This document shows positions 1 to 45,872 of a stretch of 45,872 bases of DNA, piece after piece. The DNA lies in the IMG/VR virus record IMGVR_UViG_3300020202_000106, positions 1 through 45,872 of that record, one strand, 5' to 3'. Below the pieces are notes generated by a model. It was not told the DNA's origin. It was given only the letters and a program-made list of their open reading frames with translations, and did no database searches. Both the position numbers and the translations under genes were made by a program. How positions within the stretch are numbered: the stretch's first letter is position 1; each line of letters begins with the position of its first letter. The stretch comes from a virus.

Positions 1-14
1 GTCTCCCCGAGAGG
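1..14. repeat. 14-bp terminal repeat, left copy
   Basis: GTCTCCCCGAGAGG is identical to the last 14 bases of the window (45859-45872). Superimposing the copies leaves a single reading frame running from an ATG at 45845 into the gene ending at 769, which supports circular closure. The repeat is too short to be a typical direct terminal repeat of a phage and may be an assembly overlap. Confidence 0.85.
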
Positions 15-28
15 CGGGGGCGAAGCCG

Positions 29-769
29 ATGGTCTGGCGCAAGACGCGCGGCATGGACCAGTACCTCGCGCGATCGGCAGACCTGGAGTACTACGTGCAG
101 CGCGTCGGACATCGCGAAGGGTGGATCGCAGGCTGGCGCAAGCCCGGCGCCCTCGCATGGCGCGCGATCGGCTCCGGATCGACCGCTCACGCCGCGAGGA
201 AGGTAGCCGAAGGTCATCTCGCCACCTACGTGGAGCACACCGTGTCCGCTGACCATACCCCAGCGTCGCGCCCGCGCTGGTACGATCGCGTGCCGGCGGA
301 CGCCATCCAGCCGGCCGGCATCGAGCACGCAGGCGGATCCCTCCCCGCTCCCGTCTCCTCTACCGGAGAAGGCGCACCGACCTGCCCGGACTGCGGAATC
401 GACTTTCGGAAGTCCAGCGCGTTCGCTATTCACGGCCCTGGCTACTGCGCTCCCGCCACTCCCCCGTCGTCATCCCTCGGGGAGAGCGCGGTGGTAGATG
501 AGTTGCAGCGGGAGAACGCGGAGTGGCGCAGGCTCGTCGCGCGACTCGGGGATCGGTTGGGGTGCCTCTCGTCCGTGTTCCCTGATAGCAACGAACATCT
601 CATTCGCGCTGCCGATCTTCTGACCGACCCCGCCTATCGCGAAGCCGTCGCCGCGTCCTCCGGGTCGGGAACGGGAGAGGTGGCGCCGGATCTCGAGCAA
701 CTCCGGCGCGACATTCGCGCGGCCCGCTCGGTCCCTTCCTCCGAGACGACGGAGGCGGGCGATGCTTGA
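29..769 (+). CDS. early protein with CxxC zinc-finger-like motif; true start lies across the junction
   Basis: No family recognised. The frame is open to the left edge of the window, and after circular closure it begins at ATG 45845, preceded by GGGAGGG. That gives about 260 residues, with 14 added before the ATG at 29. The middle holds CPDCGIDF followed by H and C, a likely C2HC zinc site. The C-terminal third is rich in charged helix (ENAEWRRLVARLGDRL). The gene overlaps the next one by ATG/TGA, and its last codons (SSETTEAGDA) contain a hairpin that carries the next gene's ribosome binding site. It resembles the gene ending at 1963 in linker style (TGEVAP). Confidence 0.75.
   Translation: MVWRKTRGMDQYLARSADLEYYVQRVGHREGWIAGWRKPGALAWRAIGSGSTAHAARKVAEGHLATYVEHTVSADHTPASRPRWYDRVPADAIQPAGIEHAGGSLPAPVSSTGEGAPTCPDCGIDFRKSSAFAIHGPGYCAPATPPSSSLGESAVVDELQRENAEWRRLVARLGDRLGCLSSVFPDSNEHLIRAADLLTDPAYREAVAASSGSGTGEVAPDLEQLRRDIRAARSVPSSETTEAGDA
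738..755 (+). promoter_or_regulatory. Shine-Dalgarno hairpin before the gene at 762
   Basis: CCTCCG-AGACGA-CGGAGG forms a perfect 6-bp stem with a 6-nt loop. The 3' arm is the Shine-Dalgarno of the ATG at 762. Exactly the same 18 bases recur at 901-918 before the next start. The hairpin could make initiation depend on ribosomes translating the upstream gene. Confidence 0.6.
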
Positions 770-929
770 AGTCACCTTCCGCAGTCTCCGCGGGACAAGA
801 ATTCGCGTGGTGCGGTTCGACCTCTGGAACGATGACGCCAACGCGCTCTGCGCGGTCACGCACGCGTGGAAGAACAATCAGACGATTATCGGCTCACAGT
901 CCTCCGAGACGACGGAGGGTGGACGATGA
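762..929 (+). CDS. small early protein, 55 aa
   Basis: The frame starts with MLEVTFRSLRG and ends with SSETTEGGR. It is unrecognised. The start overlaps the upstream stop (ATG 762, TGA 767-769) and its own stop overlaps the next start (ATG 926, TGA 927-929). Both starts have a GGAGG at 6-7 nt spacing, so translation is likely despite the short length. A TRIRVVRFDLWND segment suggests a small beta-rich fold. Its C-terminal SSETTE codons are the same 18-bp hairpin as in the upstream gene. Confidence 0.6.
   Translation: MLEVTFRSLRGTRIRVVRFDLWNDDANALCAVTHAWKNNQTIIGSQSSETTEGGR
901..918 (+). promoter_or_regulatory. Shine-Dalgarno hairpin before the gene at 926
   Basis: This is a second identical copy of CCTCCGAGACGACGGAGG (6-bp stem, 6-nt loop). 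Its 3' arm serves as ribosome binding site for the ATG at 926, seven bases further on. Confidence 0.6.
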
Positions 930-1963
930 GCCCATTCGTCTCACGGTGCCCGAAATGCGGCGGCGACCTCGCGCATGAGGTCGACTGCCCCGACATCGAC
1001 GTCATCGCCCCGGAGTACCGCCGCGCCGCCTCCCCGTCTACGGAGGCAGACGGAGGAGCGACGCGGGTCGGCGATCTGCTTCCTGTGTCGGCGTTCCGCG
1101 TCGTCTGCGCCGGCCACGGGTGCGGCGCCGCGGCGCTGGTCGCGAACGCCGGGGACCTGCGCGTCCTCGGGTGGTGGGAGGACACCGAGGACGGCTACGG
1201 CTGGATTTGTCCCGACTGCAATGGGCTCAACCCCGCTCCCGCCTTCCCGTCCCTGGTGTTCGACGGGACGACGGGGAAGGTGGCTCCGGCGTCGCCATCG
1301 CCCGAGATGCAGCAGCGCGAGCGCGAATTGGAGGACCTGCTACGAAAGCATGTCCGTCAGGCGGAAGCCGCCGCCTCCCGCGTCGGAGAGCCGTCAGGGG
1401 TGCCGCGCTACGACTTCAATAGCCGCGAGGAGGGCTGGTGGAAGGAGGGTGCATGGGTCCGAGCCGCCGACTTCGACCGGATCGCCGCCGCTCACGTCGG
1501 AGAGGGAACGACGGGACATGTCCGTCGGGCAGAAGCCGCCGCCCCCCGCGTCGGAGAGCCGTCAGGGGTGGACGAAGCACGTGAGGAACTGGACGCGGAG
1601 AACGCCGAACTGTTCGCGAAGGTCGAGGAGTTGGAGGAGTGGCAGCGGGAGGTGTGCGAGGCGCTGACCTGCGATGGCGACGAGGGACCGCTGTGGGCCG
1701 AGTTCGCTCTCAAGCGCATCCACGAACTGCGCTTCGGATCTGCCGCTCACCCCGGAGCGGGAACGACGGGAACGGGAGACGCCGAGGAGACCGTAGCGGC
1801 GCTGTTGTTCGCCGCGGATCTGTGCGAGGACCACGGATCGGTGGACGACCTGTTCACGGACGATTTCGGCGTCGCCAACCGGAAGCGGCGGGCCGCCCTT
1901 CTGCGCGCTCTCGCCGCCCGCGCTGCCGGTTCGCTCCCACCCTCACAGACGGAGGGACGGTAG
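926..1963 (+). CDS. mosaic early protein with zinc ribbon and coiled coil
   Basis: About 345 residues, of unknown function. The start at 926 is chosen because it overlaps the upstream stop and has GGAGG at 914-918; the frame is open further upstream, but those codons lie inside the previous gene. The N-terminus has CPKCGG and a later C; a second cysteine cluster (CAGHGC and CPDCNG) follows. A coiled coil (residues about 215-245, ELDAENAELFAKVEELEEW) lies further on. Two in-frame copies of a 54-bp segment encode RVGEPSGV, and GTTG-type linkers recur, so the gene looks assembled from smaller pieces. It ends 9 bp before the end of the convergent repressor gene. Confidence 0.75.
   Translation: MSPFVSRCPKCGGDLAHEVDCPDIDVIAPEYRRAASPSTEADGGATRVGDLLPVSAFRVVCAGHGCGAAALVANAGDLRVLGWWEDTEDGYGWICPDCNGLNPAPAFPSLVFDGTTGKVAPASPSPEMQQRERELEDLLRKHVRQAEAAASRVGEPSGVPRYDFNSREEGWWKEGAWVRAADFDRIAAAHVGEGTTGHVRRAEAAAPRVGEPSGVDEAREELDAENAELFAKVEELEEWQREVCEALTCDGDEGPLWAEFALKRIHELRFGSAAHPGAGTTGTGDAEETVAALLFAADLCEDHGSVDDLFTDDFGVANRKRRAALLRALAARAAGSLPPSQTEGR
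1349..1402 (+). repeat. 54-bp direct repeat, copy 1
   Basis: This segment matches 1517-1570 at 51 of 54 positions by my alignment. The copies are 168 bp apart, in the same reading frame, and encode HVRQAEAAASRVGEPSGV and HVRRAEAAAPRVGEPSGV. Confidence 0.85.
1517..1570 (+). repeat. 54-bp direct repeat, copy 2
   Basis: This is the second copy of the 1349-1402 segment. It is preceded by GGAGAGGGAACGACGGGACATG, which reads like a ribosome binding site plus start codon although it lies inside the open frame; it could be a fossil gene boundary or an internal start. Confidence 0.85.
1940..1956 (+). promoter_or_regulatory. hairpin with Shine-Dalgarno at the end of the upstream gene
   Basis: CCCTC-ACAGACG-GAGGG, a 5-bp stem, is followed by the stop TAG (1961-1963) and an ATG at 1964. 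No confirmed gene begins there, because the frame runs antisense through the Xre repressor, so the ribosome binding site is either orphaned or serves an N-terminally extended form of the gene at 2273. Confidence 0.45.
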
Positions 1964-1972
1964 ATGCCGGAG

Positions 1973-2185
1973 CTACTCGTCCGGGGTGTATTCGAGCAAC
2001 GCCCAGGGCTTTACCCGGAAGTAGCGGGCGAGCTTCTCCAGGGTCGCGGCCTCGATGCGCTCCACGGCCTCGCGCCGGAGCACGCGGTAGGCGACGGGCG
2101 GAGTTATCCCCGCTCCCGCCGCGAGCTGGCTGGCGTTCTCCAGCCCCTTCTTGGCCATGTGCGGCCCGAGGTTCCATCGGATCAT
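1973..2185 (-). CDS. Xre-family HTH repressor
   Basis: A 70-residue protein starting MIRWNLGPHMAKKGL, with a typical Cro/C1 helix-turn-helix (ASQLAAGAGITPPVAYRVLR) and ending LARYFRVKPWALLEYTPDE, like small bacterial Xre regulators. I chose the ATG at 2185 rather than the GTG at 2206 because the family begins M-I/V-R-W-N-L. No Shine-Dalgarno precedes it; a TTGTCA-N17-TACCGT promoter would put transcription start close to the ATG, so the mRNA may be leaderless. It is divergent from the early gene at 2273, and the shared intergenic region carries repeated TAGCGT sites. It probably represses the rightward early promoter and itself. Confidence 0.9.
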   Translation of the reverse strand: MIRWNLGPHMAKKGLENASQLAAGAGITPPVAYRVLRREAVERIEAATLEKLARYFRVKPWALLEYTPDE

Positions 2186-2193
2186 GGAATAAC

Positions 2194-2250
2194 GGTAGCG
2201 TGTCACGCCGGACTTGACAAGGGAGTAACGCTAGCGTATATTCCTAGCGT
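2194..2250 (+). promoter_or_regulatory. divergent early promoter and repressor operator
   Basis: Rightward promoter: TTGACA at 2214-2219, a 17-bp spacer, then TATATT at 2237-2242. ACGCTAGCGT (2228-2237) is a perfect palindrome touching the -10 box. The hexamer TAGCGT occurs at 2196, 2232 and 2245, flanking the promoter. On the minus strand, TTGTCA-N17-TACCGT could drive the repressor gene. Bound repressor would cover the -10 element and block early transcription. Confidence 0.8.
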
Positions 2251-2272
2251 ACCTCAACGGGAGCGGCGAGCG

Positions 2273-2539
2273 ATGGAGCAGTCTGGGGTGGTGACGGCCG
2301 AGCAGTTGAACGCGGTGCTGGCGAATGGCGGGGTCGTGCTGGTCGGGTCCTACACCCGCACCACCCGTTTCGCCCGGCAGCACGCGGGGATGTTCTTCGA
2401 GGGGCGCCACGGACACCTGTGTGTCCGGCGGGGGCGGTCGTCGGATCGGCTCTCGCTGGCGCGCCAGGCAGACGGCAGTCGCGTCCTGCTGGTGAACATC
2501 ATCGTGCACGGCGCCGCCCCCTCCACCTCGGAGGGCTGA
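2273..2539 (+). CDS. first gene of the rightward early operon, 88 aa
   Basis: MEQSGVVTAEQLNAVLANGGVVLVGSYTR begins 24 nt after the predicted transcription start and is preceded by GGGAGCGGCGAGCG, an acceptable ribosome binding site. The fold looks alpha/beta; no family recognised. The same frame is open upstream to 1964, but that part is antisense to the repressor. The last codons (PSTSEG) contain a 6-bp hairpin that holds the next gene's ribosome binding site. As the first gene of the repressor-controlled operon it may have a regulatory or host take-over role, which is inference only. Confidence 0.75.
   Translation: MEQSGVVTAEQLNAVLANGGVVLVGSYTRTTRFARQHAGMFFEGRHGHLCVRRGRSSDRLSLARQADGSRVLLVNIIVHGAAPSTSEG
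2519..2535 (+). promoter_or_regulatory. Shine-Dalgarno hairpin before the gene at 2543
   Basis: CCCTCC-ACCTC-GGAGGG is a 6-bp stem with a 5-nt loop; GGAGGG is the ribosome binding site of the ATG at 2543 (7-nt spacing). Confidence 0.6.
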
Positions 2540-2542
2540 CCG

Positions 2543-2749
2543 ATGTCTGACCACACCATCAACGCCGAGGACGGGGTCATCCCGCAGCCTGCCGCGCCGT
2601 GCTGCGACTGCTGCGACCACCCCTTGGAGCACCTGATCCGGTACGCCCTGGCGCACGATCTCCACCGGCCCAACGGGGTCGGTCCGTCCCTCCGGCAACT
2701 CCTGGAAGAGGGGCTCGAAACGTGGAAGGACGACGGGAGGGTGTTCTGA
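2543..2749 (+). CDS. small cysteine-rich early protein, 68 aa
   Basis: MSDHTINAEDG is followed by a cysteine cluster CCDCCDH near residue 20, which may bind zinc, then a helical stretch (LRQLLEEGLETWKDD). No family recognised. The stop TGA overlaps the next ATG at 2749 (TGATG), and GGGAGGG upstream of that start supports coupled translation. Confidence 0.65.
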   Translation: MSDHTINAEDGVIPQPAAPCCDCCDHPLEHLIRYALAHDLHRPNGVGPSLRQLLEEGLETWKDDGRVF

Positions 2750-2922
2750 TGCCTGAGCACAACGTGAAGGTCGAGGTGGCCGCGGAGCGCGAGCCCATCC
2801 TGGTCCGCAATCGGGTCGTCGTGGCGGAACTGGTCTACGTGAGTGGCCGAGGCGACTACAAGGTCTACGTGCACCAGGGCAAGGTCTACAGCGTCCGGAC
2901 GGAGGTCCCTTCCGATGCCTGA
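2749..2922 (+). CDS. small early protein, 57 aa, MPEHN family member 1
   Basis: MPEHNVKVEVAAEREP followed by a short beta-rich region (RVVVAELVYVSGRGDYKVYV). Unrecognised. Its first 16 bases, together with the preceding base, are identical to the start of the next gene, so the two share a duplicated translation start. It overlaps the next start at 2915. Confidence 0.65.
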   Translation: MPEHNVKVEVAAEREPILVRNRVVVAELVYVSGRGDYKVYVHQGKVYSVRTEVPSDA

Positions 2923-3445
2923 GCACAACGAGTACGCCGAGGTCCAGGCCCGGAAACGCGCCGGGATCGTCGACCCGGCGCCCGACTTCGGCCGGCTGGA
3001 GGTCTGCCCCGAGTGCCGGTCCCTTGACGTCCGGGAGCGGGACGAGATCGCGGCCTACGACGACACGCCCGACACCCGGCTGTCGTTCGAGTGCAACGCG
3101 TGCGGCCATCCGTGGACGCGGGACGCGCTGCCGGTCGAGGTACGGCCGCCGGTCCGCGAGTCGTTGACATCGGCCGCCATCCTCGGCTACGCGAGGAACG
3201 AGGCGGATCTGGCGGAGTTGGGCTACAGCGACTGCACCTACTGGCGGGACAAGGCGGAGGCGCTGGGACTGATCGCGAAGACGGTCCCGGCAACGCCGGA
3301 CGAGGACGACACGCTGCTTCGGCTCCTGCGGGGAACGCTCACGATCACGGAGCAGAAGCGGGAGATCCAGCGGCTGAACGAGGAATGCGAAGCGCTCCGG
3401 CGGGCGGCCGGGATTCCAGAGATTCCGCGGAAGGCCGCGTCATGA
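2915..3445 (+). CDS. zinc-ribbon early protein with C-terminal coiled coil
   Basis: 176 residues beginning MPEHNEYAEVQARKRA. A four-cysteine zinc ribbon (CPEC near residue 30, then CNACGHPW near residue 60) is followed by a middle helical domain and a C-terminal coiled coil (EQKREIQRLNEECEALRRA). The position directly before the Rad52-like gene, overlapping its start, suggests a role in the recombination module, possibly nucleic-acid binding. The start at 2915 is set by the GGAGG at 2903 and the overlap with the upstream stop. Confidence 0.75.
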   Translation: MPEHNEYAEVQARKRAGIVDPAPDFGRLEVCPECRSLDVRERDEIAAYDDTPDTRLSFECNACGHPWTRDALPVEVRPPVRESLTSAAILGYARNEADLAELGYSDCTYWRDKAEALGLIAKTVPATPDEDDTLLRLLRGTLTITEQKREIQRLNEECEALRRAAGIPEIPRKAAS

Positions 3446-3957
3446 GCCGCGCTATCGACTTCGCCAAGCTGGCCGAGCCCTTTGCGTCGACCGACGTTGA
3501 GTGGCGGTTGCAGCGGGCCGGGAAGACCAAGGCCGACAAGATCTACGGGATGGCGCTCGCCTACATCACCAACCGCGCGATCATGGAGCGGTTGGACGCG
3601 GTCTGTGGCCCCGCCAACTGGAAGAACGAGTACGCGACGGGCCCGGGCGGGGGCATTCTCTGCGGGCTGTCGATCCGCGTCGATGGCGAGTGGATCACCA
3701 AGTGGGACGGCGCCGAGAACACCGACATCGAGGCCGTGAAGGGCGGCCTGTCCGGTGCCATGAAGCGCGCCGCGGTCCAGTGGGGCATCGGTCGGTATCT
3801 CTACGACCTGCCCGAAGGCTGGGTCATCATCGCGGACGAGTCGGACAAGGGCGCGCATCGCGGCAAGACCAAGGATGGCGAGTACTTCCGCTGGTACCCG
3901 CCACAGTTGCCGTCGTGGGCACTGCCGAAGGGCGAAGCCGTGGCGAGGCACGCATGA
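3442..3957 (+). CDS. Rad52/Rad22-type single-strand annealing protein
   Basis: 171 residues. The phage Rad52 family anneals complementary single strands during recombination and replication. Diagnostic features are the N-terminal EWRLQRAGKT, AYITNRAIMERLDAVCGPANW, and the conserved GGLSGAMKRAAVQWGIGRYL segment around residues 101-120, which matches the core of Rad52/Rad22 proteins. The length is normal for a phage version lacking the C-terminal half of eukaryotic Rad52. The start ATG overlaps the upstream stop. A RusA-type resolvase occurs at 16 kb, which fits a phage-encoded recombination pathway. Confidence 0.92.
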   Translation: MSRAIDFAKLAEPFASTDVEWRLQRAGKTKADKIYGMALAYITNRAIMERLDAVCGPANWKNEYATGPGGGILCGLSIRVDGEWITKWDGAENTDIEAVKGGLSGAMKRAAVQWGIGRYLYDLPEGWVIIADESDKGAHRGKTKDGEYFRWYPPQLPSWALPKGEAVARHA

Positions 3958-4277
3958 TCGACAAGCGCCTCAACGTCTACGGCGCGGATATCGCCCTCGG
4001 CATGGCGGACCTGCTGCGCTCGTGTCTGATGCGCCTCGCGGGCGCGCCCCCGCTCACGGACGGACCCGATGACGCCGGGGGCGATCCCTGGCAGCAGCCG
4101 AAACAGGTCGCGGACTGGAAAGACTTGTGGGAGTTGGAGGACGACCTCCGCTACCGCATGCACGTCATCGAGCTCCCGAACATGGCATTGCCCGTCCCCG
4201 CTGGCCCGGTGTCCCCTGGCACCACCACCGATTCGGCACGTCAGCCGACGGCGCGTCAGCACCAGCGGGGCGGGTAG
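3954..4277 (+). CDS. conserved phage protein, 107 aa, unknown function
   Basis: MIDKRLNVYGADIALGMADL starts an alpha-helical N-terminus, followed by an acidic linker and a low-complexity proline/threonine tail. It overlaps the stop of the Rad52 gene, so the two are probably translated together. No family recognised. Confidence 0.65.
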   Translation: MIDKRLNVYGADIALGMADLLRSCLMRLAGAPPLTDGPDDAGGDPWQQPKQVADWKDLWELEDDLRYRMHVIELPNMALPVPAGPVSPGTTTDSARQPTARQHQRGG

Positions 4278-4301
4278 CCCTCACATCAAACGAGAACGAA
4301 C

Positions 4302-4733
4302 ATGGGAACTAGAGCAGACTTTTACGTAGGCCGTGGCGCGAGCGCTGAGTGGATCGGCTCCATCGCCTGGGACGGCTACCCCGTGGGGATCACGACGAAG
4401 GCCGACAAGCCAATCATCCTCGCGGCGACAACCGAGGCGGACTACCGCGAGCAGCTCGCGCGGTTTCTCGCCGAGCGCACGGACGCGACGCTACCGGCGC
4501 GCGGCTGGCCGTGGCCCTGGAACGACTCGGGAACGACGGACTACGCCTATGCCTTCGACGATGGGAAGGTGTACGCCTCATGCTTCCGTAGTCCGTGGTG
4601 GGTCGCGACGGACGAGCAGCCGGACGATCCGGACGAGATCGCTGGCCCGCGCCCCGTCTTCCCGCAGATGAAGACGGATCATGCCGCCCCCGCTGGCGAC
4701 GGAAGATCCGGCATCATGGTCTTCGGCGTTTAG
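4302..4733 (+). CDS. conserved phage protein (MGTRADFYVGRG family)
   Basis: 143 residues. The opening MGTRADFYVGRGASAEWIGSIAWDGYP is a recurrent phage and prophage protein start that I recognise, but without an assigned function. The protein is tryptophan-rich (RGWPWPWND) and has YAYAFDDGKVYAS in the middle. The start has no clear Shine-Dalgarno; the leader is ACGAGAACGAAC, unlike the GGAGG-led genes to the left. Confidence 0.75.
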   Translation: MGTRADFYVGRGASAEWIGSIAWDGYPVGITTKADKPIILAATTEADYREQLARFLAERTDATLPARGWPWPWNDSGTTDYAYAFDDGKVYASCFRSPWWVATDEQPDDPDEIAGPRPVFPQMKTDHAAPAGDGRSGIMVFGV

Positions 4734-4779
4734 CCATCCCCCTTCCCTCCCCATCCCCCGACAGGTACCGAGACGAGAT

Positions 4780-4947
4780 ATGAGCATCTACGACGATATG
4801 CGCGACATCGCCGACGTTCAGGCGGCGCGACTGCCCGACGATTTGGTAGTGGCTATCCGGACGGCGCGGCGCCTCGGCTTTGACGTCGTTGTTGTATTCG
4901 ACGAGGAGGATGACGGCTCGGAAGTGGTGAGTTTCGGCGCCTGTTAG
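4780..4947 (+). CDS. small acidic protein, 55 aa
   Basis: MSIYDDMRDIADVQAARLPDD, then helix and a short beta strand (FDVVVVFDEEDD). Unrecognised. It lies after a C-rich leader with a weak ribosome binding site (GAGACGAG). Codon use matches its neighbours. Confidence 0.55.
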   Translation: MSIYDDMRDIADVQAARLPDDLVVAIRTARRLGFDVVVVFDEEDDGSEVVSFGAC

Positions 4948-4967
4948 ATCGACGGCGCCGAGTAGCC

Positions 4968-5315
4968 ATGTCCACCCCCCGCCGATCGGTGACACCGAAG
5001 CAGAAGGGAACGACGTTGGCCGAGCGTATCGCGGCGCTGGAGAGTCGCCTCGCGATCCGTCCGACACGCCACGAGATGAGCGACTACGTCCGGGCGCAGC
5101 TCGACTTCCGCGAGGAGAGAAACCGCCTCGTTCGCGTGCGCTTCGTGGAGCGCACCGACCCGCTTCCTCCGCCTCCGGTCCCCCGCTGGCGCCGCCTCTG
5201 GGACTGGTACGTGGGCCTGTGGACCCGCACGGATCTCGCCGGCTTCGCCGCGGGTGTTGTACATGGCGCCCTTCTCGTCGCCGTCGTCGTTCTCGTTGAT
5301 CTCCTCACCCGCTAG
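4968..5315 (+). CDS. C-terminally anchored membrane protein with coiled coil
   Basis: 115 residues. A charged helical N-terminal part (ERIAALESRLAIR, ERNRLVRVRFVER) is followed by a proline hinge (PLPPPPVP) and one C-terminal transmembrane helix (GFAAGVVHGALLVAVVVLVD). The topology suggests a tail-anchored inner-membrane protein with a cytoplasmic domain. Function unknown. Confidence 0.65.
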   Translation: MSTPRRSVTPKQKGTTLAERIAALESRLAIRPTRHEMSDYVRAQLDFREERNRLVRVRFVERTDPLPPPPVPRWRRLWDWYVGLWTRTDLAGFAAGVVHGALLVAVVVLVDLLTR

Positions 5316-5322
5316 CCGCTCT

Positions 5323-5338
5323 CCCCGAGAGATCCCCC
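5323..5338 (+). repeat. CCCCGAGAGATCCCCC leader repeat, copy 1
   Basis: This 16-bp sequence lies in the leader of the ParB-like gene and recurs exactly at 6239-6254. A 15-base variant, CCCCGAAAATCCCCC, lies before the gene at 43355. Both adjoining starts lack a clear Shine-Dalgarno. Confidence 0.6.
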
Positions 5339-5358
5339 AAACCCCCAACGCCAACACC

Positions 5359-6228
5359 ATGAGCAACAACGGCAGTCTCACGATCAAAGTGGAAACCATC
5401 ACTCCCGACGACGCTGCCCGGATGCTCGGAACGATGGTGGGCAACCGCTCGCTTCGGCAGACCGCCGTGCGGCGATACGCGCGGGAGATGGTCGCCGGGA
5501 AGTGGCTGCTCAACGGGGAGGCCATCAAGATCGACCGCGCCGGCCGACTCATCGACGGCCAGCACCGCATGAGCGCGGTTCTCGTCGCGAAGGTACCCGT
5601 ACAGATGCATGTCGTACGGGGCGTTGATCCCGACGCGATGGCGACACTAGACACAGGTGTCGGCCGCTCGTTTTACGACTCACGCGTCATTGCGGGTCGG
5701 TCCGAGCACCGCGGGTGCGGCCCGATCGCCCGGTGGTGGTACCAGTATGCGCTCTCGTCCATCAACGGGAAGGCCGTCGCGACGCACCAGGAGTTAGCCG
5801 CGATCGTGGACGCGCACCCGCAGATCCTCACGAGCGCCGAATTCATCGGCCGCCTCAAGGTCGTCCGGCATCGCTGCACGCCCGGCGTCCAGGGCTTTGT
5901 CCACTCCTACGCGGCCGAGAAGTACGACCGGGAGATGGCCGACACGTTCATGCAGGATCTGAACGACGGTGCCGGGCTGGCGCAGACGAGCCCCATCTTC
6001 GTTCTCCGCCGTCGGCTGGTGGACGACATCGGGAAGAACCGCCTCGACCCAACGTACGTCCTCGCCATCACGATCAAGGCGTGGAACGCATGGATCAACG
6101 GCGACAAGCTCCAAACCATTACTTGGCGCAGCGGTGGCACGAAGCCCGAGGACTTCCCGCGCTTCGACATCGATACGGCCAAGCGCAAGACGTTCCGCAA
6201 CCGCGGGCTCGCGCTGAAACGCGCCTGA
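5359..6228 (+). CDS. ParB-like / sulfiredoxin-fold phage protein
   Basis: 289 residues. The N-terminal domain has the ParB-type layout: ITPDDAARMLGTM, NRSLRQTAVRRYAREM, KWLLNGEAIKID, then RLIDGQHRMSAVL (DGQHR motif near residue 65). Phage proteins of this kind are annotated as ParB-like nuclease or DNA-binding proteins. The C-terminal half is helical and lacks an obvious ParB HTH, so plasmid-style partition is unlikely. The start at 5359 is chosen because the family motif begins soon after; the leader is C-rich and lacks a Shine-Dalgarno. Confidence 0.75.
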   Translation: MSNNGSLTIKVETITPDDAARMLGTMVGNRSLRQTAVRRYAREMVAGKWLLNGEAIKIDRAGRLIDGQHRMSAVLVAKVPVQMHVVRGVDPDAMATLDTGVGRSFYDSRVIAGRSEHRGCGPIARWWYQYALSSINGKAVATHQELAAIVDAHPQILTSAEFIGRLKVVRHRCTPGVQGFVHSYAAEKYDREMADTFMQDLNDGAGLAQTSPIFVLRRRLVDDIGKNRLDPTYVLAITIKAWNAWINGDKLQTITWRSGGTKPEDFPRFDIDTAKRKTFRNRGLALKRA

Positions 6229-6238
6229 TTCGCCTGAC

Positions 6239-6254
6239 CCCCGAGAGATCCCCC
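6239..6254 (+). repeat. CCCCGAGAGATCCCCC leader repeat, copy 2
   Basis: Exact copy of 5323-5338, in the leader of the excisionase-like gene. Confidence 0.6.
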
Positions 6255-6283
6255 GAGCCCCGCCATGCCGGACACCCGCCCCA

Positions 6284-6511
6284 ATGGATAGAGCCGAACG
6301 CGATGCGCTCCGACGTGCCGTGATTGCTGGTCCGGGGGATTGTATCCTCGAACCTGCCGAGGCCGCGGCCATCATGGGCGTCTCCGAGCGCTGGCTACGG
6401 GACTCGGATGTCCCACGGGCGCCGAACGTCGCCGGGCCGAAGTACCTCAAGTCGCAGTGCATCGCCTACGTCGAAGTCCGTCTCACCCATCGCGTCCTGA
6501 AATCCGCATGA
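6284..6511 (+). CDS. xis: excisionase-like HTH protein
   Basis: 75 residues with a winged-HTH/MerR-like segment (EPAEAAAIMGVSERWLRDSDVP) and a basic C-terminus (YLKSQCIAYVEVRLTHRV), the layout of small recombination directionality factors. It ends inside the integrase start (ATGA at 6508), so the two are co-translated. It probably binds near attP and biases the integrase toward excision; that role is inferred from size, fold and position. Confidence 0.65.
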   Translation: MDRAERDALRRAVIAGPGDCILEPAEAAAIMGVSERWLRDSDVPRAPNVAGPKYLKSQCIAYVEVRLTHRVLKSA

Positions 6512-7623
6512 CTGCCTTCGCCCGCGGCAAGAAGGGGTACAAGTCGATCTACGTCCCGACGCGGGGCGGGGGCTTGGTGCAGCGCTCCACCGGCACCAGC
6601 GACCCCAAGGTCGTGCGCGCTATGAAGCGAATGGTCGTGCAGCTCGCCGACGAGAAGCGCTGGGTCGTGCTCGACGCGATCCGGGAGAACCGCCAGTGGA
6701 CGCCCCCTGGGGCGGACGAGGCGCGGCGACTCACGCTTGGCGATGTCTACGAGTACCACACCTCGAACGCCATTTCGTTGCTGGAGTCGCTCCTCACCGC
6801 GCATAACCTCTGCGCGCACCTCGACGGATGGACCGCCTGGGTGCGGGCCGAGAAGGGCGACACGGGCACCCCGGAGCTATACCGCCAGCAGGTCGAGTCC
6901 CTGACTGGCACGGGTTCATTCCTCGCCGCGGAGTTGACCAATGACCGGGTGAAGCGGTGGCTGGCTGCGCTCGACGTGACGCCGGGGACGCGCCGGAAGT
7001 ACTACTACGCGCTCCGGTCGTTCATGCGGTACCTGTTCGACACGGGCGTGCTGACCAGCGATCCGCTCTCGACCTTCCGCCCCCCGAAGAAGAACGCCGC
7101 TCGGCTCCGATGGGAGAGCGAGGCGACCGACCGGCGGATCGTGGCCGCCGCCCTCCCGCAGTACGGCGCGTTCTTCGCGTTCGTGAAGGCGACCGGCGCC
7201 GACGTGGGTCCGGCGCTCAAAGGCGTGCGGCGGGACCTCGACCTTGACCGTGGGGTGGCGCATGTCCGCGGCACCAAGACGAGCACGCGCAACCGGCACG
7301 AGGTGGAGATCGAGGCGTGGGCGCTCCCGATCCTCCGGGAGCACTGCCGCGGGATGCACCCCAACGCCCCGCTTTTTCCGGGGCTGACCAAGGACGGCGC
7401 GAGCCACCACCACCTGCGGCTCTGTGGCCTGCTGGAGATCGAGGACTACACGCTGCGGGACGCGCGGCACTCGGTCGCCGTCCGCGGCCGGAAGCGCGGC
7501 AAGAGCCTGGAGTGGGTCGCCGCCCAGCTCGGCCACGCCAATGTCTACATGGCGGCCACGATCTACGCCGTGTTCACCTACACCCCTGAGGACCGCGCCC
7601 AAGAGGCGGGAGGCCAGCGCTAG
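6508..7623 (+). CDS. int: tyrosine recombinase integrase with altered active site
   Basis: 371 residues. The core-binding domain (SAM-like, RYFDTGVLTSDPL region) is followed by the catalytic domain. Visible catalytic positions: K257 in GTKTSTRNR, R320 and H321 in RDARHSV, H343 in QLGHANV, and the probable nucleophile Y353 in TIYAVF. The usual first arginine (GLRxxE) aligns with D232 in TGADVG, and the usual HxxR histidine is R317. The rest, including the spacing to the tyrosine, is normal. The gene reads directly toward the tRNA-like attachment core 120 bp downstream. The start overlaps the excisionase stop. Confidence 0.92.
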   Translation: MTAFARGKKGYKSIYVPTRGGGLVQRSTGTSDPKVVRAMKRMVVQLADEKRWVVLDAIRENRQWTPPGADEARRLTLGDVYEYHTSNAISLLESLLTAHNLCAHLDGWTAWVRAEKGDTGTPELYRQQVESLTGTGSFLAAELTNDRVKRWLAALDVTPGTRRKYYYALRSFMRYLFDTGVLTSDPLSTFRPPKKNAARLRWESEATDRRIVAAALPQYGAFFAFVKATGADVGPALKGVRRDLDLDRGVAHVRGTKTSTRNRHEVEIEAWALPILREHCRGMHPNAPLFPGLTKDGASHHHLRLCGLLEIEDYTLRDARHSVAVRGRKRGKSLEWVAAQLGHANVYMAATIYAVFTYTPEDRAQEAGGQR

Positions 7624-7661
7624 ATGAAAACCGCATGTCGTACTATTCGTCGTAGTCGTGC

Positions 7662-7696
7662 TGCCGCGGGGTGCCGGACGGTGCCGCCACGTGCCG
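7662..7696 (+). repeat. four TGCCG repeats at 10-bp spacing
   Basis: TGCCG occurs at 7662, 7672, 7682 and 7692, exactly one helical turn apart, 45 bp upstream of the attachment core. Phased direct repeats beside attP are typical of arm-type integrase or excisionase binding sites. Confidence 0.55.
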
Positions 7697-7740
7697 CGCG
7701 CTCTCTATGGAAGGGGGGCCGGTCGGGGGCTATCACTAGC

Positions 7741-7790
7741 CTTAGGATCTGGCGCCGCAAGGCGTGGGGGTTCGAGTCCCCCCTCTCGCA
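7741..7790 (+). other. attP: attP core: 3' half of a tRNA-Leu(UAG) gene
   Basis: The sequence contains, in order, an anticodon loop CTTAGGA (anticodon TAG), the 3' anticodon stem TCTGG, a variable arm CGCC-GCAA-GGCG, a T arm GGGGG-TTCGAGT-CCCCC, a 3' acceptor strand CTCTCGC and discriminator A. The class II variable arm identifies tRNA-Leu. The sequence 5' of the loop does not pair as an anticodon stem (CTAGC against TCTGG) and no D arm exists, so this is not a functional tRNA. It is the expected identity segment that restores the host gene after integration. Confidence 0.88.
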
Positions 7791-7925
7791 TGATGAAGTA
7801 GGGCTTGCGGTTACGGGCGTGATGTCACCGCCCGTCGCACCCCCGTTGCGGCTCCATGTCGCACGATCGGTCGTAGTACCCCGCCGATCTGCCGAGCCCT
7901 GCCTCCCCTTCCGCGCTCGGTTCCA

Positions 7926-7938
7926 GGGGGATGCCCCC
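7926..7938 (+). promoter_or_regulatory. GC hairpin before the gene at 7950
   Basis: GGGGG-ATG-CCCCC, a 5-bp stem with a 3-nt loop, lies immediately before GAGGTG and the GTG start at 7950. It has no T tract, so it is not a classical terminator; it may limit initiation or attenuate transcription entering from the tRNA side. Confidence 0.4.
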
Positions 7939-7949
7939 CGAGGTGCCGC

Positions 7950-8384
7950 GTGAACGGCCGGGCGAAGGTGCCGACTGCCGCCGAGGTCGAGGCGGCGCGA
8001 AAGGTGATCGACGCCGCCCGGCGGGCCGAGGAGGCCGCGAAGCGCGCGGAGGCGATGGTGCTGGTCGGCCGGTACTTCCGGTATCGGAACAGCTACAGCA
8101 GCGGCGGCAAATGGTGGATGTACTTCGCACCGACTGGGGCGGGGTACGGGGGGAGCTCGACGGGCTGGACGTTCGAGCGCACCTCCAATGGCGAGGTGAT
8201 GATCAACCTCAAGGCGAGCGCCTACCTGCACGGGGGTGGCGACGGCACGGGGTACATCGAGATCACCGCCGCCGAGTTCTGGCGCGCCGCTGCCTCGCTC
8301 CGCTCGTCCCTCGTTGCGCAGCTCACCCGCCCGAAGCCCCGTTCCCGTCGTTCCAGAGCATCGGGAGGACGGGACCATGGGTGA
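7950..8384 (+). CDS. phage protein of unknown function, first gene after attP
   Basis: 144 residues from a GTG with GAGGTG five bases upstream. An N-terminal alanine-rich helix (AARKVIDAARRAEEAAKRAEA) precedes a beta-rich, aromatic region (RYFRYRNSYSSGGKWWMYF, GWTFERTSNGEVMINL) and a basic tail. No family recognised. It is the first phage gene downstream of the reconstituted tRNA in a prophage. Confidence 0.65.
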   Translation: MNGRAKVPTAAEVEAARKVIDAARRAEEAAKRAEAMVLVGRYFRYRNSYSSGGKWWMYFAPTGAGYGGSSTGWTFERTSNGEVMINLKASAYLHGGGDGTGYIEITAAEFWRAAASLRSSLVAQLTRPKPRSRRSRASGGRDHG

Positions 8385-8823
8385 GACCCGATACGTCCTG
8401 GGGTTCCTATTCGCCCCTGAGCACGAATACGTCGTACTGCTCCAGAAGTCGCGCGGCCCTGGGGAGATGGCGGGGCGGCTCAACGGCATCGGTGGGCACG
8501 TCGAGGACGGCGAGAGCCCCGAGGATGCGATGCGGCGTGAGGGCATCGAGGAAGTCGGAGCGGTTCACGCGGAGTGGAAGCCGTTCTGCCTCATGCGCGG
8601 CGACGGGTGGGTCTGCGACTGCTTCGCCGCAGTCAGTCAGGACGCGCTCGAAGTGCCTGGGGAGAACGACGTCGGCGAGAAGGTCTACTGCCTCCCGCCC
8701 TCCGCGGTCCTCCTAAGTCCCAACCTCATGCGCAACGTGCGCTGGCTCCTCCCGATGGCGATGGAGGCCGACGACCTGCACGCGATCGTCACCTACGTCG
8801 ACAGCAAGCGAGGTGACCGATGA
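8377..8823 (+). CDS. Nudix hydrolase
   Basis: 148 residues with a near-complete Nudix box at residues 40-62: GHVEDGE, then seven residues, then REGIEEVG, matching Gx5Ex7REUxEExGU except for a glycine at the first hydrophobic position. Such enzymes hydrolyse nucleoside diphosphates linked to another moiety. The N-terminal YVLGFLFAPEHEYVVLLQK is the typical first strands, with RLNGIGGHVE leading into the box. The start ATG overlaps the previous gene. Substrate unknown; nucleotide-pool cleaning is a common guess in phages. Confidence 0.92.
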   Translation: MGETRYVLGFLFAPEHEYVVLLQKSRGPGEMAGRLNGIGGHVEDGESPEDAMRREGIEEVGAVHAEWKPFCLMRGDGWVCDCFAAVSQDALEVPGENDVGEKVYCLPPSAVLLSPNLMRNVRWLLPMAMEADDLHAIVTYVDSKRGDR

Positions 8824-9353
8824 CCTCCCTCCCGGTCTCCTCCAAGGAGAAAGGCCCGGAACTGTCGGGCGTGGCGCTAAGCGTTCGCGTTGCCGAAGTC
8901 GTGTTCGGCGAGGTTGAGGCGCACGCCCCGTGCGGCGACGGTCTCACTCGGACGGACAGGTTCTATGGGCCGACGCTCGCGAACTGCGATGAGCAGATCC
9001 GGCGTGCGTACCCCAAGAGCCTCGCACGGGGCGAGCTCTGGCCCGCCGAATACTGCGGTCCCGACTACCAAGGCGACATCGCCTCCGCGTGGCTGGTGGT
9101 GGAAGCAGTCGCCAGACGGACCCGTCGTGACTTGGGCGTGCGCCTCTCCGGCAACGACGCTGACGGGTTCTGGTGCGAGTTCTACGACACGTCGCCGATG
9201 GGCTACGTCCGAGCGGATGGGACAGACGTCCCGCCGCTGGTGATGGAGGAGGTTCACGCATCCATCGCCCCCGCTGCGCTCTGCCTCGCCGCGTTGCGCG
9301 CCGTTGAGCTTGACGCCGGTTCGCTCTCCACCCCGGAGGGATCGAGACCATGA
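8820..9353 (+). CDS. Phage ABA-sandwich domain-like protein
   Basis: 177 residues. The pattern GDIASAWLVVEAV, then GFWCEFYD, then IAPAALCLAALRAVE resembles the phage ABA-sandwich (BC1872-like) family, where an alpha-beta-alpha fold ends in a helix rich in AxxLAAL. The function of that family is unknown. The start overlaps the Nudix stop (ATGA). The C-terminal codons STPEGSRP contain a CTCC/GGAG hairpin before the next start. Confidence 0.65.
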   Translation: MTSLPVSSKEKGPELSGVALSVRVAEVVFGEVEAHAPCGDGLTRTDRFYGPTLANCDEQIRRAYPKSLARGELWPAEYCGPDYQGDIASAWLVVEAVARRTRRDLGVRLSGNDADGFWCEFYDTSPMGYVRADGTDVPPLVMEEVHASIAPAALCLAALRAVELDAGSLSTPEGSRP

Positions 9354-9619
9354 GCGAGTACGGGAAGTGCGCGACGTGTGAGGGCAGTCTGGCGTGGTAC
9401 GACGTCGTGCATACGTCGAAGCCGTGGACCTGCCTTGAGTGCCAGCGCAACGCGAGGGGATACTGCGCTGCGACCATCTTCTCCGACGTCATTGGGCGCG
9501 GATGCAACCGGAAGTTCAAGGAGACGGTCGGGAGACATGGGTACTGCACCGCCCATGCAAAGCGCGAACGGGAAGACCGCGCTCGTCGGTCCCGCACCCC
9601 CTCCACCGGAGGAGGCTAG
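9350..9619 (+). CDS. small zinc-binding protein, 89 aa
   Basis: Contains CATC, CLEC, a CAATIFSDVIGRGC segment and HGYCTAH, giving several possible zinc ligands. The C-terminus is basic (KREREDRARRSR). Family not recognised; nucleic-acid binding is plausible from zinc motif plus charge. The ending TPSTGGG is encoded by the hairpin that carries the next ribosome binding site. Confidence 0.7.
   Translation: MSEYGKCATCEGSLAWYDVVHTSKPWTCLECQRNARGYCAATIFSDVIGRGCNRKFKETVGRHGYCTAHAKREREDRARRSRTPSTGGG
9600..9612 (+). promoter_or_regulatory. Shine-Dalgarno hairpin before the gene at 9622
   Basis: CCTCC-ACC-GGAGG, 5-bp stem with 3-nt loop, immediately followed by AGG; ATG at 9622. The same 13 bases recur at 9836. 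Confidence 0.6.
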
Positions 9620-9621
9620 TA

Positions 9622-9861
9622 ATGGGCTGCGTCGAGAACGTGAACCCGCCCGCCGGCCGCTTTCCACGGCAGTCGGAACACGTCGGAGGCCGGACCGAGG
9701 TGTGCTTCCATTACGACAGCGCACGGAGGGTTGGCGGCACGATTGTCCGTGATGACCGCGAAGCACCGTGGGTTACGCTGATCGCGCTGGACGACGGGCC
9801 GACCGTGCTGGCGACGGAGTGCCAGTACACGCCGCCCTCCACCGGAGGAGGTGAGTCATGA
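9622..9861 (+). CDS. small hypothetical protein, 79 aa
   Basis: MGCVENVNPPAGRFPRQ followed by a beta-rich region (RVGGTIVRDDREAPWVTLIALDD). Ends PPSTGGGES, encoded by a hairpin like the one before its own start. No family recognised. Overlaps the next gene by ATG/TGA. Confidence 0.65.
   Translation: MGCVENVNPPAGRFPRQSEHVGGRTEVCFHYDSARRVGGTIVRDDREAPWVTLIALDDGPTVLATECQYTPPSTGGGES
9836..9848 (+). promoter_or_regulatory. Shine-Dalgarno hairpin before the gene at 9858
   Basis: Second exact copy of CCTCC-ACC-GGAGG; the GGAGGAGG provides the ribosome binding site of ATG 9858. Confidence 0.6.
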
Positions 9862-10151
9862 CCGACCACCCGACCTACGAGATCCGCGCGATCACGGACT
9901 TCGCGAAGGTCCCTGCGGATCGTCTCGACGCGTGCCTCGCGGAATTCCGGACCTACCTCCAGATCATCGGCCCGACGATCCGGCTCCTCGACACGCTGAC
10001 GGCCGCCAAGATCGGCCAAGGGATGGTCACGTGGCGGGATACGGGCGTGTTCTGTTGGATCGACGACGGCGAGCAGAATGTCGGCGTCAGGCTTCGCGAC
10101 GCCAAGGGTGAGACCATCGCCACTGTCAACCTCAGAGGCGACGATGCCTAA
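9858..10151 (+). CDS. hypothetical protein, 97 aa
   Basis: A helical N-terminal half (LDACLAEFRTYLQIIGPTIRLLDTL) and a beta-rich C-terminal half (GVFCWIDDGEQNVGVRLRDAKG). Unrecognised. Strong ribosome binding site within a hairpin; its stop overlaps the next ATG at 10144. Confidence 0.65.
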   Translation: MTDHPTYEIRAITDFAKVPADRLDACLAEFRTYLQIIGPTIRLLDTLTAAKIGQGMVTWRDTGVFCWIDDGEQNVGVRLRDAKGETIATVNLRGDDA

Positions 10152-10383
10152 TCCCCTCCCTCACTTCCTCGATCTGAACGAAGCGGAGTGGTCCGAGGAT
10201 AGAGAGTCCGCCGGCCGCGCCGCCTACGAGGAGGACGTGCGCCGCCAGCCGCGCTACTTCACCGGTGAACCCCGTCCGCGTTGGGAGGCGCTTTGCTCCG
10301 CCGTGCAGGAGAACTGGCGGCGCTACCCATCTGCCCGCGTGTGGCCGTCGTCGGTCTCCCTTGATCGGGAGGACCGGACGTGA
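10144..10383 (+). CDS. hypothetical protein, 79 aa
   Basis: MPNPLPHFLDLNEAEWSED, helical and tryptophan-containing (PRWEALCSAVQENWRRY). Unrecognised. The start at 10144 overlaps the upstream stop; the stop TGA overlaps the next GTG start. Confidence 0.6.
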   Translation: MPNPLPHFLDLNEAEWSEDRESAGRAAYEEDVRRQPRYFTGEPRPRWEALCSAVQENWRRYPSARVWPSSVSLDREDRT

Positions 10384-10688
10384 GATGGGACGCGACTTCT
10401 CTCCGCATTGCCCTCGGCGATGGAACGACCAAGGCCGTCGCGGCGCTGGTGACGGCCGACATCCCCGGAATCGCCATTCACCGGGACCGGTGGGGCTGGA
10501 GTGTGTCGCACCTCGCCAGCGGGCTCTCGATGCTCTCCATGCTGCCCGATCGCCGTGCCGCCGAGCGCGCCGCCCTGGCGCTGGCCGGACGGGACTGGGC
10601 GCGCGACGCCCGGGCGATCACGGCGGATCCCGACACCAACGCATTTCTCCTTCGGCTGCGCGACGAGTTCGCGCGGGAGTCTGCATGA
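10380..10688 (+). CDS. hypothetical protein, 102 aa
   Basis: GTG start within GTGA shared with the upstream stop; GGGAGG lies 8 bases upstream. The sequence is alpha/beta with an alanine-rich helix (AAERAALALAGRDWARDA) and a beta-prone WGWSVSHLASGLSM. No family recognised. Confidence 0.6.
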   Translation: MRWDATSLRIALGDGTTKAVAALVTADIPGIAIHRDRWGWSVSHLASGLSMLSMLPDRRAAERAALALAGRDWARDARAITADPDTNAFLLRLRDEFARESA

Positions 10689-10954
10689 CACTCAACGAAG
10701 CGCTCGTCACCAACCAGGGCGACTACGTCGCCTCGATCGTCGAGCCCCGACGCGGGCGTCTGCGCGTCACACAAGCGTGGACGTCGGAGGATCGCCAGCG
10801 CGTCCAGTTCCGCATTCACGCCCTCGGGGGCTGGGTGGACTATCGCGCCGTGGCGCGCATCCCAAAGGGTGTTGAGTGGGATGAGCATCGCTCGGTCTTC
10901 ACCGACACGGTGTCGGGTCGTGCGTGGAGTCCGCGGGACGAAGCTGCCGCATGA
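10685..10954 (+). CDS. hypothetical protein, 89 aa
   Basis: MTLNEALVTNQGDYVASIV, a mainly beta sequence with DRQRVQFRIHALGGWVDY. Unrecognised. ATGA overlaps on both ends tie it to the neighbouring genes. Confidence 0.6.
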   Translation: MTLNEALVTNQGDYVASIVEPRRGRLRVTQAWTSEDRQRVQFRIHALGGWVDYRAVARIPKGVEWDEHRSVFTDTVSGRAWSPRDEAAA

Positions 10955-11508
10955 ACCGCCTCTCTCTCAAACGCCGTCAGGAGCGGGAGGAGGCTGGGGT
11001 CTCTCCGTTCGCGCCGACGCTGAGCCGGAAGGCCCCGATGAAGCGGGGCGGCCGGATCAAGCCGAGCAACACGAAGCGGCGCGGCAAGGAGTGGGCTCGG
11101 GCTTACGGCTCCGAGGAGCGTGTGCTGTGGGTCCGGTGGCGTCCGTGCGTCGTTTGCCGCCGGGGTCCCTGCGAGAACGCGCATGTCCAGACGGGAGGGG
11201 CCGCGCGAAAGGCGGACGCTCGTCACGTCGTCCCGCTCTGCGATCGGAGCCAGCCGGTCTACGCGATCCGCGTCGGGCCGGCCGTCGTCTGGATCCCCGC
11301 TGGGGGTTGCCACTCGTGGCTCCATGCCCTCGGTGCGAAGTCATTCCAAGAGGCGACCGGGGTGGATCTCAACGCCGCTGCGGCCGAGACGGAAGCGGCG
11401 TGGCAGGCTCACTCATCTCGGCCGAAAGTCATTCATCATGGCGCGACATCGAGCACTATTTCTAGGGATGCCCTCGACAGCGCGGAGACGCGCAGGAGCA
11501 TCCCGTAA
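10951..11508 (+). CDS. HNH-like recombination nuclease (DUF968/Rap-like)
   Basis: 185 residues. A basic N-terminus is followed by CVVCRRGPCENAHV, then RKADARHVVPLCD, then CHSWLHALGAKSFQEATGVDL. This succession of CxxC, AHV, HVVPLC and HxxLH-GxxxF matches the HNH-type nucleases related to lambda Rap and DUF968, which nick branched recombination intermediates. It sits directly upstream of the replication initiator, sharing one base with it. Substrate specificity is inferred. Confidence 0.75.
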   Translation: MNRLSLKRRQEREEAGVSPFAPTLSRKAPMKRGGRIKPSNTKRRGKEWARAYGSEERVLWVRWRPCVVCRRGPCENAHVQTGGAARKADARHVVPLCDRSQPVYAIRVGPAVVWIPAGGCHSWLHALGAKSFQEATGVDLNAAAAETEAAWQAHSSRPKVIHHGATSSTISRDALDSAETRRSIP

Positions 11509-12383
11509 TGCCCCGCATTCGGTCGCTCAAGCCCGAAATGGCCTCCGACGTGAAGCTCGCGTCGGTCTCGATTCAGGCACGCTACACGTTCGTCCTGATG
11601 ATCACCCAGGCGGACGACATCGGCCTCCTTGCCGGGTCGCACCGCCAGCTCCTGGGGACCCTCTACCCGGTCGACGACGCCGTGACGATCGCAGCCCTCC
11701 TTGGCTGGATCGAGGAGCTCGTCGCGATCGGATTGGTTCGCTGGCGCGCCACCCGCGACGGAGTTCCCGTACTCCAAATCACGAAGTGGGGGAAGCACCA
11801 GCGCATCGACAACGCCGGCCGATCGCAACTTGGCGCCCTGCTCGCCGAGTCCCCCGCCGATCCGCCGACACTCGCGGAGGTTCGCGGCGAATCGCCGCAA
11901 GTCGCGGAGGATCGCGGAATTTCGCCGCTAGGACCTAGGACCAAGGATCTAGGACCAAGGACCGAGGACCAGGGATCGAGCGACCAGGTATTGGTATCGC
12001 CTGCGATCGTTCTGGCGAGCGCGGCCAACCGCGGCTTGGCCGAGCACCCGTCGAAGCCGCAGCCCCTGCCCCGGATCACGTGGAGCCAAGGCAGCACCGT
12101 CGAAGCCGTCACCGACCTGGAGACGGCCGGCGTCCCGGTCTGGTTCGCGGAGTCGAAGATCTACGAGCTCGCCCGATCGCACCGCTCCGACTCCGCGATC
12201 CGAAGCCTGCGGTACTTCGTCGACGCGACCGTGCGGGCATGGCAGGAGTACCGGGCCGCCCAGCAGGTCGCGAACACCTCCGCCCCTCAGATCATCCCCG
12301 GCGGCCCGCGGAAGGGCAACCAGCCGGAATCCGTCACGTCGATCCTCGGTCGACTCTCCAAAGGAGAAGCCGCGAATGGCTGA
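11508..12383 (+). CDS. replication initiator-like protein (lambda O role)
   Basis: 291 residues. The N-terminal domain opens MPRIRSLKPEMASDVKL with ARYTFVLMITQADDIG and a winged-helix-like ITKWGKHQRID, a pattern common to phage replication initiators/replisome organisers. A low-complexity linker (residues about 120-165) contains a seven-residue repeat GPRTKDL/GPRTEDQ encoded by seven tandem heptamers. The C-terminal part is helical. The next gene resembles a helicase loader, so the pair corresponds to lambda O-P. The linker DNA may be the replication origin. Confidence 0.78.
   Translation: MPRIRSLKPEMASDVKLASVSIQARYTFVLMITQADDIGLLAGSHRQLLGTLYPVDDAVTIAALLGWIEELVAIGLVRWRATRDGVPVLQITKWGKHQRIDNAGRSQLGALLAESPADPPTLAEVRGESPQVAEDRGISPLGPRTKDLGPRTEDQGSSDQVLVSPAIVLASAANRGLAEHPSKPQPLPRITWSQGSTVEAVTDLETAGVPVWFAESKIYELARSHRSDSAIRSLRYFVDATVRAWQEYRAAQQVANTSAPQIIPGGPRKGNQPESVTSILGRLSKGEAANG
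11871..11930 (+). repeat. 30-bp tandem repeat with internal dyad
   Basis: Two tandem 30-bp units (11871-11900 and 11901-11930) share TCGCGGAGG, TCGCGG and TCGCCGC at matching places. The first also contains GCGGCGA-A-TCGCCGC (11885-11899), a perfect dyad. It lies directly before the heptamer array in the initiator gene. Confidence 0.65.
11930..11978 (+). repeat. ori: seven tandem heptamers, iteron-like candidate origin
   Basis: Consecutive units read AGGACCT, AGGACCA, AGGATCT, AGGACCA, AGGACCG, AGGACCA, GGGATCG, with no gaps. Seven-base units put three repeats in each 21-bp, seven-residue protein period. Lambda and many theta replicons carry their iterons inside the initiator gene, so this is a good origin candidate. 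Confidence 0.65.
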
Positions 12384-12930
12384 ACCCCTCACGCTGCAAC
12401 TGGTCGCCGAGCTGCTGGGCGATCTCGACGCCGCCTACCCCCGGCACATCAAGCCCGAGAATACCCAGGCCACCGCCCACGTTTACCGCAACGGCCTCTC
12501 GGGGCTGAGCGGGGACGCCGTCCGGTATGCCGTCAAGCGGGCGATGCAGGAGTCGGAGTACTTCCCGAAGATCGCGAAGCTGCGCGAGCTGGCCGAGTCC
12601 TGGGAGCGCCACAACCTCAAGTCCTCGACGACGGTCCTGATGGACCGCGACCCGCTCTACTGCCCCGCCTGTACCGGCCGAGCGACGGAGCGGGTGCGGT
12701 GGTCCCCGATGGTCGACGAGAAGGACCAGTGGCGCCCCTTGCTGAGCGCGGACGGGCTCTGGCTGCTCCTCGTCTCGAAGCAACGGCTGCTCTGCGACTG
12801 CGCGTCCGGGTGCCTATTCGTGCCGGTGGAAGGCATCTCCCCGCCCGCCATGCGATCCGAGAAGGCACCAATGTTCGTGCTGCGGCGTGCAAAGCTCGGC
12901 AAGCTCCAGCCGCTCGAGGTGGCCGCCTGA
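12376..12930 (+). CDS. helicase-loader-like replication protein with zinc motif
   Basis: 184 residues. The N-terminal 70 residues (VAELLGDLDAAYPRH, YRNGLSGLSGDAVRYAVKRA, YFPKIAKLRELAESW) resemble phage helicase loader/inhibitor proteins of the G39P type. The C-terminal half has CPAC and CDCASGC, a likely zinc site, and ends with a hydrophobic region. It overlaps the initiator gene, consistent with a lambda P-like partner that brings host helicase to the origin. The assignment rests on N-terminal pattern and context. Confidence 0.6.
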   Translation: MAEPLTLQLVAELLGDLDAAYPRHIKPENTQATAHVYRNGLSGLSGDAVRYAVKRAMQESEYFPKIAKLRELAESWERHNLKSSTTVLMDRDPLYCPACTGRATERVRWSPMVDEKDQWRPLLSADGLWLLLVSKQRLLCDCASGCLFVPVEGISPPAMRSEKAPMFVLRRAKLGKLQPLEVAA

Positions 12931-13109
12931 TGGGCAACACCCGGAAGCTGACAGACGAGCAGGTCGCGGAGATCCGGCGCCGACTCCGGCGCGGTGAGCG
13001 CGTGACCCGCATCGCCCAGGACTATGAGGTCGACCACCGGACGATCGGGCGGATTCGCGACTGGAAGATCTACACCGCCCCCACCCCTAGCCGAGTGTCC
13101 CAGCCATGA
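12930..13109 (+). CDS. small HTH protein (resolvase-type HTH), 59 aa
   Basis: MGNTRKLTDEQVAEIRRRLRRGERVTRIAQDYEVDHRTIGRIRD is a textbook helix-turn-helix of the Hin/resolvase or HTH_7 type with nothing else attached. The start lies in TGATG shared with the upstream stop. It may be a small regulator or a DNA-binding replication accessory. Confidence 0.8.
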   Translation: MGNTRKLTDEQVAEIRRRLRRGERVTRIAQDYEVDHRTIGRIRDWKIYTAPTPSRVSQP

Positions 13110-13555
13110 CAGAGCAACCGCGCCACGAGGTCCACGACAAGCTAGATGCGCTGATCCAAGCCGCCTACGCCCATGCGGACGCATCGAACACGAGCCCCGC
13201 CATTCCTTGGCCCGAGGACGGCGCGCTCATGGCGGCAAATCAGGCGGTGCGCGACGCCTTCACCGCCGTGCTCAATCACATCGCCTCCCTGGAAGCGGAG
13301 CTACGAGCGGCCAGACGGGACACCGAGATCGTGGAGTGGACCGAGCGGAACCCCAACGCATCCATCGTGCGGTTCGAGCGGACGAGTGCGTGGCGGGGGC
13401 CCGGCTTCCGCGTGAACGACGCGGAGTACAGCGGGACGTACCACTACGGCGACACGTTCCGAGAGGCGGCTCGCGTCGCCATGGCCGCCCACGGCTCTCG
13501 CACCCGGAACCTCGACGATGCCGCCTCCCGCCTCTCCGGGGAGACCGCGACATGA
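13106..13555 (+). CDS. hypothetical protein, 149 aa
   Basis: A helical N-terminus with a coiled-coil segment (VLNHIASLEAELRAARRDTEI) precedes a beta region (RVNDAEYSGTYHYGDTFREA). Unrecognised. ATGA overlaps with the upstream HTH gene; its stop overlaps the next start. Confidence 0.6.
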   Translation: MTEQPRHEVHDKLDALIQAAYAHADASNTSPAIPWPEDGALMAANQAVRDAFTAVLNHIASLEAELRAARRDTEIVEWTERNPNASIVRFERTSAWRGPGFRVNDAEYSGTYHYGDTFREAARVAMAAHGSRTRNLDDAASRLSGETAT

Positions 13556-13848
13556 GCAACCGCAAAGTGCCATGCGGCGTGTGCTTCACGCCCTCGCTCT
13601 GCGAAGGTCGCGTGCTTTGCGGCCTCGACGCCGCGCGCCGCGACAACGACGGACCCGGCTCAGTCGACGCGGAAGGTTACATCGAGTGCCCCTACTGCGG
13701 GGACGAGCAGTGGGATGACCTGAACTACTCCGACGGTGAGTATCGTGTCGAGTGCGAGTCCGAGAGTTGCGCGCGGACCTTCACCGTCCGCGTCGCGACG
13801 ACCGTGACCTTCACCTCCATTCCGGAGGACCGCCCCAATGGACGGTGA
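13552..13848 (+). CDS. small zinc-ribbon protein, 98 aa
   Basis: The N-terminal CGVCFTPSLCEGRVLCG is cysteine-rich, and a clear ribbon follows: CPYCGDEQW, then CESESCARTF, typical of small C4 zinc ribbons. Family not recognised; such proteins are often nucleic-acid or protein adaptors. The last codons carry a hairpin with the next gene's ribosome binding site. Confidence 0.75.
   Translation: MSNRKVPCGVCFTPSLCEGRVLCGLDAARRDNDGPGSVDAEGYIECPYCGDEQWDDLNYSDGEYRVECESESCARTFTVRVATTVTFTSIPEDRPNGR
13814..13828 (+). promoter_or_regulatory. Shine-Dalgarno hairpin before the gene at 13838
   Basis: CCTCC-ATTCC-GGAGG, 5-bp stem and 5-nt loop; GGAGG is the ribosome binding site for ATG 13838. Confidence 0.55.
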
Positions 13849-14170
13849 GACCAGAGACGTGATGGCGGTCGTGGAACGGGTCGAGGAGTTGGACCGGCTG
13901 GCGACGCCGGGGCCGTGGCCGATACATCGGGCGCCACGACGACTGGACGATGCGGTTTTGATCGCGGAATACCGCACCGACGCCCCCGAGCTGGCGCGGG
14001 AAGTCCGAGCCGAGCGGAAGCGCTTCGAGACCATGCTGGCGATGCTACCCACCACCGTTCGGATGCAGTTCGGCGGCGATCCCGTCGCGGCGCGGACGAT
14101 CGTGGACGCGATGATCGCCAAGGTTGCCGCCCTCACCCCCTCCTCCTCTGACGATGACCGAACCGACTGA
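13838..14170 (+). CDS. TPGPW-type phage protein, 110 aa
   Basis: Contains ELDRLATPGPWPIH, then DDAVLIAEYRTDAPELAREV. The ATPGPW-then-LIA-R-APEL pattern recurs in many small phage proteins of the Ea22-like kind; their function is unknown. Overlaps the previous gene by 11 bp and the next by 17 bp. Confidence 0.65.
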   Translation: MDGETRDVMAVVERVEELDRLATPGPWPIHRAPRRLDDAVLIAEYRTDAPELAREVRAERKRFETMLAMLPTTVRMQFGGDPVAARTIVDAMIAKVAALTPSSSDDDRTD

Positions 14171-14501
14171 GATCATGCTTACTGACCGCTATGCCGCCAC
14201 TGGGCGTCCATACCCGGAGCCGTCAACCGTCTGCCTCGGCCAGTGCGAGGGGATGGGCTGCGTGCCACACAAGGACAACCCGGAGGAGGGCGGGATCTTC
14301 CAGCAGCTTTGGGAGGAGGAGCACGCGGAAGCTCACAAGATCACGACGCGAATTCGGAACGCGTGGCGGTTCGAATTCCTCCCGCTCGGAAGTCGTTTTG
14401 CGATTCTCTGGGAACGGTGCGACGGCTGGCATTTCGTGAAATGCCCCGATTGTGGCGGCACGGGGAAGCGGCCACCCGGAGGCTTCGATGCCGACCGCTG
14501 A
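14154..14501 (+). CDS. hypothetical protein with CxxC pair, 115 aa
   Basis: MTEPTEIMLTDRYAATG; CLGQCEGMGC near residue 27 and CPDCGGTG near the C-terminus could form one zinc site or a DnaJ-like knuckle. The middle is tryptophan-rich (AWRFEFLPLGSRFAILWE). Unrecognised. The start is placed at 14154, where the frame follows CTGACG and overlaps the upstream gene. Confidence 0.6.
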   Translation: MTEPTEIMLTDRYAATGRPYPEPSTVCLGQCEGMGCVPHKDNPEEGGIFQQLWEEEHAEAHKITTRIRNAWRFEFLPLGSRFAILWERCDGWHFVKCPDCGGTGKRPPGGFDADR

Positions 14502-14700
14502 GACGCTGGTCCTGGGACTGCTGGCGATCTGGTTCGCCTACCTGTGGGGGAGCGAGGCGAAGTGCATCGAGGTCGGGTGTCACGCCCGCTTCGCGTGGTT
14601 CGGCTCGCGCTGCAAGCGGTGCTTCCGGTTCCACCACATCTACGACCGTCGTCGGCTCGCGGCCAACGGGCGGGCGATTCTCGGGAGGGCGAAGCGATGA
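14488..14700 (+). CDS. small membrane protein with cysteine motif, 70 aa
   Basis: One N-terminal transmembrane helix (LVLGLLAIWFAYLWG) and then C-x-x-x-x-C, CKRCF and HH, a possible cytoplasmic zinc site, with a basic end (DRRRLAANGRAILGRAKR). Function unknown. It ends 3 bp before the end of the convergent metallohydrolase gene. Confidence 0.6.
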   Translation: MPTAETLVLGLLAIWFAYLWGSEAKCIEVGCHARFAWFGSRCKRCFRFHHIYDRRRLAANGRAILGRAKR

Positions 14701-14702
14701 GC

Positions 14703-15200
14703 CTACTCGCGTGGCCCGGCCGCCGCGCGCATCGAGACGCACCGCTCGCGCAGTCGGGCCAGCGTCTCGGCGCTGAGCTGTCGCGGCGGCGAGTAGCGGA
14801 CTCGGTTCGCCTTGAAGGCCGCGCGCAGTTCGGCGTGCGCCTCGGCGCCGAGGAAGTGCCGCACCAGCTTGAGGTAGACCGCCGCGTATCGATAGTCGTG
14901 CTGGCAACCGGCAGGGGCGACGCAATGCGCCACCTCGTGCAAGATGTACTGCGGGTGCCGCGCGAAGCGGGGGAGTGTCAGCCATCCCGTCGTGTTCGCC
15001 GCGCCCCGTCGGCGCCCCCTCCCGTCGTGCGCCCGAAAGCGCCATCGACCGAAGTGGCGCCGGAACCATCGGTCTCGCTCGATGCGCTCCAGGTAGGCCC
15101 ACACCTCGACCATCGTCGTGAACGGCCTTCTCTGAAACGCAGCCGTCGACCGCTCTGCCCTGTACAGCTTCGCGCGCTGCGTGTCTCGCGTCGTGCTCAT
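14703..15200 (-). CDS. TIGR04338-like HExxH putative metallohydrolase
   Basis: 165 residues on the minus strand. The zinc motif HEVAH at residues 88-92 (YILHEVAHCVAP) and an N-terminal RDTQRAKLYRAER match the TIGR04338 putative metallohydrolase family known from actinobacteria and their phages. H101 is a possible third ligand. A good ribosome binding site (GGAGG, 5 nt) precedes the ATG at 15200. It is the only minus-strand gene in 7.9-41.9 kb, has its own promoter region and may be expressed at a different time, for example in the lysogen. Substrate unknown. Confidence 0.85.
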   Translation of the reverse strand: MSTTRDTQRAKLYRAERSTAAFQRRPFTTMVEVWAYLERIERDRWFRRHFGRWRFRAHDGRGRRRGAANTTGWLTLPRFARHPQYILHEVAHCVAPAGCQHDYRYAAVYLKLVRHFLGAEAHAELRAAFKANRVRYSPPRQLSAETLARLRERCVSMRAAAGPRE

Positions 15201-15393
15201 CGCATCCTCCGTGTGTGAAGTGGATGCATGAAATTTAAGATTTCACTTTTCTCACTCACGCACTTTCTCGCGACACCAGTGACGTTGGCTCGCGATCCAC
15301 GCACTCAACTGACGACACCATGCGGGCATTGACAGCACACACGACGATTTCGCGGCGACCAATGCCCACCACCCCCACCGAAGGAGCGAGACC
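15201..15393. promoter_or_regulatory. divergent intergenic region with TGAAAT palindrome
   Basis: 193 bp between the divergent genes at 15200 and 15394. TGAAAT-TTAAG-ATTTCA (15229-15245) is a perfect 6+5+6 inverted repeat in a locally A/T-rich stretch, a likely operator or AT-rich promoter for the metallohydrolase gene. TTGACA at 15325-15330 could be a rightward -35 box but no good -10 follows. Confidence 0.5.
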
Positions 15394-15705
15394 ATGAGGG
15401 CGGGTCAGGTTATCGCCGCAGTTCAGTACGCGCTGGACACGAACCAGACGGTGAACAGTCGAGGCGAGTGGGTGCCGTCGATCCCGCTGCCCTTCTACCT
15501 GCTCGTTCGGAAGCGCTGTTCTTGCGGCGCGACGTTCTGGACGACAGCGGGTTACGAGGGTCACTACGCACTTCGCCACATCCTGGAGATGGAGCAAACC
15601 CGTCCGGCCGACCACTTCGGCATTTCGGTTTACGGCGTCACAGCTACCGAGCCGCTGACGTGGGACCGTCGGCCCGCCGACCACACCGGAGGAAGGGAGC
15701 CGTGA
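15394..15705 (+). CDS. hypothetical protein with zinc-finger-like motif, 103 aa
   Basis: MRAGQVIAAVQYALDT is followed by CSCGATFWTTAGYEGHYALRH, a C2H2-like arrangement (CxC then HxxxxH). No family recognised. The leader has GAAGGAGCG, a good ribosome binding site. The stop overlaps the GTG of the HNH gene. Confidence 0.65.
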   Translation: MRAGQVIAAVQYALDTNQTVNSRGEWVPSIPLPFYLLVRKRCSCGATFWTTAGYEGHYALRHILEMEQTRPADHFGISVYGVTATEPLTWDRRPADHTGGREP

Positions 15706-15977
15706 GCGGAAGGCGCAAGGGCCGTCGCCGTCGTCGCCTCTGGCTCGCTGATCCGCATTGCCACTATTGCGGACAACTCACGGTCTACGTGTCGGCGCTG
15801 CCGGGAAAGACGCTTCCGTGGAACGCAGCGACGGTGGACCACATCCATCCTCGCGGGAGCGGGAAGGTCCGGCACCGTCAGGCGGAGCACGTCCTCGCCT
15901 GCTGGTACTGCAACATGAAGCGCGCCGATCGGCCTTACGAGGAGTTTCGCGCCCGATTCGCTGAGGCGGTTTCATGA
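15702..15977 (+). CDS. HNH endonuclease
   Basis: 91 residues from GTG (GTGA overlap, GGAGGAAGGGAG upstream). It has the HNH core: CHYCG, then ATVDHIHPRGSGKV, then EHVLACWYCNMKRADRPYEEF. The histidine of VDHIHP, the second histidine of EHVLACWYCN and the zinc-binding CxxC pairs are all visible. It is a free-standing small HNH protein between unrelated phage genes, in the recombination/packaging neighbourhood, so it may be a homing-type nuclease or take part in DNA processing. Confidence 0.88.
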   Translation: MSGRRKGRRRRRLWLADPHCHYCGQLTVYVSALPGKTLPWNAATVDHIHPRGSGKVRHRQAEHVLACWYCNMKRADRPYEEFRARFAEAVS

Positions 15978-16537
15978 CCCCCCTCCCACCCCAGCAGGGA
16001 CGCGAACGCGGCGCACGCGGGACCGGCCTCACCTTCGACCAGATCGTGCGGCACATGGTCGAGATGGGGATCCCGCACGCCAAGGCCGACGCCCAGGCCC
16101 GACGGGAGTGCGGCTTGCCGGCCGCCGACCTGGACACGCCCCGCCAGATCATCGAGCGCGCACCGTCGATCAAGCTCCCCGTCTCGTTCGTGCTTCCCTG
16201 GTCCGCCCTCGTCTCCGACAACCGCCGGCACGGACTGCTCAACGGCTCCATCCTCCTCACCGCTGAGTACCGCACCGGGAAGGCGAAGGCCAAGGCAGCA
16301 GCGCGGGAAGCGGCGGGGCTCGGAATGGCCGTCTCGTTCCCCGTCGCGCTCCATGCCCGCGTGTACGTGCCGGACGACTACCGCGCCCACGACGTGCCGA
16401 ACTTCGCAAAGTGCGTTCACGACGCCATCGAAGGCGTGATCTACACCAAGGATCGATGGCTCTGGCGCGCGACGTGGGAACGTGCTGGAGTCGACGTAGA
16501 CCGCCCCCGCGCCGAGATCGAAGTCACGCCGCTGTAA
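15974..16537 (+). CDS. rusA: RusA-family Holliday junction resolvase
   Basis: 187 residues. The C-terminal 120 residues follow the RusA pattern: LPWSALVSDNRRHG, TAEYRTGKAKAKAAAREA, then the acidic metal-binding stretch YRAHDVPNFAKCVHDAIEG and VIYTKDRWLWRATW, where the aspartates of HDVPN, HDAIEG and KDR correspond to the catalytic carboxylates. The N-terminal 55 residues are extra and include a helical segment with DKADAQARRECG-like composition. RusA cuts Holliday junctions before packaging. ATG overlaps the HNH stop. Confidence 0.9.
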   Translation: MTPLPPQQGRERGARGTGLTFDQIVRHMVEMGIPHAKADAQARRECGLPAADLDTPRQIIERAPSIKLPVSFVLPWSALVSDNRRHGLLNGSILLTAEYRTGKAKAKAAAREAAGLGMAVSFPVALHARVYVPDDYRAHDVPNFAKCVHDAIEGVIYTKDRWLWRATWERAGVDVDRPRAEIEVTPL

Positions 16538-16573
16538 CCCCCTTCCTCACGGTACACCCCGGAGACCTACCCA

Positions 16574-16807
16574 ATGCTGACCCCTCCCAACCTTCTGTCC
16601 GTCGCCCCCACTCTCTCGCTGCATCCGGACCTGATCCAGTTCTGCGAAGTCACAGACCGCCACGGATACGGCCTGCGCCTCCGCGTCTATGTGTCGGAGT
16701 CGCCCGGTGTGTTCAACGTCCCCGCGTCTGACGTCCTGCCCGATGCGTGGCGCGTACTGGGGCTGTCCTCACCGAATGCGGAGGCTCCCGCCAATGTCCT
16801 CCCCTGA
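16574..16807 (+). CDS. hypothetical protein, 77 aa
   Basis: MLTPPNLLSVAPTLSLHPD followed by a beta-rich part (GYGLRLRVYVSESPGVFNV). Unrecognised. Ribosome binding site GGAG in CCCCGGAGACC upstream. Overlaps the next gene by 14 bp. Confidence 0.6.
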   Translation: MLTPPNLLSVAPTLSLHPDLIQFCEVTDRHGYGLRLRVYVSESPGVFNVPASDVLPDAWRVLGLSSPNAEAPANVLP

Positions 16808-17021
16808 CCATCCCGAGATCCCACCCGCGCTCTCCGATGAGGAGTGGTCCGCCGAGGGGCGCGAATATGTTGCTCGGTACGTGTGGCGGGCTCGTTTCGT
16901 CCGCCGCCGCCACGAGATCCAACTAGACGACGGAACGCGAATCTGGTTCCACCGCGTCGAGCTTCACCCCCGCGTCGCGCGCATCGTCTCGTACGCTCCC
17001 GTCTCCCCTCCCCATGACTGA
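16794..17021 (+). CDS. hypothetical protein, 75 aa
   Basis: MSSPDHPEIPPALSDEEW, then a basic beta region (YVWRARFVRRRHEIQLDDGTR). Unrecognised. GCGGAGG at 16777 is its ribosome binding site. The end overlaps the glycosyltransferase start by 8 bp, so it may be part of that transcription unit. Confidence 0.6.
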   Translation: MSSPDHPEIPPALSDEEWSAEGREYVARYVWRARFVRRRHEIQLDDGTRIWFHRVELHPRVARIVSYAPVSPPHD

Positions 17022-18189
17022 GACCATCTCCACGACCGACTCCCTCCCCGTCGAACTCGGATGGGGTATCAGCACCGCCACCGGGTGGGGGCTGTTCGCA
17101 CTCCACGTCGCGCTCGGCCTCGCCCGCGAAGGTCGCCGCGTCCACGTCCTCGCGCGCTCTGATCTCTCGGGCGTCCCGGCGACGTTGCTCCCGACGCTCG
17201 CGCCGATGCTCGAACCCGGCGACGTGAGCGAGCGGCGTATCCGGATCGAGGGCTACGGCAACCACTGGCCCGCGTTTGTCGACGTCCCCAACCGCGTCCG
17301 CGTCCTGCTGGCCGTCTTCGAGGACACCGCCATCCCAGTTCACGCTGTGGACGATCTCAAGCGCTACGATCTGATTCTCACTCCATCGACCTGGGCACAA
17401 GGCGTCCTTAAGGCGAAGGGCATCCACTCCACGGTCTGGCACCAAGGGTACGACGACACTCTGTTCACCCCCGCGCCGCGCCGGCGCCCGAAGGACGGTC
17501 GGTTTTACGTCTTTTCGGGCGGCAAGCTCGAATTTCGGAAGGGGCAAGACATCGTCGTCGAGGCGTTCAGACGATTCCGGGAGACACCGGAAGGCCGGGA
17601 TGCCGTGCTCGTCACCGCGTGGCAGAATCGCTGGCCGCCGACCATGCACTCCATCTGGGAGTCCGGGTACGTCAAGGGCGTTCCCGTCATCCGCGACGGT
17701 CGGGCCGACATCACGGCATGGCTCGCGGCCAACGGGATCCCGCCCGACGCGACGATGGACCTCGGCTTTCTTTCGCAGGAGCAGTTCGCCAGCGCCATCC
17801 GAGAATGCGACGTCGCGCTCTTTCCGAACCGCTGCGAGGGCGCGACGAACATGGTGCTGCCCGAGGTGATGGGGAGCGGTGTCCCGTGCATCGCGAGCCA
17901 GAATACCGGGCACCTCGACGTCTTTGGCTCTATTGATCCCGATCTGCAACTCACCCATCAGTCCCCGGTGACGCTCCCGTGCCCGTTGTTCACCGGCATG
18001 GACGGCTGGGGCGAATCCGACCCCGAAGAATGCGTTAACGCACTTCAGCGAGTGCGCCAGCGCGCCCTCCCGCCGATCGTCATTGCTGGGGCCCAGTTAG
18101 GAGCCGCCGAACGCGCGTTTGCTTGGTCAACCCAAGCCCTCTGGCTGGACATCCTCCTGTCTTCCGCGGATTCCCTCGCTCATGCCTAA
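17014..18189 (+). CDS. GT4-family glycosyltransferase
   Basis: 391 residues with a GT-B fold. The N-terminal domain starts with ELGWGISTATGWGLFALHVALGLA. The C-terminal domain has FSGGKLEFRKGQDIVVEAF (glycosyltransferase group 1 signature) and the nucleotide-sugar site NRCEGATNMVLPEVMGSG near residues 271-288, with two glutamates seven residues apart (E274 and E283 region). It transfers a sugar from an activated donor. It leads a cassette with a TPR/glycosyltransferase and a FkbM methyltransferase, joined by overlapping starts. The acceptor (host envelope, virion protein or DNA) is not visible in the sequence. Confidence 0.9.
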   Translation: MTETISTTDSLPVELGWGISTATGWGLFALHVALGLAREGRRVHVLARSDLSGVPATLLPTLAPMLEPGDVSERRIRIEGYGNHWPAFVDVPNRVRVLLAVFEDTAIPVHAVDDLKRYDLILTPSTWAQGVLKAKGIHSTVWHQGYDDTLFTPAPRRRPKDGRFYVFSGGKLEFRKGQDIVVEAFRRFRETPEGRDAVLVTAWQNRWPPTMHSIWESGYVKGVPVIRDGRADITAWLAANGIPPDATMDLGFLSQEQFASAIRECDVALFPNRCEGATNMVLPEVMGSGVPCIASQNTGHLDVFGSIDPDLQLTHQSPVTLPCPLFTGMDGWGESDPEECVNALQRVRQRALPPIVIAGAQLGAAERAFAWSTQALWLDILLSSADSLAHA

Positions 18190-19714
18190 GGCCAAACGCA
18201 TTCGGGTCATCAGGGACGGCAACCCCGTCCCGGCCTCCGACCGTCCCCTCTCGATCGTCGGCACCAAGCGCTGGCGGGAGACCGTGCCACAGCACCTCCA
18301 GCAGCCGCTTGCCCAGGCCCTCCGGGCAATGGAGGACAACAACCTCCCCGAAGCGCTCAAGTGGTTCGGCGCTTGCGCGGACATCGAGCCATTCTCCAAG
18401 CCGGTGTTGTACTTCGGTGGCCAGGTCGCGGCGCAGGGCTACTTCACGCTCCGCGGCCAGGACCCGAACCACCCGAACCTCCCAGAGTGGCGGGGGATCG
18501 CGGAGACTCTCGTCCGCGCCGCATTCGAAGTCGCGCCCGACGATGCCGTTGCCTGTCACAACCTCGGTCGGTTCCTACAGGACGCCGGAGACGATGCCGA
18601 GGCGATTCCGGTCTACCGCCATGCGCTGCTGCTCGACGAGAAGCAGGTCGAGACGTGGGGCAATCTCGGGACTGCCCTCTACCAACTCGGCCGCGTCGAG
18701 GAGGCGTGGGAGTGCTGGCGCCAGGCGACCGCCCTCCCCGCCGACAAGGCCAGCGCTCGCCTCGCGCAGTCCTACATCTGGCTGCGCCAGGGGCGGTACA
18801 CGGAGGGCTGGGGCGCGTACAATGACCGCTGGAGGGACCTTGAGTTCCAGCGAGGCTACGGTCGCTTCAAGGACCTCGGTCCTAAGCACTGGCGCGGAGG
18901 TCCACTCCCGAAGCGTCACGCGCTCTACGTCCACGGTGAGCAAGGGTTGGGCGATCACGTCCAGTTTGCGCGGTACGTGGCCGAACTCCAGCGGCAGGGC
19001 TACACCATCGCTGCGCTCGAGACGCGGGCCGTCCTCAAGCGGTGGATGGAGGCGAGCTTCCCCGGCCTCGCCATCCACGTCCGGGACACTCACCCCCTGC
19101 CCGAGTACACGCATCACGTCTCAACGCTGGACCTGCCGGGGATTCTAGGGACTACAGTGGAGACGATCCCGGCCCCGATGCCACCGACATTTCGGGACTC
19201 GACGAACGAGGACATTAAGACGCTGATGCGAAGGGTGGCCGGTGACACATCCATCCGCGTCGGCATCGCTTGGGAAGGTGCGAAGGGCAACCCCGCGGAC
19301 TCCATCCGCTCCATCCCACACGAAGCGCTTCGGCATCTGGCCGACATCCCGAACGTGACGTGGGTGGCGCTCCAGTTCGCGCCGGACGCGCCGATGGTCG
19401 GTCGCGCGTGGCTCGGCAAGCAGTTTATCGACGGCGCAGACGGCTGTCAGGACGCCCTTGATACGGCGGCCGTCATGCGCGGTCTCGATCTGGTCGTCAC
19501 CGTGGACACGTTGACCGCACACCTCGCTGGAACGCTCGGTGTCCCTACATGGGTGCTCCACCGCTTCTGCCGGGAGTGGCGATGGCTCGACCAGGGCGAG
19601 GCTTGCCCATGGTATCCGTCGGTTCGCTCGCTGACGGTGTCGACGCCTGGGGACTGGGACGGCCTGCTCGCGCGCGTCCGCGTGGGAATCATGGAGCGCG
19701 TCCCCCATGGCTGA
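18182..19714 (+). CDS. TPR protein with C-terminal glycosyltransferase domain
   Basis: 510 residues. The N-terminal half has tetratricopeptide repeats (AVACHNLGRFLQDAGDDAEA, QVETWGNLGTALYQLGRVEE). From about residue 355 a GT9/GT41-like domain follows: VGIAWEGAKGN, SIPHEALRHLADIP, DTAAVMRGLDLVVTVDT, TAHLAGTLGVPTWVL and CPWYPSVR. Such TPR-glycosyltransferases modify proteins or glycans, with the TPRs binding the acceptor. ATG overlaps the GT4 stop. Confidence 0.88.
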   Translation: MPKAKRIRVIRDGNPVPASDRPLSIVGTKRWRETVPQHLQQPLAQALRAMEDNNLPEALKWFGACADIEPFSKPVLYFGGQVAAQGYFTLRGQDPNHPNLPEWRGIAETLVRAAFEVAPDDAVACHNLGRFLQDAGDDAEAIPVYRHALLLDEKQVETWGNLGTALYQLGRVEEAWECWRQATALPADKASARLAQSYIWLRQGRYTEGWGAYNDRWRDLEFQRGYGRFKDLGPKHWRGGPLPKRHALYVHGEQGLGDHVQFARYVAELQRQGYTIAALETRAVLKRWMEASFPGLAIHVRDTHPLPEYTHHVSTLDLPGILGTTVETIPAPMPPTFRDSTNEDIKTLMRRVAGDTSIRVGIAWEGAKGNPADSIRSIPHEALRHLADIPNVTWVALQFAPDAPMVGRAWLGKQFIDGADGCQDALDTAAVMRGLDLVVTVDTLTAHLAGTLGVPTWVLHRFCREWRWLDQGEACPWYPSVRSLTVSTPGDWDGLLARVRVGIMERVPHG

Positions 19715-20534
19715 GACCACCCTTGTCGTCCCCGCCGCTCCGGGCCCCCTCCATCTCTCGCTGGACCCTCGAAGCCCCGTCCAAGCCGCCATGCTGTGCG
19801 ATCTCGTTACCATCGACGGCTACGAGCCTGGGACCTGGGCCACGTTCAAGGCGCTACTCCGACCCGGGGACTTCTATATAGATGTCGGCGCCCACATCGG
19901 CGTGTTCACCTGCCTCGGCGCGCTGATCGTCGGTCCCACCGGGCGAGTGCTTGCCTTCGAGCCTGACAACGACAACCGGCGCCGACTTCAGCAAAACGTC
20001 GCCCGCAACGGCTTCGCGCATGTCGCGATCGACAAACGGGCCGTGGCGAACGTCACGGATCGCCTGAGCTTCTACCGGTGCGCAGACAACGACGGCGGCC
20101 ACGCGCTGTACAACCCTGGCCGGGCCGCCGCGAACGTCAAGACGCGGGCGCACCCGAAACAGTCCATCGTTCGCACCACGACCCTCGACGACGCCGTTCT
20201 GCCAGGTTCACCCCCGGTCCGGCTCCTCAAGATCGACGTGGAGGGTGCCGAGGTAAACGTCCTTCGCGGCGCCCAGCGCATCCTGGGCACGGACCGCCCT
20301 GCGATCATCGCGGAGATCAACGCGTTCGGCCTCCAGCAGATGGGGGAAGGCGAGCACACCCTCCGCGCATTCCTACGGTCGTTCGGCTACCAGGAATACG
20401 GCATCCAGGACGTGGCTCCCCATCGTGTCCCACTCACCCCCGAGCAAACCATCCAGCAGCAGGAGTACAACGACGGGGTGCTCTACATGACCGTCTTCAA
20501 CATGCTGTTCCTCCATCCCGAGTCTGGCCGATGA
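19707..20534 (+). CDS. FkbM-family SAM-dependent methyltransferase
   Basis: 275 residues. SAM motif I is FYIDVGAHIGVF (residues 56-67), then VLAFEPDNDNRRRL, and the FkbM hallmark LLKIDVEGAEVNVLRGA, followed by AIIAEINAFG. FkbM enzymes O-methylate sugars or other small acceptors. Its position as third gene of the cassette, overlapping the TPR/glycosyltransferase stop, suggests it caps or decorates the glycan made by the upstream enzymes. Confidence 0.92.
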   Translation: MAETTLVVPAAPGPLHLSLDPRSPVQAAMLCDLVTIDGYEPGTWATFKALLRPGDFYIDVGAHIGVFTCLGALIVGPTGRVLAFEPDNDNRRRLQQNVARNGFAHVAIDKRAVANVTDRLSFYRCADNDGGHALYNPGRAAANVKTRAHPKQSIVRTTTLDDAVLPGSPPVRLLKIDVEGAEVNVLRGAQRILGTDRPAIIAEINAFGLQQMGEGEHTLRAFLRSFGYQEYGIQDVAPHRVPLTPEQTIQQQEYNDGVLYMTVFNMLFLHPESGR

Positions 20535-20806
20535 CGACCGACCCCAATGCCCCGCGCCGCCCGCTCACCGATCAGCAACGCATCGTCGCCGAGTTGGTCG
20601 GTCGCGGCCTCGACGCTCCTGACGTCGCCCGACGGCTGGGCATTCGGCCGTCCACCGTCCGGTCACACGTCAACGCCATCGCGCTCCTCCTCCCCAACCC
20701 GGACCACCTGGGCGCGTACCGGCTCGTCATGCTCTGGGCGGCTCACGAACGCTGGATGCGGGACTGCCACCCCAACCCACCTGACGTTCCCCGCAAAATT
20801 GCGTAG
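20531..20806 (+). CDS. LuxR-type HTH regulator, 91 aa
   Basis: A free-standing GerE/LuxR helix-turn-helix: PLTDQQRIVAELVGRGLDAPD, VARRLGIRPSTVRSHVNAI, with no receiver or ligand domain. The start overlaps the FkbM stop. It is the last gene before the terminase operon and could be the activator of late transcription or a regulator of the glycan cassette; nothing in the sequence decides between these. Confidence 0.85.
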   Translation: MTTDPNAPRRPLTDQQRIVAELVGRGLDAPDVARRLGIRPSTVRSHVNAIALLLPNPDHLGAYRLVMLWAAHERWMRDCHPNPPDVPRKIA

Positions 20807-20855
20807 ACAGTTCTGAGCATGTGCTCGTCATCGCGATTTGCCACTATGCAGCGTG

Positions 20856-21014
20856 ATGGCGAAGCAGCCGGGCCGCGACGACACCGTATCGATCGCGCCG
20901 CGATACTGCGGCGCCTGTTCGCGTCTCCTCGATAGTCGTACTGCCGTTGCCCGCCACAACATCCGTTGTGCCGATACCGGCGAGCGGGCCTACCCGCGGG
21001 CGGTGGGGCGCTGA
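20856..21014 (+). CDS. 52-aa zinc-finger-like protein preceding the terminase
   Basis: MAKQPGRDDTVSIAPRYCGACSRLLDSRTAVARHNIRCADTG contains CGAC and HNIRC, a C2HC finger. The stop TGA overlaps the terminase small-subunit start (TGATG). Short, but the overlap, the finger motif and codon composition support it. It may be an accessory DNA-binding protein for packaging; that is inference. Confidence 0.55.
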   Translation: MAKQPGRDDTVSIAPRYCGACSRLLDSRTAVARHNIRCADTGERAYPRAVGR

Positions 21015-21319
21015 TGCCAAGACGCGCCACCTCAACGTCTTTCGGCGGAAAAGCTGGCAACCCCCGAAATACGACTAAGCCAGGCCCGGGACGTCCACCC
21101 GACGTCTTCCGCCATCGGATGCAGCAGCTCGCGATGCGTGCGGCGCACGCGAAGCGCCTTGAGACCTTGCTCGGCGACGAGAGCGATGACTCGGCGTTCC
21201 TGAAGGCGTTCGCCGAGGTGTGCGATCGCGGCTTCGGAAAGGCTCCGCAGTCGGTCGACGTCACGAGCCAAGGCGAGCGAATGCAGTCGCTCCTGGTATG
21301 TCCGCCGGAGACCGAGTGA
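21014..21319 (+). CDS. terS: terminase small subunit candidate
   Basis: 101 residues. A basic glycine/proline-rich N-terminus (GKAGNPRNTTKPGPGRPPD) precedes helices ending CDRGFGKAPQSVDVTSQGE, a pattern typical of small phage terminase subunits with a GRP-rich start and a G-G-K-P-QxV end. It would recognise the packaging site. ATG 21014 is chosen over upstream codons because of the overlap with the 52-aa gene. It overlaps the large subunit GTG. Confidence 0.8.
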   Translation: MPRRATSTSFGGKAGNPRNTTKPGPGRPPDVFRHRMQQLAMRAAHAKRLETLLGDESDDSAFLKAFAEVCDRGFGKAPQSVDVTSQGERMQSLLVCPPETE

Positions 21320-22866
21320 CAACCCAGGCCCTGGATCCCGCCCTCTTCGCCTACCCGATGGAGATGGATGGGCGACCGGTGGCGTGGCAACCACTCAAGG
21401 GTTTTCAGATGCGCGCGGCATCCAATGGGGCGTTCGAGTGCCTGCTCGGTGGGGCGGCTGGTCCCGGGAAGACATCGGTGCTCGTCGGGTTGGCTGGGAA
21501 GTACGCTCACCACCCACGCGCTCGCGTCATCTTCTTCCGCACGGTCTACAAGGACACGCTGGACATACGGGATCGGATGCACGGGCTCTATCCGCAGCTC
21601 GGGTTCCAATGGATCGCGACGGATTCGCGGTGGCAGTCGCCAGTCGGCGGCACGGTCCAGATCGCCCATGCGAAGACGCTGACGGAGATCACTGACTACC
21701 TCGGCCCCGAGTACACCGCCGTGATGTGGGATGAGTTGTCTCTTGTCCCCGATGAGGTGGTCTGGCAGATGATCCTGGGCCGCATCCGCTCCACCGATCC
21801 GACCGTCCCCCTCCGGGCGCGCGCGACCGCCAACCCGATCGGACCAGGTCGGTCGTGGCTCAAGCAGCGTTTCGTGGATCTCTGCGGGAAGAAGGGTGAG
21901 CGCACATACCGGGATCCAGAGACCGGCCGTACGCGCGGCTATGTGCCGGGTACGGCGAGGGACAATCCCCTCCTCCCGCAGAGCTACTGGGACGGCCTCA
22001 AGGACCTCCCGCCATCGGTCCAGGCGGCGTTGCGGGAAGGGGACTGGGATATGGCCCTCGGACTCTTCTACCCGGAGCTGATGGACGACCGCCACCTCGT
22101 CGTGCAGCGGCACGACCTGCCGCCGCTTGAGGACTGGCACGAGTGGTGGGGCGGCTTTGACTGGGGGTTTGCCCACCCGGCCGCCTTCGGTGCCTACGTC
22201 CGCGTTGAGAACACGGTTTACAAGCTCGATACGGTGTACATGCACCGTTTCCAGGACGAGGAGCAGGCCGCGACGATCAAAGGGTCCGTTGACAAACGAT
22301 GCCTCCGCATGGTGTACGCCGGGGCGGACGCGTTCGCGAAACGGCAGGCCCATGTTGCGGCGGCGGAGACGGTGGCGGATGTGTTCGCGCGGTACGGGAT
22401 CAACGTAGAACGGGCGAACGTCGACAAGCTGGCGCGGGCCAAGGTAATGCGTCGGATGTTCGCCATGGACCGACCTGGTCCGATGGTAGCGGGCCAGATC
22501 CGGTTGAAGTTCGTCGACACTCCCGGGAACCGTCGGTGCTTGAGCGAGTTCGCCGCACTCGTGCCCGACGAGCTAAACCCCAACGTGCCGGCGAAGCGCG
22601 ACGCCAACGAACGCGGGCTGAACGGGGACGATGGCGCGGACGAGACGTCCATGGCGATGGCGACAGCCAGCTTCGAGCCAACGGAGCCAGCCGCGCTGTT
22701 CTCCTACTCGAACGTCGCCAGCGCCGCCGCAATCCCGGCGCCGTGGGAGATCCAGCAACAGGAGTGGCGGATGCCCAGCGAGGATGGAACGATCGACCGA
22801 CGGGTCTACCAGCACCGCACCGGGCTGGACTCGTCTGACAACCAGTTCGGCGGGGAGGGCTGGTAG
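21316..22866 (+). CDS. terL: terminase large subunit
   Basis: 516 residues from GTG 21316 (GTGA overlap). ATPase: Walker A GGAAGPGKTS and Walker B AVMWDELS. Nuclease (RNase H-like): GFDWGFAHP (first Asp), YAGADAFAKR (second Asp) and GADETSMAMA (third acidic position). The family packages DNA into proheads by ATP hydrolysis and cuts it at the end. The length is typical. The start codon is GTG rather than the upstream codons because the small subunit stop falls on the same bases. Confidence 0.95.
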   Translation: MTTQALDPALFAYPMEMDGRPVAWQPLKGFQMRAASNGAFECLLGGAAGPGKTSVLVGLAGKYAHHPRARVIFFRTVYKDTLDIRDRMHGLYPQLGFQWIATDSRWQSPVGGTVQIAHAKTLTEITDYLGPEYTAVMWDELSLVPDEVVWQMILGRIRSTDPTVPLRARATANPIGPGRSWLKQRFVDLCGKKGERTYRDPETGRTRGYVPGTARDNPLLPQSYWDGLKDLPPSVQAALREGDWDMALGLFYPELMDDRHLVVQRHDLPPLEDWHEWWGGFDWGFAHPAAFGAYVRVENTVYKLDTVYMHRFQDEEQAATIKGSVDKRCLRMVYAGADAFAKRQAHVAAAETVADVFARYGINVERANVDKLARAKVMRRMFAMDRPGPMVAGQIRLKFVDTPGNRRCLSEFAALVPDELNPNVPAKRDANERGLNGDDGADETSMAMATASFEPTEPAALFSYSNVASAAAIPAPWEIQQQEWRMPSEDGTIDRRVYQHRTGLDSSDNQFGGEGW

Positions 22867-22869
22867 CCC

Positions 22870-23364
22870 ATGAGTGACCCCTACGATCCCCGCGGCGCGC
22901 TCACGGTCGTCCAGGACGCCATCCGACGGAACACGCCCGTCATTCACGGCGAAGATGGGCGACCGATGGGCGGCGGCCTGGTTGATGAGGAGGGGAACGC
23001 CTACGCGCCGCAGGTCCGGCCGGAGACCGTGTGCTTCCTCCTGGTGCAGTGGTGCGCCGGGCTCGCGGTCATCCCCGACGACTTCCACAACGTGCCGAAG
23101 ACGGCCGGTGGCCTGCGGGAGCACGTGCGGCCCGACGGTGGGGTCTACCTCGGCCTGTTCGAAACTCCAGCCGATCCGGCGGGCGCGGTCGTGGTCTACG
23201 GGGATCCGCTCATGGACATCAAGGATGCGATGCGCCGGAGCCTCCAGTATCGCGCGAAGGTGTTGGCACAGCTCGACACGTTCGATCGTCACCATGCGCT
23301 CGGCCCGTTCGCTGCCGCGACGACCGGCCCCACGAGCGATCTGAACCAGGAGACCGTCTCATGA
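22870..23364 (+). CDS. hypothetical structural-region protein, 164 aa
   Basis: MSDPYDPRGALTVVQDAI, with alpha/beta content (VRPETVCFLLVQWCAGLAV, GGVYLGLFETP). Unrecognised. It lies between the large terminase and a fibre-like protein and overlaps the latter's ATG, so it is part of the late operon. Confidence 0.65.
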   Translation: MSDPYDPRGALTVVQDAIRRNTPVIHGEDGRPMGGGLVDEEGNAYAPQVRPETVCFLLVQWCAGLAVIPDDFHNVPKTAGGLREHVRPDGGVYLGLFETPADPAGAVVVYGDPLMDIKDAMRRSLQYRAKVLAQLDTFDRHHALGPFAAATTGPTSDLNQETVS

Positions 23365-24449
23365 CGTACCCGGTCGTCTCGACCACCAGCAATGGCGATG
23401 CCTCGGCCGCGTTCATCGCGGCAGCGCAGAAAGCAGGCATTAACGTCGGCGGCCTCCAGGCTGTGGCCCAGGTCCAGCTCGCGCTGGCGAACCTCTTTGC
23501 GGAAAGCCCGCCCGGCCAAGTCGCGACGTGGGACGACATCACGCTCGTCGGCGGCACCGTGACCACGTCAACCCCTGTTCTGACGGCGACGCAGACCTGG
23601 AACGCGGGCGGCGTCACCTTCGAGGGCATTCTCTTCACCGTCACGGACACGGCGTCCGCGGCGGGCTCGTTGGTGCTGAATCTCAAGGTGGGTTCCTCCT
23701 CGATATTCTCGGTCCGCAAGGACGGTCTCGTCGCCGCGGCGAACGCCGCGATCGCGACCGGCACCATCACGACCAGCCAACCCCTGACGCTGACGCAGAC
23801 GTGGAACGCGGGGGGCGTCACCTTCGAGAGTATTCTGGTGACGGTCACCGATACCGCGTCCGCCGCCGGATCGTTGCTGCTGAACCTGAAGGTCGGCTCG
23901 ACCTCGATGTTCTCGGTATCGAAGGCCGGTGCGGTCACGGGCGTGACGTTGGTTGCGTCGACCAGCATCAGTGCGCCGGCCACCGGGTCGTCGTTCTCGT
24001 CGGCGTTTGGTGGAGGGGCCTCCCTCACGCTGCGAAACACCAGCACCAACGCGGGCGCCCTCATGTCGCTGGCGTTTGGCAACGACGACAGCTCGGCCGC
24101 GGCACGTATCACGATCTATGCGACGACGCACTCCACGCGTCCGAGCTACTTGGACATCATCAACACCGCGAACGCGCCGGTCGTCGTCGGGACGAACAAC
24201 GCCGAAATCTTCCGGCTGACGGCGGCGACGATGACGATGGCCGCCAGCACGACGCTCGTCGGTCCGGACATCCGCACGTCGGCCGCTGCCGCGACGGTCG
24301 CGGCCGGGCAGATCGGCTGGGGCGCCACCACACAGACCACGGTGGGGGCGGCAGGCGGGGCCTCCGCGCTGCCCGCCACGCCGACCGGCTACGTCATCAT
24401 CAACGTGGCGGGCACAAACCGCGTGATTCCCTTCTACGCAGCGGCGTAA
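23361..24449 (+). CDS. fibre-like virion protein with tandem 68-residue repeat
   Basis: 362 residues. Helical N-terminal 40 residues, then a serine/threonine/alanine-rich, beta-prone body with two tandem copies of a 68-residue unit (QTWNAGGVTFE...TDTASAAGS, then NLKVGS..FSV.K.G) and a C-terminal region ending YVIINVAGTNRVIPFYAAA. The composition resembles trimeric phage fibre shafts and head fibres. It lies upstream of the portal, whereas the main tailspike is at 34.3 kb, so it may be a head or accessory fibre. Exact role unknown. Confidence 0.7.
   Translation: MTYPVVSTTSNGDASAAFIAAAQKAGINVGGLQAVAQVQLALANLFAESPPGQVATWDDITLVGGTVTTSTPVLTATQTWNAGGVTFEGILFTVTDTASAAGSLVLNLKVGSSSIFSVRKDGLVAAANAAIATGTITTSQPLTLTQTWNAGGVTFESILVTVTDTASAAGSLLLNLKVGSTSMFSVSKAGAVTGVTLVASTSISAPATGSSFSSAFGGGASLTLRNTSTNAGALMSLAFGNDDSSAAARITIYATTHSTRPSYLDIINTANAPVVVGTNNAEIFRLTAATMTMAASTTLVGPDIRTSAAAATVAAGQIGWGATTQTTVGAAGGASALPATPTGYVIINVAGTNRVIPFYAAA
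23592..23920 (+). repeat. 204-bp tandem duplication in the fibre-like gene
   Basis: Segments beginning at 23592 and 23796 (offset 204 bp, 68 codons) are highly similar for about 120 bp each, starting CAGAC-TGGAACGCGGG. The duplication is in frame and expands the repeat domain. Confidence 0.8.
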
Positions 24450-24450
24450 G

Positions 24451-24663
24451 ATGCAAGAACCCATCCGTATCCCGCTCACCGCGAAGCAGCGCGCGGCCTT
24501 CGTCGCCTTCGCGCAGGACGCGCAGCGCGTTGACCGTGAGCGGAACCTCTACGCCCGCTCGATCGTGGACGGTCGCGAGGATCTGCCGGACAACGCGCTG
24601 TCATGGGCATCCACGCTGACGGACGACGCGATCGTGCTGACGCCCCCCTCGGAGGACTCCTGA
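24451..24663 (+). CDS. hypothetical protein, 70 aa
   Basis: MQEPIRIPLTAKQRAAFVAFAQDAQRVD, mainly helical with an acidic end. Unrecognised. The stop overlaps the next ATG (TGATG), and GGAGGACTCC lies just before that start. Confidence 0.6.
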   Translation: MQEPIRIPLTAKQRAAFVAFAQDAQRVDRERNLYARSIVDGREDLPDNALSWASTLTDDAIVLTPPSEDS

Positions 24664-25058
24664 TGGCTGACACCCTCGTAACCCTGGCTGTCGCCTCCGC
24701 GCCGGCCGAGAAGCTGGAGTTCGGGATGCCGGAGTGGACGGTGATCGGCGATGCAACCAACGCGGCGGTCACCTGTACCCGGGCCGCCGTTGCCGACAAG
24801 CAGCATCACTGCACCGTGGTCACCCTGTCCTTCGCCGCGACCGTCGCCGCTGCGTGCACGTTCACGATCAAGGACGGCACGACGGTCATATGGCAGGCCG
24901 AGATCCCGACGATGGACAACCCCGCGCCGATCACCTTCGACTTCCAGCAGCGGCCGTTGCGCGCCGCCGTCAATACGGCGCTCGTGGCTGGCCTCTCATC
25001 GCCCGGGAACATCAAGGCCGTGATCTCGATGTCCGGCTTCACCAGCAATCGACCCTAA
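24663..25058 (+). CDS. hypothetical beta-sandwich protein, 131 aa
   Basis: MADTLVTLAVASAPAEKLEF with alternating hydrophobic strands (HHCTVVTLSFAATVAAACTFTIKDGTTVIW). The composition resembles phage decoration or virion-associated proteins. Unrecognised. Resembles the gene at 30947 in general character, though not obviously homologous. Confidence 0.65.
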   Translation: MADTLVTLAVASAPAEKLEFGMPEWTVIGDATNAAVTCTRAAVADKQHHCTVVTLSFAATVAAACTFTIKDGTTVIWQAEIPTMDNPAPITFDFQQRPLRAAVNTALVAGLSSPGNIKAVISMSGFTSNRP

Positions 25059-25076
25059 CCCCGATCCCCTCGACTA

Positions 25077-25322
25077 ATGCCCAGGAAGCAGAAGACTGAG
25101 GCCGGCCCTGACACTTCGAATACCCCGGACGGGGCGTTGCCCCAAGAAGTTCCCGACGGCGGCCACCTCGGCGTTCCGCGTCCGGACGGATCGGCGGCTG
25201 TCTATCGCGACATCTCCGGACAAGCGCTCGGGGGCGGAGTTAGCGAAGGACGCGCGAACTTTGGCGCGATCACCGCCGAGGCGCTGAAGGGCCACAAGCC
25301 CGATACCTCAGAGGCCGAGTAG
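25077..25322 (+). CDS. small disordered protein, 81 aa
   Basis: Glycine/proline-rich, low in hydrophobics (QKTEAGPDTSNTPDGALPQE). Unrecognised. The start lacks a Shine-Dalgarno and follows a CCCCGATCCCC leader. It ends 3 bp before the next GTG. Confidence 0.5.
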   Translation: MPRKQKTEAGPDTSNTPDGALPQEVPDGGHLGVPRPDGSAAVYRDISGQALGGGVSEGRANFGAITAEALKGHKPDTSEAE

Positions 25323-25325
25323 TCG

Positions 25326-25757
25326 GTGGTCGCCGTCGCGCTCATCATCGCCGCTGGCTTCGTTGCCGGAACCGTTCTCGGGCGGGAGGTGGTACGCGCG
25401 CTTGCGGCGAAGTGGGAGGCGGACCGCCTAGCTCGGTCGGCGGAGCACGGACGGGCGATGGCGATTGAGTCGCGACGGGTCGCTGTCGAGGAGCGGCGGG
25501 CTGGGGTGGCCGAGCGGGAGATGACGCTTCGCGAACACCAAGCGCAGCACGCGAAGGATGGCGAGTCCATGCCTCCGGATATGGTCAGTCGGATCACGGC
25601 GTGGGAGGACGACTTCGCGCAGGAGGACGAGCGCAGGAACATCCTGGCACTCTATGCCCTCCATCGCGACTGGGATGCGGTACGGGCGCACCTGCCAGCG
25701 CTCGCCCCCGGCATCGCGACCGACACCGGACCGCCCCGCGAGGGGCTGATCCAGTAG
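25326..25757 (+). CDS. membrane-anchored coiled-coil protein, 143 aa
   Basis: The GTG start is followed immediately by a transmembrane helix (VAVALIIAAGFVAGTVLG), then a long charged coiled coil (EADRLARSAEHGRAMAIESRRVAVEERRAGVAERE) and an acidic C-terminal part (DDFAQEDERRN). A membrane-anchored protein between fibre and portal genes is unusual for podoviruses. It may be a virion inner protein or a host-membrane interaction factor. Confidence 0.6.
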   Translation: MVAVALIIAAGFVAGTVLGREVVRALAAKWEADRLARSAEHGRAMAIESRRVAVEERRAGVAEREMTLREHQAQHAKDGESMPPDMVSRITAWEDDFAQEDERRNILALYALHRDWDAVRAHLPALAPGIATDTGPPREGLIQ

Positions 25758-25760
25758 TCG

Positions 25761-28037
25761 ATGACTGCCCCGTCCACCCTCGGGCTACTGGACCCCTCCG
25801 AGCACCCGGAGATCAACCCGAGCGCCATTGATCAGCTCCTTTTCACGCCCGGGGTCGCGCCACTCGCTATCCCGCGGCAACTCACGGAGCCGGTGACGCC
25901 CGAGGCCCTGACGGCCCAGCAGCAGGGACAGACCCCGGACGCCATCGCGTTCGACGATGACGAGCGTCGACAGCAGGAGATCGCGGACAAGGACCGTCGC
26001 TACAAGGCGCTCAAGGCCATCTACGGCCCCCTGTTTCCGCTCTGCTTGGAGCATGAGCCGACCGACGCGGATTGGCAGCGATGGTGTGATGAGCGGTGGG
26101 AGCTCCACGGCCCCGGGGTGCAGCGCAACATCTGGATGGCGGAGCGCAATCGGCGATTCCGGAACGGCGACCAGTATCAGTCCCGGGTCAATGGCATGGG
26201 CGCCTGGCGCGAAACGCCGATCCCGAAGGATGCGGTCCGCATCGTGGACAACCGCATCCGGCCGGCGCTCGCCTGGGCCATGCAGGTCGTCGCCGAACAG
26301 CGGCCGGGCTGGCAGTTCAAGCCGACGAACACTGATCCCGACCGCCAGCGAAAAGCTGAAGCCCAGCAGCGCGCGGTCGAGTACCAGTACGATGCGCAAC
26401 AAAAGCGGCTGATCGACAAGGAAGCGCTCTACTGGGCGCAGACCGATGGCGTCTCGTTCCAGATGACCTATTGGGACACCGACCGCGGTCCGTGGGAGGA
26501 GCTGGAGCAAGGCCGCGGCCCAGTGCCGATCGGTGAGCCCTATACCCGCGTCTTTCGCATCGAGCAGGTACGCGTGTCGGCCGAAGCCACGGCAACGGTT
26601 GCGCCGATGTACTGGCTGGTGCGAGACATCCTCCCGATGCAGTACGCAGTCTCGATGTACGGTCCCGAGGTCGCCGACGCGCCCGACCAGGCGTTGCTCG
26701 CGCAGCAGGCGTCCCAGTTCACTGCCACCAATCAGTACCTCTACGCGCCGCTCTTCCAGAACCAACCGACGGTTGCGCGCTACTTCGTTTTCTGCGACAA
26801 GCGCGACTGGCTACAGGAAGGGCTGACCGCCATCGTCGTTGGCCGCAAGCTAGTCTATGGGCCCAAGCCGTTGCTGATGGGCCGCGTGCCGATGCTGCGG
26901 GTGACGGACGGATCGGAGGATCCCGCCTTCTTCCCGGTGCCGCGGATGAACCTGTTGGTCGCGCCGCAGATGCGCATCAACATGCTGTGGTCGAAGTGGT
27001 ACGAGTCCATCCGGAAGAACTCCGGAGGCCGGTACGCCTCCAAAACCAACGCCATCTCGTCCGAGACGTTTATCGGCGGTGAGACCTCGATCCTCGAAGT
27101 GCGGACGGCGGGTGACATCCGCGAGTCCTTCATGCCCGTCCAGGGGTTCTCGGTCGGCAACGACATCAAGGAAGCGCTCGACCGCGAAATCAAGACCATC
27201 GAGGACCTGACCGGCTATACCGCCGAGGCGCGGGGTCAGTTCGCATCCGACCAGTCGGGCCGCGCGATCCTCGCCCAGCGAGAAGCGCTGGAGCGGGTCT
27301 TTGCGCCCCAGGTCGCGGCACAGGCCGAGGCCAACACCGAGTGGGCGCGCCAGACCGTCGGGTGGATGCGGTTCGGCTACCAGATGCCGCGGAAGATCGC
27401 CGTCCTGGGAAAGGATCGCTCGGACCTGGCCGAGGAACTGACGGCGGCCGATCTCGACGGCGTCGTGGACGTGACGGTGGATCCCGCCACGATGATCCCT
27501 CAGCCCATGGCGCTGAAACAGTGGATGCTCGACAACGCCTACGACCGCCAGATCATCAGCAAAGAGCAGTGGCTTGAACGGTCGCAGTTCGGTGACGTGC
27601 GGGACATGCAGGCCCCGAACGAGGTGCAGTACCAGAAAGGCAAGCGCGTGTCGGAGCAGATCCGGCTTCGCCAGCCCCAGGAGCCGATCGTGTGGCAGGA
27701 CGACGAATCGATCCAGCAGACGATTCTGGAGCGCGACCTAATCCTTGCCGGCGGGATCGATCCCGACATCCGGCTGGCGGCCGACATGCGCTGGACCGCC
27801 CTCGCGCAGCAAGCCGCGCGAAAGATGACCCCGATGCTCCCAGGAATCATGCCGGGCGCACCGGGTACGGACGGCCCTCCGACAACGGGCCAACCCATGG
27901 ACCCTCGGACCGCTCCGCTGTTGAACGCAGGCGCCTCGCCCTCCGTGGCGTCGGCGCCCGCGGCAGCGCGCGGCGGCCCCGGAGTCTCCGACCAAGAACG
28001 CGCGGCCGCGCAATTCGAGGCGCGGGCCCCGCAATGA
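25761..28037 (+). CDS. portal protein (P22-type)
   Basis: 758 residues. The head-tail connector ring, through which DNA is packaged. Recognised by the size, the ERNRRFRNGDQY then RIVDNRIRPALAWAMQVVAEQRPGW opening, an aspartate-rich QMTYWDTDRG, and the long helical C-terminal half ending in a Q/P/A-rich tail, as in P22-like portals. The large size and its place directly before the scaffold and capsid genes support the call. The glutamine-rich C-terminal region could form the portal barrel. Confidence 0.88.
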   Translation: MTAPSTLGLLDPSEHPEINPSAIDQLLFTPGVAPLAIPRQLTEPVTPEALTAQQQGQTPDAIAFDDDERRQQEIADKDRRYKALKAIYGPLFPLCLEHEPTDADWQRWCDERWELHGPGVQRNIWMAERNRRFRNGDQYQSRVNGMGAWRETPIPKDAVRIVDNRIRPALAWAMQVVAEQRPGWQFKPTNTDPDRQRKAEAQQRAVEYQYDAQQKRLIDKEALYWAQTDGVSFQMTYWDTDRGPWEELEQGRGPVPIGEPYTRVFRIEQVRVSAEATATVAPMYWLVRDILPMQYAVSMYGPEVADAPDQALLAQQASQFTATNQYLYAPLFQNQPTVARYFVFCDKRDWLQEGLTAIVVGRKLVYGPKPLLMGRVPMLRVTDGSEDPAFFPVPRMNLLVAPQMRINMLWSKWYESIRKNSGGRYASKTNAISSETFIGGETSILEVRTAGDIRESFMPVQGFSVGNDIKEALDREIKTIEDLTGYTAEARGQFASDQSGRAILAQREALERVFAPQVAAQAEANTEWARQTVGWMRFGYQMPRKIAVLGKDRSDLAEELTAADLDGVVDVTVDPATMIPQPMALKQWMLDNAYDRQIISKEQWLERSQFGDVRDMQAPNEVQYQKGKRVSEQIRLRQPQEPIVWQDDESIQQTILERDLILAGGIDPDIRLAADMRWTALAQQAARKMTPMLPGIMPGAPGTDGPPTTGQPMDPRTAPLLNAGASPSVASAPAAARGGPGVSDQERAAAQFEARAPQ

Positions 28038-28050
28038 CCAGGAGCCGATC

Positions 28051-29277
28051 ATGACCGCCCCGAACGTCGCGACGACGTCCGTCGCACCCGCCGCCGAACC
28101 GCTTCCGACCAGCGTCACCGACATGGTTCAGCGCATCTCGCAACGCGGCGGAGAGTATGGCGGCCCGAGCGCTGACGCGCCTCCCGTCGCTCCTGTGCCG
28201 GCACCAACCGGGGCGGATCCAGCGCCGGACCTGGGCGGGGAGCCGTCGACGAACGAGGCCGCTGGTCTCTCCGCTGCCCTGCCGGGCGAGAGGGTCCCCA
28301 GCGACGCCCCGGCGACGCTCTCGCCCGACGGAGGTGCCGCGAGCGACCAGGGCGACACGCCGTCACCGCTCGTCATAGCGATCACCGCCGACGAGCCGGA
28401 AGGCGAAGTGGTGCTCCGCGCCCGCGACCCGAACACGGGCCAGTGGTCGGAGATGGACCAGTCCCGGACCTACGAGCTGTCGATTCGGGACAAAGAGACC
28501 GGGGAAACGCGGGTCTACAACAAGACCTTGCCCGATCTGATGCGCATGGCGAAGGACGGCGTCGCCATGCAGAAGTCGAAGGACGAGCTAACGTACTACC
28601 GTCAGCAGGTCCCCGAATGGCAGACCCAGTTCACCGCCGTGCGGTCCGAGGCGGAAAGCCTCCGGGCACTCGCGATCGAACTACTGACCGCCCCGGACGA
28701 GATCGTCGTTGCGCGGCGGGAGGCCTACGCGGCCGAGCAGACGCCCGAGAAGCAGATCGCGCGTCGAGAGGCTGAGTTGGCGGCGCGCGAGCGCCAGATC
28801 CTCGCGCATCAGGCGGCCGCGCAGCAGAGCGTCGCCGCGCAGCAACAGCAGGCCCTTGCCCAGCGCATCGGTCCCATCGTGCAGGAAATCGAGTCGCTGG
28901 TCGGCCGCGAGGCCGCCGCGGGCAAGCTCTCGCTGGAGATGGCGCCCCTGATGGTCAACGGGCGTATTCCGCCGGAGCGGTTCCCGCAGCTTGAGGCGTT
29001 CGTGCACGGCCCCTACCGCGCCTGGGCACAGGCCGAAGCGGCCAAGCGCGGGACGGCCCAGAGTGAAGTCCAGCGTCAGTTGGAAGCGGTGAACCGGACG
29101 CGCCAAGCCGCTCAGCAGGCCGCGAATGCGGCCGCGGCGGCGACACGTCCAGTCGGATCTGTCACCGGCGGGATGCCCGCTCCTCGGAAAGCGCCCGGGA
29201 ACGCGCGCGAGACGGTGGACGCGATCATCGCCGGGCACGGAAGCCACAGCCGCCGCGCAAATGGAGCGGCCGCATGA
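28051..29277 (+). CDS. scaffolding protein candidate
   Basis: 408 residues lying between portal and capsid, the standard scaffold position. The N-terminal 100 residues are low-complexity and proline-rich; the centre is a long charged coiled coil rich in glutamine (REAELAARERQILAHQ, AAAQQSVAAQQQQALAQR), and the C-terminus is basic (RTRQAAQQAANAAAAATR). This matches P22-like scaffold architecture. It would guide capsid assembly and then leave. Confidence 0.75.
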   Translation: MTAPNVATTSVAPAAEPLPTSVTDMVQRISQRGGEYGGPSADAPPVAPVPAPTGADPAPDLGGEPSTNEAAGLSAALPGERVPSDAPATLSPDGGAASDQGDTPSPLVIAITADEPEGEVVLRARDPNTGQWSEMDQSRTYELSIRDKETGETRVYNKTLPDLMRMAKDGVAMQKSKDELTYYRQQVPEWQTQFTAVRSEAESLRALAIELLTAPDEIVVARREAYAAEQTPEKQIARREAELAARERQILAHQAAAQQSVAAQQQQALAQRIGPIVQEIESLVGREAAAGKLSLEMAPLMVNGRIPPERFPQLEAFVHGPYRAWAQAEAAKRGTAQSEVQRQLEAVNRTRQAAQQAANAAAAATRPVGSVTGGMPAPRKAPGNARETVDAIIAGHGSHSRRANGAAA

Positions 29278-29379
29278 CGCGTTTGACCATGTAGTCGCTC
29301 AACGATCCTAGCCTCGCGCTTGCGAACGTCGTGATGACAGTCCGTACTCGCGCGGTGGCACCCGATAGACCCTCGACTA

Positions 29380-29394
29380 ACGCCGTGATGGCGT
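29380..29394 (+). promoter_or_regulatory. hairpin before the capsid gene
   Basis: ACGCC-GTGAT-GGCGT, a 5-bp stem, lies just upstream of the AGGA ribosome binding site for the capsid ATG at 29408. Probably an mRNA stability or translation element. The 130-bp gap between scaffold and capsid holds no convincing promoter. Confidence 0.4.
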
Positions 29395-29407
29395 CAGGAC
29401 GGACCCG

Positions 29408-30739
29408 ATGGCTCAGAACATCATGTACATCACCGACACGGAGTTGGCCGGTGATCTCAAGAACCTCTACCAGGATATTCGGCAGGATCTCGTCCCGATC
29501 GTAACCCCCCTCCTCTCCGCGATCAAGAAGCGGGAGAACAACGGGATCGGGAACGTGCAGTGGGGCGGCAACAACATGCACTTCGACGTGGTCACCCAGC
29601 CCGAAGTCAACTGGAGCTGGTCCACCACGGGACAGCTTCCCTACTCCTCGCAGGCCAAGGAAGTCCAGGGGAACGTGGGCATCGCGCGGTTCTACATCAC
29701 GCGCGCCTTTGACCGCCTCCCGATCGTCGGCACCCAGACGAAGGAAATGGCGTTCATCTCGCTCCGCGAGAAGATCACCCGCGCCTTCGCCCAGGGCTAC
29801 CAGCTCGGTATGCAGGAGGCGTTGCACGGCAACGCCACCGGTGTCAAGGCGATCATCATCACCGCGGCAACCACCGTCTCGATCGTGGTGGAGAAGCCGT
29901 ACGGCGTGACCGGCGCCGGCCAGGGCGGCCTCTGGCTCAAGCCCGGGATGTACGTCACCGCCTACGACGCGACCGGCGTCACCAACCGCGGCACGGCGCA
30001 GATCTCGGCGGTCGGCAACGTGCTCACGTCGGCCACCGGGGTCTGTACGCTGACGCTCGCGACCGGCATCTCCAACATGGCCGCGACCGATCTGATCGTG
30101 CAGGCCAACCAGTCCGGCGACGCCCTCAACGCCTACTGCAACGGTCTGATCAACATCACCAATCGGGGCGGGGCGTACACGACGCTGCACGCGCTCTCGG
30201 CCGCGACCTACGGCCGCTGGGATGCGACCAAGTACACCGCGGGTACCCAGGTCGGCCCGACCTGCGAGGAGATGGACATCTGGACCCTCGCAACCGACCT
30301 GTTCGCGAAGTCCGGCATGAACGCGACGGTCAATCCGAGCGAGTACCTGATCGTCACCACGTTCGGCATCGGCAAGCAACTGATCCAGTCGGTCCTTGGA
30401 CAGCGGACGATGCCCGTGTCCGGGTCGCAGAAGATCAAGCTGCCGAACGGCTACGAGTGCGAGACCATCCTCGGCATCCCGCTGGTGATGGACCCGTACT
30501 GCCCGCTCGGAACGCTCTACCTGCTGCACCTCCCGTCGCTGTTCTGGGTCGATGCGCTCGACTGGTCGCCCGTGCAGTACGAGTCCTCGGGCACCGTGCG
30601 GTTTGTCGCCGGCCAGGACGCCTTCGAGATCTCGATGGCCCAGTATCTCAACGTCGGGACCAAGCAGCGCAATGCCCACGGGTCGATCATCAGTTACACC
30701 GACTCGCAGGCGTACAACTGGAACGTCAGCAACGGGTAA
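29408..30739 (+). CDS. major capsid protein
   Basis: 443 residues. Gene position after the scaffold, size, and a beta-rich HK97-like sequence (VNWSWSTTGQLPYSSQAKEV, FYITRAFDRLPIVG, EALHGNATGVKAIIITAATT) support it. TYGRWDATKYTAGTQVGPTCEE and the long hydrophobic-turn C-terminus are consistent with P22/T7-like phage coat proteins. The protein is the main building block of the icosahedral head. Confidence 0.85.
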   Translation: MAQNIMYITDTELAGDLKNLYQDIRQDLVPIVTPLLSAIKKRENNGIGNVQWGGNNMHFDVVTQPEVNWSWSTTGQLPYSSQAKEVQGNVGIARFYITRAFDRLPIVGTQTKEMAFISLREKITRAFAQGYQLGMQEALHGNATGVKAIIITAATTVSIVVEKPYGVTGAGQGGLWLKPGMYVTAYDATGVTNRGTAQISAVGNVLTSATGVCTLTLATGISNMAATDLIVQANQSGDALNAYCNGLINITNRGGAYTTLHALSAATYGRWDATKYTAGTQVGPTCEEMDIWTLATDLFAKSGMNATVNPSEYLIVTTFGIGKQLIQSVLGQRTMPVSGSQKIKLPNGYECETILGIPLVMDPYCPLGTLYLLHLPSLFWVDALDWSPVQYESSGTVRFVAGQDAFEISMAQYLNVGTKQRNAHGSIISYTDSQAYNWNVSNG

Positions 30740-30843
30740 CCGCCCTGACGGACCCGCGATGGGCATACATCGCGTGACGGACCGGAGGGCGCCGGTGCCC
30801 AACATGCCGGCCGGCGCACCGCACGATGGAAGGAGGGTGGGAC

Positions 30844-30874
30844 GGAGGACTCGAGCGGTGGGGCTCGGGCCTCC
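30844..30874 (+). promoter_or_regulatory. long imperfect hairpin after the capsid gene
   Basis: GGAGG-act-CGAGC, loop, GCTCG-gg-CCTCC folds into two stacked stems in the 207-bp gap between the capsid gene (ends 30739) and 30947. It lacks a T tract. It may attenuate transcription so that the capsid mRNA exceeds the downstream tail mRNA. I see no gene in this gap. Confidence 0.5.
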
Positions 30875-30946
30875 ACCCCTCCGACCCGACAGTAGCAGAT
30901 CGGTCCCACCACACAACGATCGCCGGGAGGCGAACGGAGGGTCCTC

Positions 30947-31408
30947 ATGGGTGCATTCACGAAGAAGGACGCGAACTGGCCGCGGAACTTCCGTCCGCGT
31001 CCCGGCAGTTTCGCCACGATGTTCGCCGTGCTCGGTGCGGCGATCGGCACCGGCGGTGTCGCACTCACCGGCACGGCCACCACCACCATCTACGTACCCG
31101 TCCCCGCGGCCCGCGTGTTTTCGGTGACCTCCGCGGGCATCCAGGGACCAACCCCGGCGGACGGGTCGGGGAACATCACGGCCCAGCTCATCCGGAACAA
31201 CGCGGGCACACCGGTCACGCTGACGGCGGCGACGTCGATTAAGGCCGCCGTGCTCACGTCCGACTGCACCGATTGGCCGATCACCGCCACGGACCAGAAC
31301 CGCACCTGCAACGCCGGCGACACGCTCCGGTGGGAAGTGGTCGCCGCGGCCACCGTCGGAACCGCTCCCCAGATCACGGGCGTGGTAGAAATCGCGATCC
31401 AATACTGA
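30947..31408 (+). CDS. head-associated protein candidate, 153 aa
   Basis: MGAFTKKDANWPRNFRPRPG then glycine/threonine/valine-rich beta strands (GTGGVALTGTATTTIYVPVP, ITAQLIRNNAGTPVTLTAATS). Position directly after the capsid gene suggests a decoration protein. Unrecognised; ribosome binding site GGAGG at 30929 and GGAGGG close to the start. Confidence 0.6.
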   Translation: MGAFTKKDANWPRNFRPRPGSFATMFAVLGAAIGTGGVALTGTATTTIYVPVPAARVFSVTSAGIQGPTPADGSGNITAQLIRNNAGTPVTLTAATSIKAAVLTSDCTDWPITATDQNRTCNAGDTLRWEVVAAATVGTAPQITGVVEIAIQY

Positions 31409-31430
31409 GTCTCAGACGAGGTCACTGACC

Positions 31431-32048
31431 ATGGGAGCCAGCATCATGCAGCACACGCACGTCCCGGCCGAGAACGGTCCCGCCAGCGTCATCTACGCCG
31501 GCAACTCGGGCGCGGCGCTCATCACCCCGGTGGGGCACCCGATTCCGCCCACGGACGTCGTGCGCGAGCTCGCCATGGTCAGCCCGCGCCTGCGCATCGA
31601 GTGGGTCCCCGGCGCCTACGGGCAGAGCTACTTCGGTCTGAAGGAGCGCTGGCGCGATGGAGACGCCCGCTGGCAGCACGTTCGCTCGGGCGCCATGCCG
31701 GAGGAGAACGCCTTCGATCTGGTGTCCCGGTTCCCCCGGGAGATGCCGACCAGCGAGATGGTCTCGTGGGTTCGGAACCACTATGGCGAGCGCAACATTC
31801 CCGACGACCCGGGCGCCGCCGCCGACAAACTGATCGAGGAGGCAATGAAGCTCCGTCGGCTGGCGGAGCAACGCACCGTCGACGAGGCCGTGGAGACCGG
31901 CACGCGTCGGATCCTCGATGAGTCCGACCATCTTCGGCGGGTCCAGGCCGGCGTAGAACGCGCGCATCCGATGGTATCGGGCACCGACTTCGCACCGGGG
32001 GCGCCGCCGGACCTTCCGGACGCACCGAAGCGCCTCATCGAGCGGTAG
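31431..32048 (+). CDS. hypothetical virion-region protein, 205 aa
   Basis: MGASIMQHTHVPAENG, then a folded part (LRIEWVPGAYGQSYFGLKERWRD) and a helical C-terminus (DKLIEEAMKLRRLAEQRTVDEAVE). Unrecognised. It lies between capsid-associated and adaptor genes, so a head or connector role is plausible. Confidence 0.65.
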   Translation: MGASIMQHTHVPAENGPASVIYAGNSGAALITPVGHPIPPTDVVRELAMVSPRLRIEWVPGAYGQSYFGLKERWRDGDARWQHVRSGAMPEENAFDLVSRFPREMPTSEMVSWVRNHYGERNIPDDPGAAADKLIEEAMKLRRLAEQRTVDEAVETGTRRILDESDHLRRVQAGVERAHPMVSGTDFAPGAPPDLPDAPKRLIER

Positions 32049-32052
32049 CGGG

Positions 32053-32748
32053 ATGTCGATGACCGTGGCTGAGATGCTGGAGATGACCCGCAACGTCATG
32101 AACGCCGCGGGCTCCACGCAATGGTCCGATACCAACGAGCTGGAGCCGTGGCTCGGGGTGGCGCATTGGGCTGAGTGGGCAGACCTGCTCAACACAAACA
32201 ATGCTCTGTTGATGCAGACGGTCACGGTCACACAGGATGCGAACGGACAGTTCGATCTCTCGTCGCTCAATACGGGGTCAGGCAACACCGCGAAGTACTG
32301 GTACCGCATCTTGGCGGTCGCGTCCCCCTCGACATCGGCAGGGGTGCTGTCCTTCTATTACCGGGAGTCGCGGTTCCAGGACTTTCCGAATCCGCAGCCC
32401 AATACGTCGCTACCGTACGTGTGGTATCGGTTCGGATCAAAGATCCAGATCTTGCCGATCGCGGCCGGCCAGAGCATGTCGGTCACGGTGAACTACCGTC
32501 CTCCCCGCGCCGATCAACTCGCGTCGAACAGCGATACGGTCGAGTTCCCAGAGGGCTACGAGAAGATCGTTCCGTGGCGGGCGGCATCGATGGCGCTGCT
32601 CAAGGGGGGAAACGAAACGCAAGCGTCTCGCGACATCACGGCCCAGTGGCAGGCGATGCACGATGCTATGCTGCTCGACCTTGGCCGCCAGTCCACGTGG
32701 CCGATAACGGCGCGGTCGTTCGACACCCCTGATATGTGGGGGGGGTGA
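32053..32748 (+). CDS. head-tail adaptor protein (P22 gp4-like position)
   Basis: 231 residues. MTVAEMLEMTRNVMNAAGSTQW, beta region (FYYRESRFQDFPNPQPNTSL, YVWYRFGSKIQILPI) and a helical end (EFPEGYEKIVPWRAASMALL, DITAQWQAMHDAMLLDLGRQ). This layout resembles phage adaptor proteins that bridge the portal and the tail. Start could be ATG 32053 or the second ATG at 32059. Confidence 0.7.
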   Translation: MSMTVAEMLEMTRNVMNAAGSTQWSDTNELEPWLGVAHWAEWADLLNTNNALLMQTVTVTQDANGQFDLSSLNTGSGNTAKYWYRILAVASPSTSAGVLSFYYRESRFQDFPNPQPNTSLPYVWYRFGSKIQILPIAAGQSMSVTVNYRPPRADQLASNSDTVEFPEGYEKIVPWRAASMALLKGGNETQASRDITAQWQAMHDAMLLDLGRQSTWPITARSFDTPDMWGG

Positions 32749-32750
32749 CC

Positions 32751-34340
32751 ATGGGACGGCGAAAGCTCACCGACCAGCAGGCGGGATTCGCCGGGGGACT
32801 GAACTCCGTCTCGGATCCCGCATTCCTGCGGCCGGACCAGGCGCGGCAGATGGCCAACTTCCGTCTGTCGAACTACGGGGCGGCGCTCAAGCGACTCGGC
32901 ACGGCGCTGACGACAACGGCGGCAATCACCACCTTCACGGCGGCCAACGTTGGAGGCATGTACTGGCCCGCGCAGGGACGCGTCTACCTCTTCGCCGCCT
33001 CCCCCGCGTCCACGGCGCTCAACGCCTACCGTGGCGCCGCCGCCCTTCCGGCGGCGAGTGTCTGGTCCGACCTCGGTGCGCTTCCCCAATGGCGACCCGT
33101 GCTGTTCTCCGACGGCACGAACGAGGTGATGTACGTGGCCGGCGACAGCTCCGCGCGGGTCCGCAAGATCGCGTCGAACGGAACCACGATTACATCGCTG
33201 GGCGCGACCACCGCCCAGGTCAAGGGGCTGTGCGTCTACAACGACCGGTTATGGGGATGGTCGGGCAACATCCTGTACTACTCCAATCTGTCGTCCGCGA
33301 CCGGGTCGACCGGCGGCGATTCGTTGGGCGACGATGCGGCTGGAGGCGGCCGGATCGTTGTCCGGACCTTCGGGGCCGCGGACATCATCGCGTGCGCTCC
33401 GGTCAACGGCTCGCTACTGATCTTCCACGCGCAGGGCATCTCCGTCCTAACGGGGTGGGGCCAAGACGACACGCAGATCGCACCGCAGGTGCTCAGTAGT
33501 GATGTTGGTATGTCCACTGGAACGGCCAGTGCGTTGTGCGTCGCCAACACCGCGTCTGAGGGGAACGTCGCCTATTTTCTCTCCGATCTTGGCGCCTACG
33601 CGACGACCGGATCTGACGTCCGACCGCTCGGCACACCAGACCGACCAGACCCGCTCGTGCCGCTGATTCGCGGGAGTGGGTTTCAATTGCGGCACGCGAG
33701 CGTGGCGTTCAACCGACCGTTTAATGAAGTCTGGTTCTACGCGCATGGGGCCGGGATCTACGTCTATAACGTGACTCTCGGCGCCTGGTCAGGTCCCTTC
33801 ACAGGAACATACGGCACAGATACGGGGGGGACGCGCGCGGTCGCCTTCTTCGACGTCCTCGACGACCTTGGACGGACCCACCTCTGGCGGATTGCCCAGA
33901 ACGTCGGCAACAGCGGACTGTGGGTGGGAGCATGTGACTACGGCAGTACCCATAAGGACGATGCGAAGCCCAATGGGGCCGGAGGGGTGACTGGGGGCAC
34001 CAGCATCACCGCGACGCTGCAACTACACCGTCTGTTTTGCAGTGATCGTGTGTTCGCCAAGTCCTTTCGATGGGTTAACCTGCTGGCGACACTGCCGACC
34101 GGGGATACTCGTCCCACCGTCGTGTTCTCCACGCCGATCGGTGGGGCCACCACGCACACCCTAGGGGCCCTGACTGGCGTGCAGTCGCCCTACTATCTGT
34201 CGCCGGGGGGGCAGGGGGCGTACCTCGACGCGACGATTTCGGATGTCACGACAACAGGGGTGTCCGACGTGTCCCTCGGGACCGTTCCCGCCATCTACGA
34301 GCTGGCGGACGTTCAGGCGAATCTGCTGGGGCGCCGTTGA
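32751..34340 (+). CDS. tail hub / DNA stabilisation protein (P22 gp10-like)
   Basis: 529 residues. Opening KLTDQQAGFAGGLNSVSDPAF then LRPDQARQMANFRLSNYGAALKRLGT is characteristic of P22 gp10-like packaged-DNA stabilisation/tail hub proteins, which have a beta-propeller-like body. The rest is repetitive beta structure (NSGLWVGACDYG, GVWFYAHGAGIYVYN). It sits between the adaptor and the tailspike as expected. ATG 32751 is preferred over 32736 because of the GGGGGG-TGACC spacing. Confidence 0.75.
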   Translation: MGRRKLTDQQAGFAGGLNSVSDPAFLRPDQARQMANFRLSNYGAALKRLGTALTTTAAITTFTAANVGGMYWPAQGRVYLFAASPASTALNAYRGAAALPAASVWSDLGALPQWRPVLFSDGTNEVMYVAGDSSARVRKIASNGTTITSLGATTAQVKGLCVYNDRLWGWSGNILYYSNLSSATGSTGGDSLGDDAAGGGRIVVRTFGAADIIACAPVNGSLLIFHAQGISVLTGWGQDDTQIAPQVLSSDVGMSTGTASALCVANTASEGNVAYFLSDLGAYATTGSDVRPLGTPDRPDPLVPLIRGSGFQLRHASVAFNRPFNEVWFYAHGAGIYVYNVTLGAWSGPFTGTYGTDTGGTRAVAFFDVLDDLGRTHLWRIAQNVGNSGLWVGACDYGSTHKDDAKPNGAGGVTGGTSITATLQLHRLFCSDRVFAKSFRWVNLLATLPTGDTRPTVVFSTPIGGATTHTLGALTGVQSPYYLSPGGQGAYLDATISDVTTTGVSDVSLGTVPAIYELADVQANLLGRR

Positions 34341-34342
34341 CC

Positions 34343-35926
34343 ATGGCCGTCTACCGCCGCTTCCGCTACCAGCCCTTCTCGCCGCCAGAGGAGTACGACC
34401 ACGGCAAGGAGTTGCGTGAACGCAAGCTCGTGGCACAGGGCATTCCCTACCCCATCGAGGTCGACATCCGCGACTTCGCGCGCGGATCGATCGTGAAGCG
34501 GGACGACGACATCGCGCCCTACGTCAACCAGGCGCTCGCCGAGGCGCCCGGCCACGCGATCTACATCCCGAAGCACACGAGCTTCTACACCGCAGCCTCC
34601 CGGATTGTGGTGACCGGCTATAGCACGATCGTCGGGGAGTGGGGGCCCGGATACCAGTCAGCCACCTATATCAAGTTCATCAACGGCTCCGGGTTCCTCC
34701 TCACCGGCTATACACGGTTGGCGAACTTGATGATTCGGGGTCCGCGAACCGACATCAACGAGACGGCGAGCAGCGTTCCGGAACTTGGGACGTTCGGCAG
34801 CATTGGCGTGGCCACCGGCGGCGACGGCAGCTACGACAGCGGCTTAGGCTCCACCATCGATCATGTCTCGATCGAGAACTTCGCGACGGGATTCTGGACG
34901 GGGAACGGCGCGTCGTCCGGCGGTCAGTCGTATTTCAAGTTCGGGAACCTGTTCATCAACTATTGCTGCGTTGGACTGGCCGTAACGGGCGCGACGACAG
35001 ACTTCCGCGCCCAGACCCTCTCGATCTTGAGTTGCGCGCGCGACGCCATCTACGGGGGATCCGGCACCGGGGGCGGCTATCGCAATATCGAGATCGCCAA
35101 TCTCATCGTCGAAGCCTGTGGGAGCACGGCGGTCAGCAGCACGGGCTACGACCGCACCAAAGCGGGCGTCCGGCTCCAGGCGGTCACGAAGGCCCGATTC
35201 TTCAACGTGTACTCGGAAGGGACGACCTGGTCGTGTGAGAAGGGAGCGCTCCTCGATCTAAATGGGGCGCACCTCCAGACCACGCATCTGTGGGGAGAAG
35301 GCGCGATTCTGCTCAACAACTCCCCCGGCGACCCGATCGACATCTCGCCCGATCCCGATGTCGCGACGGCGTGGACGGCGTCCAATTGCACCGTCACGGC
35401 CAACAATACGCCAGGTGAGCCGCAGTGTTTCCGGATTCAGTCCACAGCGGCGCCCGGCACCAACGTGCAGATCAGCATCAGTAACGTCCCGCTATCGAGA
35501 TACACGGACCCGGTCGCGACGACCTACAACGGCGCCGATGAGGTAGCCCGCGCGTGGCTCACGGCGACGTTCTGGATCCGCTTCGACACGAACCCGCCCA
35601 CGACACCATGGGGCGGCACGGGCTTCAATCCTTCGTTCGCAGTGCGAAACGTGGGGGCCACGTCGGGCGATTCGCTGGGGCTGGTGACGCTCGATCAGAC
35701 GGAGATCAACTTCGCGGACAACGGGTGGCACCGGCTCAACATCATGAACGAGCTGCGGTTTGGAACAAGCTACATCCAGGGCTCGCTGGCAACGCTCGAC
35801 GTCGTGTTGGTGTTCCGCAGCTCAGGGAGCGCCGTGAACTACGACCCTGGCACCGGGGGGACCGCGCTCGACGTGTACTACAAGCCGCCCCAGGTCACGC
35901 TGTACACCATCCCGCAGGCGAGTTGA
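34343..35926 (+). CDS. tailspike with beta-helix
   Basis: 527 residues. N-terminal head-binding part (MAVYRRFRYQPFSPPEEYDHG), then parallel beta-helix features: ALAEAPGHAIYIPKHTSFYTAAS, RIVVTGYSTIVGEWGPG, SGLGSTIDHVSIENFATGFW, FGNLFINYCCVGLAVTGATTD. C-terminal beta-sandwich (AWLTATFWIRFDTNPP, GWHRLNIMNELRFG). This is the expected receptor-binding and probably polysaccharide-degrading protein. Catalytic residues cannot be assigned from sequence alone. ATG 34343 is preferred to TTG 34337. Confidence 0.85.
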   Translation: MAVYRRFRYQPFSPPEEYDHGKELRERKLVAQGIPYPIEVDIRDFARGSIVKRDDDIAPYVNQALAEAPGHAIYIPKHTSFYTAASRIVVTGYSTIVGEWGPGYQSATYIKFINGSGFLLTGYTRLANLMIRGPRTDINETASSVPELGTFGSIGVATGGDGSYDSGLGSTIDHVSIENFATGFWTGNGASSGGQSYFKFGNLFINYCCVGLAVTGATTDFRAQTLSILSCARDAIYGGSGTGGGYRNIEIANLIVEACGSTAVSSTGYDRTKAGVRLQAVTKARFFNVYSEGTTWSCEKGALLDLNGAHLQTTHLWGEGAILLNNSPGDPIDISPDPDVATAWTASNCTVTANNTPGEPQCFRIQSTAAPGTNVQISISNVPLSRYTDPVATTYNGADEVARAWLTATFWIRFDTNPPTTPWGGTGFNPSFAVRNVGATSGDSLGLVTLDQTEINFADNGWHRLNIMNELRFGTSYIQGSLATLDVVLVFRSSGSAVNYDPGTGGTALDVYYKPPQVTLYTIPQAS

Positions 35927-35938
35927 GGAGCACTCACG

Positions 35939-36793
35939 ATGCCCAAGTACGCGTTCCAGCATCCAACGACGGGCCAGTGGCACTACCCGCTCCCCGACGA
36001 CTCGGGATGGACGACGGATCCGAACCGGGCGAAGCCGGGGCACCAGGCCGGCGGTCAGATGACACTGCCGCGAGGGGCCGTTCCCGCGTCGCAGGCGCCG
36101 ACGCGGCTCCCGTATGTCCAAGGCCCGTTGAACCCCTTCAGTACGCCCACGCGCGGCGGTGGTTCAAACTTTGGTTTCAACAGCCCGACGCAGCCAACGA
36201 CCCCAGGCGGCGGTGGAGGGAACGCACTCGGGATTAACGGTTTGTCGTGGTCGGATCTGCTCGCCCTTCTCGGCGCCGGAGTCAGCGCGTACACGACGTA
36301 CCGCCAAGGCGAGCAGGGCCGTGATCAGCAGGGCGAGCAGTTCGACAAGACCTATCAACTCCAGTCGGAACAGATGCAGCGGAATGCCGCGATCCAGGCG
36401 GCGGACCGTATCAATCGCGCACCGATGGCTGATCGCGCGCAGTACCTCGCCATGAACCAGGCCGCGCCGACTCCATTCCAGCCGCGCGACTACACCCGGG
36501 GGCTCTCGCAGATCCGCGGAAACGCCACCGGGGGCGCCGCCGCGCAGCTCGCCGCCAACGCTGAGGCGGCATCCAAGTACGAGCCGGGCGCTGGCGGGGT
36601 GAACTCCGATGTCTACCGGATGATTCTGTCAAAGATGGGCTATCCGGAAGCGGCCGTGAGCCGGGCACCGCAGACTCCCAGCGCCGCAGCACAACCGGCG
36701 CCGCTCCCCGCGCCGACGGGGGCCGTCCAGCCCTTTGAGCCGTACCAGCCAACCGCGATCCCGCGCCGACGTCCGATGTTGACGCCCTACTGA
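35939..36793 (+). CDS. internal/ejection protein candidate 1
   Basis: 284 residues. N-terminal MPKYAFQHPTTGQWHYPLPDDSGW, proline/glycine-rich linkers, a hydrophobic GLSWSDLLALLGAGVSAYTTY segment and a glutamine-rich helix (QGRDQQGEQFDKTYQLQSEQ). The position after the tailspike, low-complexity linkers and short membrane-like helix match podovirus ejected proteins. Homology not recognised. Confidence 0.65.
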   Translation: MPKYAFQHPTTGQWHYPLPDDSGWTTDPNRAKPGHQAGGQMTLPRGAVPASQAPTRLPYVQGPLNPFSTPTRGGGSNFGFNSPTQPTTPGGGGGNALGINGLSWSDLLALLGAGVSAYTTYRQGEQGRDQQGEQFDKTYQLQSEQMQRNAAIQAADRINRAPMADRAQYLAMNQAAPTPFQPRDYTRGLSQIRGNATGGAAAQLAANAEAASKYEPGAGGVNSDVYRMILSKMGYPEAAVSRAPQTPSAAAQPAPLPAPTGAVQPFEPYQPTAIPRRRPMLTPY

Positions 36794-36806
36794 CGAGGAC
36801 CCAACG

Positions 36807-38033
36807 ATGAGGAACGGCGTGATGCCGTACCGCTACGACCAGGAGCCCGACGATGAGCGTGCCACTACCGGCGCGCCGCAGCTCACAGGGCCACACGGCT
36901 ACCAACCCGTTCAATCGGAGACGCCACCGGGCGGAGATACTCAGTCGCGCCGTCCGGAGGCAGCCCGCGCCGCGGGCCTCGCCGCGCAGGCCATGCCGCA
37001 CGCACCGCAGCAGACGTTTGCCCAGATGCGCGATGCGGGCATCGCTCGGCCCCCCGCTCCTGCCCCAGGACCAGCCCCATCCGCCAACGCGCGCCAAAAG
37101 GACATCGACGCGTACCGAGCGGCGAATCCCTGGTTCCAAGGGACCGACGAGAACGCGGTGGCGAACTTCGACCACGACAACCTCTGGCGGCAGCAGCAGC
37201 AGGAGCAGGGACAGCCGTTGCCAGACTACTGGGCCAACTACTTCGGCAATACCGACGCGTCAGGGATGACGAGCGCCCCAGTACGATCCGACGAGCGGCC
37301 CGTGGACGCGATTCTGACGCGCTACGAGCAGCCGCCCGCGACGATTCCCGCTGCCGGTCCGCCGATCACCACAAGCTACGGCGGCGGGGGCCCTCATCCT
37401 GGGGCAGCCCCATCGCCAGTGGCACCCCCGCTGCCGGGGGGTGGGGGTCAGGCGGGGCAAGGTGCGGGGTACATGGCACCGGCGAACGCGTCGACCTTCG
37501 ACCTGCTTACCGCGCTCACCGGTGGGGCGCAGGGCCAAGGGGCGGGATCGGCTGTTCAGAAAGCCACGCAACAGTCCATCCTCGACCTCCTCACCAATCC
37601 ATCACCCTACGGAACGCAACAGGTGAAGGACCTGTTTGGGTCGCTCGGCGGGGAGATCGACGACGAGTACGCGCTCAAGCAGTCCGCGCTGGATGAGGAG
37701 ATGGCGCGCCGTGGCCTCGGTGTCTCGACGAACAAAGCCGGTCGGCTGAACGACCTGAACATCGGACGACGCGATGCGAAGACGCGCTTGGCGGGCCAAC
37801 TCGCGCAGGACTACGCGCGCTCACTCGGTGACTACCGCCTCGGGGCGATCGGCGCGGGCAACACCGTCGGCACCCAGGCACAGCGGGACAACTTGGACTG
37901 GCTCGGCGCGCTAATGGGCTACGGCCAGCAGGCGTTCACCAATGACCTCGCGACCAACGCGCAGAACATGAGCGCCGAGAACAGCTACCGCGACTACATC
38001 CTGCGTCTGTTGGGCGCGGGGTACGGAGGGTAA
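36807..38033 (+). CDS. internal/ejection protein candidate 2
   Basis: 408 residues, rich in Q, A, P and G. The N-terminal half is disordered; the C-terminal half is helical (LKQSALDEEMARRGLGVSTN, KTRLAGQLAQDYARSLGDYR) ending DYILRLLGAGYGG. Pattern similar to phage ejection proteins. Homology not recognised. GAGGACCC precedes the start. Confidence 0.65.
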   Translation: MRNGVMPYRYDQEPDDERATTGAPQLTGPHGYQPVQSETPPGGDTQSRRPEAARAAGLAAQAMPHAPQQTFAQMRDAGIARPPAPAPGPAPSANARQKDIDAYRAANPWFQGTDENAVANFDHDNLWRQQQQEQGQPLPDYWANYFGNTDASGMTSAPVRSDERPVDAILTRYEQPPATIPAAGPPITTSYGGGGPHPGAAPSPVAPPLPGGGGQAGQGAGYMAPANASTFDLLTALTGGAQGQGAGSAVQKATQQSILDLLTNPSPYGTQQVKDLFGSLGGEIDDEYALKQSALDEEMARRGLGVSTNKAGRLNDLNIGRRDAKTRLAGQLAQDYARSLGDYRLGAIGAGNTVGTQAQRDNLDWLGALMGYGQQAFTNDLATNAQNMSAENSYRDYILRLLGAGYGG

Positions 38034-38037
38034 CCCG

Positions 38038-39225
38038 ATGCCGTCAGGACTGGCTCTCCTCGCAGGGCTCGGTCGGGGCGCGTCCTCGCTGTCCGAACGC
38101 ATGGACCAGCGCGCACAAGAACAGGCAGCGGCCGAGTTGGCCAAACAGGCGCGGGAGCGCCAGGCCGCGCTCGACGCGTTGCAGCGACTCAGCACCCTCG
38201 AGGGAATCGGCGGCTCAGAGATCCCACCGGGGACCGACCCTGCGCAGTATCTCGGCGAGTATTCGGCGGGGCTGGGGTCGGATCCCCTGGCGACGATGAT
38301 GGGGAAGCCGCGCACCGTCAACATCGGAGGCGTGGACATCCTGATTGACCCGAACCGGACGGCGCGGGCGATCGAGCAGCGACGCTTAGCGTCCCAACCC
38401 GGGGACGAACCGCTGGAACCAGTCGAAGGGCCGGACGGTCGGCCCGTGTACGCCCCTCGCTCGCAGGCGGCTGGCAAACCAGTCCCGACCAAGCCGCAGA
38501 CCGCATCGCAACAGCAATGGGAGGCGATTCGCGATCGAGTCTCGGCGTTGACGGCTGGTGGCATGAAGCTGGCCGAAGCCAACCGGCAGGCGCGCCTAGA
38601 ACTGGGGGCGGCGCCGGAGGCCGCGCCGGGCATCACCTACGTCCAGGGCACCAACCCGACGACGGGTGATCCAGAGATCTTCTCGGCGCCCACCCGGGGC
38701 ACGCCCACGTTAAACCCTACCGGCGTCAAGCCACGGGAGCCGGGATCGACCGGTGGCGCGCAAATCCGGAAGGCGGTGGCCGAGAATCGGGCCATTCTCT
38801 CCGTCATCGACACCGCAGAGCGAGAACTGGCAAAGCACCCCCAAGCGGTCGGGCTCAAGCGGGCCGTTTCGGACGTGCTGCCGGGTGGCGTGGGGGACTA
38901 TATCAACCAGCGGGCTGACCCCGCGGGCGTACCAGCGCGATCTGCCATCGCGAACGTCGGATCGTTGCAGATCAAGCTACGCTCTGGCGCCGTCGTCACC
39001 GCTGCCGAGTTTCCGCGCCTTGCTCCGTTCGTTCCTCGGGTGGGTGACACCCCGCAAACCATTCGCACCAAGTTGCAGCAACTCCGCGCTGAACTGACCA
39101 AGTACATCGCGGAGTTAGAAGGCGAGGCCAGCGCCGACGACCAACCTGCGACCGCGCCACCGAAGGCGAAGCCCGCAGGCCGGGACTACGGAATCTTTGG
39201 CCGGCCGCCGGAGGGTGACGAATGA
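38038..39225 (+). CDS. internal/ejection protein candidate 3
   Basis: 395 residues. MPSGLALLAGLGRGASSLSERM, with alanine/glutamine-rich coiled coil (DQRAQEQAAAELAKQARERQ), an extended middle and a helical C-terminal domain (RKAVAENRAILSVIDTAERE, LQQLRAELTKYIAELEGEAS). It is followed by an overlapping ejection-type gene. Role inferred from location and composition. Confidence 0.65.
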   Translation: MPSGLALLAGLGRGASSLSERMDQRAQEQAAAELAKQARERQAALDALQRLSTLEGIGGSEIPPGTDPAQYLGEYSAGLGSDPLATMMGKPRTVNIGGVDILIDPNRTARAIEQRRLASQPGDEPLEPVEGPDGRPVYAPRSQAAGKPVPTKPQTASQQQWEAIRDRVSALTAGGMKLAEANRQARLELGAAPEAAPGITYVQGTNPTTGDPEIFSAPTRGTPTLNPTGVKPREPGSTGGAQIRKAVAENRAILSVIDTAERELAKHPQAVGLKRAVSDVLPGGVGDYINQRADPAGVPARSAIANVGSLQIKLRSGAVVTAAEFPRLAPFVPRVGDTPQTIRTKLQQLRAELTKYIAELEGEASADDQPATAPPKAKPAGRDYGIFGRPPEGDE

Positions 39226-40670
39226 GCGCCCCCGTCCGACCGCAAGGCCCAAACATCGAGCACGAACTGGCGAAGCTGGCGAACGACGCCATCGCCGCCG
39301 GGAACGATCCGCAGTACGTCACGGAGACGCTTCGGAAGCAGATCGCCTATTTGCGCCGGTATCCCAAGGTGGCCGCGGACGCCACGGCTGCACTCGCAGA
39401 CGGCCATGCGACGGTCGCCGACATCACGCGGCAGCTCGCCCCGCACGCGGAGGCGGTCGACAATGCACTCCAGGTGCCGGATGCCGAACCGCCCCCGCCC
39501 CAGCATCCCCTGGCGCGGGTCGGTGAAACCGCCGTCCGCCACCTCGCGAACGTCGCCCAGGGGATTCCTGGCGGCAAGCTCGCTCAGACCGGCCTCCGAA
39601 TGCTGACGCGCGGTCAATCGCGCGAGGAGGCCTACGACGACATCACGCGCGACGTCGAGCAGATCCCCGCCGGGGTGAAGTATGCGGAGCGCATTCTCGG
39701 TGGCATTCCTGTGGCGTCCGTCCTACCGGGGAGTGCGATCCAGGCCGGGGCACTCGTCGGCGGCGCGACGGAAGCGCTGAACGCGGATCCTGATGTAGAG
39801 CTCGGGGAGCGTGTGCTACGAACCGGGGCGGGTGCGGCGGGGGGCGGGTTGCTGGGAAAGGGCGCCTCCATGGTCTCCACCGCGGCGCGCTCGCTCGGGG
39901 CCCCGAACACGGCCAAGCTCCTCTTGGGAAAGAATGCCGAGCGAGCAGAAAGCGCCCGACAGCTCTACGGGGCCGCCATGAAGGAGGGGTTGAGCGGCGA
40001 CACGAACACGCCCCAAATCCAACGATTCCTGGCCGAGCCAGACATCGCGGAGATCGTCGCAGAGCTTCAGACCACACGGCAGTTTGACGACCTTCCGGCA
40101 CACGCGCCGGAGATGTTGGACGCCATTTACAAAGTGCTGTCGGATCGCGCGGGCGTGGTCAAGAAAGGGCTCGCGTCGGTAAGTCCCAACCGGCCGAACA
40201 TTGGACGGTTCAAGGGAGAAGACATCCGCGCGGCCCAGCGACAGGCGCTATCAGCCCTACGGGGGTCTCGGTCCTCACCAGGGCCGATGCCCACTTATCC
40301 AAAGGCGGTAGAGGACTTCAGCCAGCGCACCCGGGAGATAGAAGCGATACAGCGCGGGTACGACGTGATCCGCCAGGCCAGCTCGGACTATCTCCCGACT
40401 GCGAAGAACCTCACCCGTAAAGGCCCCGAGGCGTTCCTCGACTGGGCCGCGAAGGCGAGCCCGGAGGAGTTGGCCGCTGCGCGTCAGGGCATCAGTGGGG
40501 GCGTGAAAGCGCAGTTCGGACGCGGCGGTCTCACGATGAAGCCGTACCGCACCGCGCTGGGCGAGGCGCCGGAACTGCTCCGCGCGACGGACACACCAAC
40601 GACCGAATTCCTGCGTCTGCTGCGAAACGCAGGCCTGCTGACCGCCGGCGATCTCGCCTCCCCACCCTGA
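39222..40670 (+). CDS. internal/ejection protein candidate 4, with glycine-rich hydrophobic segment
   Basis: 482 residues. A helical N-terminus (EHELAKLANDAIAAGNDPQY) precedes a long hydrophobic, glycine-rich central part (GGIPVASVLPGSAIQAGALV, TGAGAAGGGLLGKGASMVST) that could insert into membranes during DNA entry, then a helical C-terminal half. ATGA overlap with the previous gene. Typical of the large ejection proteins of podoviruses. Confidence 0.7.
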   Translation: MSAPVRPQGPNIEHELAKLANDAIAAGNDPQYVTETLRKQIAYLRRYPKVAADATAALADGHATVADITRQLAPHAEAVDNALQVPDAEPPPPQHPLARVGETAVRHLANVAQGIPGGKLAQTGLRMLTRGQSREEAYDDITRDVEQIPAGVKYAERILGGIPVASVLPGSAIQAGALVGGATEALNADPDVELGERVLRTGAGAAGGGLLGKGASMVSTAARSLGAPNTAKLLLGKNAERAESARQLYGAAMKEGLSGDTNTPQIQRFLAEPDIAEIVAELQTTRQFDDLPAHAPEMLDAIYKVLSDRAGVVKKGLASVSPNRPNIGRFKGEDIRAAQRQALSALRGSRSSPGPMPTYPKAVEDFSQRTREIEAIQRGYDVIRQASSDYLPTAKNLTRKGPEAFLDWAAKASPEELAAARQGISGGVKAQFGRGGLTMKPYRTALGEAPELLRATDTPTTEFLRLLRNAGLLTAGDLASPP

Positions 40671-40780
40671 CGTCACGAGTCCTCCATGGTAGTCCCGGTG
40701 TCCCCGTCCCTCACCACCCCTTCGCCACGGATCCGACGAGACCATGGCGAGCTGACCCCCGCCGCCCTGTGAGGTCCCCC

Positions 40781-41056
40781 GTGTCCCCTCAGACCAAGAA
40801 GCGCGCCGTCAATGTGACGATCACCTTCGGCGCGATCCTTTCGGCCCTTGCGTGGGGCGCCCCGCGGGCGCTCAACGTCGCTGACCAACGTTACCTCCAG
40901 CGTGACAGCTTTGCGTTGCACCGCGAGTCCCTGGCGCTCCAGCGGCAAGCCGACTCCCTGACGCACGCCGCCGAGTTCCGTGAGATGATGCGGATTCTTA
41001 TGGGGATCGACTCCGCCGCCCGGTGCCGCGCGAATCAGACGGGGTTCTGTCGGTGA
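40781..41056 (+). CDS. TM protein with coiled coil (spanin/holin-like)
   Basis: 91 residues from GTG 40781, with TGAGGT five bases upstream. N-terminal transmembrane helix (VNVTITFGAILSALAWGAP), then a coiled coil (RYLQRDSFALHRESLALQRQ) and a cysteine-containing tail. This is the i-spanin topology, though a holin role is possible. It overlaps the endolysin start. Alternative start GTG 40769. Confidence 0.6.
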   Translation: MSPQTKKRAVNVTITFGAILSALAWGAPRALNVADQRYLQRDSFALHRESLALQRQADSLTHAAEFREMMRILMGIDSAARCRANQTGFCR

Positions 41057-41526
41057 CCCGCGACGACGACGTGATCGCGCTGGCGCGAAAGTTCACGCAC
41101 GTCCGCGAGCGTGGAGGCCAGAACCGCGGCGTCTGGGTGCAAACCATCCAGCAGTTCACCGGCAACAAGCCGCCGGATAGCTGGTGCGCGTCGTTTGTCT
41201 CATTGGTGCTCGGCATCGCGTTTGAGGGCAAGAGCCCGGTTCCGCGGACGGCGAGCTGTGACGTGATCCTCGAGACCGCCCGCGCATCCGGCTGGCTGAC
41301 CGAGACCCCGAGCGTCGGGGATGTCTTTCTCTGCCTCAAGAGCCCGACGGACGCCCATCACACCGGCTTCGTCTCCAAGGTGCTGACCGGCGCGGTGGAG
41401 ACGATTGAAGGCAACTCCAACGCCGACGGCTCCGACAACGGCGACGGCGTCTACGAGCGTACGGGCCCCCACGCCCGGCGCCTCAACCCGGCGAAACTCG
41501 TTTTCGTCCACTACCCGAGGATCTGA
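41053..41526 (+). CDS. CHAP-domain endolysin
   Basis: 157 residues from GTG 41053 (GTGA overlap). CHAP features: catalytic cysteine C45 in DSWCASFVS, histidines H102/H103 in DAHHTGFVS, and ETIEGNSNADG supplying the third polar position. CHAP enzymes cleave the peptide part of peptidoglycan (amidase or endopeptidase). No signal peptide is seen, so a holin is needed for export. Next to small membrane proteins. Confidence 0.9.
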   Translation: MTRDDDVIALARKFTHVRERGGQNRGVWVQTIQQFTGNKPPDSWCASFVSLVLGIAFEGKSPVPRTASCDVILETARASGWLTETPSVGDVFLCLKSPTDAHHTGFVSKVLTGAVETIEGNSNADGSDNGDGVYERTGPHARRLNPAKLVFVHYPRI

Positions 41527-41530
41527 CTCC

Positions 41531-41716
41531 ATGGATCGTCTCATTCGCCTACTCGGCTCCAAGACCGTCATCGGAACTACCGGCGGCATCCTGACGTGGC
41601 TGTCGACCCTGCCCGTGATTGATGCTCACCACGTGATCGGCGGCCTATGTGGTCTCTTGACCGTGGCGGGGATTCGTGACGCCATCGCCAAGATCGAGGA
41701 CGCCATCCGGCGATGA
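41531..41716 (+). CDS. small hydrophobic protein (holin candidate), 61 aa
   Basis: MDRLIRLLGSKTVIGTTGGIL, with transmembrane-prone stretch (VIGTTGGILTWLSTLPVI and GGLCGLLTVAGIRDAIAK), and a charged end. The position just after the endolysin and the size fit a holin. The topology (one or two helices) is not certain. Confidence 0.6.
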   Translation: MDRLIRLLGSKTVIGTTGGILTWLSTLPVIDAHHVIGGLCGLLTVAGIRDAIAKIEDAIRR

Positions 41717-41786
41717 TCCGGCGTTCTCCAATAAAACGGTGATGTCTTGGTCCTTCTCTGGGCGGGACCGCCGTAGCGTGGGGCCT

Positions 41787-41978
41787 ATGCGAATCCTCAT
41801 CCTCCTTCTGGCGCTGGCCTCGGTGGCCTGCGTCGACCGGCTGAACCACCCCACGACGGGCGACTACTGCAAGCCGATCCCGATCGTGCGGTACGACACC
41901 CTCTCGGGCCGGACGGATACGACGTGGGCGTTTCGGGCTGGGTGCTCAGGGCCGATCAACCCGCCGGCTCGCCCCTGA
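41787..41978 (+). CDS. lipoprotein, outer spanin candidate, 63 aa
   Basis: MRILILLLALASVACVDRLNH is a signal peptide with a lipobox (ASVAC) and the lipidated cysteine at position 15. The rest is short, with CK and C residues. Small lipoproteins downstream of an endolysin are typical Rz1-type outer spanins in phages of Gram-negative hosts. The 3' end overlaps the convergent gene at 41956-42234 by 23 bp. Confidence 0.65.
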   Translation: MRILILLLALASVACVDRLNHPTTGDYCKPIPIVRYDTLSGRTDTTWAFRAGCSGPINPPARP

Positions 41979-42234
41979 TGGTCGGGACGGTCTCGGGCGG
42001 CTGCGCTTGGGCGAGCTGCTCCGCGACACGGCGGGGGTGCATCGTTAGGGACTCACCGGGCTTGAAGTGGTAGACGCGCCACTCCCCGGTCCGGGTGTGC
42101 CGGAATCCCCGGACGTCAGGGCGGAGCTTGTCGTCCCAGGGGTCGACGTGAAAATGGCCGCCCATGATGTCCCGCCAGTGGTAGACCTGCCAGACGGCTC
42201 TGCCGGCGTCAGTGAAGTAGGCGCGGACCCTCAT
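41956..42234 (-). CDS. small soluble protein of the minus-strand operon, 92 aa
   Basis: MRVRAYFTDAGRAVWQVYHWRDIMGGHFHVDPWDDKL, aromatic and histidine-rich, then RHTRTGEWRVYHFKPGES. Unrecognised. The start overlaps the stop of the upstream 38-aa membrane protein (ATGA), so it is the last gene of an operon led by an Xre regulator. Confidence 0.65.
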   Translation of the reverse strand: MRVRAYFTDAGRAVWQVYHWRDIMGGHFHVDPWDDKLRPDVRGFRHTRTGEWRVYHFKPGESLTMHPRRVAEQLAQAQPPETVPTIRGEPAG

Positions 42235-42347
42235 TGGGTCCAGCGCCGTTCCTCGCGCTGCTCAACGTACCGCCGTACCCACCGGGCAATTACGTACAAC
42301 GCGGCGACATAGCCAAGGTAGGCCAGCACGACAATCCACGTCGTCAT
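42231..42347 (-). CDS. 38-aa membrane peptide
   Basis: MTTWIVVLAYLGYVAALYVIARWVRRYVEQREERRWTQ: one transmembrane helix, then a basic amphipathic tail. Too short for most gene finders, but its stop overlaps the next gene's start and it lies in a tight run of membrane genes. Function unknown. Confidence 0.55.
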   Translation of the reverse strand: MTTWIVVLAYLGYVAALYVIARWVRRYVEQREERRWTQ

Positions 42348-42351
42348 CGGC

Positions 42352-42603
42352 TTAGTGTCCGAGCCGATCGTGTCGGACGATCCCGGCCCGGATCAGGGCG
42401 GTTTGTCCGGACGAGAAGGCGATCACGGCGATCCAAATGAGCGCGATGGGAACGGCGAGGAGGACGCTCATAACGACTCGTCGCCGCCTGAGCTCCCTGC
42501 CGGTGACCGGCGGGCAGGTGCCGTCACGCGAGTGGAGAGACCGGAGGCGGTCGCAATGATCGCACGGTAGATCGAACCGGTTGAGTCCAACGATGGATTC
42601 CAT
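42352..42603 (-). CDS. membrane protein with CxxC motif, 83 aa
   Basis: The N-terminal half is soluble with CDHC and a further cysteine (possible zinc site). A transmembrane helix (VLLAVPIALIWIAVIAFSS) precedes a polar end. The ATG at 42603 has AGAGGTG upstream. Unrecognised. The middle gene of the minus-strand membrane-protein run. Confidence 0.6.
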   Translation of the reverse strand: MESIVGLNRFDLPCDHCDRLRSLHSRDGTCPPVTGRELRRRRVVMSVLLAVPIALIWIAVIAFSSGQTALIRAGIVRHDRLGH

Positions 42604-42615
42604 GGTCTCGCACCT

Positions 42616-42792
42616 CTAGAGCGAGCGCAGTCGGCGCCGAATGCGTCGACGAACGCGACTCGCCGCCTCCCACAGTCCGAGAATCAGCCCCCCGCCGATC
42701 CGGAGCCAGATCGGACTGAGCAGCACCAGGAGAATGGCATAAACGGTTGCCTCCCACGGGTTCGCAGAGACCCAACGTCCGATGTCCGTCAT
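42616..42792 (-). CDS. small membrane protein with arginine-rich tail, 58 aa
   Basis: MTDIGRWVSANPWEATVYAILLVLLSPIWL carries a transmembrane helix, followed by a possible second (IGGGLILGLWEAA), and ends with arginines (SRVRRRIRRRLRSL) that would remain cytoplasmic. AGGGGACCGGGG precedes the ATG. It could be a holin or an exclusion protein. Lies directly downstream of the Xre gene. Confidence 0.6.
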   Translation of the reverse strand: MTDIGRWVSANPWEATVYAILLVLLSPIWLRIGGGLILGLWEAASRVRRRIRRRLRSL

Positions 42793-42823
42793 CCCCGGTC
42801 CCCTCTCCTCATGGCCGCCGTCC

Positions 42824-43078
42824 TCATGTCACGAAGTAGCTCAGTCGCTTGCGGTACAGCTTGGCGAACTGCGCGAGTTCGATGACGTCGACCCGGCGTT
42901 CCCCGGTCTCGCACTTCGACGTGTAGTTCTTGGTCCGGCCGAGGCGCCGGTCGACCTCTTCCTGTGTCAGTCCGGAGGAGACCCGAGCATCCACCAGGCG
43001 TGCTCGGAACGCCGCGTACTGCTTGGGCATACGGGCTCGGGATCCTGCACGGCGTTGGGGCTTCTTCCGGGGTGGCAT
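42824..43078 (-). CDS. Xre-family HTH regulator heading the minus-strand operon
   Basis: 84 residues (or 68 from the second ATG at 43030). Basic N-terminal tail, then a Cro/C1 HTH: AFRARLVDARVSSGLTQEEV, DRRLGRTKNYTSKCETGERR, VDVIELAQFAKLY. A typical small Xre repressor. Its gene precedes three membrane proteins, so a lysogen- or repressor-controlled operon is likely. The target is probably the intergenic region 43079-43354 or its own operon. Confidence 0.85.
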   Translation of the reverse strand: MPPRKKPQRRAGSRARMPKQYAAFRARLVDARVSSGLTQEEVDRRLGRTKNYTSKCETGERRVDVIELAQFAKLYRKRLSYFVT

Positions 43079-43354
43079 ACCCCGGCGAGTGTCGCCCGCC
43101 TACCCCGATCCCCCAAACAAGGGGAAGACGGCGTTGCCCCATCCGTAACGGTGAACCGATGTCCAGGGCTTGTGTCTCCACGGTGTGACGGACGTACTTG
43201 ACGCGCGGAGTGAACGCTACCAGACTTTCAGGCCCCACCCCGCTCGTTCCGAATCCGGTGACGAGCCCCGCCGCTCCGAGTACGGCCTACCGACTGCCCT
43301 ATTGCCCGCGACGTCGCGGGATGGTAGACTCGACTCCCCGAAAATCCCCCGAAG
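43079..43354. promoter_or_regulatory. divergent intergenic region with 16-bp palindrome in a promoter spacer
   Basis: 276 bp with no gene. A rightward promoter candidate reads TTGCCC (43302-43307), 17-bp spacer, TAGACT (43325-43330). The spacer contains CCCGCGACGTCGCGGG (43305-43320), a perfect 16-bp palindrome that overlaps the -35 box. The transcript would begin near 43336, in the CTCCCCGAAAATCCCCC leader. ACGCTACC at 43214 matches the TAGCGT half-sites of the 2.2-kb operator in reverse. I see no clear promoter for the minus-strand operon. Confidence 0.6.
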
Positions 43355-43630
43355 ATGCTGCCCCCGAGTGGTCCCCCAGCCGCGGCGTTGCGGCGTCCCG
43401 ACGAGCCCCCAATCAGCGGCGTCTTCGCGGCCAATCCCTTCAACCAACCGACCCCGCCGCCGGGGGCGAAGGCGGTGGAGTTGCGGGACCGGGACGGGAA
43501 CACCATCGCGTTCGCGTGGGTGATTCGAGAGCATGGGGACGACTATTTTCGTGAAAGTGCATGGGCGTACTTTGATGGGCGTCAGCGCTTGAGCGCCGCT
43601 ACCGACGTCCCCTTGAAGATCGTGCGCTAG
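43355..43630 (+). CDS. hypothetical protein, 91 aa
   Basis: A proline-rich N-terminus (LPPSGPPAAALRRPDEPP) and a compact part (KAVELRDRDGNTIAFAWVIR, DYFRESAWAYFDGRQRLS). Unrecognised. It has a promoter with a palindromic operator and overlaps the convergent repressor gene by 32 bp at the 3' ends, so expression of one may interfere with the other. Confidence 0.6.
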   Translation: MLPPSGPPAAALRRPDEPPISGVFAANPFNQPTPPPGAKAVELRDRDGNTIAFAWVIREHGDDYFRESAWAYFDGRQRLSAATDVPLKIVR

Positions 43631-44012
43631 ACCGCTCCGCCTTGGCCTTTTCCGGTTTCGGGACTGGGGTTCCCGGAGCGAGATCCCCGGCTTCGACCTG
43701 GCCCGGATAGGTGGCCGGGGCCGGGGCCGCGGATTCGAGGCCGAACGCGAGCCACCCGACATCGACGGCAAGCGCCCTGGCGAGCGCGACCCATTGTGGC
43801 CGCGTTCGGGGCTCTTGCGTGCCCTTCAGCCACCGGGCGATGACCGACGGGTCGTACGGCTCCTCCCGCTTGAGGGACGCCGAGACCGCCCGGCTGATAT
43901 CGGACAGGGTCAACGCCCGCCCGAGCTGCCCCTCCCGATAGTGCCGCGCCACGAACATCCGGCGCGCTAAGTCCGCGTCCACCTTCCCGTCGGGCTTTTC
44001 GTCGTCGGGCAT
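43599..44012 (-). CDS. CI-like HTH repressor, 137 aa
   Basis: An N-terminal Xre-type HTH region (LSDISRAVSASLKREEPYDP, SVIARWLKGTQEPRTRPQWV, ALARALAVDVGWLAFG) is followed by a proline/lysine-rich tail. It lacks the LexA-like peptidase domain, so RecA-driven self-cleavage is not expected. It is divergent from the Cro-like gene at 44118, with a strong shared operator. Probably the main lysogeny repressor. Confidence 0.8.
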   Translation of the reverse strand: MPDDEKPDGKVDADLARRMFVARHYREGQLGRALTLSDISRAVSASLKREEPYDPSVIARWLKGTQEPRTRPQWVALARALAVDVGWLAFGLESAAPAPATYPGQVEAGDLAPGTPVPKPEKAKAERSSARSSRGRR

Positions 44013-44046
44013 TTGTCTGCGACAGAAAAAAGATGGTGGTCAGATA

Positions 44047-44075
44047 TTGACGTGTCACGGGACACGTCATATCTT
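44047..44075 (+). promoter_or_regulatory. repressor/Cro divergent promoter with 22-bp operator
   Basis: TGACGTGTC-ACGG-GACACGTCA (44048-44069) is a perfect 9-bp inverted repeat with a 4-bp centre. It fills the spacer between TTGACG (44047-44052) and TATCTT (44070-44075), 17 bp apart. On the minus strand a symmetric promoter faces the repressor gene. One dimer bound here would block RNA polymerase on the rightward side. Confidence 0.85.
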
Positions 44076-44117
44076 GACTCCTGTAGCCATAAACCGGATT
44101 ACGGAGCCAGTCAAATA

Positions 44118-44348
44118 ATGACTAGCCGTCACAAGGTACTACTGACGCGGCACGACCGCAAAGACCGATTGGGCCACGGGGGGATCAAGGCCGTGGCTGA
44201 GGAGATCGGGGTCGACGCGTCGCTCGTGTCGCGGGTCGTGAACGGGAAGCAGCGACACGACGGGATCGAGACGGCGGTTGCTCGTCGGATCGTCCGGTCG
44301 GCCGACGAGATCGCCTTCCCCCCGCGCGAGCGAAAGCGCGCTGGCTGA
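44118..44348 (+). CDS. Cro-like HTH protein, 76 aa
   Basis: MTSRHKVLLTRHDRKDRLGHGGIKAVAEEIGVDASLVSRVVNGKQR: a clear HTH of the Cro or antirepressor type, followed by DGIETAVARRIVRSADEI. Divergently transcribed from the CI-like gene; the ATG at 44118 is 35 nt after the predicted start of transcription, and ACGGAG lies about 12 bases upstream of it. It likely controls the early switch to lysis. Confidence 0.8.
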   Translation: MTSRHKVLLTRHDRKDRLGHGGIKAVAEEIGVDASLVSRVVNGKQRHDGIETAVARRIVRSADEIAFPPRERKRAG

Positions 44349-44418
44349 GAAGGCCTCCCACGGATTGAGCTGCGCGAGGACGCGCGGCAGGACGTCACCA
44401 ATCAACTCGGGCTCTGGC

Positions 44419-44910
44419 ATGGACCCGAAACAAGCAAGGAACCCTGTGCATCCCAACCAGTTCGACGCGGCCTTGTTGGCGAACGAGGCCCAACCAATCG
44501 ACGAGATCGTGGCGACGTGGTGCAGGCTCATGCTCGCGAACCAGCGGGACATGCCTCACACCCTCCGGCGCATCCTCCACGAAAAGAAGCGAGACGACGC
44601 CTATGCCCGCGGGCGCTCGCCCTTCGACATGTGGGAGACGCTGCTCGACGCGGCGCAGTACGCCGAGCCCCACGCGGCGCTGTGGGGACCGGAAGCGATG
44701 CGCGGCCGGCTCCTGGTCACGCTGCCCCGCCCCTCGATCTGCATGGTCGACGTGATCGACCTGGAGAACGACGCCAACGCGAACGCGGACCTGTGGGAGC
44801 GGCGGTATCTGCGGGACCGCTCGCGGTCGAGGAAGGAAGGGCTGGAGTACGCGTGGCTCCGGCAGCTCGCGCTGACCCGGTGGGGTCTCGACGGGCTCAA
44901 GGTGGCGTAG
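44419..44910 (+). CDS. hypothetical early protein, 163 aa
   Basis: MDPKQARNPVHPNQFDAALL, then helices (PIDEIVATWCRLMLANQRDM, PFDMWETLLDAAQYAEPH) and acidic/basic C-terminal region (DLENDANANADLWERRYLRD). Unrecognised. Second gene of the rightward operon after Cro. Start at 44419 is preferred over 44278, since the upstream part overlaps the Cro gene and lacks a start signal. Confidence 0.6.
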   Translation: MDPKQARNPVHPNQFDAALLANEAQPIDEIVATWCRLMLANQRDMPHTLRRILHEKKRDDAYARGRSPFDMWETLLDAAQYAEPHAALWGPEAMRGRLLVTLPRPSICMVDVIDLENDANANADLWERRYLRDRSRSRKEGLEYAWLRQLALTRWGLDGLKVA

Positions 44911-44938
44911 GTAACCCTCACCCAAGCGAGGATAGGAA

Positions 44939-45337
44939 ATGGAGTACTTCGGCAACGTGCAGGCGAACCACTTCCCCGGGATCAGCGGCGGGACTCTTCG
45001 GTCGGCCGTCCCCGCAACGAACCCCACGACCTCCTCGACACTTGACGTGATCGACAAGGAGACTCGATCGGCGCTCGGTGAGGCGGACGCGCTGGTCACG
45101 CGGGTGCGGCGGCTCGCTGATGCGATCTACGGCGAGCGGCCGGAGACGGCCGGGGCGAACGCAAAACCCGGGGCGAACGCAAAACCCGGGGCGAACGCAA
45201 AACCCGGGGCGAACGCAAAACCCGGGGTATACGATCCGGCGCCGGGTCGGGTCAGCTCCATCCTCGACGCTCAGGCTCAGTTACGCTCCTGCCTCGACGC
45301 GCTCAGCTCGCAGATCGCACGTCTCGAAGGGCTGTAA
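44939..45337 (+). CDS. early protein with GANAKP repeats, 132 aa
   Basis: An N-terminal folded region (MEYFGNVQANHFPGISGGTL) and helix (ETRSALGEADALVTRVRRLA) lead to four exact copies of GANAKP (encoded by an 18-bp tandem repeat), then a second helix (SSILDAQAQLRSCLDALSSQ). The repeat is a flexible linker between two helices. GGATAGGAA precedes the ATG. Unrecognised. Confidence 0.65.
   Translation: MEYFGNVQANHFPGISGGTLRSAVPATNPTTSSTLDVIDKETRSALGEADALVTRVRRLADAIYGERPETAGANAKPGANAKPGANAKPGANAKPGVYDPAPGRVSSILDAQAQLRSCLDALSSQIARLEGL
45152..45223 (+). repeat. four perfect 18-bp tandem repeats
   Basis: GGGGCGAACGCAAAACCC occurs four times without interruption (45152-45169, 45170-45187, 45188-45205, 45206-45223), encoding GANAKP four times. 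Exact identity shows recent slippage or selection for the DNA sequence. Confidence 0.9.
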
Positions 45338-45416
45338 ACGCAAGCGCCGCCCCCTCAAGCGGTCGTGGCGACGACCTCGGGGACGGCGACAAACCCTGCA
45401 CCACGGAATCTATCCC

Positions 45417-45635
45417 ATGTCTCTCCCGCAGCAAGAGCCCGCAGAGAACGGACCGGCCGCAAGCATTATCGCGAAAGCGGCGAAGTACGCGCGCCGACTG
45501 GCTGACGGGTCGTCGTTCACCAGCCTCCCGCTCACCGACGAGGAAGCGGCATACCTCGCGTCCCTCCCCTCCTCAGAGGTCTCGGGGCTGTCCAGTGCTG
45601 GTGTCTCCGGCGTAGAGGAGACGAGCCATGCCTGA
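45417..45635 (+). CDS. small helical protein, 72 aa
   Basis: MSLPQQEPAENGPAASIIAKAAKYARRLAD then a serine-rich C-terminus. Unrecognised. Weak ribosome binding site. Overlaps the next gene by 8 bp. Confidence 0.55.
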   Translation: MSLPQQEPAENGPAASIIAKAAKYARRLADGSSFTSLPLTDEEAAYLASLPSSEVSGLSSAGVSGVEETSHA

Positions 45636-45855
45636 GACGATCACCCGCTATGTCGCCCTGGCGCCCCACGGCGGGGACGTGAGCACCGACGAGCCGACGC
45701 ACAACGCGTGGCTCGATGAACTGATGGGCTTCCCGATCTGCGGCGTCGTGGAGGTGGAGGGCGACTGCGCCCCCGAGGGTGTGGTGCCCGATGAACCGGC
45801 CGTCGTTCACGCCTACCGGGTCGTCGTCGCGATGGGAGGGCACCATGGCCGGTGA
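45628..45855 (+). CDS. small hypothetical protein, 75 aa
   Basis: MPETITRYVALAPHGGDVST, then DELMGFPICGVVEVEGDCAP and a beta-rich end (VVHAYRVVVAMGGHHGR). Unrecognised. Its stop (45853-45855) lies inside the gene starting at 45845 that crosses the junction. GGAG in GTAGAGGAGACG precedes the start. Confidence 0.6.
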   Translation: MPETITRYVALAPHGGDVSTDEPTHNAWLDELMGFPICGVVEVEGDCAPEGVVPDEPAVVHAYRVVVAMGGHHGR

Positions 45856-45872
45856 TACGTCTCCCCGAGAGG
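45845..45872 (+). CDS. start of the junction-crossing early gene (partial)
   Basis: ATG at 45845, with GGGAGGG four bases upstream, opens a frame (MAGDTSPRE...) that runs into the terminal 14-bp repeat and, at the left end, continues in frame to the stop at 769. This is the likely true start of that gene. The right-hand fragment overlaps the stop of the upstream gene by 11 bp. Confidence 0.7.
45859..45872. repeat. 14-bp terminal repeat, right copy
   Basis: Identical to bases 1-14; see the left copy. The sequence is in the coding part of the junction-crossing gene. Confidence 0.85.

Follow-up and report, generated by a model that had tools for sequence, protein, structure and literature searches.

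FlmG of Caulobacter crescentus is a soluble flagellin O-glycosyltransferase of 596 residues with TPR and GT-B domains. Its TPR region binds flagellin, which is O-glycosylated in the cytoplasm (PMC7591256). In mycobacteriophages, the capsid and tail proteins carry glycans that have been linked to phage-encoded glycosyltransferases (Freeman et al. 2023, according to the passages citing it in PMC11256854 and PMC12619734). No paper on TPR-containing glycosyltransferases (TPR-GTs) beside phage capsid genes was found among open-licence PMC texts.

The sequence considered here, the window, is the entire 45,872-bp virus record IMGVR_UViG_3300020202_000106 (positions 1-45,872) of an environmental phage. 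It encodes a GT4 glycosyltransferase, a TPR-GT and an FkbM-family methyltransferase in adjacent genes. Sequence comparison suggests, with moderate confidence, that these genes constitute a soluble protein O-glycosylation cassette, where the GT4 enzyme would extend the glycan, the methyltransferase would cap it, and a virion protein would be the most probable acceptor.

The cassette and its neighbourhood

An earlier note on this DNA described a three-gene sugar cassette between recombination and packaging genes. Both statements are confirmed. The three open frames at 17014-20534, all on the plus strand, match GT4, TPR and FkbM profiles, respectively, with RusA upstream and TerL and a P22-like portal downstream. 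Related phages were collected by searches with the portal and the TPR-GT. These are G001-G004, whose capsid proteins are 70-85% identical to that of the window, and the partial contig G005; G003 is also partial. The features of the window are as follows.

15974-16537: RusA, upstream of the GT4 gene (Pfam and PHROGs profile searches)
17014-18189, plus strand: GT4 (GT-B) glycosyltransferase, 391 aa (PF00534, 1.7e-8; phrog_2170 glycosyltransferase, 5.6e-14)
18182-19714, plus strand: TPR and GT-B glycosyltransferase, 510 aa, predicted protein O-glycosyltransferase (TPR_2, 2e-10)
19707-20534, plus strand: FkbM-family SAM methyltransferase, 275 aa, predicted sugar O-methyltransferase (PF05050, 1e-24; TIGR01444, 2e-30)
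20531-20806, plus strand: GerE-like HTH protein (borderline, GerE 23.7 bits with a cut-off of 23.5)
20966-21319, plus strand: possible small terminase subunit, TerS (small genes of G001, G002 and G004 are 42-52% identical to it)
21298-22866, plus strand: large terminase subunit, TerL (phrog_2, 1.4e-29)
23361-24449, plus strand: Ser/Thr-rich protein, 362 aa (25% Ser/Thr, by composition)
25761-28037, plus strand: P22-like portal (PF16510, 1.3e-7; phrog_156)
29408-30739, plus strand: major capsid protein (phrog_14242, 4e-11)
30947-31408, plus strand: conserved 153-aa protein after the capsid gene (20% Ser/Thr; 39-57% identical in five relatives)

The GT4 and TPR-GT genes overlap by 8 nt, as do the TPR-GT and FkbM genes, and the FkbM gene overlaps the HTH gene by 4 nt. 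The three cassette proteins are kept at 38-64% identity in related phages and thus are not products of chance frames. The LuxR-type HTH gene mentioned in the earlier note does follow the cassette, but given its borderline score and the lack of a homologue in related phages it was rejected as a member of the conserved cassette. The window also contains an integrase gene. The phage is probably a podovirus, which fits the P22-like portal and the lack of a very long tape-measure gene. Recent import of the cassette was considered, and composition gave no signal (GC content 66.3% in the cassette versus 66.9% elsewhere in the window).

The GT4 protein scores 34.6 bits against PF00534 (cut-off 26.4) and is 41-55% identical to its counterparts in four relatives. 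Its predicted structure matches GT4 enzymes with the GT-B fold. The alignment with relatives contains invariant residues E275 and E284 forming an E-x8-E pattern, one residue longer than the usual EX7E catalytic motif. The TPR-GT, 49-64% identical in related phages, consists of a TPR region (about residues 40-210) and a glycosyltransferase region (about residues 235-510). A TTG start at 18119 was set aside, as the ATG at 18182 fits the relatives. The FkbM protein is well above the cut-offs of both profiles (PF05050, 88 bits versus 22.7; TIGR01444, 106 versus 37.7). Its SAM motif DVGAHIG is conserved in relatives, and it has a solved structural relative, 2py6. No membrane helix stands out in any of the three proteins. 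No nucleotide-sugar synthesis gene was recognised, and hence the donors would come from the host.

Related phages

Both the GT4 and the TPR-GT are present in all four close relatives (G001-G004), that is, in five of five genomes with the window counted. A methyltransferase, FkbM and/or Methyltransf_24, accompanies the pair in four of these five. The gene orders are as follows.

Window: GT4, TPR-GT, FkbM, HTH, possible TerS, TerL
G001: GT4, TPR-GT, two small genes, FkbM; same strand as the late genes and convergent to RusA
G002: GT4 and TPR-GT in convergent orientation, followed by possible TerS, TerL; no methyltransferase seen in the cassette
G003: GT4, Methyltransf_24, small gene, FkbM, TPR-GT, TerL
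G004: possible TerS, GT4, Methyltransf_24, TPR-GT on the opposite strand, TerL

Thus the GT4/TPR-GT pair is always kept, whereas the methyltransferase can be exchanged. The start-to-stop overlap of three genes, emphasized in the earlier note, is real but peculiar to the window, as relatives have these genes inverted, apart from each other or in convergent orientation. The putative TerS gene is kept directly before TerL or the cassette in G001, G002 and G004. One more phage, G067 (capsid 74% identical), lacks the GT4, and its TPR-GT is flanked by an additional TerL-like gene and an additional portal; this contig may be chimeric.

Other viral loci

Among 50,697 records of cultured phages there is no relative of the GT4 and there are two distant matches to the TPR-GT. 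A search with the single GT4 protein produced no viral relatives; an alignment-based search was needed to find them. It yielded 16 viral loci, or 14 distinct ones after L213-L215 were joined, and these were read in six frames. The TPR-GT is present in 11 of the 14. In L210 and L211 the contig ends in or just before the GT4 gene, and the absence of the TPR-GT there is uninformative. FkbM genes occur in six loci (L204, L206, L210, L212, L213, L217) and Methyltransf_24 genes in three (L206, L207, L208). The gene order again varies: TPR-GT, FkbM, GT4 in L213; FkbM, GT4, TPR-GT in L212; TPR-GT, GT4, FkbM in L217. Eight of the 14 loci adjoin terminase or portal genes, several of them in unrelated phages. 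These genes were identified by profile match in L205, L206 and L208, and by reading of the sequences, without a profile match, in L207, L209, L210, L212 and L213. The phages of the latter five loci are not close relatives of the window.

Viral TPR-GTs as a whole form 36 clusters at 80% identity. In 20 of them the TPR-GT gene lies two or three genes downstream of a major capsid gene, with one or two small genes in between. The capsid genes belong to Phage_capsid_3 (PF13252) or SU10_MCP (PF17236), and the genes further downstream mostly encode SAM methyltransferases, GT8-like or other glycosyltransferases, or radical SAM proteins. The probability of such placement by chance is about 1e-15 to 1e-20, or about 2e-8 on a strongly reduced count; independence does not hold, and these values are guides only.

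In a quick IQ-TREE tree of the glycosyltransferase domain (SH-aLRT support only, G004 left out) the window clade (support 100) is found among bacterial sequences. The capsid-linked viral TPR-GTs are elsewhere, together with enzymes from flagellin loci of Caulobacteraceae. At least three changes are required to account for the labels of the remaining viral rows. Shared ancestry of the window TPR-GT with the capsid-linked enzymes is thus not supported, and the capsid association is a parallel case. Nor is the window capsid protein related to the Phage_capsid_3 or SU10 capsids by profile comparison.

Bacterial loci

The TPR-GT is 28% identical over 427 aa (residues 110-509), across both domains, to TPR-GTs at flagellin loci of Caulobacteraceae. 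TPR-GTs of 566-652 aa were found in six of 13 such loci and, judging by their size, place and family, are presumed orthologues of FlmG.

There are 77 bacterial TPR-GT loci, about 20 of which also contain a GT4 gene. Flagellin genes are adjacent to the GT4/TPR-GT pair in Geomonas (L033), Citrifermentans (L038) and Opitutia (L064). These are the only three of the 77 loci with flagellin nearby, as seen with a small flagellin profile, and all three contain GT4. Flagellin linkage as a general bacterial rule was therefore rejected. In complete genomes, among them those behind L073, L066 and L040, the flagellins are far from the TPR-GT locus. Many loci of Rhizobiales and related bacteria contain a giant RTX-like repeat protein beside the pair, and about nine of these also contain genes whose sequences suggest components of type I secretion. 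Both the flagellin and the RTX-like neighbourhoods are protein-acceptor contexts. The acceptors known or suggested in bacteria are host surface proteins, which also fits a host target of the phage cassette.

Proposed function and alternatives

The proposed mechanism is as follows. Host nucleotide sugars would serve as donors. The TPR solenoid of the TPR-GT would bind the acceptor protein, and the enzyme would O-glycosylate its Ser/Thr residues, as FlmG does with flagellin. The GT4 enzyme would then add a further sugar to this product, and the glycan would be O-methylated, by FkbM here and, in some relatives, by Methyltransf_24, alone or together with FkbM. The acceptor would be a virion protein made late (capsid, head-associated or fibre-like), so that particles would acquire a coat of methylated glycans. 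We infer the activity, the protein acceptor and its virion identity, the source of donors and the order of steps. The earlier note put forward sugar transfer, an acceptor protein chosen through the TPR domain and methylation of the resulting glycan; all three are supported by homology and recurrent gene association. Analogy with FlmG would, however, reverse the order of its first two steps, with the TPR-GT acting first, on the protein, and the GT4 second. As a suggestion only, candidate acceptors are the capsid protein, the 153-aa protein (30947-31408) and the Ser/Thr-rich protein (23361-24449). The latter has the highest Ser/Thr content among window proteins of at least 100 aa; it shares a short N-terminus with relatives, the remainder being variable.

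A protein acceptor is indicated by the homology of the TPR-GT to flagellin-locus enzymes, as FlmG O-glycosylates flagellin, and by the position of bacterial GT4/TPR-GT pairs next to genes for flagellin or for giant secreted proteins of RTX-like type. The retention of the pair in all five genomes through inversions and relocations speaks for the cassette as such, and its recurrence beside packaging or head genes across phages suggests a virion acceptor. As the window TPR-GT is outside the capsid-linked branch and nearer to bacterial enzymes, the capsid association provides only parallel support. Two observations count against a virion protein: the TPR-GT of G002 and G004 is transcribed in the direction opposite to the late genes, and in the window lineage the cassette adjoins the terminase rather than the capsid gene. 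That no methyltransferase is seen in the G002 cassette also speaks against the proposed mechanism. The bacterial gene contexts, the grouping of the window TPR-GT with bacterial enzymes and the integrase of the window would also fit a cassette that acts on flagellin, on a secreted repeat protein or generally on the host surface, in infection or in lysogeny, and thereby changes a receptor or keeps out other phages. However, no integrase homologue was found in G001, G002 or G004, all of which carry the cassette (G003 and G005 are partial), and this speaks against a role in lysogeny only. Moreover, in many phages the cassette accompanies packaging or head genes, not integrase or immunity genes. 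We consider a host protein target, the main alternative, unlikely.

Of the other acceptors listed in the earlier note, host envelope and DNA find little support. Modification of envelope polysaccharide or lipid-linked sugars would fit the frequency of GT4 and FkbM enzymes in polysaccharide pathways and the serotype conversion for which P22-type phages are known. It is very unlikely, as the cassette lacks a flippase, a bactoprenol glucosyltransferase and any other membrane protein (Pfam, NCBIfam and helix check), and a protein acceptor is indicated both by the TPR domain and by the neighbourhoods of the bacterial genes. Chance grouping of unrelated accessory genes in a hypervariable spot would explain the variable order and orientation and the non-universal FkbM, but the GT4 and TPR-GT remain paired through rearrangement and recur in unrelated phages and bacteria, making it highly unlikely. 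There are phage glycosyltransferases that hypermodify DNA (Pyle et al. 2024, cited in a passage of PMC12619734). Nevertheless, glycosylation of phage DNA is extremely improbable here: a thymidylate-synthase-family gene (PF00303) is absent from the window and the five relatives, with controls working. A search for Tet/JBP (PF12851) was also empty, but in it no control gave a signal.

Returning to glycosylation of virion proteins, a more general conclusion seems to us about as likely as not. Phages may have acquired TPR-type protein O-glycosyltransferases from bacteria on several independent occasions, giving rise to a widespread modular system of virion glycosylation (TPR-GT, second glycosyltransferase, methyltransferase) that is kept beside capsid or packaging genes, in at least two capsid families, and is nearly unseen in cultured phages. 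The window would be its GT4/FkbM variant. If so, protein-specific O-glycosylation of particles would be common in uncultured phages, and the same type of TPR-guided enzyme would serve phage particles and bacterial flagella. It would also explain many orphan glycosyltransferase, methyltransferase and radical SAM genes after phage capsid genes, and such systems would be compact, soluble and portable, with built-in acceptor recognition. The gene associations supply testable acceptor candidates.

Comparison with known systems

The window TPR-GT resembles FlmG in being soluble and in having an N-terminal TPR and a C-terminal GT-B domain, in addition to its similarity to the presumed orthologues. 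Unlike FlmG, it is encoded by a phage and paired with a GT4 and a methyltransferase, no pseudaminic acid genes were recognised with the cassette, and in the quick tree it and the flagellin-locus enzymes form separate clades. OGT and SPINDLY (GT41) have the same TPR and GT-B layout and are the best fold matches of the TPR-GT model (pLDDT 79; probability 1.0), yet TM is only 0.2-0.36. Sequence similarity is confined to the TPR region, the only part aligned in the profile search, which revealed no homology to the GT41 catalytic domain. The glycosyltransferase half weakly matches the GT9 heptosyltransferases (Glyco_transf_9, PF01075; E 0.013), with the match at the C-terminal motif VDTLTAHLAG. However, 15.3 bits is below the Pfam cut-off of 22, and the window protein has the TPR domain added.

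The mycobacteriophage system is similar in that the glycosyltransferases are phage-encoded. It operates in other phages, and the passages describing it mention no TPR-guided enzyme. In Podoviridae sp. ctDrO704 (MW202512.1) and the 19 further capsid-linked clusters, a TPR-GT likewise occurs with a methyltransferase and a second glycosyltransferase beside head genes. These TPR-GTs belong to a separate branch of the family, follow the capsid gene and, in place of this GT4, have a partner that is GT8-like or of another kind. Glycosylation of phage virions is already known, whereas the enzyme set of GT4, TPR-GT and methyltransferase would be a new version of it.

Viral loci

Genes for TPR-GTs (TPR plus glycosyltransferase proteins) lie two or three genes past the capsid gene in a number of viral loci (L111, L112, L113, L114, L117, L119, L123-L130, L132, L148, L157, L163, L166 and L002, which is MW202512.1). 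They are followed on the 3' side by methyltransferase, GT8-like and at times radical SAM genes. This capsid-linked set of TPR-GT, methyltransferase and GT8-like genes is widespread among uncultured phages.

The window and its four relatives G001-G004 encode, just after the large terminase subunit TerL, proteins with a shared N-terminus:

Window, 23361-24449
G001, 30789-31292
G002, 6103-6696
G003, 19634-20416
G004, 16766-17476

Compared by eye, the N-terminal regions of about 50 residues are alike and the remaining parts are unrelated; the N-terminal unit, again by eye, is present three times in G002. Such an arrangement is possibly that of a modular fibre or decoration protein.

A further relative, G067 (L232-L234), contains two related head-gene modules on a single contig (1-9163 and 39605-50310), with the portal, capsid and small head genes each in two copies. 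It is either a chimera or two phages in one.

The early region of the window contains a lone minus-strand gene:

14703-15200, minus strand, 165 aa, HEVAH motif

The product is perhaps a small zinc metallopeptidase. The protein had no PHROG match.

Bacterial loci

In Telmatospirillum siberiense (L028:2-21523), an uninterrupted reading frame 7,174 codons long has TPR-GT matches throughout and runs off the locus at either end.

Giant RTX-like repeat proteins are encoded in loci of Rhizobiales and related bacteria (L036, L039, L057, L059, L068, L073, L078, L083, L088), together with GT4, components that are probably for type I secretion, and two TPR-GTs, one of which is about 1,650 aa long. This looks like a dedicated system glycosylating and exporting a surface protein.
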